DNA from: Bacteroidales bacterium
Lineage (GTDB): Bacteria > Bacteroidota > Bacteroidia > Bacteroidales > UBA932
Direction of reading: 5' to 3'
Assembly (NCBI GenBank): GCA_030695025.1
Contig: JAUYTX010000072.1
Span: 1-32,204 of the forward strand
Length of the DNA: 32,204 nt
Part shown: positions 1-32,204 of the stretch, piece after piece
How positions within the stretch are numbered: the first letter of the stretch is position 1
How the letters are laid out: every line of letters starts with the position of its first letter
Translations under genes and position numbers: made by a program
The notes under the pieces: model-generated
Told to the model about the DNA's origin: nothing
Databases searched by the model: none
Seen by the model: only the letters and a program-made list of their open reading frames with translations

Positions 1-441
1 GTGTTTGTCGAGGTCGTAAAGGCTGTTAAAGAGTCCTTTCAATTTAAGGGTAAGAGCCGAAATTTCGTCATCGGCTCCGTTTGAAACAGTCGGAATCGAT
101 TCAAAAATCTCTTTAACTTTTTTTGTAACCTTCTCAACCTCTCTGTTCTCTTTTTTTAATGTATCAACAGGGTGCGCTGCCGGCATCTCTGCGTGATGAG
201 ATGTTATACTTCCCTCCAGAACAGAGCTGTGGATATCACAAAACTTAAGAACCTCCTCCTCCGGAAGACCTTCAGATATCAGCTCCTGCTCTACCTCAAC
301 AACTTCGTTATAGGGTATGTTCTTAAGGAGCTCTTTCACTCTGCTTTTAACCATTTCGGGAGCCTCTCCTTTATGAAGTTCCTGAATCATGTGTTTCAGA
401 AGTGCTTTCCTCTGAGATGAGTTGTTGATGTATTCACTCAT
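1..441 (-). CDS. DUF438 domain-containing protein (5' part of gene, runs off window)
   Basis: Reading the minus strand from the ATG at 441 gives 147 codons with no stop up to the window edge, so this is the N-terminal part of a longer protein. Residues about 10-75 match the DUF438 pattern: a charged helix (QRKALLKHMIQELHKGE), then VEQELISEGLPEEEV, then a CDIH motif. In known family members this domain is followed by a hemerythrin-like HHE domain and often a PAS-like domain; neither is visible here. A role in redox or gas sensing is often suggested for the family but cannot be tested from this fragment. The gene is divergent from the carotenoid operon across a 129-bp AT-rich spacer (442-570) in which I see no clear consensus promoter. 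Confidence 0.75.
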   Translation of the reverse strand, partial: MSEYINNSSQRKALLKHMIQELHKGEAPEMVKSRVKELLKNIPYNEVVEVEQELISEGLPEEEVLKFCDIHSSVLEGSITSHHAEMPAAHPVDTLKKENREVEKVTKKVKEIFESIPTVSNGADDEISALTLKLKGLFNSLYDLDKH

Positions 442-570
442 AATATGATATTTAAAAAATTATAATAGTTAGCGGGAGTAATAAATTTACAACAAATTTT
501 CTTGATTATTGTTTAACCTTACTTCTGCCTGTCTGCCGGAAAATTGATTATATTTATGGAAAATTGAAAG

Positions 571-2067
571 ATGAAGAGAGTTGCTATTATTGGAGGGGGT
601 TTTTCGGGATTGTCGGCTGCTTGTTATCTTGGTAAAGCGGGCTATGATGTTACTGTCTATGAAAAAAACAGTGTGCTTGGAGGCAGGGCAAGAGTTCTGG
701 AAAGAGATGGTTTCAAATTTGATATGGGGCCTACTTTTTATTGGATGCCGGATATTTTTGAGAAGTTCTTTGATGATTTTGGCAAGAAAAGCAGCGATTT
801 TTATGAGTTGATAAGATTGGATCCCGGCTATGAGATCTACTTCGGTCCCAATAACTCAGTCAGGGTATCTGCGGATGTAAAAAAGACGATTGAAACATTT
901 GAAAACATTGAGCCGGGCAGTGGGGCCTTTCTTGAAAATTTTCTAAAGTCGGCAGAATTCAACTACAGGGTGGCAATTGATAAGGTTGTTGAGAAACCCG
1001 GCAAATCAATTTTTGAACTGATTATGCCTCAAACTATTGCAAGAATTACTCAGTTTAAGGAATCAATAAGCAACCATATAAGAAAAAAAATAAAGGATGA
1101 CAGGCTGAGACAAATTCTTGAATTTCCTGTTCTATTTCTTGGTGCAAAGCCTTCAAGAACACCACTCTTTTACTGCTTTATGAATTATGCCGACATGGTA
1201 CTTGGTACCTGGCACATTAAGGGAGGTATGTACGGGCTCGTAGAGGCTATGGTAAAGATTGCAGAGGGCTATGGAGTTAAATTTATTACTGACGCTCATG
1301 TAAACAGTATTATCACCGAGGGTTCAAAAGCTGTTGGTATTTCATGGAGTAATACATCCGATTCAAAAGGAGAGCGTAACTCCGTCTCTGAAATGGTAGA
1401 CTTTGTTATCTCCTCTGCAGACTACCACTTTGCAGAGACACTGTTGGATCCTAAATTCCGCAACTATTCAGAAAAATATTGGTCAAAGAGGGTATTTGCC
1501 CCTTCGGCCATGCTTTACTACGTGGGATTTGACAAGAAATTAGAGGGTATTTCTCATCATACTCTCTTTTTTGACGCTGACTTTATTGAACATTCCGAGA
1601 CTATTTATGATACCCCAAGGTGGCCAAACAAACCTCTCTTTTACGGCAGTTTTCCATCGGTTACCGACTCTGCACTTGCGCCTGATGGTAAAGAGTGCGC
1701 AGTGTTCCTCATACCTGTAGCCGCAGGGCTAAAAGACACGCCTGAGCTACGTGAGAATTACTTTTTGCAGATTCTGGAGAGAATTGAACAGACCACAGGC
1801 ATAAAGGTCTCTGATTCTGTACTTTTCAAAGAGTCCTATTCTGTGAGTAACTTTATGGAAGATTACCATGCCTACAAAGGGAATGCCTATGGTCTTTCAA
1901 ACATACTTACCCAAACGGCATTTCTTAAGCCAAAAATGCAAAACAGACATTTATCAAACCTTTTATACGCAGGGCAACTTACTGTGCCGGGCCCGGGAGT
2001 GCCTCCGGCCATAATTTCAGGTAAGATTGCTGCCGGTATTGCCGGGAAAAAACTTAAATATGGATAA
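571..2067 (+). CDS. crtI: CrtI-type phytoene desaturase
   Basis: This 498-residue FAD-dependent amine-oxidase-fold enzyme should desaturate phytoene stepwise to neurosporene or lycopene at the membrane. The N-terminus has the dinucleotide-binding signature GGGFSG (residues 8-13), an acidic residue ending the second strand (E31) and a GGRAR motif (37-41). DMGPTFYWMPD follows, as is common in Bacteroidota CrtI. The C-terminus has the family signature YAGQLTVPGPGVPPAIISG (about 467-485). Length is normal for CrtI. It is the first gene of the carotenoid operon, and its stop codon overlaps the start of the phytoene synthase gene by 8 bp, implying translational coupling. The identity as a carotenoid desaturase is secure. 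The exact number of desaturation steps is inferred. Confidence 0.9.
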   Translation: MKRVAIIGGGFSGLSAACYLGKAGYDVTVYEKNSVLGGRARVLERDGFKFDMGPTFYWMPDIFEKFFDDFGKKSSDFYELIRLDPGYEIYFGPNNSVRVSADVKKTIETFENIEPGSGAFLENFLKSAEFNYRVAIDKVVEKPGKSIFELIMPQTIARITQFKESISNHIRKKIKDDRLRQILEFPVLFLGAKPSRTPLFYCFMNYADMVLGTWHIKGGMYGLVEAMVKIAEGYGVKFITDAHVNSIITEGSKAVGISWSNTSDSKGERNSVSEMVDFVISSADYHFAETLLDPKFRNYSEKYWSKRVFAPSAMLYYVGFDKKLEGISHHTLFFDADFIEHSETIYDTPRWPNKPLFYGSFPSVTDSALAPDGKECAVFLIPVAAGLKDTPELRENYFLQILERIEQTTGIKVSDSVLFKESYSVSNFMEDYHAYKGNAYGLSNILTQTAFLKPKMQNRHLSNLLYAGQLTVPGPGVPPAIISGKIAAGIAGKKLKYG

Positions 2068-2902
2068 TTTATACAAAGAGTTATCTCTCAGGACATCGGA
2101 GCTTACAACCTCACTCTACAGCACCTCCTTTTCAGCGGGACTTATGTGTATGAACAGAGAGAGCCGTAGGGCAATTTTTGCTATATACGGCTTTCTTCGT
2201 CAGGCAGATGAGATTGTTGACACCTTTCACGAGTATGATAAAAAAAGTCTAATCAGTGAGTTTGAGGCAGAGTATTACAGATGTATGGAACGCGGTATAA
2301 GTCTGAATCTTATAATCAACTCATTCGCATTGATTGTTAAAAGATACAATATCCATGACCAGCTGGTAAGTGCGTTTCTCAGAAGCATGAAGAGTGATCT
2401 GGAAAACAGTAATTTCAACGAGTCTGGCATTAAAGAGTACATCTACGGGTCTGCAGATGTTGTAGGGCTGATGTGTCTTAAAGTTATGACACGTGATAAC
2501 CCGCAAGATTATGAAAGACTTAAGGATAGTGCCATGAGCCTCTCTTCTGCATTTCAGAAAATCAATTTTTTGAGGGACATTAAAAACGATACAGAAAATT
2601 TATCCAGAAACTATTTTCCTGTTCTGAATGACAAACCATTCAATAAAGAGACATTCGCTGTAATTCTTGATGATATTCGTAAAGATTTCAAGAGTGCGCT
2701 TGTTGGTATTAAAGAGTTACCTAAACGAGACAGAACAGGAGTATATCTTGCTTATTTATACTACCTTGGGCTTACTTCCAAAATAGGGAAAACACCTCCT
2801 GAGAGGCTATTCAAAAAACGAATACGTCTATCTGAATGGGAAAAAGTCGGTCTTTTTTGTGTGGCCAATTTCAGATCATTCTTGGGTAAAAAATTTATGT
2901 AA
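2060..2902 (+). CDS. crtB: Phytoene synthase (squalene/phytoene synthase family)
   Basis: This enzyme condenses two geranylgeranyl diphosphates to phytoene, the first committed step of C40 carotenoid synthesis. I chose the ATG at 2060, giving 280 residues starting MDNLYKEL; the frame is open to 2027 but the extra 11 residues lie inside crtI and do not look family-like. Key motifs are YSTSFS (20-25), the first Asp-rich motif DEIVD (50-54, Mg-diphosphate binding), and the second Asp-rich region NFLRDIKND (about 169-177) followed by NYFP. The GSADVVGLMCL helix typical of the family lies between them. It overlaps crtI by 8 bp and ends 2 bp before the next desaturase. No GGPP synthase gene is in the window, so the substrate must come from a gene elsewhere. 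Confidence 0.9.
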   Translation: MDNLYKELSLRTSELTTSLYSTSFSAGLMCMNRESRRAIFAIYGFLRQADEIVDTFHEYDKKSLISEFEAEYYRCMERGISLNLIINSFALIVKRYNIHDQLVSAFLRSMKSDLENSNFNESGIKEYIYGSADVVGLMCLKVMTRDNPQDYERLKDSAMSLSSAFQKINFLRDIKNDTENLSRNYFPVLNDKPFNKETFAVILDDIRKDFKSALVGIKELPKRDRTGVYLAYLYYLGLTSKIGKTPPERLFKKRIRLSEWEKVGLFCVANFRSFLGKKFM

Positions 2903-2904
2903 AT

Positions 2905-4503
2905 ATGAAAGTTGCTGTCATAGGTTCAGGAGTTGCAGGTCTAGCAACGGCAATCAGAGTTGCTGCACGGGGTGACATCGTTACTCTTTTCGAAAAGAAC
3001 GGAACCCCGGGAGGAAAAATCTCCCAGATTCGTGATAAGGGCTATCGTTTTGATACAGGCCCTTCGCTCTTTACTCTTCCCAATTTGGTTGACGAGTTGT
3101 TGTCAATGAATTTAAATTCAGACATTCAAACAAGTTTATCTGGTAAAAATTCCTTCAATTACTTCCGTCTGGAAAACAGCTGCAGATACTTCTACCCTGA
3201 CGGTACTGTTTTCGATTTTTTCCAGAACACACAAAAGCTAAGGGAGCAGATTGAAAATAACACAGATGAGAATTTCGAAAATATTCTCAAACGGCTAAAC
3301 CAATCGGAATTCATCTACAATCTCACATCTGACCTGTTCATATTCAACTCTTTTCACCGTTTTTCAAACTTTTTAAAAGAGGAGAACCGTTCGATTCCGC
3401 TTCATCTTCACAAGCTTGGTTTCCACAGGACAATGCACTCCGCAAACAAATCATTGTTCAAGGACAAGAGAATCGTTCAACTGTTTGACAGATACGCCAC
3501 ATACAATGGCTCTTCACCATACAAGGCACCTGCAACGCTTAACATGATATCTCACCTGGAGCACAATATTGGGGCATTTTTCCCTGAAAAGGGTATCTAC
3601 TCCATTGCAGACTCTCTTTATAAAAAAGGAGTTGAACTGGGTGTGAATTTTGAGTTTAATTCACTTGTTACTGAGGTAATTGTTGAGAAATTTAAAGGCA
3701 CAAGAGAGAAAAAAAACGAAATCTACTCAGGAGAAAATTATAATGATAATTCCGGAGATGAAAACACCAGTAATTTTGGAAAACCTTGGAGAGGTAAGCG
3801 GGCTGTTGGTGTTAGGGTTAATGGCGTTTCAAAATACTTCGATTATGTAGTATGCGACACCGATGTTAGTTATGCGGCGGAAAATATGTTCAATGGCCGG
3901 TACAGGCACCCTCTTAAAAAGAGGTTGTCAAAGCTGGAACCTTCATCTTCTGCTCTGATATTCTACTGGGGAATAAAGGGTGAATTCAACCGGCTTGATA
4001 TACATAACATTCTCTTTACCTCCAATTACAAAGAGGAGTTTGATTATCTGTTTAAAAAGAGGGAGCTGTACAGTGATCCAACTGTCTATATTTTTATAAG
4101 CAAAAAAGTTGTTGCCGGTGATGCACCTGATGGTTGCGAAAACTGGTTTGTAATGGTCAATGCACCATACAATAAAGGGCAGGATTGGCAAGCTGTAATT
4201 GCAAATGCCCGAAAAGCAATTATTCAAAAAATTGACAAAACATTCAATATAAAAATTGAAGATTATATTGATGTTGAACACATTGCATCTCCTGTAACAA
4301 TTGAAAGAAATACACTTAGCAGTAAAGGGGCTCTCTACGGCAGCTCTTCAAACTCGATGTTCTCAGCCTTTTTAAGGCACCCCAATACCTTGAATAAGAT
4401 TAAAAATCTCTCTTTTACCGGAGGCAGTACCCACCCGGGCGGTGGAATTCCTCTCTGCCTGGCAAGTGCCATTATTGCCGAAAAAGAGATCTACAAACTT
4501 TGA
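2905..4503 (+). CDS. crtD: CrtD-like carotenoid desaturase (CrtI family), probable 1-hydroxycarotenoid 3,4-desaturase
   Basis: This second CrtI-family flavoprotein has 532 residues and opens with the dinucleotide-binding motif GSGVAG, followed by FEKN, GGKISQ and DTGPSLFTLP. It ends with GGSTHPGGGIPLCLASA, the version of the C-terminal signature seen in Bacteroidota CrtD-like desaturases rather than in CrtI. In saproxanthin- and flexixanthin-type pathways CrtD introduces the 3,4 double bond after CruF hydrates the chain end; a cruF-like gene lies downstream, supporting this. Assignment to CrtD over another CrtI paralogue is inference. Residues about 262-298 form a low-complexity, Asn/Lys/Glu/Gly-rich insertion (for example NYNDNSGDENTSN) that probably is a surface loop. 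The gene follows crtB after 2 bp; the operon then pauses for a 212-bp gap with tandem repeats. Confidence 0.78.
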   Translation: MKVAVIGSGVAGLATAIRVAARGDIVTLFEKNGTPGGKISQIRDKGYRFDTGPSLFTLPNLVDELLSMNLNSDIQTSLSGKNSFNYFRLENSCRYFYPDGTVFDFFQNTQKLREQIENNTDENFENILKRLNQSEFIYNLTSDLFIFNSFHRFSNFLKEENRSIPLHLHKLGFHRTMHSANKSLFKDKRIVQLFDRYATYNGSSPYKAPATLNMISHLEHNIGAFFPEKGIYSIADSLYKKGVELGVNFEFNSLVTEVIVEKFKGTREKKNEIYSGENYNDNSGDENTSNFGKPWRGKRAVGVRVNGVSKYFDYVVCDTDVSYAAENMFNGRYRHPLKKRLSKLEPSSSALIFYWGIKGEFNRLDIHNILFTSNYKEEFDYLFKKRELYSDPTVYIFISKKVVAGDAPDGCENWFVMVNAPYNKGQDWQAVIANARKAIIQKIDKTFNIKIEDYIDVEHIASPVTIERNTLSSKGALYGSSSNSMFSAFLRHPNTLNKIKNLSFTGGSTHPGGGIPLCLASAIIAEKEIYKL

Positions 4504-4525
4504 AGTGAATAACATAAACCAAATT

Positions 4526-4665
4526 GCTTGAACCGAATTATTTGAATAGAATTGCTTGAACCGAATTATTTGAATATAATAGCTTGAACCGAATTATTTG
4601 AATATAATAGCTTGAAACGAATCATTTGAAACAAACTGCTTGAAACGAATTACTTGAATCTAATC
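4526..4665. repeat. 14-bp tandem repeat array (10 units, 28-bp higher-order period)
   Basis: Ten head-to-tail copies of a degenerate 14-mer lie in the gap between crtD and cruF, with rough consensus RYTTGAANNNAATN. Alternate units differ (GCTTGAACCGAATT versus ATTTGAATATAATA), giving a clean 28-bp period: GCTTGAA recurs at 4526, 4554, 4582, 4610 and 4638. Fourteen is not a multiple of three and TGA codons recur, so the array is not coding. It fills most of the 212-bp gap 4504-4715, which otherwise holds AT-rich sequence with no clear hairpin or consensus promoter. Confidence 0.9.
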
Positions 4666-4715
4666 TTATAGAATTTGTTTAAAATATCTGAAAATTAGAA
4701 AATGACAATAAGTAA

Positions 4716-5408
4716 ATGAAAAAGAATTTCATACAAAAAATATTCAATGTGGTCTCATACGAAGAGCTGCCAAAGACATTTCTCATATTCTACTCTGTGG
4801 GGCTTTTGCTGTTTCTTCTTCCTTTTACCCGAGAACTCTTTATCACATTGACTCCTCTCTCTCTTTTACTGGTAAATATTGCCCTTTTATATCACCACCG
4901 CCACTGGAATTTTCGTTTTATTCTTTTTATCTTCACAGTTACAATATCTTCTTTTCTAATTGAGGCTGAGGGTGTTCGTGGTGGTGTGCTTTTTGGTGAA
5001 TATCTCTATCTTGGCACTTTAGGTCCCAAACTCTTTGCAACTCCGCTTGTTATTGGGCTCAACTGGTTGATGCTGACATATTGCAGTGCTGCGATTATGG
5101 AGTATATAAGGAGAAGATTGGCGGGTACGGTAGATATTGCGATTAAGATTCTTGGGGGTGCTCTTTTAATGGTGACTTATGACATTGTTGTTGAAATGGT
5201 TGCGCCGGGAATGGGCATGTGGGAATTTGATCAGGGGTACCCGCCCGCTAAGAACTTCGTGATGTGGTTTGTGATGGCAACTGTATTTCACATTTTGTTT
5301 GCCGCTTTCAAAATTAAACCTGTGGGAAAACCTGCCATTGCGCTATTTTTTGCGCAGATTGCATTTTTTCTTGTGATTTCGCTCTTTATGGCTGTAGAAA
5401 TATTTTAA
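4716..5408 (+). CDS. cruF: CruF-like carotenoid 1,2-hydratase (Caroten_synth/DUF422 family membrane protein)
   Basis: This 230-residue integral membrane protein has about six or seven hydrophobic segments. It matches the DUF422 (carotenoid biosynthesis protein) family through EAEGVRGGVLFGEYLY, then LGPKLFATPLVIGLNWLML, and the late DIVVEMVAPGMGMWEF motif with its conserved acidic residues. Family members hydrate the psi end of acyclic carotenoid chains, making the 1-hydroxy group that a glycosyltransferase can use. The context agrees: a CrtD-like desaturase upstream, an acyltransferase and glycosyltransferase downstream. The start ATG at 4716 is the only sensible one and directly follows the AT-rich gap, so the gene could have its own promoter, though none is obvious. 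The family is confident; substrate detail is inferred. Confidence 0.82.
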   Translation: MKKNFIQKIFNVVSYEELPKTFLIFYSVGLLLFLLPFTRELFITLTPLSLLLVNIALLYHHRHWNFRFILFIFTVTISSFLIEAEGVRGGVLFGEYLYLGTLGPKLFATPLVIGLNWLMLTYCSAAIMEYIRRRLAGTVDIAIKILGGALLMVTYDIVVEMVAPGMGMWEFDQGYPPAKNFVMWFVMATVFHILFAAFKIKPVGKPAIALFFAQIAFFLVISLFMAVEIF

Positions 5409-5425
5409 TGGCAAGATAAAACGAT

Positions 5426-6088
5426 ATGATGATTAAGGGAAAATATACTCCATTTACAGGCTGGTTCTTTGAGCAATATTCAAAGTGGCACATGAAAAAG
5501 GTGTATCGCTCTATTAGATATATTGCGGTAAACCCTCCGGGTGAAGATTTATTTATGTCTGGTACGGGGAGGCCTCTATTACTTGTCTCAAACCACTTCT
5601 CTTTCTGGGATGGCTTCAATCATATTATGCTCAACAGACGCACCTTTAAGCGAAAAATGAACATAATGATGCTGCACGAGCAGCTCTCCAATCGTAAGTT
5701 TTTGCGTTATACCGGTGCATTCTCACTTGATAAGGGTAACAGAGGGGTTATTGCAGGGTTACGACACTCGGTTGACCTCCTTAAAGATAGAAACAACATG
5801 CTTTTAATCTTTCCCCAGGGTGAAATTCAGTCTCTCTATACTCGCAATTTTGTTTTTGAAAGGGGGCTTGAATTTATTGTGGCTAATACTCCCGGCATTC
5901 AGATTATATTCAATGTCAACCTTTTAAACTTCTTCTCTGAGAGGAAACCTACTCTTACAATGTATCTTAAGGAGTATATTCCTCAAAAAGATGATAAAAT
6001 TGCACACCTTGAGCAAGAGTTTAACCTTTTTGCTGTTGAATGTTTCAACAGTGAGAGCCCAAGAGAAAAAGGAGTTAAAATAATATGA
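5426..6088 (+). CDS. PlsC-like acyltransferase, probable carotenoid glycoside acyltransferase
   Basis: This 220-residue protein belongs to the lysophospholipid/glycerol-phosphate acyltransferase family. It carries the catalytic NHxxxxD box as NHFSFWD (residues 56-62) and a FPQGE block (129-133) in place of the usual FPEGT. There is no clear transmembrane segment, so it is probably a peripheral membrane protein. Because it sits 17 bp after cruF and overlaps a glycosyltransferase gene by four bases (ATGA), the likely job is acylation of the sugar on a carotenoid glycoside, comparable to CruD of green sulfur bacteria or CrtO of staphylococci. Phospholipid synthesis is the alternative. The start could equally be the second ATG at 5429. 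Confidence 0.75.
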   Translation: MMIKGKYTPFTGWFFEQYSKWHMKKVYRSIRYIAVNPPGEDLFMSGTGRPLLLVSNHFSFWDGFNHIMLNRRTFKRKMNIMMLHEQLSNRKFLRYTGAFSLDKGNRGVIAGLRHSVDLLKDRNNMLLIFPQGEIQSLYTRNFVFERGLEFIVANTPGIQIIFNVNLLNFFSERKPTLTMYLKEYIPQKDDKIAHLEQEFNLFAVECFNSESPREKGVKII

Positions 6089-7257
6089 CCATTTTCGGCT
6101 GGATACTGTTATTTTTCCTGACAATCCGCCTGATTGTCTCCTTTGTGAATTTTATCTGGACCTATCTGGTTAGAAAGGAGTTAAATAATTATTGCACAGT
6201 TAAAAAGAACCAAGCAGATAATGAGTGTAGCTCAGAATGTGTAACTATTACAGGAGATTCTGTGCCCAATATTAGTCTTCCCTCCTGGTCAATTCTAATA
6301 CCTGCCCGTAATGAAGAAAATTCAATCGGAAACCTTCTTGAAGATATCTTGACTCTTAAAGATAGACCATGTGAGGTTATAGTCTATGATGACAAATCAA
6401 CTGACCGCACAAGGGAGATAGTTCTGGGATTTCAAAATAGGCTTCCTGAACTCAGGCATATCGAAGGTGAGCTTCCCGAAGGTTGGCTCGGAAAGAACAA
6501 CGGCTGTCACTCTCTCGCCTCGGTTGCACAGGGACGATATCTACTCTTCCTTGACGCCGATGTTAGGATAGACTCAGATATGGCAACCAAATATCTCAAT
6601 TACGCAATAGAGAACAAACTCTCGTTGCTATCGATATTCCCTGCACAAATTCTTGAGAACAGAGCCGGCAAAATATCAACGCCCATAATGAATTGGATTC
6701 TACTGTCTCTTCTCCCCCTACCTTTGGTGAAAAATTGCAGCTGGAGCTCCTTTTCTGCAGCCAATGGCCAGTTTATGCTCTTTAACACAGATGATTACAA
6801 TCTTCTTAAACCCCATGAAAAATTCAAAATGAGTCGCGCTGAAGATATTGAGATAAGCAGATATTTTAAAAACGAGCGTAAACACATTGCGACACTGGCA
6901 GGCGATAAATCTATCAGGTGCAACATGTACAACCAGCTTAATGACGCAATCAATGGCTTTTCCAAGAATGTTTTCTACTTTTTTGGGAATTCTCCTTTTC
7001 TAACAATTATATTTGCAATCCTTACAACACTCACTCCCCTTTGGCTGTTTGTGTTTAATGGAGTTATTCCGGGATTGGTTTCTGTTACGGCAGTTCTTTT
7101 GATGAGAATCTTTGTTTCACTTGCAAGTAAACAAAGTGTGGGAGATAATCTAAAATATCTTTTTCATCAACAGGTTGTTTTTATGCGTATAGTTGCCAAA
7201 GCTGCGGTAAACCGTAAAAAGAGAGTTGAAATATGGAAAGGAAGAAATATATACTGA
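6085..7257 (+). CDS. Family 2 glycosyltransferase, probable carotenoid glycosyltransferase (CruC/CrtQ-like)
   Basis: This 390-residue membrane glycosyltransferase starts with one transmembrane helix (about 4-28). The GT2 catalytic domain follows: PARNEE (73-78), DDKSTD (102-107), the metal-binding DAD triad (157-159) and an ED pair, RAEDIEI (251-257). Two or three C-terminal helices lie at about 296-350. The stretch PEGWLGKNNG (131-140) resembles that of CrtQ- and CruC-type enzymes, which attach a sugar to carotenoid hydroxyl or carboxyl groups. It overlaps the acyltransferase start by four bases, and its 3' end overlaps the next gene by 25 bp, so this is one tightly packed transcript. The sugar donor and exact acceptor are unknown. 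It could instead make another glycolipid, but the context favours the carotenoid. Confidence 0.78.
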   Translation: MTIFGWILLFFLTIRLIVSFVNFIWTYLVRKELNNYCTVKKNQADNECSSECVTITGDSVPNISLPSWSILIPARNEENSIGNLLEDILTLKDRPCEVIVYDDKSTDRTREIVLGFQNRLPELRHIEGELPEGWLGKNNGCHSLASVAQGRYLLFLDADVRIDSDMATKYLNYAIENKLSLLSIFPAQILENRAGKISTPIMNWILLSLLPLPLVKNCSWSSFSAANGQFMLFNTDDYNLLKPHEKFKMSRAEDIEISRYFKNERKHIATLAGDKSIRCNMYNQLNDAINGFSKNVFYFFGNSPFLTIIFAILTTLTPLWLFVFNGVIPGLVSVTAVLLMRIFVSLASKQSVGDNLKYLFHQQVVFMRIVAKAAVNRKKRVEIWKGRNIY

Positions 7258-7991
7258 TTGTTATATTGTTGCTGATTGGGATGGGCTCAAACGCCCAGAG
7301 CAAATACGATAAAGCAATTTACGATTGCTATGTTAAGGGTGATATGATTGGTTGGCAGCAAATTATTAAGTTGGCAGAGAGAGATGTTGTTGCAGAGAGA
7401 TCCGGTCAGTTTTCATATAAATCGCCTTTAAAAACCTCACTTATTAACTATTATTATGGTGTTTCAGGCTGGCTTATCTCCCAGAAAGAGAATAAACAGG
7501 TGATGGAGTATATTAAAATGGGAGAGGCACTTATTGAAAAAATTCTTGATCATGAGCCTGATAATGCTACATTTATTGCCTACAAAGCGGCATTTAAGGG
7601 TTTTAGAATAGGAGCGGGTAGCTTTAAGGTTGTCTATTTGGGAGTTCAGAGCCTGAACCTTGCAAAGAAGGCTTATAGTAATGACCCTATGAATGTTAGA
7701 GCTCTAATTGAAATGGGAAATGTGCTCTATTACAGCCCTTCATTTGCTGGTGGCGACAAGAAAAAAGGGATTGATTTTTATGAGCAAGCGGTTAAGGAAC
7801 TTGAAAATAGCGGTTCAACAGTTAATAACTGGCAGTATCTATCGCTGTTAAGCAGCATTACAAATGCTTACTGCGAATCAGGTCAAAAAAATGAGGCTCT
7901 TAAAGCATACCTAAAGGCAAACTCCGTTGAGCCCCGGTTTTTGTGGATAAAAGAGAATCTCTACCCAAAAATTTTACAGCTTAGAGATTAA
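7233..7991 (+). CDS. Exported TPR-like protein of the carotenoid operon
   Basis: This 252-residue protein has a signal peptide (KK, then a hydrophobic run at 6-17, then GSNAQ with likely cleavage after Q22). The mature part is helical and TPR-like. The pattern ALIEMGNVLYYSPSFAGGD followed by KKGIDFYEQAVKELE is typical of a periplasmic TPR family with a GGD turn. It starts 25 bp before the end of the glycosyltransferase gene, so it is translated from the same message and closes the operon. It has no enzyme motif. A scaffold or carrier role in moving or placing the finished pigment in the outer membrane is possible but only inferred from context. It converges on the proline dehydrogenase gene 63 bp away, with no strong terminator between them. 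Confidence 0.7.
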   Translation: MERKKYILIVILLLIGMGSNAQSKYDKAIYDCYVKGDMIGWQQIIKLAERDVVAERSGQFSYKSPLKTSLINYYYGVSGWLISQKENKQVMEYIKMGEALIEKILDHEPDNATFIAYKAAFKGFRIGAGSFKVVYLGVQSLNLAKKAYSNDPMNVRALIEMGNVLYYSPSFAGGDKKKGIDFYEQAVKELENSGSTVNNWQYLSLLSSITNAYCESGQKNEALKAYLKANSVEPRFLWIKENLYPKILQLRD

Positions 7992-8054
7992 ATCTCACCT
8001 CTAAGTGAATGTTTAATATCCCCGAGAATAGTGAAGCTCTCCGATATTGATCTG

Positions 8055-9191
8055 TTAAGCCCTTCTCTTCCGCCTTGAAATCTCTGCGTTTATAAGCAGT
8101 AGCTCCCTGCCCGTTTGTCCGGCCATAGCTGTGTTTTCCTCTGCCCTTCTTAGCAGGTATGGAAGAACGTCTCTTATTGGCGCATAAGGAACGTATTTGC
8201 ACACATTGTACCCCTCTGCTGCCAGATTAAATGAGATATTGTCGCTCATCCCGTAGAGCTGTGAGAAGTAAATTCTCTCATCATCCCTTTTAATTCCTTT
8301 TTTATCAATGAGTTCAGCCAGCAAAACATTGCTCTGATAATTGTGTGTTCCGTTGAAAAGTTCAAATGAGTCAATATTTTCCATTACATACTCCAGACCG
8401 GCATCATACATACGATCAGTGGTCTCTTTATCAGGGTTGATAGGGTCATCATAACCTAGTTCAGTGGCGAGTTTTCGCTCCTCATCCATATAAGCACCCC
8501 TGACAAATTTAATCCCGGGTATATACTTCATCTTCTGAGACTGCTTGTGAATCATTTTGAGATATTCAAGCCTGTCTGTTCTGTACATCTGCAGTGTATG
8601 AAATACTATCGCCCTCTTTTTATTGAATTTAGCCATTGCCTCTTCAGTTATGGCATCAATTATATCCTGGGTAGCAAAATGCTCAGCATCAATCAGTATT
8701 CTTACATTATTGTCATAAGCCCTTTGACACAAGGCAAAAACCCTCTCTCTAAACTTTTGTAACTCTTCCTTAGAACAGTTTGTAAGCGAACCTACAGCCA
8801 TTGCTGTGGGCTTAAATACTGTATATGCTATTGATGGCTTCCCCTTTGCATAATCAATTGACCTGATTGTCTCGTCAAATGCTCTCTGCACCTGTTTCTC
8901 AGTAGTACCTCCCTCTGCCGAGTAATCCAAAACACATTTAATATTATAGTTTGCAAGGAGCTTTACCGTTTTTGTGCATTCATTAAGTGTCTCTCCTCCC
9001 ACAAACTGACGGTAGAGTGTTGGCTTAACAATCCAGGCAATTGGTAGTTTAATTTTTAGAGCCGACAGAGTTAGTGCCTTTAACATCTTTACAAGCTTAG
9101 GGTTGCTTATGGCAGTAAAGAGAAATTTTGCATTGCGGAGTTCGTTAGCACTCTTCATAGAGAATGCAATCTGAGTATTGTTGAAGTCCAT
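8055..9191 (-). CDS. Proline dehydrogenase (FAD-dependent)
   Basis: This 378-residue monofunctional proline dehydrogenase oxidises L-proline to pyrroline-5-carboxylate and passes electrons to the quinone pool. Evidence includes the TIM-barrel landmarks VLDYSAEGG near the start, ILIDAEH in the middle, KFVRGAYMDEER, and the highly characteristic C-terminal segment YGMSDNISFNLA, then YVPYAPIRDVLPYLLRRAEEN. The RRAEEN helix binds the substrate carboxylate in this family. Length suits the single-domain form; no aldehyde dehydrogenase domain is fused and none lies nearby, so pyrroline-5-carboxylate must be oxidised by a gene elsewhere. The ATG at 9191 begins MDFNNTQIAF, a usual N-terminus for Bacteroidota members. 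Confidence 0.93.
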   Translation of the reverse strand: MDFNNTQIAFSMKSANELRNAKFLFTAISNPKLVKMLKALTLSALKIKLPIAWIVKPTLYRQFVGGETLNECTKTVKLLANYNIKCVLDYSAEGGTTEKQVQRAFDETIRSIDYAKGKPSIAYTVFKPTAMAVGSLTNCSKEELQKFRERVFALCQRAYDNNVRILIDAEHFATQDIIDAITEEAMAKFNKKRAIVFHTLQMYRTDRLEYLKMIHKQSQKMKYIPGIKFVRGAYMDEERKLATELGYDDPINPDKETTDRMYDAGLEYVMENIDSFELFNGTHNYQSNVLLAELIDKKGIKRDDERIYFSQLYGMSDNISFNLAAEGYNVCKYVPYAPIRDVLPYLLRRAEENTAMAGQTGRELLLINAEISRRKRRA

Positions 9192-9278
9192 AATTAAGTT
9201 AAGGTATATCTGGTTTAAATGCTTGTCTGCCTGATCAGATCATAATATGTACGATAAAACCGATTATTACAATGCGAT

Positions 9279-9632
9279 TTACTCAATTTTATGATTTTTA
9301 ACACCGCAAGTATGACCTGTTGAGCCTTCAATGGTTGGGAATATAGAATCTCTTTTGTCTTCCAGGTCGCCATATTGTGCTTTATACCTCTCAAGGAAAA
9401 CCTTTACATACGAACAGGTTGGAATTACCTTCATCCCATTCTCTTTTGCGTACTCCAGAGCCTCCTTCACAAGATCGGCAGCAATTCCTCTTCCTCCTAT
9501 TTGTTTTGGTACAATAGTGTGTGTAATGTCAATGCCTCCGGCATATGGTTCGTACTCGACGTAACCTGTTATGCCCTCTTCAATCGTCTCAAACCGGCAT
9601 ATTTCTTTGTTATGAATTATCTCTCTTGTCAT
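9279..9632 (-). CDS. Small GNAT-fold N-acetyltransferase (Acetyltransf_CG/YjdJ-like)
   Basis: This 117-residue protein matches the short GNAT subfamily: GYVEYEPYAGGIDITHTIVPKQ, then the acetyl-CoA binding loop GGRGIAADLVKEALEYAKENG (an equivalent of Q/RxxGxG/A) and IPTCSYVKVFLERY. Family members run to about 90-100 residues; this one has an extra tail (about 93-117) with IEGSTGHTCGVKNHK. The acceptor is unknown. It lies 87 bp upstream of the proline dehydrogenase gene on the same strand. The intervening DNA has no clear terminator, so the two may be cotranscribed. Confidence 0.78.
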   Translation of the reverse strand: MTREIIHNKEICRFETIEEGITGYVEYEPYAGGIDITHTIVPKQIGGRGIAADLVKEALEYAKENGMKVIPTCSYVKVFLERYKAQYGDLEDKRDSIFPTIEGSTGHTCGVKNHKIE

Positions 9633-9718
9633 AATCTGTAAATTTTAATTATATAAAACAACCGTAAGCGCTTGAAGTTTACTGTTTGTGTTGCAAGATT
9701 AAATATAGCAAATTTTAC

Positions 9719-9752
9719 ATAAAAAAAGAGGCGCATTGCTGCGCCTCTTAAT
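9719..9752 (-). terminator. Rho-independent terminator of the 995-residue lipoprotein gene
   Basis: A perfect 10-bp stem, AAGAGGCGCA (9726-9735) with TGCGCCTCTT (9740-9749), has a TTGC loop. Read on the minus strand it is followed by seven T. It lies 24 bp beyond the stop of the gene at 9773. Confidence 0.92.
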
Positions 9753-9772
9753 TATTGTATCAGTTTAAAAGC

Positions 9773-12760
9773 TTACGGCTTCTTAACAGTTACGTTGATA
9801 GTTCCTGTCAGTTTCTTACCGAAGATATCAGTAATTTCAACTGTCAATGGAACAACTACGTCTGACTGAATAGTAGCAACTGCGTTAGTAGCTTTAATTG
9901 TAAAGTCAAGTGGGTTAGCTGGTATAGCAGCAGTAGCTATTACACCGACAGCAGCACCTGCATGACCTGCAGTTACAGCAACTAAGTGAGCATTAGCAGA
10001 AGTATTCAATACTTTCACACTTGCAACACCAACAGCTGTAGCATTAGCAGCGTCAATTCTTGTGTCAACAGCAGCAGCTATAGCGTTTGCAGCGTCACGT
10101 CCAAAGGCTTTAAGGTTAAATCCTAGGTAGTCTTGAGCTTTGAAGTAGAACGAAAGTGGAAGTTCTCTAACCAGGTCACCATTAATAACCTCAAGAGTTG
10201 TAGGAAGTGCCCATCCTGCAGGCTTAGCCGCAGTATTTGCAAGTACACTACCTTCTCTAACTTCACTCTTAGCTTGTACTCTGATAGTCTCTAGGTTAGT
10301 AAAGTTTAGAACGTTACCAAAGTAGTAGTATCTAAGTATTGCGCTGTAAGGTACGCTACTGTACATAGTGTTGTTATTGATAACAAATCTGTCTGTGTTT
10401 CCTGTAAGAACACCAATTCCGTTTACAAGTGGGTTTGCAGGAGCCGGAGCAGCTGGTGCAGGAGTAGTGATAATTAATCTCCAGTTTGCAAGTGGAACAA
10501 GTTGTGTAGCAGGAGCTACTATTGCAGGATCATACAGATATTTGTAAGCATTCCAAATGTCATAGTATGCATTTGTAGCATCAGTTTGAGCTGTTGCACC
10601 TGCATAAACACCAGGAACAGGGTATGTACCGTAAACAGTTAGAAGATTACCGTCAAACAGATTAGGTTTCTTCTCAATCAGTTGATTAAGAGTAGCTGAA
10701 ATGTTTGGATTAGCAATTGTGAACGGCATGCTGTAAGTTGTAGTTGCTGTAGCATAAGCACGACGATCAGTGAACTTAAGAACTGCATTATAGTTAGCAG
10801 GCATGCCTGTTAGGCTGTTAGGAAGTGCAGTAGCTTCGTTAAATGTAAATCTGATCTTACGGATTTGCTGAATTGAAGCAAGAGATGTAAATATTGGTTT
10901 ACCTACAACACCTGCATCAAATGGATCAACAAGTACATTGTTGTTAGCATCAAGATATTCGTAAGTTACGCCCGGTATAGCAACTGCAGGAGTCAAATAT
11001 GTAAGTTGTACTTCAACGTTAGTCGCCTGATTTCTCCAAAGTTCAGTTTTACCAACTGCATCAAGTTGACTGAAGAAAGCTGTTGAATTTGAAGGTTCTG
11101 CAAGAAGAACTGTTACTTGTCTCTCATCAACAGTTGGAGTTGCCGGATCGTCAGTTCTAAGAACATAGTTGAACATTGGATTAGCAGTAAGTGTGTTGTT
11201 AAGAGCTGAGTAGAATACTACAGAGATACCTCTTGTCTCAAAATACTGACCTCTCCAGTCAAATGTCTGAAGTTTGAAAGGAATTACCCTGTCATTAAGG
11301 TTAGTAACAGTAACAGCAGTATTTGCAGTTGAAACTGTAGTTCTTGATCTTGTAGTTGCATTTTCAGGAGCTATGGTTACAAAACCTTCAACATCTGAAT
11401 TACCAGGAGTAGCTACAATAGAAACAGCAGTTTTATAGAAATCAGTGCTCTTAAGCATAGCACCTGTACCTGTATTCAGGTAGAAATCAAGTAGGTCTTT
11501 TGAAGCACCAATTGCAACATAGGCTTTCCAAGGATAAGTAGCTACCAATGGATCCGGTGCAACAGTTGCAACAACTTTTGCAGGGTCCCAAGTGTAGGCA
11601 GTATTTACATCCTGATTAACCTGTACTGCGTACTGGTAACCTGAAATTACTTCACGACCACCTTTAGTTGCACGAACTGCAAGTTCGAAAGATTCACCGG
11701 TAGCATTTGTGAACACCGGATAACCTGCAACAGCAGCTGGGTTGTTAGTGGCTAATCTTGCTGTATTGGCAATAAGTTTAGTCGCAGCTTTAATAGTCAA
11801 AGTGTAAAGACCATTAGATGGAGCAGCAGCAAATTGGTGGAATGCTCCGCTGAAACCATTTTCAGGAAGAACACCAGCCTCTGGCTGAAGAGCATATTTT
11901 GTTCCATCTCTCTTAATCACGTCAAATGTATAACCTGTAAGGATAGCTTGAGCAGGATTAATGATTAGTGGAAGTTTACCCTCTGCGCGAAGAAGTTGAT
12001 CCCAAGTTACACCAGCAAAAGTGAAAGCTGTAGTTACACCGGCAGCTGTAGCAGTTACCGGGTTAACGGATGCATTACCATCTGTAGATGCAGGAACATA
12101 ACCATAGTTGAATTTAATTTTGGTAGTTCCGATAGGAGAAACAACACTTACAAGATCACTCTTAAGGAAAGTATCTTCATCAACTGCTACATTGTAGGTT
12201 GTGAAAGTACCGTCAGTGTTCTTGATTGTAATTTGAAGTTTCTTGGTTACATCGTTATAAGCAATGATAGGAACATATACGCTTGTAGCAACGCCGTTGA
12301 TGGTAATGAAACCTTGTGCGTTTGCACCAAACTGGTCAGTTGTAAATTTAGCATACACCGGCTGTCCTGCAACAAGAATACGAGCAGGAGTACCACCTTG
12401 AGTAGTAACAACTGTCCAGTAACCTTGAGCATCTATACCGATAATAGGTGTGAAACCAGTTGCACCAGTTGCACCAGTTGCACCAGTTGCGCCAGTTGCG
12501 CCGTTTGTACCATGGTTCAATGAAATGGTTGTATTATCCGAGAAGGTAATAGTGTAACCAGTTGAAGTAGTAGCAACGGTTTTAATTAGTTTACCTGAAG
12601 CAATTGCTGAATTAAGTGCAGTAATTGCATTTTTATTGGATGTGATTTGTGCCTGAAGGTCTGCGATGTCCTCAGAGTAATCCTTTTGGCACGATCCCAA
12701 CGAAATCATAAGCGTGCATAAAAGCACACAAATACCGAAGAATGTGAATTTTCTTTTCAT
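9773..12760 (-). CDS. Large Ala/Thr-rich surface lipoprotein with collagen-like Gly-Ala-Thr repeats
   Basis: This is a 995-residue protein of unknown function. The N-terminus is a lipoprotein signal (hydrophobic run 7-20, lipobox LGSC, lipidated C24). Next come a short coiled coil (about 30-56, DLQAQITSNKNAITALNSAI), a strand-rich linker, and five to six Gly-Ala-Thr triplets (about 87-102). The remaining roughly 890 residues are beta-rich, very high in Ala, Thr, Val and Asn, and contain no further cysteine, with a Pro-Ala linker (TPAPAAPAPANP) in the C-terminal third. The coiled coil followed by a Gly-X-Y stretch resembles the start of several Bacteroidota surface proteins. With a consensus promoter and its own terminator it looks like an abundant monocistronic surface product, possibly an S-layer or matrix protein; that role is inference. 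No catalytic motif is visible. Confidence 0.85.
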   Translation of the reverse strand: MKRKFTFFGICVLLCTLMISLGSCQKDYSEDIADLQAQITSNKNAITALNSAIASGKLIKTVATTSTGYTITFSDNTTISLNHGTNGATGATGATGATGATGFTPIIGIDAQGYWTVVTTQGGTPARILVAGQPVYAKFTTDQFGANAQGFITINGVATSVYVPIIAYNDVTKKLQITIKNTDGTFTTYNVAVDEDTFLKSDLVSVVSPIGTTKIKFNYGYVPASTDGNASVNPVTATAAGVTTAFTFAGVTWDQLLRAEGKLPLIINPAQAILTGYTFDVIKRDGTKYALQPEAGVLPENGFSGAFHQFAAAPSNGLYTLTIKAATKLIANTARLATNNPAAVAGYPVFTNATGESFELAVRATKGGREVISGYQYAVQVNQDVNTAYTWDPAKVVATVAPDPLVATYPWKAYVAIGASKDLLDFYLNTGTGAMLKSTDFYKTAVSIVATPGNSDVEGFVTIAPENATTRSRTTVSTANTAVTVTNLNDRVIPFKLQTFDWRGQYFETRGISVVFYSALNNTLTANPMFNYVLRTDDPATPTVDERQVTVLLAEPSNSTAFFSQLDAVGKTELWRNQATNVEVQLTYLTPAVAIPGVTYEYLDANNNVLVDPFDAGVVGKPIFTSLASIQQIRKIRFTFNEATALPNSLTGMPANYNAVLKFTDRRAYATATTTYSMPFTIANPNISATLNQLIEKKPNLFDGNLLTVYGTYPVPGVYAGATAQTDATNAYYDIWNAYKYLYDPAIVAPATQLVPLANWRLIITTPAPAAPAPANPLVNGIGVLTGNTDRFVINNNTMYSSVPYSAILRYYYFGNVLNFTNLETIRVQAKSEVREGSVLANTAAKPAGWALPTTLEVINGDLVRELPLSFYFKAQDYLGFNLKAFGRDAANAIAAAVDTRIDAANATAVGVASVKVLNTSANAHLVAVTAGHAGAAVGVIATAAIPANPLDFTIKATNAVATIQSDVVVPLTVEITDIFGKKLTGTINVTVKKP
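12455..12508 (-). repeat. 9-bp tandem repeats encoding the collagen-like Gly-Ala-Thr segment
   Basis: Six consecutive 9-bp units (ACCAGTTGC on the plus strand, the last two degenerate) start at 12455, 12464, 12473, 12482, 12491 and 12500. They encode Gly-Ala-Thr on the minus strand. Gain or loss of a unit would keep the reading frame and change only the length of the repeat region. Confidence 0.9.
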
Positions 12761-12857
12761 TTTAATTTTTTAGTTAAAAATACTTTAGGTTAAACAAAAT
12801 TGATTGGCAAATATTAGGTATTAAGTTTTTAATGTACAAGACTTTAATCCATCTATA

Positions 12858-12865
12858 CAAATGTA
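12858..12865 (-). promoter_or_regulatory. Possible second -7 box of the lipoprotein gene
   Basis: TACATTTG on the minus strand matches TAnnTTTG exactly, but no TTTG lies at the right distance upstream. It would give a leader of about 90 nt. It is weaker support than the box at 12905. Confidence 0.3.
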
Positions 12866-12904
12866 GTTTTATGTTAAAGGGTTAAAATTTAAAATACGCT
12901 TTGG

Positions 12905-12934
12905 CAAATATAGTTAATATTTTCATATTCAAAA
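12905..12934 (-). promoter_or_regulatory. Bacteroidota-type promoter of the lipoprotein gene
   Basis: On the minus strand TTTTG (12934-12930), a 17-bp spacer and TATATTTG (12912-12905) match the Bacteroidota -33/-7 pattern with a perfect -7 box. Transcription would begin near 12900, giving a leader of about 140 nt before the ATG at 12760. Confidence 0.55.
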
Positions 12935-13394
12935 TGCAAAATATGTATTTATTTATAGGTACTTCCTTTATTTATTAACATTTGTGCGGGTCAAAGGGGT
13001 CTTGCTTAATTTTTTTATGACCCCGGATTAAATGTTTAAGTTGCTGATATGCATTTATTTAAATTGTAGCAGGAAAATAAAAGCGGTCAGTCCTAATTTA
13101 TGCAACACCTCCTTGTTTAGCGTTAATATTTTCGTAATTATCGAGGACAAATATATAATATTTATCCGATAAACAACACTAAACGTAGGGAATGTAAGCG
13201 TTTCAAAGAACTTTAAACGGTATAACCAAGGGTGCCTTATAGTATATAGATGCAGAAAATGGGATTTCGTTGCACGGGTATGTATTTATTTATGCCAATT
13301 GAGATAATATTTTATATTATTGTAAACATGATTAAAATAATTACTATATTTACCTATAATTATAATCGTAACTACAATAATAGAATTAAAGGAC
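12935..13394. other. AT-rich non-coding stretch with an imperfect dyad
   Basis: The whole gap from 12761 to 13394 has no convincing gene; its short open frames lack start context and family features. The first part holds the promoters of the lipoprotein gene. Further along, GGGGTC at 12996-13001 pairs with GACCCC at 13019-13024. A larger imperfect dyad spans 13115-13184: GTTTAGCGTT with AACACTAAAC outside, TTATCG with a GATAA arm inside. A weak promoter-like box, TATATTTA, sits at 13345-13352 before the ATPase gene. Confidence 0.6.
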
Positions 13395-14624
13395 ATGGCC
13401 AAATTTCCAAGCATACTGAATCGCAGAGATACGTACATAGAGCGTATTAAGCCTTTTATGAATACACCTATAGTTAAAGTAATGATAGGGCATCGTCGTG
13501 TAGGTAAAAGTTATATTTTGTATCAGCTTATCGAACTGATAAGAAATGATGATAATGATGCCAACATTGTTTATATCAATAAGGAGGATATTGAATTTAT
13601 TAATATCGTCTCATATGTTGAGTTACACGATTATATATCACAGAGATTAGTCAATAGCAAAAAGAATTATATATTTATTGACGAGATTCAGGAGATTGCA
13701 GATTTCAAAGTGGCTATTCGTTCTCTTGCGCTGGATGATAATAATGACATCTATGTTACGGGCAGTAACTCCAAGATGTTTTCGAGCGACCTGGCAAATG
13801 AACTTGGTGGCAGATATGTGGAATTCAGGATTTACAGTTTATCTTACCTTGAATTTTTAAATTTTCATAAACTTCCTGATAGTGACATATCTCTTGAAAA
13901 ATATTTTCATTTCGGAGGGTTGCCATACCTGATTCACCTTCCTTTGGAGGAGGCAGTGGTTATGGAATATATCCATAGCGTATATTCAACTATTGTACTA
14001 CGCGATGTTGTGGAGCGGAAAAAAATCCGGAATACTGCATTTTTGGAGCAGCTGGTTAGATTTCTTGCAAACAATATAGGTAGCCTCTTTTCATCAAATA
14101 GTATAAGTGATTTTCTCAAAAGTCAGCAAATTAAAATTTCGCCTAATCAGGTTTCTGAATATGCAGACTCCCTTGCAGAAGCATTTGTTGTACATAGGGT
14201 TGGTCGTTACGATATTATAGGGAAGAAACTTTTCGAGAGAGGCGACAAATACTATTTCGAAAATATGGGTATCCGAAACTCAGTGGCGGGCTATAAACTG
14301 CAGGACAGAGCGAAACGATTAGAAAACGTGGTTTATAATCATCTAATATTTTGTGGTTACGATGTTAAAGTCGGGACTCTTTCAACAGAAGAGATTGATT
14401 TTGTTTGCACGCGTAGTGGTGAGACACTATATGTTCAGGTGGCTGTAGAGCTATCAACGCCTGAGACAATTGCCAGAGAATTTGGCAACTTACTTAAAAT
14501 AAAAGATAATTATCCAAAAATAGTAGTTTCAGGTGTGCGCTCCTTTGAAAATAGTTACGAAGGTGTTGAACACATATTTATTCGTGATTTCTTATCATCC
14601 ACTTTAACTCCCAAATTTTTTTAA
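13395..14624 (+). CDS. Orphan ATP-binding protein (AAA_14 plus DUF4143)
   Basis: This 409-residue protein belongs to the widespread AAA_14/DUF4143 ATPase family, whose cellular role is not settled. It shows Walker A GHRRVGKS (32-39), Walker B IFIDE (93-97) and a sensor-like [11 protein letters not shown] (121-131). The DUF4143 region follows, including FGGLPYL and [14 protein letters not shown]. Near the C-terminus EIDFVC then LYVQVAVEL (about 332-350) resembles the degenerate restriction-endonuclease-like fold of the family, with Gln where a catalytic acidic residue would be expected. Such genes occur in many near-identical copies in Bacteroidota and behave like accessory genes. This one is alone, flanked by AT-rich DNA and by palindromic repeats, which suggests insertion of an accessory cassette. 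The start at 13395 follows AAAGGAC, a plausible ribosome-binding site. Confidence 0.85.
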
Positions 14625-14660
14625 TCTCTGGTATTACATCGCTTTGCACTGCCCAGGGAT

Positions 14661-14724
14661 TGCTTCAACCCCCCACAGGGATTGCCTCTCTTCGTTCGGC
14701 GTTCCCCTGTGGGGGGTGCTTCAA
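14661..14724. repeat. GC-rich perfect inverted repeat with flanking direct repeat
   Basis: ACCCCCCACAGGG (14668-14680) and its exact complement (14705-14717) form 13-bp arms around a 24-bp centre. The octamer TGCTTCAA occurs at both edges (14661-14668 and 14717-14724). It is much more GC-rich than its surroundings and lies just after the ATPase gene. Confidence 0.8.
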
Positions 14725-14763
14725 AGAATAGAAGAGCCTTTTGCTACGCAAAATATTTTTTAC

Positions 14764-14803
14764 TTACTCCCTCGTGCTAAAGCAAGCTTTGCACGGGGAG
14801 TAA
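14764..14803. repeat. 40-nt near-perfect hairpin
   Basis: TTACTCCCTCGTGC (14764-14777) pairs with GCACGGGGAGTAA (14791-14803) with a single bulge. Inside, AAAGC pairs with GCTTT around two bases. On the plus strand it is followed by ATAAAAAA rather than a T run, so it is not an obvious terminator of the ATPase gene. On the minus strand it follows the T run of the tRNA terminator. Confidence 0.8.
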
Positions 14804-14830
14804 ATAAAAAACCGGGCTATGTAGCCCGGC
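14803..14830 (-). terminator. Rho-independent terminator of tRNA-Ser
   Basis: Stem CCGGGCT (14812-14818) with AGCCCGG (14823-14829), loop ATGT. Reading the minus strand, TTTTTTATTT follows. It lies 13 bp beyond the tRNA 3' end. Confidence 0.85.
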
Positions 14831-14842
14831 TCTTTTATTCTT

Positions 14843-14930
<88 letters not shown>

Positions 14931-14944
14931 TTTTGATTGGGCTG

Positions 14945-14975
14945 CAAAGATATTTATTTTTTTTGTACAAGCAAA
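14945..14975 (-). promoter_or_regulatory. Promoter of tRNA-Ser
   Basis: On the minus strand TTTG (14975-14972), a 19-bp spacer and TATCTTTG (14952-14945) fit the Bacteroidota promoter pattern exactly. The -7 box ends 15 bp before the tRNA 5' end. Confidence 0.7.
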
Positions 14976-15030
14976 AATATTTATTGTAAATTAGAGTGTA
15001 GTTATGGCATAGATATTGCAGAAAATTATA

Positions 15031-15038
15031 TATATTTG
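15031..15038 (+). promoter_or_regulatory. Possible -7 box for the ECF sigma factor gene
   Basis: TATATTTG matches TAnnTTTG exactly, 77 bp before the ATG at 15115. No good TTTG lies at the usual distance upstream, so support is moderate. Confidence 0.4.
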
Positions 15039-15114
15039 TCGATGGAATATATTTTCATAAGCAAAGATTTAACTAACTTATAGACTGATCATATACCGCA
15101 TAAAACCTAACCGT

Positions 15115-15603
15115 ATGAAAAGTACAACTTTCGAAAAAGAGATACTGGAGCTGGAATCAAACCTGTCCAGATACGCATATAGTCTTACATCTAACAGAGA
15201 TGACGCCAAAGATTTGGTCCAGGAGACATTCTTCAAGGCATTTAATAACCAGGAGAAGTTCAATGAGCACACCAATATAAAGGCGTGGGTGTACACTATC
15301 ATGAAGAATACATTTATTAATGATTACCGCAGACGTACAAAAAGGCAGACTCTGTTCAACGAGGATGTTCATGAGTTCGTTATTAATAACAAACCTTCGG
15401 ATTACGGTCCTGAGACTGATTTTGGGTTCCGTGAGCTGACAAAGGTTGTTAATTCGCTTGAGCCGGAGTTTAGAGTTCCGTTCCAAATGCATGACAATGG
15501 GTTTAAATATCAGGAGATTGCAGATGAACTGGGTTTGCACCTGGGGACTGTTAAGAGCAGAATTCACTTCTCAAGGCAGAAGCTAATGGAGAAGCTGAAA
15601 TAA
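15115..15603 (+). CDS. ECF-type RNA polymerase sigma factor
   Basis: This 162-residue sigma-70 family protein has only regions 2 and 4. Region 2 includes DAKDLVQETFFKAF (30-43) and the promoter-melting/-10 recognition segment IKAWVYTIMKNTFINDYRRR (55-74). Region 4 (about 113-160) carries the helix-turn-helix YQEIADELGLHLGTVKSRIHF. No anti-sigma factor, FecR-like gene or TonB receptor is adjacent, so its signal is unknown and it may be regulated by its own level. Its stop codon forms the left edge of a large inverted repeat shared with the convergent lspA gene. Family assignment is secure. Confidence 0.92.
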   Translation: MKSTTFEKEILELESNLSRYAYSLTSNRDDAKDLVQETFFKAFNNQEKFNEHTNIKAWVYTIMKNTFINDYRRRTKRQTLFNEDVHEFVINNKPSDYGPETDFGFRELTKVVNSLEPEFRVPFQMHDNGFKYQEIADELGLHLGTVKSRIHFSRQKLMEKLK

Positions 15604-15733
15604 TCTCTGCGCCAGTTTGTGGTAACTATCACATTATAAGCAAAATAAAAATGAGCCAATTTTCTAGTGAAAAATTGGCTCATTTTTAATATATTGTACA
15701 TCAATCATATACCACAAACTGGCGCGGAGATTA
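15601..15733. repeat. Nested inverted repeat between convergent sigma and lspA genes
   Basis: Outer arms of 24 bp (15601-15624 and 15710-15733) match with a single mismatch that would be a G-U pair in one RNA. The left arm begins with the sigma gene stop codon TAA, and the right arm ends 3 bp short of the lspA stop. The bidirectional terminator hairpin sits inside. Confidence 0.9.
15647..15687. terminator. Bidirectional terminator for sigma factor and lspA operon
   Basis: A perfect 17-bp stem, AAAAATGAGCCAATTTT (15647-15663) with its complement (15671-15687), has a 7-base loop. T runs end the stem on both strands, so it can terminate transcripts from either side. Confidence 0.9.
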
Positions 15734-15736
15734 ACG

Positions 15737-16360
15737 CTACGCTTTTGCCTCTTTAGAGAAATAGCCCCGTTTGAAAATCAAAAGGTAGGTAACTCCAATT
15801 GTGATGCAGGAATCGGCTATATTGAATATTGGTCTGAAAAAGACAAATTTTTCACCGCCACGGAAAGGTACCCAGTCCGGCAGTGTTGTCTCTATTATTG
15901 GAAAATACAGCATGTCAACCACCTTGCCGTGTAGAAAAGAGGTATAACCTCCTTCTGGTGGGAATAGTTGTGCTACCTGGGTGAAGGTTGATTCACTAAA
16001 GATGATACCGTAGAACATACTGTCAATAACATTGCCCACAGCTCCGACAAGGATTAGTGATACTCCGTAAAGTACACCGGAAGGGGCTTTGGTCCTGATC
16101 AGATTTCTCAGGTAATAAATTATAAACCCGATGAGAACAATGCGGAAAAGACTTAATGCCAGTTTGCCCAGCTCTCCTCCGAACTGCATGCCGAAAGCCA
16201 TGCCGTTGTTTTCAATAAAGTAAATCTGAAACCAATCACCAAAAACAGGTATGCTTTCACCGATTGTCATGTTTGTCTTTATCCAAAACTTAACAATCTG
16301 GTCAATAATCAGTAACGAAAGCACCAGTAATGTGATCTTCTTCCCGCCGGATAATTTCAT
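15737..16360 (-). CDS. lspA: Lipoprotein signal peptidase (signal peptidase II)
   Basis: LspA cleaves signal peptides of lipidated prolipoproteins in the inner membrane. Starting at the ATG at 16360 gives 207 residues with four transmembrane helices. An upstream ATG at 16435 would overlap the dksA-like gene by 50 bp and add an unlikely 25-residue basic tail. Catalytic aspartates are seen in GAVGNVIDS (D113) and FNIADS (D183); conserved ENNGMAFG lies at 50-57. The insertion between the catalytic blocks (about 119-176) is usual for Bacteroidota LspA. It is the last gene of the ileS-guaD-dksA-lspA group and serves the several lipoproteins in this window. Confidence 0.93.
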   Translation of the reverse strand: MKLSGGKKITLLVLSLLIIDQIVKFWIKTNMTIGESIPVFGDWFQIYFIENNGMAFGMQFGGELGKLALSLFRIVLIGFIIYYLRNLIRTKAPSGVLYGVSLILVGAVGNVIDSMFYGIIFSESTFTQVAQLFPPEGGYTSFLHGKVVDMLYFPIIETTLPDWVPFRGGEKFVFFRPIFNIADSCITIGVTYLLIFKRGYFSKEAKA

Positions 16361-16385
16361 CAGGGTCAGTTTACACTTTTCAGGA

Positions 16386-16793
16386 TTAGTCTCTTTTGTT
16401 CTTGGCCTCAACAGAAAGGGTTGCGTGAGGTACAATCAAAAGTCTCTCTTTTTGAATAAGCTTTCCGGTTTCGCGGCAGATACCGTAGCTCTTGTTTTCA
16501 ATTCTTATGAGGGCTGCCTCAAGAGATTGGATGAATTTATACTGTCTTTGGGCAAGCTGACCTGCCTCTTCTTTTGAAAGAGCAGATGCTCCCTCTTCCA
16601 ACACTTTGAATGTTGGTGAAGTGTCTTCTGTATCGTTGCTGGAGCTATGTGTTACAGCGGCTTTTAGCTGCTGATATTCAATTTTTGCTACCTCCAGTTT
16701 CTGGAGAATAAGTTCTTTGAACATCTGAAGTTCTTCATCGCTGTAACGAACTTTCTCCAATACTTCATCTGTCGTTTTCCCTTTCTTTGTCAT
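16386..16793 (-). CDS. TraR/DksA-family protein with degenerate zinc finger
   Basis: This 135-residue protein has a long coiled-coil region (about 18-100) and a C-terminal segment YGICRETGKLIQKERLLIVPHATLS that aligns with the DksA zinc-finger fold. Of the four expected zinc-binding cysteines only C106 remains; the others align with T109, S127 and A130. Bacteroidota members of this family are often like this, so the fold may hold without zinc. DksA proteins enter the secondary channel of RNA polymerase and adjust initiation, commonly with ppGpp; whether this one does so is inference. It lies between a guanine deaminase gene and lspA in a minus-strand operon with ileS. Confidence 0.85.
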   Translation of the reverse strand: MTKKGKTTDEVLEKVRYSDEELQMFKELILQKLEVAKIEYQQLKAAVTHSSSNDTEDTSPTFKVLEEGASALSKEEAGQLAQRQYKFIQSLEAALIRIENKSYGICRETGKLIQKERLLIVPHATLSVEAKNKRD

Positions 16794-16851
16794 ATCTCTT
16801 TTTATTAAGAAAGCGTAAAGTTAATAATAAAAACATTATAAAAAATAAAGA

Positions 16852-17325
16852 TTAGTAGCGGATCTTTTTTTCGTTCTTTTTCCAAAGTTCAAAAGGTTCC
16901 GTACCCTCCTTCTGCATCTCTCTTTCTATTGGTATCGAGCGCTTTTCGGGAGCTAAAGTAAATTCGTCGTAGATAAATGCGTCACTGAATCCGGCCTCTG
17001 CAGCATCGGTTCTGTCTGCAGCAAAAATGATCTTATCTACCTTTGCCCAGTAGGCGGCTGAAAGGCACATCGGGCATGGTTCGCATGAGGAGTAAAGAGT
17101 GCTGCCGGAGAGATCAAAAGTGTTTAACTCCTTGCAGGCACTTCTGATTGCATTGACCTCTGCATGGGCTGTCGGGTCATTGTCGGGGGTGACAGAATTT
17201 GAACAGGCACTTATGACTTTGCCCTCCTTGACAATTAGAGCTCCAAAAGGGCCGCCTCCCGATGTTGAGGCGTTCTCTTTAGCCAGCTCAATTGCCTGCC
17301 TCATATATTTATTTTCGTGACTCAT
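16852..17325 (-). CDS. guaD: Guanine deaminase (cytidine-deaminase fold)
   Basis: This 157-residue zinc-dependent deaminase is very close in pattern to the Bacillus-type guanine deaminase, which converts guanine to xanthine. Zinc ligands are H54 (PTAHAE, with E56 as proton shuttle) and C84/C87 (CEPCPMC). TDAAEAGFSDAFIYDE (about 105-120) is characteristic of GuaD and is not found in tRNA adenosine deaminase TadA. The C-terminus ends FELWKKNEKKIRY, also GuaD-like. It lies 90 bp after ileS and 58 bp before the dksA-like gene. If the DksA-like protein works with ppGpp, a purine-salvage enzyme in the same operon is a suggestive but unproven link. Confidence 0.82.
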   Translation of the reverse strand: MSHENKYMRQAIELAKENASTSGGGPFGALIVKEGKVISACSNSVTPDNDPTAHAEVNAIRSACKELNTFDLSGSTLYSSCEPCPMCLSAAYWAKVDKIIFAADRTDAAEAGFSDAFIYDEFTLAPEKRSIPIEREMQKEGTEPFELWKKNEKKIRY

Positions 17326-17332
17326 TTTTTTA

Positions 17333-17425
17333 AAGTTAAATCTTTTACCTTTTAATCTATTGTCCTCTGTTTCTTGTCCTCTCCTTCTCTCCTCCTCTCC
17401 TCCTATCTTACTAAGTTAAATCTTT
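17333..17425 (-). repeat. Direct repeat flanking a polypurine tract between ileS and guaD
   Basis: AAGTTAAATCTTT occurs at 17333-17345 and again at 17413-17425, 80 bp apart; the second copy contains the ileS stop codon. Between them, 17362-17405 is almost pure pyrimidine on the plus strand, so the mRNA carries a GGAGGAGAGGAGGAGA-type purine tract. Confidence 0.75.
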
Positions 17426-20400
17426 ACAACCTTAATATTTAATTCGCCCTCGTCCCACTCTATTTTGCTGCCGCCCGTAATGTTGGCATTCATCTCAATC
17501 TCTCTGGCAAGAGTCTGGTTGCAAATATATTGTCTATACTCAGTAAGAGCATCACTTATTTCATTCAATGGCTCAATTTCAACTCTGATCTTGTCTGTTA
17601 CTTCGAATTTAGAATCTTTTCTCAGGTTCTGAATTCTGTTTACCAGCTCTCTTGCAACACCCTCTCTGCGTAAAGAGTCGGTTATGGTTATGTCGAGGGC
17701 TAGTGTGAGTTTGCCTTCGGTAGAGACAAGCCAACCCGGCATATCTTCAGATGATATTTCATAGTCTTCCAGCGTTAATTCAACATCTCCGGAATCTAAC
17801 TTAAGAATATATGTGTCAGAAATTTCAACCTGATTAATCTGCTCCTGTGTAAACCCGGCAAAGGCGTTTGAAATCTCCTTCATCTGCTTTCCATAGCGCT
17901 TGCCAAGAACTTTGAAATTTGGCTTTATCTTTTTGGTAATCAAACCTGTTGTATCGTGAATGTATTCAACCTCCTTGACATTTACCTCACCAAGAACCAG
18001 CTGTTTGATCATTTCAAACTGCTCCTTTATTGAGTCATCAAGCACCGGTATAAGCACCTTAGCAAGTGGTTGTCTCACCTTAATGTTTACCTTTCTTCTG
18101 AGAGCCAGCAACATCGAAGATGATCTCTGCGCAAGTTCCATTCTCTCTTCCAGATCTTTGTCTATCAGAGAAGGGTCATAAGATGGCATCATTGTCATAT
18201 GCACCGAACTCTCTTTGTGTTTGCCGGAAACTTTATTCAGATCGAGGAAAAGCCTCTCCATAAAGAATGGAGCTATTGGTGCAGAGAGTATTGCCACATT
18301 TTCAAGGCATGTATAAAGCGTCTGATAGGCCGAAAGTTTGTCTTCGTCAGCCTCTCCTCCCCAGAATCTCTTACGGTTTAGTCGTACATACCAGTTACTT
18401 AGATTATCATTAACAAAATCCTGGATTTTTCTACCCGCTGCTGTTACATCGTAATTTTCGTAATGTTCTGTTACCTCTTTAATTAAAGTATTCAGAAGTG
18501 ATATAATCCATCTGTCTATTTCGGGGCGTCTCTCTGCCGGAACCTGAGGCTGATTGTTTGTGAACTTGTCAACATTGGCATAAAGCGCAAAGAATGAGTA
18601 TGTATTATATAATGTCCCGAAGAATTTCCTCCTTACTTCATCAACGCCGCCTTCGTCAAACTTGAGGTTGTCCCATGGTTGTGCGTTGGTGAGCATGTAC
18701 CATCTCAAAGGATCAGCTCCGTATGCAGATAGGGTTTTAAATGGGTCAACGGCATTTCCCAGTCTTTTACTCATCTTGTTGCCCTCTTTGTCAAGCACAA
18801 GACCGTTTGAAATAACTGTTTTAAAGGCAACATCATCTTTGACCATAGTGGCTATGGCATGCAGGGTAAAGAACCATCCTCTTGTCTGGTCAACACCCTC
18901 TGCAATGAAGTCGGCACTTTGCCCAAATTCGCTCCTACCTAGTTTATCAAGCCCCTCCTGAGCAAATGGCATTGCCCCCGAATCGAACCAGACATCTATC
19001 AGGTCAAGCTCTCTTTTCATTGGCTTGCCCGTTTTTGAAACCAGGACAATGTCATCAACATAAGGGCGGTGAAGGTCAATCTTTTCGTAGTTCTTCTTTG
19101 AAAAATCGCCCGGAACAAAACCCTTGTCCCTGAATGGGTTAGATTTCATAAACCCGGCCTTGACAGAGTCGTCTATTAAATTAAAGAGCTCCTGAGCAGA
19201 CCCAACACAAATCTCTTCCGATGAATCTTCGGTTCTCCAAACAGGCAGAGGTGTACCCCAGTAACGGCTCCTCGAGAGGTTCCAGTCCTGAAGGTTTTCG
19301 AGCCATTTGCCAAACCTACCACTTCCGGTAGATTCAGGTTTCCAGTTTATTGTATTATTTAACTCTATCATCCTCTCCTGAACAGCAGTGGTTTTTATGA
19401 ACCAGGAATCCAGCGGGTAGTAGAGCACAGGTTTATCTGTTCTCCAGCAATGAGGATATGAGTGTATATGTTTCTCGATTTTGAATGCCAGACCCTGTTG
19501 CTTTAACATTACGGCAAGGTCGATATCCAAAGTGACATCGCTCTCTGAAAGAGAAGAGTCATATGAGTTCTTAACGAACCTTCCAGCATACTCAGCGTAA
19601 CTTGCACTGTTAACATTTGAACTAACAAAAGCGGGATCAAGGTCCTCAATTTTGTAAAATTTTCCTGATCTGTCAACCAAAGCCTGCATTAGACCATCGT
19701 TATCCTTAACCATAAGGGCAGGAACACTGTTTTGCCTTGCAACCCTTAAGTCATCTGCTCCGAATGTAGGAGCAATGTGAACAATTCCGGTTCCGTCAGA
19801 TGTTGTTACAAAATCACCCTTTATAACTTTAAAGGCTCCCTCTCCGGGATTCACCCATGGAATAAGCTGTTTGTATTCAGCTCCGCATATTTCATCCCCT
19901 TTAAATTCACCAAAAACACGGTAAGGAATTACTTTGTCGCCATGTCTGTATTCTTCAAAAGGCATCTCAGCTCCCTTTGGATTAAAGTGCTGAGGTATTA
20001 ACTCTTCGGCAATAATATAAACCGTTTCAACACCGGTGTAAGGGTTGAAAGATTGTACCATTTTATAAGTTATGTTCGGGCCAACGCAGAGGGCTGTATT
20101 CGATGGTAACGTCCAAGGAGTGGTTGTCCAGGCTAGTATATACAGGGGCAACTCTTTACTTGTTGTGTTTTTAATACTTTTGAAGAGTTTCTCTGATATT
20201 GAGTCTCTTATTACCTCAAACTGAGCAACGCACGTCGTATCCTTTACATCTTTGTAGCAGCCCGGCTGGTTCAATTCGTGTGTGCTAAGGCCTGTGCCTG
20301 CTGCCGGGGAGAAGGGTTGAATTGAGTAACCTTTATAGAGGAAGCCCTTTTTGTAAATCTCTTTAAGCAGATGCCACAGTGTCTCGATATATCTGTTATC

Positions 20401-20853
20401 GTAGGTTATGTAGGGGTCGTTCATATCAACCCAGTACCCCATCTGCTCGGTAAGGCTCTCCCACTCTTTGGTATATTTCATAACCTCTCTTCTGCAGGCG
20501 GCATTATACTCATCTACAGATATTTTAGTGCCGATATCCTCTTTAGTTATCCCAAGCATTTTCTCTACTCCAAGTTCAACCGGAAGACCATGTGTATCCC
20601 AGCCGGCCTTACGTTTTACAAGGTAACCCTGCTGAGTCTTGAATCGGCAGAAGACATCCTTTATGGCCCTTGCCATAACATGGTGAATACCAGGCATACC
20701 GTTTGCCGAAGGTGGCCCCTCATGAAAAACAAACACGGGCGCTCCTTCCCTGGCTTTAAGGGTTTTGGAAAAACACTCCTCTTTGTTCCATTTCTCTAAA
20801 ATTGAGCGGTTTAATTCCGCAAGATCTAAATTTTTGTACTCGGCAAACTTCAT
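17416..20853 (-). CDS. ileS: Isoleucyl-tRNA synthetase, type 2, with swapped GxHH signature
   Basis: This 1145-residue class I synthetase charges tRNA-Ile. Length and sequence fit the eukaryote-like IleRS2 group used by many Bacteroidota. Visible landmarks are HEGPPSANGMPGIHHVMAR (44-62), with the ATP-binding HIGH motif present as GIHH (55-58); GWDTHGLPVE; TTPWTLPSNTA of the editing domain; GADPLRWYML; and KMSKR (693-697). The anticodon-binding domain and the long type-2 C-terminus follow. IleRS2 enzymes resist mupirocin, and the GxHH arrangement has been linked to even stronger resistance. The gene starts at 20853, a few bases after a consensus promoter, and heads the minus-strand group with guaD, dksA-like and lspA. 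Confidence 0.95.
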   Translation of the reverse strand: MKFAEYKNLDLAELNRSILEKWNKEECFSKTLKAREGAPVFVFHEGPPSANGMPGIHHVMARAIKDVFCRFKTQQGYLVKRKAGWDTHGLPVELGVEKMLGITKEDIGTKISVDEYNAACRREVMKYTKEWESLTEQMGYWVDMNDPYITYDNRYIETLWHLLKEIYKKGFLYKGYSIQPFSPAAGTGLSTHELNQPGCYKDVKDTTCVAQFEVIRDSISEKLFKSIKNTTSKELPLYILAWTTTPWTLPSNTALCVGPNITYKMVQSFNPYTGVETVYIIAEELIPQHFNPKGAEMPFEEYRHGDKVIPYRVFGEFKGDEICGAEYKQLIPWVNPGEGAFKVIKGDFVTTSDGTGIVHIAPTFGADDLRVARQNSVPALMVKDNDGLMQALVDRSGKFYKIEDLDPAFVSSNVNSASYAEYAGRFVKNSYDSSLSESDVTLDIDLAVMLKQQGLAFKIEKHIHSYPHCWRTDKPVLYYPLDSWFIKTTAVQERMIELNNTINWKPESTGSGRFGKWLENLQDWNLSRSRYWGTPLPVWRTEDSSEEICVGSAQELFNLIDDSVKAGFMKSNPFRDKGFVPGDFSKKNYEKIDLHRPYVDDIVLVSKTGKPMKRELDLIDVWFDSGAMPFAQEGLDKLGRSEFGQSADFIAEGVDQTRGWFFTLHAIATMVKDDVAFKTVISNGLVLDKEGNKMSKRLGNAVDPFKTLSAYGADPLRWYMLTNAQPWDNLKFDEGGVDEVRRKFFGTLYNTYSFFALYANVDKFTNNQPQVPAERRPEIDRWIISLLNTLIKEVTEHYENYDVTAAGRKIQDFVNDNLSNWYVRLNRKRFWGGEADEDKLSAYQTLYTCLENVAILSAPIAPFFMERLFLDLNKVSGKHKESSVHMTMMPSYDPSLIDKDLEERMELAQRSSSMLLALRRKVNIKVRQPLAKVLIPVLDDSIKEQFEMIKQLVLGEVNVKEVEYIHDTTGLITKKIKPNFKVLGKRYGKQMKEISNAFAGFTQEQINQVEISDTYILKLDSGDVELTLEDYEISSEDMPGWLVSTEGKLTLALDITITDSLRREGVARELVNRIQNLRKDSKFEVTDKIRVEIEPLNEISDALTEYRQYICNQTLAREIEMNANITGGSKIEWDEGELNIKVVKI

Positions 20854-20875
20854 TTTGGAATTTTTTGTGAATTTG

Positions 20876-20883
20876 CAAAGATA
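20876..20883 (-). promoter_or_regulatory. -7 box of the ileS promoter
   Basis: TATCTTTG on the minus strand matches TAnnTTTG exactly, 22 bp before the ileS ATG, implying a leader of under 20 nt with no room for a T-box or other leader riboswitch. The -33 region is only a T run. Confidence 0.55.
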
Positions 20884-20914
20884 CGATTATTCACTACTTT
20901 TGAAAAAAAATGCT

Positions 20915-21454
20915 TTGGGATATAACTTCAACCCCGTTGATATTGCTATAATGGTTATTCTCATACCGGCAGTAATTGGTGGTATCAGAAAAGGATTCAT
21001 AAGACAGGTAGCGGCACTTGGTGCTCTTATACTTGGTATTTGGGCCGGATGGCACTTTTCATCATTGGTTTCAGGATGGATTAAGCCTCTGTTCGGCTCT
21101 GAAAGTAATCTCATAGATATTTTGTCTTTTGCTCTGATTTTCGTTGGAGTTTTAATTTTGGTTAACCTTATTGGCAGAGCTGTGGCCGGAATTGTTAAAC
21201 TGGCACTGCTGGGATGGCTTGACAGAATTCTGGGGGTTCTCTTTGCAATTGTGAAATATGCATTTGTTCTGAGCATTTTTATTCACATTCTTAACTCTCT
21301 TGACAAGCTGTACCATTTTTTACCTGCTGAAAAGCTTGCCCAGTCGAGATTATATGATTTTGTATCTTCGATTGCACCGGCGGTATTCCCTTATCTGCAA
21401 AATCTGCAAGACAACACCGGCGGTCTTGAGCATATTTTTAACAAAGTCACATAA
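20915..21454 (+). CDS. cvpA: CvpA family membrane protein
   Basis: This is a small inner membrane protein with four hydrophobic segments. It fits the CvpA family (named for colicin V production) through VDIAIMVILIPAVIGGIRKGFIRQVAALG split over the first helix and loop, a later FVGVLILVNLIGRA helix and the LGWLDRILG motif. No in-frame ATG lies in the right place. The frame is open back to 20765, but that extension overlaps ileS on the other strand. TTG at 20915 (179 residues) puts the GIRKGF motif at about residue 23, as in other members; TTG at 20900 or ATG at 20951 are alternatives. CvpA is needed for colicin V release in Escherichia coli, and here it directly precedes a colicin-V-type exporter, which may or may not be coincidence. 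Confidence 0.78.
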   Translation: MGYNFNPVDIAIMVILIPAVIGGIRKGFIRQVAALGALILGIWAGWHFSSLVSGWIKPLFGSESNLIDILSFALIFVGVLILVNLIGRAVAGIVKLALLGWLDRILGVLFAIVKYAFVLSIFIHILNSLDKLYHFLPAEKLAQSRLYDFVSSIAPAVFPYLQNLQDNTGGLEHIFNKVT

Positions 21455-21503
21455 TTCTAGAAAGAGGGCCGTTTCATTTTTAAATTCGTAAAAAATCGCA
21501 CAT

Positions 21504-21530
21504 TAGGTAAATAACCAGAGATTTACCCTA
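21504..21530 (+). promoter_or_regulatory. Hairpin or operator-like dyad upstream of the peptide exporter
   Basis: GGTAAAT (21506-21512) pairs exactly with ATTTACC (21521-21527) around an 8-base loop, extended by TA on each side with one bulge. It lies in the 230-bp gap between cvpA and the exporter gene. No long T run follows, so a regulator site or weak terminator are both possible. Confidence 0.4.
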
Positions 21531-21684
21531 TTTGTCATCCATTTTTTCATATTACCATGTAGATTCGCCGGTGGATTAGCAGTCCTCTGTGTGTGAGAAT
21601 TTTTCGGGGGCAGGGAAAAGTGGAGTTAGGGCGAGGGCTGCTTATCCTATTTTAAGTATTCTGTTTTGGATGTGGGGGCAGGCA

Positions 21685-23805
21685 ATGAGGAGATCAAAAA
21701 AAATCAGACAGTATGACAGAAGTGATTGCGGAGCTGCGTCACTGGCATCGGTAGCTGCTCACTACGGAGCAGATATTCCACTTGCTGAGCTAAGGGTCAA
21801 AAGCGGGACCGACTCATCTGGTTGTACTGTAAGAGGATTAATTGAGGCAGCACAGCATTTCGGCTTTAATGCCGAAGGTTTTAGAGGAGATGTTGCTTCT
21901 TTGTCAAAGATTCCTCTGCCTGCCATTCTTCATCTTAGAAAACCCGATGGCTGGCTCCACTTTATTGTCCTCTACGGAGTGACAAAAAAGGGATACAAAA
22001 TAATGGACCCTGCAGAGGGAAATTTTCAGCGGGTAAGTAAAGAGTTGCTGTTAAAAGAGTGGAGCGGCTTGCTGATTCTTTTTGTTCGTGGCAAAGATTC
22101 TAAAGAGGTTGTTTCACAGCTGAGAGTGTATAAGAGACTGATAATGTTAATAAAGGCAAACTCAGTAAGATACATTACAATTCTAATGCTCTCACTGGTT
22201 AGTATTGCTACATCTCTGGCAGTATCACTTTTTGTGAAGCAATTGCTGGATTCTATTATTCCGTTGGCAAATTCAGAAAATCTGTTCAGATATGCAATTA
22301 TACTATCAATTGTATTGGTTGTGACAGCTGCAGTATCATACGTTAGAGGTTGTCTTATGGTAAATGTCACTGTTGATACAGATAAAAGATTGATATCAGA
22401 CTATTTATCTCATCTTCATAAGTTACCATTAAGTTTTTTTCGCTCTCTTAAAACGGGAGAGTTGGTTTCCCGGATCAACGATGTATTTAGGATAAGAAAT
22501 TTTATCACAGAGACATTAACCGGGGGCTTTATTGCACTCCTGACACTCATCTTTGCATTATCTATATTGTTTGTTATGGACATTAACCTTGCGTGGCTTT
22601 GTACAGCTTTTATCCCTCTCTATTTATCAATTTATATAATTCACGACAGGGTAGCAAGGCCGGTTGCGAGAAGGGTAATGGAGAGTGCCTCAAAGTTTCA
22701 AAGCAGTGTAATAGAGAGTATAAGGTCTGCCGAAACAATTAAAAATATGGGATTGGAAAGTATCTCTTTTAACGACAATATTGGGAAATTGACAATCTTG
22801 AATAAAAATATTGCCTCATCCGGAAGAATCTCAGTAACGGCTTCAGGGGCGGGAGAGTTCACATCCGGTTTGCTCACTGTATCTGTATTAATAATCGGAG
22901 GTGCTGCAACAATTAAAGGGTTGATGACACCTGGTGAGCTTGTCTCATTCTTTGCAATTACTGCCCTCTTCTCAGCTCCTCTTATGCAACTTGCTTCTTC
23001 TATATCATCTGTTAGAGAGGGTATTATTGCCGCTGACCGGTTGTTCGACATACTGGAGTGTAAAACTGAAAACGAACCATCTGAAAATAAAACAGCTGAT
23101 AATGAAGCAAATAAGAACAAGTCGAATCCTTATGAAATAATTGAAAGCGAAATAAATCGATCAAAAATTGTAGTTGAAAATGTTAGCTTCGGATATCCGG
23201 GAAGAGGGCTGATTATCAATAATCTTTCGTTTGAAGTCTGCAGCGGTGAAATAGTTGCATTAACCGGGCGAAGCGGTAGCGGTAAAAGTACTATTGCTAT
23301 GATGCTGATGCATCATATCTCTCCCAAAAGTGGCAATATCATGTTCAACGGTATAGATTACAGAGCATTCGAAAAAGATATATGGAGAAGAATAGTCTCA
23401 ATAGTCCCTCAAAATCCCGGGCTATATGGTAATACTCTGCTTGATTGTATAATTTGCGAGGAGGATAGAGATAACGATAGAGATTTTGAATATTTTACAG
23501 AGATAATGGCTTCATTGGAGCTGGATAAACTGGCAGAGTCGCTCCCCTGCGGATTTGCTTCACATCCGGGAGAGGGGGGAACAATGCTTTCCAGGGGTCA
23601 ACAGCAGAGAATTGCCTTTGCCAGGGCCGTTTTGCGTAAACCAAAAGTTCTGATAATGGATGAGGCAACATCCTCTTTAGATGAAGCAACTGAGCAGCTT
23701 TTATGCAACGTTACTTTAAAATTGCGGGAGAAAGGGGTTGCTGTATTATTGATTACTCACAATGATACAACCCTAAGAATTGCAGACAAAATTATCTCCA
23801 TTTAA
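21685..23805 (+). CDS. C39 peptidase-containing ABC exporter (bacteriocin/colicin V type)
   Basis: This 706-residue protein combines a leader peptidase with an exporter, cutting double-glycine leaders while pumping the peptide across the inner membrane. The N-terminal C39 domain has a full catalytic set: C15 (QYDRSDCGAASL), H92 (GWLHFIVLYG) and D108 (IMDPAEG). The membrane domain with about six helices covers roughly residues 155-460. The ATPase has Walker A GRSGSGKS (528-535), signature LSRGQQQR (635-642), Walker B VLIMDE (655-660) and H692. An Asn/Lys/Glu-rich linker at about 467-490 joins the last two parts. I chose ATG 21685, right before the C39 domain; the open frame to 21589 adds no family-like residues. 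Two leader-peptide genes follow at once, making the function very likely. Confidence 0.92.
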   Translation: MRRSKKIRQYDRSDCGAASLASVAAHYGADIPLAELRVKSGTDSSGCTVRGLIEAAQHFGFNAEGFRGDVASLSKIPLPAILHLRKPDGWLHFIVLYGVTKKGYKIMDPAEGNFQRVSKELLLKEWSGLLILFVRGKDSKEVVSQLRVYKRLIMLIKANSVRYITILMLSLVSIATSLAVSLFVKQLLDSIIPLANSENLFRYAIILSIVLVVTAAVSYVRGCLMVNVTVDTDKRLISDYLSHLHKLPLSFFRSLKTGELVSRINDVFRIRNFITETLTGGFIALLTLIFALSILFVMDINLAWLCTAFIPLYLSIYIIHDRVARPVARRVMESASKFQSSVIESIRSAETIKNMGLESISFNDNIGKLTILNKNIASSGRISVTASGAGEFTSGLLTVSVLIIGGAATIKGLMTPGELVSFFAITALFSAPLMQLASSISSVREGIIAADRLFDILECKTENEPSENKTADNEANKNKSNPYEIIESEINRSKIVVENVSFGYPGRGLIINNLSFEVCSGEIVALTGRSGSGKSTIAMMLMHHISPKSGNIMFNGIDYRAFEKDIWRRIVSIVPQNPGLYGNTLLDCIICEEDRDNDRDFEYFTEIMASLELDKLAESLPCGFASHPGEGGTMLSRGQQQRIAFARAVLRKPKVLIMDEATSSLDEATEQLLCNVTLKLREKGVAVLLITHNDTTLRIADKIISI

Positions 23806-23862
23806 CTTACTATAAGCGAAATAAAGATATAGGTGAATTACCAGATAAAAAGTGAATACATA

Positions 23863-23880
23863 GGGAGGGTGCACACTCCC
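23863..23880 (+). promoter_or_regulatory. Near-perfect palindrome before the peptide genes
   Basis: GGGAGGGTGCACACTCCC is an 18-bp palindrome with one mismatched pair. A second weak hairpin (CCAC at 23890-23893 with GTGG at 23905-23908) follows. They sit in the 125-bp gap between the exporter gene and the first leader-peptide gene. With no T run behind them they may be an operator or an RNA stability or processing site that sets peptide levels apart from exporter levels. Confidence 0.5.
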
Positions 23881-23930
23881 GGCGGAAATCCACGCGCATA
23901 ATCTGTGGGTAAACTAAAAAAATAGAAACC

Positions 23931-24119
23931 ATGAAAGAGCATTTGAGAGATGAGTGGGGGTTGAAGACTCTTGACGAAAATGAGATGCAGATAAGCGGAG
24001 GAATGTCGCTCCGGGAACTCTGGTTATTGTTGAACATGCTGGGTGATGCCATAAAAAAGGCAGAAAAATACTGGCCGGCATTTAAAGATGGATTTCAAGC
24101 AGGTTGGGAGGAGGCGTAA
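23931..24119 (+). CDS. Double-glycine leader peptide 1 (putative bacteriocin-like or signalling peptide)
   Basis: This 62-residue product has a classic double-glycine leader: 24 charged residues ending LDENEMQISGG, with hydrophobic residues at the positions before the GG that C39 peptidases read. Predicted cleavage after G24 leaves a 38-residue core starting MSLRELWLLLNMLGD. The core has no cysteine, should form an amphipathic helix, and contains a GFQAG (GxxxG) motif at 54-58 before a terminal WEEA. The gene lies 125 bp after the exporter gene, and its stop overlaps the next peptide gene by one base (TAATG). I do not recognise the core as any named bacteriocin; antimicrobial or cell-cell signalling roles are both open. 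Confidence 0.82.
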   Translation: MKEHLRDEWGLKTLDENEMQISGGMSLRELWLLLNMLGDAIKKAEKYWPAFKDGFQAGWEEA

Positions 24120-24334
24120 TGAACAGTATAGATATTAGCTGCAGTTCGTTAACTGCTCTTAGCTTCGAAGAAAGTTGCAGAATTACAGGTGGTTCCGATG
24201 GATGGGACTACGACATTGCCAATGCTGTTGGCAGGGGAGTTGGATACGGGGTTAAAAAAATGTGGCGCTTGTTTAAGTTTTTATGCAATAATATGAATGA
24301 AATGCAGGAGAACACTCAGGTGATTTACAAGTAA
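24119..24334 (+). CDS. Double-glycine leader peptide 2 (putative partner peptide)
   Basis: Starting at the ATG at 24119 (the frame is open to 24104 but that start lies inside peptide 1) gives 71 residues. The 25-residue leader ends LSFEESCRITGG, so cleavage is predicted after G25. The 46-residue core begins SDGWDYDIANAVGRGVGYG and contains two overlapping GxxxG motifs (G38-G42, G40-G44), then a basic aromatic stretch KKMWRLFKF and a polar tail. One cysteine (C56) remains in the core, so no internal disulphide is possible. A purine-rich site, GGGAGGAGG, inside the end of peptide 1 is a good ribosome-binding site. Coupled translation suggests the two peptides are made in equal amounts. The function is not recognisable from sequence. 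Confidence 0.82.
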   Translation: MNSIDISCSSLTALSFEESCRITGGSDGWDYDIANAVGRGVGYGVKKMWRLFKFLCNNMNEMQENTQVIYK

Positions 24335-24357
24335 TACCGTATTATATTTTGTTATTT

Positions 24358-24391
24358 TTGGGAGTTTTGTAATAGAAAAAAATTATCTTTG
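24358..24391 (+). promoter_or_regulatory. Promoter candidate directly before the TolC-like gene
   Basis: TATCTTTG (24384-24391) is a perfect TAnnTTTG, with TTG at 24358-24360 upstream at a 23-bp spacing. The ATG at 24398 lies only 6 bp after the box, so a transcript from here would be nearly leaderless. Confidence 0.5.
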
Positions 24392-24397
24392 CGCATT

Positions 24398-25717
24398 ATG
24401 AAAATTTATTACAAACTCCCTTTATTACTACTCCTTATCCTACCATCTCTCCTCAGCGGTCAGAAGAGGTGGAGTCTTGAGGAGTGCATCAGGTACGCCT
24501 GGGATAATAACCTGCAAATACAGCAGCAGGAACTTGCGGTAGAACAAAGCGAGAATAATCTTCAACAGGCAAAGATGAACTATATCCCTTCTCTTAATGC
24601 ATCCTTTAGCCATTCCATGAACTGGGGACGTTCGGTGAACCTTCAGACTCTGGAAATTATTGAGAATAAGCTTACCCAAAGCACAAATGCAAATGCGAGG
24701 GCAGGCATAAATCTCTTTGAGGGTTTCACAAAGGGTAACGAGGTTAAAAGCAGGACTCTTCAGAAGGAGATCTCCACAGAAGAGGTAAGTAAAATTAAAA
24801 ACGACATTTCGGTTGAAATTGCCAGGCTATACCTCCAGGTACTTCTTTCGAAAGAGATTGTAAAAACGGCAGATCAGAGCATTCTAAGTGTCGAACAACA
24901 GGTAGAGAGAACCAAAAAAATGGTTGATGCAGGCAGCCTTGCATATAGCTCTTTGCTTGAAATTGAGGCGCAACTCGCTGCTGAGAGAGTGCAGGTTGTT
25001 AATGCCAAAAATCAATTGAAAAGTGTTTTGTTGAGTCTTGTACAACTTCTCGATCTTGAAAACACTAACGATTTTGATATTCAGGATGTTAATGTCGATT
25101 TTATGATTCAGGGCTTTAGCGGAGAGTCTGTTGACAACCTTTATCAACTTTCGCAGTCATTACCTCAGATTATTAGCGCCGAACTCAAGCTTAAGAATTC
25201 TGATATCCAGCTCTCACTGGCTAAAGGAAGAGCATTTCCCGTCCTCTCTTTCTCTGCCGGCTACGGAACATACTACAGCGACAGTCGCGATCAGCCTTTC
25301 ATGGATCAGTTTAATGAAAACAGAAATCCATCTATGGGTTTTGGGCTCAGCATCCCAATTTTCAATAATTCCCAGACAAAAACTGCAATTAAAAATGCTA
25401 AGTTGGGTGTAAGGAGTTCGCAGATCGAGGTCAAAAGCAAAAGACAGATGCTCTACAAAGAGATTCAGCAAGCCAACAATGACGCATTCGCATATTACGA
25501 GCGTTATCTGGCTTCGGAAAGAAATGTTACTGCTATGCAGGAGTCATTCAGATATGTCCAGCAAAAATTTGATGTAGGTGCTCTTAATGCAACTGACTAC
25601 TCTGTTGCGAAAGCAAATCTGTTTAAAGCACAATCTGAGTTTTTCCAATCGAAATATCAGTATGTGTTTCAGCTGAAAATACTCGACTTTTACAAAGGGA
25701 AACCAATATCTCTCTAA
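24398..25717 (+). CDS. TolC-like outer membrane efflux protein
   Basis: This 439-residue protein has a signal peptide (hydrophobic 8-19, likely cut near SGQ at 20-22) and two outer-membrane-efflux-protein repeats. The first starts WSLEECIRYAWDNNLQIQQQELAVEQSENN. The second region includes SLPQIISAELKLKNSDIQLSLAKGR and ends with QQKFDVGALNATDYSVAKANLFKAQSE, a standard TolC-family signature. Trimers of such proteins form the outer-membrane channel of type I secretion and efflux systems. I start at ATG 24398 rather than the TTG at 24389, which falls inside the -7 box. The periplasmic adaptor gene begins 11 bp downstream, so the two are cotranscribed. Position after the exporter and cargo genes suggests it serves peptide export. 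Confidence 0.92.
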   Translation: MKIYYKLPLLLLLILPSLLSGQKRWSLEECIRYAWDNNLQIQQQELAVEQSENNLQQAKMNYIPSLNASFSHSMNWGRSVNLQTLEIIENKLTQSTNANARAGINLFEGFTKGNEVKSRTLQKEISTEEVSKIKNDISVEIARLYLQVLLSKEIVKTADQSILSVEQQVERTKKMVDAGSLAYSSLLEIEAQLAAERVQVVNAKNQLKSVLLSLVQLLDLENTNDFDIQDVNVDFMIQGFSGESVDNLYQLSQSLPQIISAELKLKNSDIQLSLAKGRAFPVLSFSAGYGTYYSDSRDQPFMDQFNENRNPSMGFGLSIPIFNNSQTKTAIKNAKLGVRSSQIEVKSKRQMLYKEIQQANNDAFAYYERYLASERNVTAMQESFRYVQQKFDVGALNATDYSVAKANLFKAQSEFFQSKYQYVFQLKILDFYKGKPISL

Positions 25718-25728
25718 ATTTAACTAAG

Positions 25729-26985
25729 ATGAAAAAGAAAAATATCAAATGGATTATTGCAATTGCATTTGTACTGATAGTAGTTCTTGCTTTTTACGGA
25801 AACAGCAAGAAGAAAAATGTAACAACAGTAACTGTCGAAAAGATCAGCAGAAGAAGCATTGTTGAGGTTATTCCTGCCAATGGTAAAATAAAGCCCGTAG
25901 TTGAGGTTAAAATCAGTCCGGATGTGTCGGGAGAGATTGTTGAACTCAATTTTAAAGAGGGTGATCATATCAAACGTGGTGATCTTATAATTAAGATAAA
26001 GCAGGATGTTTACATCTCAATGCGTGAAAGAGCAGAAGCCTCTCTTAACTCTGTAAAAGCACAGCTTACACAGCTTCAGGCACAGTTTGTACAGATTGAG
26101 CAGAGTTACAACAGGACTAAGACCCTTTATGAAAAAAAGGCCCTGTCCGAGGCTGAATATGAGAGCGCCCGCTCTCAATACCTTATGGCAAAAGAGCAGA
26201 TTAAGGCCGCCGAATTCAACGTCAAATCGTCAAGTGCCGCTCTGAAAGAGGCCGTAGAGAACCTGACAAAAACAGTCATTTATGCTCCTATGGATGGAAT
26301 CATATCCAAGATGAGTGTAGAAAAGGGTGAAAGAGTTGTGGGTACAAGCCAGATGGCAGGAACAGAAATGCTTCGTATTGCCAATTTTGACAACATGGAG
26401 GTTCTGGTTGACGTTAATGAAAATGACATCATCAGAATTAAACAGGGAGACACTGCATCTATTGAGGTTGACGCATATCCAAACAGGAAATTTGCAGGAG
26501 TTGTTACTCAAATTGCCAACTCTGCAAAAAATATCGGATCGGCTATTGAGCAGGTGACAAATTTTGAGGTTAAGATTTATATTCTTCAGGATTCCTATTC
26601 TGACCTCTCTGCTACAGGGCGTAATCCTTTCCGTCCCGGCATGTCTGCATCTGTATCAATTCAGACTGCAAGAAAAGACAGCATTCTCACAATTCCTCTT
26701 CAGGCAATTACTACCAGAACTGACCTTATACCCGACAGTGTTAAAACCAAAATGGGTATCAATGAGTCTATGGAGCAGGTATTTATTGTCAAAGAAGACA
26801 ACACTGTTGAGGTGCGGGAAATTACTACCGGAATTCAGGACCTTGCAAATATTGAGATTCTTACCGGTCTTCAGGATGGTGAATCAATTGTTGTAGGACC
26901 ATTTTCAGCTATAAGCAAGACTCTTAAAAAGGGTACCGCAGTTGCTCCTGAATCTCCTGACAAAGATAAAGGGAAGAAAAAATAA
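25729..26985 (+). CDS. Periplasmic adaptor subunit (MacA/HlyD-like membrane fusion protein)
   Basis: This 418-residue protein has one N-terminal membrane anchor (about 8-24). A split lipoyl-like domain follows, first half PDVSGEIVELNFKEGDHIKRGD and second half VIYAPMDGIISKMSVEKGERV, around a coiled-coil hairpin (about 95-175). Beta-barrel and membrane-proximal domains come next, and a Lys-rich tail ends the protein. The pattern is nearer to MacA than to HlyD. MacA-like adaptors normally work with a MacB permease, but no macB follows; the next gene is tsaB. The only ABC transporter at hand is the C39 exporter upstream, so a tripartite exporter with it and the TolC-like protein is the likely arrangement. 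That pairing is inference. Confidence 0.9.
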   Translation: MKKKNIKWIIAIAFVLIVVLAFYGNSKKKNVTTVTVEKISRRSIVEVIPANGKIKPVVEVKISPDVSGEIVELNFKEGDHIKRGDLIIKIKQDVYISMRERAEASLNSVKAQLTQLQAQFVQIEQSYNRTKTLYEKKALSEAEYESARSQYLMAKEQIKAAEFNVKSSSAALKEAVENLTKTVIYAPMDGIISKMSVEKGERVVGTSQMAGTEMLRIANFDNMEVLVDVNENDIIRIKQGDTASIEVDAYPNRKFAGVVTQIANSAKNIGSAIEQVTNFEVKIYILQDSYSDLSATGRNPFRPGMSASVSIQTARKDSILTIPLQAITTRTDLIPDSVKTKMGINESMEQVFIVKEDNTVEVREITTGIQDLANIEILTGLQDGESIVVGPFSAISKTLKKGTAVAPESPDKDKGKKK

Positions 26986-26997
26986 CCATTCAACTGA

Positions 26998-27705
26998 ATG
27001 AAAAATAGCCCCGTTCTGCTTTTTATTGAGACCAGTACCGAAGTCTGTTCTGTTGCCCTCTCAATGGGTAGTGAGTTAGTGAGCGAAGTTGTGGTAAAAG
27101 AACCAAAAGCCCACGCAAGATTAATTGCACCAATGATTGAGAGTGTTCTGAAAGAGTCGGGTATTGATATTTCAGGAACAGATGCTGTTGTTGTAAGTGA
27201 AGGGCCTGGTTCTTATACCGGTTTAAGGGTTGGTGTCTCAATTGCCAAGGGTTTATGCTATGGGTCAGGCAAACCGCTGATAGCTGTGGGGTCACTTGAT
27301 TTACTTGCAAACATTGCTTCAAAAAAGTACTTTCAGGAGAGCTCTCTCTATAGAATTATCCCAATGATTGATGCCAGACGGATGGAGGTGTATTCTGCTG
27401 TTTATGATAGTAATGCAGTAAGAAAAAGCCCTATTGAGGCCGTTATTGTTGACGAAAACAGCTTCAGGGATATTCTTGACCTGGGCTTAACTCTGTTCTG
27501 TGGAGATGGGACAGAAAAAGTACGTGGCGTAATTAATCATCCAAATGCTCTTTTCACAGATATAAATGCAAGTGCCGGAGGCATGCTTGCTCCGGCACTT
27601 GTTAAATTTCATGAATCTAAATTTGAAGATGTGGCCTATTTTGAGCCTTTCTATCTTAAAGATTTTGTTGCCGGAATATCAAAGAAGAGTCTTCTTGGAT
27701 TATAA
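26998..27705 (+). CDS. tsaB: tRNA threonylcarbamoyladenosine biosynthesis protein TsaB
   Basis: TsaB is the non-catalytic ASKHA-fold partner of TsaD in making t6A at position 37 of tRNAs that read ANN codons. The 235-residue product shows LLFIETSTEVCSVAL at the N-terminus, and the hallmark EGPGSYTGLRVGVSIAKGL (68-86). PMIDARRMEVYSAVY follows near the middle. Length is normal. It follows the adaptor gene after 12 bp, so it may be cotranscribed with the export genes although the functions are unrelated, and it converges on the TlpA-like lipoprotein gene with only 15 bp between stops. Confidence 0.93.
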   Translation: MKNSPVLLFIETSTEVCSVALSMGSELVSEVVVKEPKAHARLIAPMIESVLKESGIDISGTDAVVVSEGPGSYTGLRVGVSIAKGLCYGSGKPLIAVGSLDLLANIASKKYFQESSLYRIIPMIDARRMEVYSAVYDSNAVRKSPIEAVIVDENSFRDILDLGLTLFCGDGTEKVRGVINHPNALFTDINASAGGMLAPALVKFHESKFEDVAYFEPFYLKDFVAGISKKSLLGL

Positions 27706-27720
27706 TTCCCTGGTTGCTAA

Positions 27721-28872
27721 TTACTTCAATAATGTAGCGATTTTTCTCTCCAGCTCTGCATCAAATATATCCTTGGCGGCAATTGTTCCACTTTTGTCAA
27801 TCACATAAATAGTAGGGACCTTTTGAATGTTATAAGTTGATACAGCTACTGAGCCTGAGCCAAAGCCATCACATACACTTATCCATGGAAGGTTTTGTTC
27901 TGCAACTGCTCTTGCCCATGCAGTTTTATCGGTATCAACAGAAACCTGATATATCTCCAGACCACGACTGTTGAATCTGCTGTAGAGGTCAAGCAGATCC
28001 TGATTCATCATTCGCTGATTTGCATCGGTGATGCTCCAAAATGAAAGTATTACAACTTTGCCGGAAAGATCTGAGAGTGAACGCATTTTTGCCTCTCTAT
28101 CTGGTAGTGTAATATCGGGAAAACCTCTCTCTGAGGCGTCAAGAATCTTGTTATTAAAGGCTTCTGTTTGTTCTCTATGCCCAATTTCGTCAAGAAGTCT
28201 TGACAGATATACCGACTTTGGATAGATAGTTTGAAGTGTGTCGTAAACTTTTCTGAAAATAAGTACATCTCTTACATCAGCAAATAGTGGCACATCCGGA
28301 GCAAACCTGTGGTACAGGAGCATTATTCCGGTAATTGATCTTGGGTTTGTGTAGATGTATTTTATTGCTGCCTGTTTCTGCTTTACATAAAGAGATCCAA
28401 GCTGTAAGTTGAACTCCTCTACCCTCTTTGCATCGCTTACAGATTTTGCATCGGTCATAAGGGTGTATAGTGAGTCAAATTTGTGTTGAGATCTGCCCAA
28501 CTCTTTCTCAAGGTTGTTTAGCAGACTACTTTCCGGAGAACCCTCTACAGATGAGTTGATTCCAAGAGTATCGGATGTGATGTTAATCTTGTCACCCGGC
28601 ATTAAAATCATTGAAGCAATTCTGGTGCTTTTGTGGTAGAGATAGTAAAACTCAGGTGTGTCTGAGCTCTTTTTTACCTTGTAAGAAAACTTGCCTCCAC
28701 TTTTAACAACTATTGTGTCAACCTCAATTTGTGTATTTACATCAAGCATCTTAAGGACAAGATTCCCACTTTGCATATCTGTAATTGTGCCCTCTATAAT
28801 CGCTTTTGATGTTTGTTTTGTACATGACATTACCGCGAAGGAGAGCAGAGCTGCAACAAAAAGTTTTCTCAT
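27721..28872 (-). CDS. TlpA/AhpC-like thioredoxin-fold lipoprotein lacking CXXC, with DUF4369-like N-domain
   Basis: This 383-residue protein has a lipoprotein signal (lipobox AVMSC, C17). The N-terminal beta-rich domain (about 25-120, IIEGTITDMQSGNLVLKML) resembles DUF4369. A helical middle part follows, then a thioredoxin-like domain (about 248-383). In this domain the usual FWATWCPPC motif reads FWSITDANQ, so both redox cysteines are missing, while the cis-proline loop KVPTIYVID is kept. Such a domain cannot do disulphide exchange, so it may bind a partner or ligand instead. Bacteroidota carry many DUF4369-TlpA lipoproteins, mostly with CXXC. It is 4 bp downstream of the HIT gene in a minus-strand operon starting at greA. 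Confidence 0.85.
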   Translation of the reverse strand: MRKLFVAALLSFAVMSCTKQTSKAIIEGTITDMQSGNLVLKMLDVNTQIEVDTIVVKSGGKFSYKVKKSSDTPEFYYLYHKSTRIASMILMPGDKINITSDTLGINSSVEGSPESSLLNNLEKELGRSQHKFDSLYTLMTDAKSVSDAKRVEEFNLQLGSLYVKQKQAAIKYIYTNPRSITGIMLLYHRFAPDVPLFADVRDVLIFRKVYDTLQTIYPKSVYLSRLLDEIGHREQTEAFNNKILDASERGFPDITLPDREAKMRSLSDLSGKVVILSFWSITDANQRMMNQDLLDLYSRFNSRGLEIYQVSVDTDKTAWARAVAEQNLPWISVCDGFGSGSVAVSTYNIQKVPTIYVIDKSGTIAAKDIFDAELERKIATLLK

Positions 28873-28876
28873 TATT

Positions 28877-29275
28877 TTATAGTTTGATTTTTGAAGCTAT
28901 GGCAGCTGCAATCTCTTCCATTCTGCCATGTTCGGGTTTGAGTTTTGTTTTTCTGAAATCAAGGTCACTTTCGCTATTGAGGGGAACAAGGTGGATGTGG
29001 GCGTGAGGGACCTCCATCCCTAAAACTGCTACCCCTACCCTTTTGCAGGGAATTGCCTCTTTGATACCTAATGCCACTTTACGTGCAAATCCAAAAAGTG
29101 AGGAAAACTCATCACCTTCAATATCAAAAATATAATCAGTTTCACTTTTCGGGATAACCAGGGTGTGACCTTCGGTTAATGGATTAATATCAAGAAACGC
29201 ATAGAATCTATCGTCTTCCGCCACTTTGTAGGAAGGTATCTCTCCTGCTGCAATTTTTGAAAAAACCGATGACAT
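28877..29275 (-). CDS. HIT family nucleotide hydrolase
   Basis: This 132-residue protein of the histidine triad family has the active site HAHIHLVP (91-98), preceded by FLDINPLTEGHTLVIPK. Family members hydrolyse nucleoside phosphoramidates or dinucleotides; the physiological substrate here is unknown. The ATG at 29275 gives the typical N-terminus MSSVFSKIAAGEIPSYKV and lies 1 bp after the greA stop. An ATG six codons earlier would overlap greA by 17 bp and is less likely. Confidence 0.92.
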   Translation of the reverse strand: MSSVFSKIAAGEIPSYKVAEDDRFYAFLDINPLTEGHTLVIPKSETDYIFDIEGDEFSSLFGFARKVALGIKEAIPCKRVGVAVLGMEVPHAHIHLVPLNSESDLDFRKTKLKPEHGRMEEIAAAIASKIKL

Positions 29276-29276
29276 A

Positions 29277-29750
29277 TTATTTTGAAATTTCAAGAATTTC
29301 GAATTTCAATAATCCGGAAGGGACTTTTACCTCAACTACATCACCCTTCTTTTTCCCAATCAGGGATTTTCCAATTGGAGTAGCAGCCGCCAGCTTGCCT
29401 TCGCGAAGGTTTGCCTCAGTCTCTCCAACCAGTGTGTATTCAACAGTGGTGTTAGTTGTGAGATTTTTCAACTTAACCTTGTTGAGAATCTGAATATGGG
29501 TGGTGTTTATTCTTGATTCATCAATTATTCTGGCATTGGCAATCATATCCTCAAGTTTTGCTATTTTCAGTTCAAGCAAACCCTGAGCCTCTTTGGCCGC
29601 ATCGTATTCTGCGTTCTCAGAAAGATCTCCTTTGTCACGGGCTTCGGCAATCTGTTTTGACATTGACGGACGTTCAACAGAAACCAGCTGATGATGCTCT
29701 GCCTTAAGTTTTTCTAAACCCTCTAAGGTTAAATAATGAGTTTTTGACAT
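29277..29750 (-). CDS. greA: Transcription elongation factor GreA
   Basis: GreA enters the RNA polymerase secondary channel and makes backtracked complexes cleave their RNA. The 157-residue product has the N-terminal coiled coil with the conserved tip EARDKGDLSENAEYDAAKEAQ (36-56) holding the acidic catalytic pair. The C-terminal FKBP-like domain ends TPIGKSLIGKKKGDVVEVKVPSG. Length is normal. It heads a greA-HIT-lipoprotein transcript. A perfect -7 box lies just upstream and the first leader bases form a terminator-like hairpin (29767-29793), which may attenuate expression. Confidence 0.95.
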   Translation of the reverse strand: MSKTHYLTLEGLEKLKAEHHQLVSVERPSMSKQIAEARDKGDLSENAEYDAAKEAQGLLELKIAKLEDMIANARIIDESRINTTHIQILNKVKLKNLTTNTTVEYTLVGETEANLREGKLAAATPIGKSLIGKKKGDVVEVKVPSGLLKFEILEISK

Positions 29751-29754
29751 AATA

Positions 29755-29793
29755 TAGAAAAATTAAAAAGAATCCTGCAGTACAGGACTCTTT
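29755..29793 (-). terminator. Terminator-like hairpin after the ribF group and within the greA leader
   Basis: AAAGAATCCTG (29767-29777) pairs with CAGGACTCTTT (29783-29793) with one mismatch, loop CAGTA. On the minus strand TTTTTAATTTTT follows. It can end transcripts from the upstream genes, and it also falls at the predicted start of the greA message. Confidence 0.7.
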
Positions 29794-29797
29794 GTTA

Positions 29798-29805
29798 CAA
29801 AGTTA
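29798..29805 (-). promoter_or_regulatory. -7 box of the greA promoter
   Basis: TAACTTTG on the minus strand fits TAnnTTTG exactly. It would start transcription at about 29793, the first base of the hairpin. The -33 region has only T runs, so support is moderate. Confidence 0.45.
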
Positions 29806-29829
29806 AAAAATTTAATCTGATAAAAAAAA

Positions 29830-30384
29830 CTATTCGCGGTATTTCGGAGTGGCCAACTCAGAATAAATTATAAATAATCTGGGATCAAAATCCTTCCCGA
29901 ATACTGACACTGGTTTAACATACTCCTGGGTGTAGTTGTGTTCAGAAATTGCCTTGCTGTCATAGATATCACCGGTTACATCAATCTGTTCGCTTTTGGC
30001 TCTTCCTTCCATCATGTTGTTTTGCAGTATTGATTCTCCCTCAATTTTCGGGATAATATCAAGGTGAACTGAGGTTTTGGGAGCTTCGGTTTTATTGATA
30101 ATTGAATCGAATGGGTCTTCTGAGTATAAAGAGTCTGATATTTCGTCAGAATCCTCTTCCTCCATGTCATAAGCATTATAGTGGTCCTCCTCTTCCGGAA
30201 CAACCCCTGCAAAAAGAGATGAAATCTCTCTTCTAAGCTTTTCACGAGGGTCCTCATCAGTGTGCTGCTGAGGTTGAATGCCCATGGCACGGGCTTTTGC
30301 ATTCTCTCTCTTTTTTTTCTCAGAGTATATCTGATATCCAATAATAGCTACCGCTATAAGTATGGTTATAATTGATGAGTCCAT
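29830..30384 (-). CDS. Acidic membrane-anchored hypothetical protein
   Basis: I do not recognise a function for this 184-residue protein. It has one N-terminal transmembrane helix (about 3-19, SSIITILIAVAIIGYQIY) followed by basic residues, so the rest should face the cytoplasm. The middle (about 60-105) is highly acidic and probably disordered (for example EEEDHYNAYDMEEEDSDE). The C-terminus FDPRLFIIYSELATPKYRE resembles a short conserved tail (DxRxxxIYSEIL..KY) seen in several Bacteroidota membrane-anchored proteins. It lies one base after the ribF stop, so it is cotranscribed with ribF and the phosphorylase gene. Confidence 0.75.
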   Translation of the reverse strand: MDSSIITILIAVAIIGYQIYSEKKKRENAKARAMGIQPQQHTDEDPREKLRREISSLFAGVVPEEEDHYNAYDMEEEDSDEISDSLYSEDPFDSIINKTEAPKTSVHLDIIPKIEGESILQNNMMEGRAKSEQIDVTGDIYDSKAISEHNYTQEYVKPVSVFGKDFDPRLFIIYSELATPKYRE

Positions 30385-30385
30385 T

Positions 30386-31363
30386 TTACCTAAGTTTTAT
30401 TCCGTTATCGGGTAAAAATTCAAGGGAGTTCTCCCTGTCTTTGAAGAGTTGTATTTTAAGCTCATCCAAAGATGGGAATTTTTGTTCATTTCTCAATCTT
30501 CCTGTTAGCTCAATTTTAAGAGAGAGTCCGTAAATATCTTCGTCAAAGTCCAGAATATGTGTCTCAATTGTCTTTTCACTGCCAAAGGAGACTGTCGGAC
30601 GGGTACCGATATTTGTTATGCCCCTGTATGTTTTTCCTTGCGCCTCAACCCAAACAGCATAGACTCCGTCTGCCGGAAGTAGCTTAAGTGGTTCGTATAA
30701 TTTAATATTTGCTGTGGGAAACCCGATAGTTCTGCCGATTCTCTGCCCTTCGACAACAACACCCTCCAATCCGTAACGATAGCCCAGCATATAATTTGCC
30801 TGTGATATATTGCCGTTGGATATGCAATCGCGTATTTTGGTAGAGCTTATATTGTTTTTATCTTTTGTTATTACAAGGTTATCTGCCCTGAAGTTGTAAC
30901 TCTCTTTAAAATGGGAATCATCAATATCACTCGACCCGAATTGTTCAACCCTGATTGGGTTAATACCCAGTTTGCGGGCGATTTCAAACATCTGATCCTG
31001 AGTTTGATTAACATCACTTCCAACCCTGTGGTCATATCCTACCACAAGCGTTCGTACAGCATATTTAACCTTTAGATATTTTCTAAAAAACTCCTCGGTA
31101 GTCTGCTTTGCAAAATCTTTATCGAAAGGGAGGACGAATACGTCATCTATTCCCAGAGAGTGCATTAATTTTTGCTTCTCTTCCAGTGAATTGAGCAGTC
31201 TGAATCTGACTGCATCCTGTTGAAGTACGGCTCTGGGGTGGGGCCAAAAGGTGATTACAGCAGATTTACAACCCTTTTCGGAGGCAATCCTGCAAACTTC
31301 ACCTAAAACAGCTCGGTGTCCCCTATGAACACCGTCAAAAAAACCTGTACAAGCTACAACCAT
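30386..31363 (-). CDS. ribF: Bifunctional riboflavin kinase / FAD synthetase
   Basis: RibF phosphorylates riboflavin to FMN and adenylates FMN to FAD. The 325-residue product begins directly with the nucleotidyltransferase motif TGFFDGVHRGH (6-16). It continues with TFWPHPR (39-45), GYDHRVG (109-115) and NNISSTKIRD (170-179). The riboflavin kinase domain follows with EGQRIGRTIGFPTANI (205-220), GVYAVWV and NIGTRPTVSF. About 25 residues (145-169) form a longer-than-usual loop before SSTKIR. The short N-terminus compared with proteobacterial RibF may be real, since an earlier start would reach into the upstream gene. It overlaps the phosphorylase gene by 10 bp. FAD made by this enzyme serves the CrtI-type desaturases and proline dehydrogenase. 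Confidence 0.94.
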   Translation of the reverse strand: MVVACTGFFDGVHRGHRAVLGEVCRIASEKGCKSAVITFWPHPRAVLQQDAVRFRLLNSLEEKQKLMHSLGIDDVFVLPFDKDFAKQTTEEFFRKYLKVKYAVRTLVVGYDHRVGSDVNQTQDQMFEIARKLGINPIRVEQFGSSDIDDSHFKESYNFRADNLVITKDKNNISSTKIRDCISNGNISQANYMLGYRYGLEGVVVEGQRIGRTIGFPTANIKLYEPLKLLPADGVYAVWVEAQGKTYRGITNIGTRPTVSFGSEKTIETHILDFDEDIYGLSLKIELTGRLRNEQKFPSLDELKIQLFKDRENSLEFLPDNGIKLR

Positions 31364-32204
31364 TTAACCAAATCAAAATCTTGTCTGTGAGGCAGTTTTG
31401 GATTACTCGCAAAAACTCTGCCTGCCAGATTGAATGCACCTGCGGTATCAGCAAAAATTGTACAACTGTATTTGGCTATACCGTTATTACATTCTGTTAG
31501 TGTAAATTCAATATCTCTTTTTATCTCTGGACTTCCGTGTATTCCATTTTCAGTTACAATAATCTCAACTCCTATGTCCTCCGGACTAAGATCCCCTATC
31601 GACAACACAACCTCTGCTTTGTGCTCTTCTCCAACCAGTATCTCACCTTTAGCGTTATCCGGTTTTGAATAGCTTAATACCTCTATGTGTGGCCACTCTT
31701 TTCTTACTTTTTTCTTCCAGACAGACATCTCCCTTGCTAATGCAAAATCATCCAAAACCATTTCTGAATGCCGCTTTGCAAGTTTGTTATAATATTGATC
31801 AATGTAATCTGAAAGCATCCTGTTTGTGGTAAAATTAGAGGCTACCTGTGCTATCGTATTCTTAATAACCTGAGTCCATTCAGCCGGCACTCCCTGGTTG
31901 TCCCTTGATTTATAAAACAAAGGTACAATTTCATTTTCTAAAATATTGTAAATGGATGCGGCATCATATTCGTTTTGGAAGTCAGGGTTATCGTAGGTGT
32001 TCTCCATAGGGAGCGCCCAACCGGCACCCTCTTTATACCCCTCTACCCACCAACCGTCAAGTACCGAAAAGTGCATAACACCATTCATTGCGGCTTTTTC
32101 GCCACTTGTTCCTGAGGCCTCCAAAGGCCTAGTAGGTGTGTTCATCCAGATATCTACCCCTTGCACAAGGTATTTAGCCAGTGTCATATCGTATCCCGGG
32201 ATGA
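31354..32204 (-). CDS. glgP: Alpha-glucan (glycogen) phosphorylase, C-terminal part, runs off window
   Basis: The open frame continues through the window edge with family-like residues (IPGYDMTLAKYLVQGVDIW), so the gene starts outside and this is the 3' portion. EASGTSGEKAAMNGVMHFSVLDGWWVEGY is split across the conserved phosphorylase core that carries GTSGxKA and NGxxxxSxLDGWW. The C-terminal 150 residues form the helical and beta-sandwich tail typical of the DUF3417-type phosphorylases (about 850 residues in full). The enzyme releases glucose-1-phosphate from glycogen or maltodextrin using pyridoxal phosphate. Its stop overlaps ribF by 10 bp. Confidence 0.9.
   Translation of the reverse strand, partial: IPGYDMTLAKYLVQGVDIWMNTPTRPLEASGTSGEKAAMNGVMHFSVLDGWWVEGYKEGAGWALPMENTYDNPDFQNEYDAASIYNILENEIVPLFYKSRDNQGVPAEWTQVIKNTIAQVASNFTTNRMLSDYIDQYYNKLAKRHSEMVLDDFALAREMSVWKKKVRKEWPHIEVLSYSKPDNAKGEILVGEEHKAEVVLSIGDLSPEDIGVEIIVTENGIHGSPEIKRDIEFTLTECNNGIAKYSCTIFADTAGAFNLAGRVFASNPKLPHRQDFDLVKWL

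Follow-up and report, generated by a model that had tools for sequence, protein, structure and literature searches.

We identified a three-gene cassette in the 32,204-nt Bacteroidales window (the whole stretch of DNA analyzed here), comprising a C39 peptidase-ABC exporter gene and two small double-glycine (GG) leader peptide genes, pepA and pepB. We propose, with moderate confidence, that this cassette serves a secreted, membrane-active two-peptide pair of class IIb-like character. Two-part pairs are known as Gram-positive bacteriocins; the present one is inherited like a core gene and lacks an immunity gene at its locus.

Locus organization and exporter

A first-pass annotation of this DNA had described five genes on one strand, from the exporter gene through the two peptide genes to tolC and hlyD, and their order, range, and strand were borne out (Table 1). 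In Pfam searches, the exporter carries a C39 peptidase domain (PF03412, E 4e-32) together with ABC_membrane and ABC_tran domains, and a C39 domain with Q/C/H/D residues joined to these two domains is the definition of a peptidase-containing ABC transporter (PCAT). The peptidase residues Q9, C15, H92, and D108 are all present and conserved across orthologs, the sole exception being N in place of D108 in one remote homologue from a different context. The Walker A lysine, Walker B glutamate, signature serine, and H-loop histidine of the ATPase are likewise intact and conserved in orthologs, in agreement with the annotation's statement that every catalytic residue is present. The closest solved structure was PCAT1 (4ry2, E 2e-95); PCAT1 and ComA, the closest solved transporters by sequence, differ from the present exporter in being Gram-positive and handling other cargo. 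The adaptor contains HlyD_D23/HlyD_3 domains, and the ORF downstream of it is presumably tsaB, from recognition of its sequence and position. The annotation had also called the locus complete, which holds as far as the export of two GG peptides is concerned, but it missed the RNA elements preceding pepA and the exporter gene.

Table 1. Coordinates of the features of the locus in the window
Feature	Coordinates	Strand	Basis and remarks
cvpA (Colicin_V production protein family)	20765..21454	+	PF02674, E 4e-29; upstream boundary of the cassette
Exporter leader stem-loop with U-rich tail	21574..21647	+	RNAfold and alignment; outer stem 21579-21587/21633-21641
C39 peptidase-ABC exporter (PCAT), 706 aa	21685..23805	+	Pfam; similarity to PCAT1 4ry2; conserved active site
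P1 palindromic hairpin, GGGAG-GGUGCACA-CUCCC	23863..23880	+	Covariation
H-type pseudoknot directly after P1	23881..23909	+	P2 23881-23884/23895-23898; P3 23889-23893/23905-23909
pepA	23931..24119	+	62 aa: 24-aa GG leader (23931-24002) and 38-aa core; invariant G54xxxG58
pepB	24119..24334	+	71 aa: 25-aa GG leader (24119-24193) and 46-aa core; invariant G38xxxG42
Bacteroidota-type -7 box, TAnnTTTG	24384..24391	+	14 nt before the tolC ATG; putative own promoter of tolC-hlyD-tsaB
TolC-family outer-membrane channel	24398..25717	+	PF02321 (OEP), E 2e-48; ancestral neighbor of hlyD-tsaB
MacA/RND_mfp-type periplasmic adaptor (hlyD)	25729..26985	+	TIGR01730, 186 bits against a cut-off of 95
tsaB (presumed)	26998..27705	+	Recognition and synteny; downstream boundary of the ancestral cluster

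Peptide genes and their cores

The stop codon of pepA overlaps the start codon of pepB (TAATG), and neither peptide matched Pfam or NCBIfam at E 1. Within the genus, every complete gap between the exporter gene and tolC contains these two GG ORFs in unchanged order. In alignments of 23 rows (A2 and A3), the only invariant residues besides the start and the leader GG are G54 and G58 of PepA and G38 and G42 of PepB, giving one GxxxG motif in each peptide; the genus-level PepA motif reads EKYWPxFxxGFxxGWExA, and the pepB leader of locus L046 ends in AGG. Close pairs gave dN/dS values of approximately 0.03–0.17 for both peptides, with pN/pS of 0.09–0.11 in the cores and 0.21–0.29 in the leaders, indicating that purifying selection is strongest in the cores. 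Identity to L033 is 90% and 80% for the two peptides and approximately 57% for the exporter. Because the two ORFs recur at the same place in congeners with low dN/dS, an invariant leader GG, and an invariant GxxxG, we regard pepA and pepB, on comparative grounds, as real genes rather than chance ORFs. The annotation's proposal of two tiny GG-leader genes thus survives the checks that it had named, since the leader GG is invariant in the alignments of relatives and the substitution pattern supports coding. No further PepA-type cargo was found in the genome of origin.

Class IIb bacteriocins have GxxxG motifs in both partners as their hallmark (PMC6382864, PMC12765074). Here, the GG-leader genes adjoin each other in one operon and both cores carry the motif. 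The cores are amphipathic, with a best moment of 0.61 versus 0.37 for shuffled sequences, and AlphaFold predicted, with modest confidence, a helix-Pro-helix for PepA and a single long helix for PepB.

The few sub-threshold NCBIfam matches included NF038035 and NF038034, in which PepB came closest to lactococcin G-alpha/enterocin 1071A and PepA to the beta peptides; the curated cut-offs were not reached, the best E among members being 0.08 and 0.035. NF038034 exceeded its cut-off in 0 of 25 genomes, and the genome-wide search was dominated by noise from an unrelated protein. A core-only hhalign comparison, picked after these matches had been seen, scored 17.75 for PepB-alpha versus 8.1 ± 2.0 for permuted columns (0/150 as high) and 16.6 for PepA-beta versus 8.3 ± 1.9 (1/150), with hhalign probabilities of only 24% and 17%. 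The swapped alpha/beta pairing scored lower. Comparison rows for enterocin 1071 came from plasmid pEF1071, and those for lactococcin G were entered by hand. We read these scores as a weak resemblance of the predicted cores to lactococcin G/enterocin 1071, not as homology. The annotation had not recognized the cores as known bacteriocins; this stands insofar as no Pfam or NCBIfam family was matched over its cut-off, and it is qualified by the GxxxG motif in both cores and the weak alpha/beta resemblance.

Distribution and origin of the cassette

A search of 60 relatives placed the locus at the same position in congeners, with ileS, cvpA, the exporter gene, a gap of approximately 550 bases, tolC, hlyD, and tsaB. 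PepB profile matches were obtained in all 25 genus genomes and in 158 of 399 sampled family genomes, representing 12 of 26 genera; an order-wide sample of 393 genomes yielded four PepB matches, all within the family, and no peptide pair outside it. Eight loci from further genera retain the exporter gene, pepA, pepB, tolC, hlyD, and tsaB, with cvpA or ileS on the exporter side in seven of them and a rearrangement in L148. The gene order that the annotation had proposed to look for in relatives is therefore kept both in congeners and in these eight loci, and pepA and pepB form an adjacent 1:1 pair of fixed order in all loci examined. The named hosts are environmental MAGs (Rikenellaceae UBA12406, HGW-Bacteroidetes-5, -7, and -8, UBA5548, Bact_08, and others), which we take to belong to GTDB family UBA932. 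A tblastn search of plasmids with PepB returned no convincing match.

Distances between IleS proteins and between C39 exporters were correlated (r 0.92; 0/2000 permutations), and the locus is therefore vertically inherited. From these comparisons we conclude that the cassette is a vertically inherited, core-like trait of an uncultured anaerobic Bacteroidales family, a pattern that argues against an ordinary accessory bacteriocin.

Two genera of the family without the peptides (loci L177 and L178) have tolC-hlyD directly after cvpA, in L177 with tsaB as well, and other families have tolC-hlyD-tsaB with no adjoining C39 gene. Nearly all congeners for which the tolC start could be resolved have the TAnnTTTG box where the window has it; its distance of 14 nt from the start codon implies a nearly leaderless predicted transcript, conserved in the genus. 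Since cvpA and tolC adjoin in the absence of the cassette, the outgroup clusters are free of C39 genes, and tolC has a putative promoter of its own, the distinctive unit, as judged from gene order, is C39-pepA-pepB, lying between cvpA and an older tolC-hlyD-tsaB cluster. The annotation's picture of one complete five-gene export locus accordingly holds for the adjacency of all the parts but not for TolC and the adaptor, which are not dedicated by origin. Their adjacency suggests that the exporter most likely uses both.

RNA elements upstream of pepA and the exporter gene

Nearly all loci examined have a palindromic hairpin and, directly after it, an H-type pseudoknot ahead of pepA. Across 24 sequences, the P1, P2, and P3 pairings of the element upstream of pepA each exceeded all 1000 between-species permutations, P1 and P2 also by pair counts, and a pseudoknot search scored 26.3 versus 7.8 ± 1.5 for shuffled sequences. 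The species of the window has P2 with 3 of 4 pairs, under the limit of the search script. A covariance model (R1) matched 23863-23915 of the window (E 9e-15) and found one strong copy per genome, ahead of pepA; of the additional matches among congeners, the best (G014:C21, E 2.5e-4) falls within a coding sequence. A short-pattern search for GGGTGCACACTC found one exact copy in the genome of origin, and no Rfam family was matched at its gathering score. A multi-gene riboswitch was considered and rejected, as no genome has a second strong copy. In further genera, six loci scored above shuffles for the same layout; L149 displays it by eye outside the scored stretch, and the score of L155 is unremarkable. 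Several of these hairpins are perfectly palindromic, e.g., GTGAATGCGCATTCAC.

The element can begin within a few bases of the exporter stop codon and is therefore probably intercistronic, which favors a role in translational control or mRNA processing over that of a promoter. It fits a DNA operator less well, given that L042 and L052 keep the stem but not the loop palindrome.

For the stem-loop preceding the exporter gene, outer-stem complementarity was 26.1 when matched versus 17.6 ± 1.1 when permuted (maximum 21.0 of 500). It covaries but is less conserved than the pepA element, and it is accompanied by promoter-like boxes that are weak in this species. This stem-loop may function as an attenuator or as a small RNA.

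Interpretation and alternatives

We propose that the PCAT recognizes both GG leaders and would cut after the GG, and that the 38- and 46-residue helical cores are then exported, most likely through the neighboring MacA-type adaptor and TolC. Outside the cell, the two amphipathic helices may pair by their GxxxG faces and, by analogy with class IIb biology, act jointly on membranes, those of nearby competing bacteria being the most likely target. Peptide expression would be set by the hairpin-pseudoknot RNA before pepA together with pepA-pepB translational coupling. We favor this two-peptide reading because the PCAT is intact, both peptides have GG leaders, and they form an adjacent 1:1 pair; the invariant GxxxG, amphipathic predicted helices, core-strongest purifying selection, and weak resemblance to lactococcin G/enterocin 1071 in matching alpha/beta order point the same way.

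Doubt about a membrane weapon arises from the locus itself, since none of those examined has a further gene, and thus an immunity gene, in the interval from cvpA to tsaB, although an unlinked one may exist, and from the core-like inheritance of slowly evolving cores. Slow core evolution and a core-like distribution are unusual for arms-race toxins, and the antimicrobial or signaling role suggested by the annotation stays hypothetical. Bacteroidetocin producers also lack an immunity protein (PMC6671954), so its absence here does not exclude toxicity. The lactococcin G group uses BacA as its receptor (PMC12765074), and 60 of 61 genomes encode it; we therefore rejected the idea that producers need no immunity because they lack this BacA/UppP target.

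The same inheritance pattern would suit a conserved, non-toxic signaling pair, exported as pheromones of the ComC/BlpC type and sensed by the producers: every congener has the peptides under strong purifying selection, no immunity gene is present, and an RNA leader of their own hints that expression is regulated. Against it, the locus encodes neither a sensor kinase nor a receptor, and an amphipathic GxxxG helix pair is atypical of pheromones; we consider this reading unlikely. A self-directed envelope factor, with a periplasmic or surface housekeeping role possibly involving the older TolC and adaptor, would also explain core-like vertical inheritance without immunity and the position within an envelope-related cvpA/tolC/hlyD cluster; two genera of the family have the cluster and live without the cassette, we know of no precedent, and we judge this reading quite unlikely. 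A narrower version of the two-peptide reading, in which the pair is truly homologous to lactococcin G and attacks the BacA/UppP of target cells, draws on the alpha/beta order and the exceeded permutation tests but seems improbable, given that the statistics fall short of homology, GxxxG by itself can drive part of the score, and producers retain BacA. More speculatively, and in our view rather doubtful, the cassette could be a lineage-defining, immunity-free two-helix pair acting as a signal or on the producer's own envelope, under a new, possibly dimerizing, palindromic-hairpin pseudoknot RNA found only before these genes.

The two-peptide reading can be set against three known systems. Like lactococcin G, enterocin 1071, and enterocin C, the present pair has adjacent GG-leader genes, a neighboring C39-ABC gene, and GxxxG in both cores; it differs in its Gram-negative hosts, lack of an immunity gene, core-like inheritance, probable adaptor/TolC route, RNA pseudoknot, and scores below the family cut-offs. 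Bacteroidetocins are class IIa-like single peptides of Bacteroidales with a GG leader of 15–16 aa, at least two cysteines, a PCAT, a TM protein, and mostly thiol oxidoreductase genes (PMC6671954). The present pair shares the GG leader, PCAT, order, and absence of immunity, but it has no conserved cysteine, 24–25-aa leaders, and neither TM protein nor oxidoreductase genes. Colicin V (microcin V) is a GG peptide exported by C39-ABC, adaptor, and TolC (PMC10352776), the same logic as proposed here, although our locus has a MacA/RND_mfp adaptor from the older tolC-hlyD-tsaB cluster and two small peptides instead of one.

A literature search of limited coverage found no account of this pair or of any Bacteroidota class IIb system, in line with the annotation's suggestion of an undescribed system and weak as evidence of novelty. 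A commentary on a class II atlas mentions candidates across Bacteroidota and does not name this pair. If the two-peptide reading is correct, the class IIb principle would reach Gram-negative Bacteroidota, in which a family of uncultured anaerobes would hold it as a core-like trait, with approximately 150 natural variants of the pair in the sampled genomes and one more uncatalogued structured RNA. Core inheritance with missing immunity makes a weapon, signal, or housekeeping role directly testable.

Other C39 loci and features of the window

The genome of origin has a second, distant C39-ABC gene (L144, 239-2329), and at locus L146 of the sister genome another GG peptide, METTFEKLNDQEMINVVGG... 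(4489-4632), comes before that gene (4763-6853). G034, a family member without pepA and pepB, encodes, next to its C39-ABC gene, a GG-leader peptide (L061, 8249-8488) that includes a hydrophobic, lipobox-like segment. Elsewhere in the window, a tRNA gene (14846-14930, minus strand) overlaps a probably spurious 116-aa ORF, and a 995-aa protein (9773-12760) has an N-terminal DUF4988 as its sole Pfam match.
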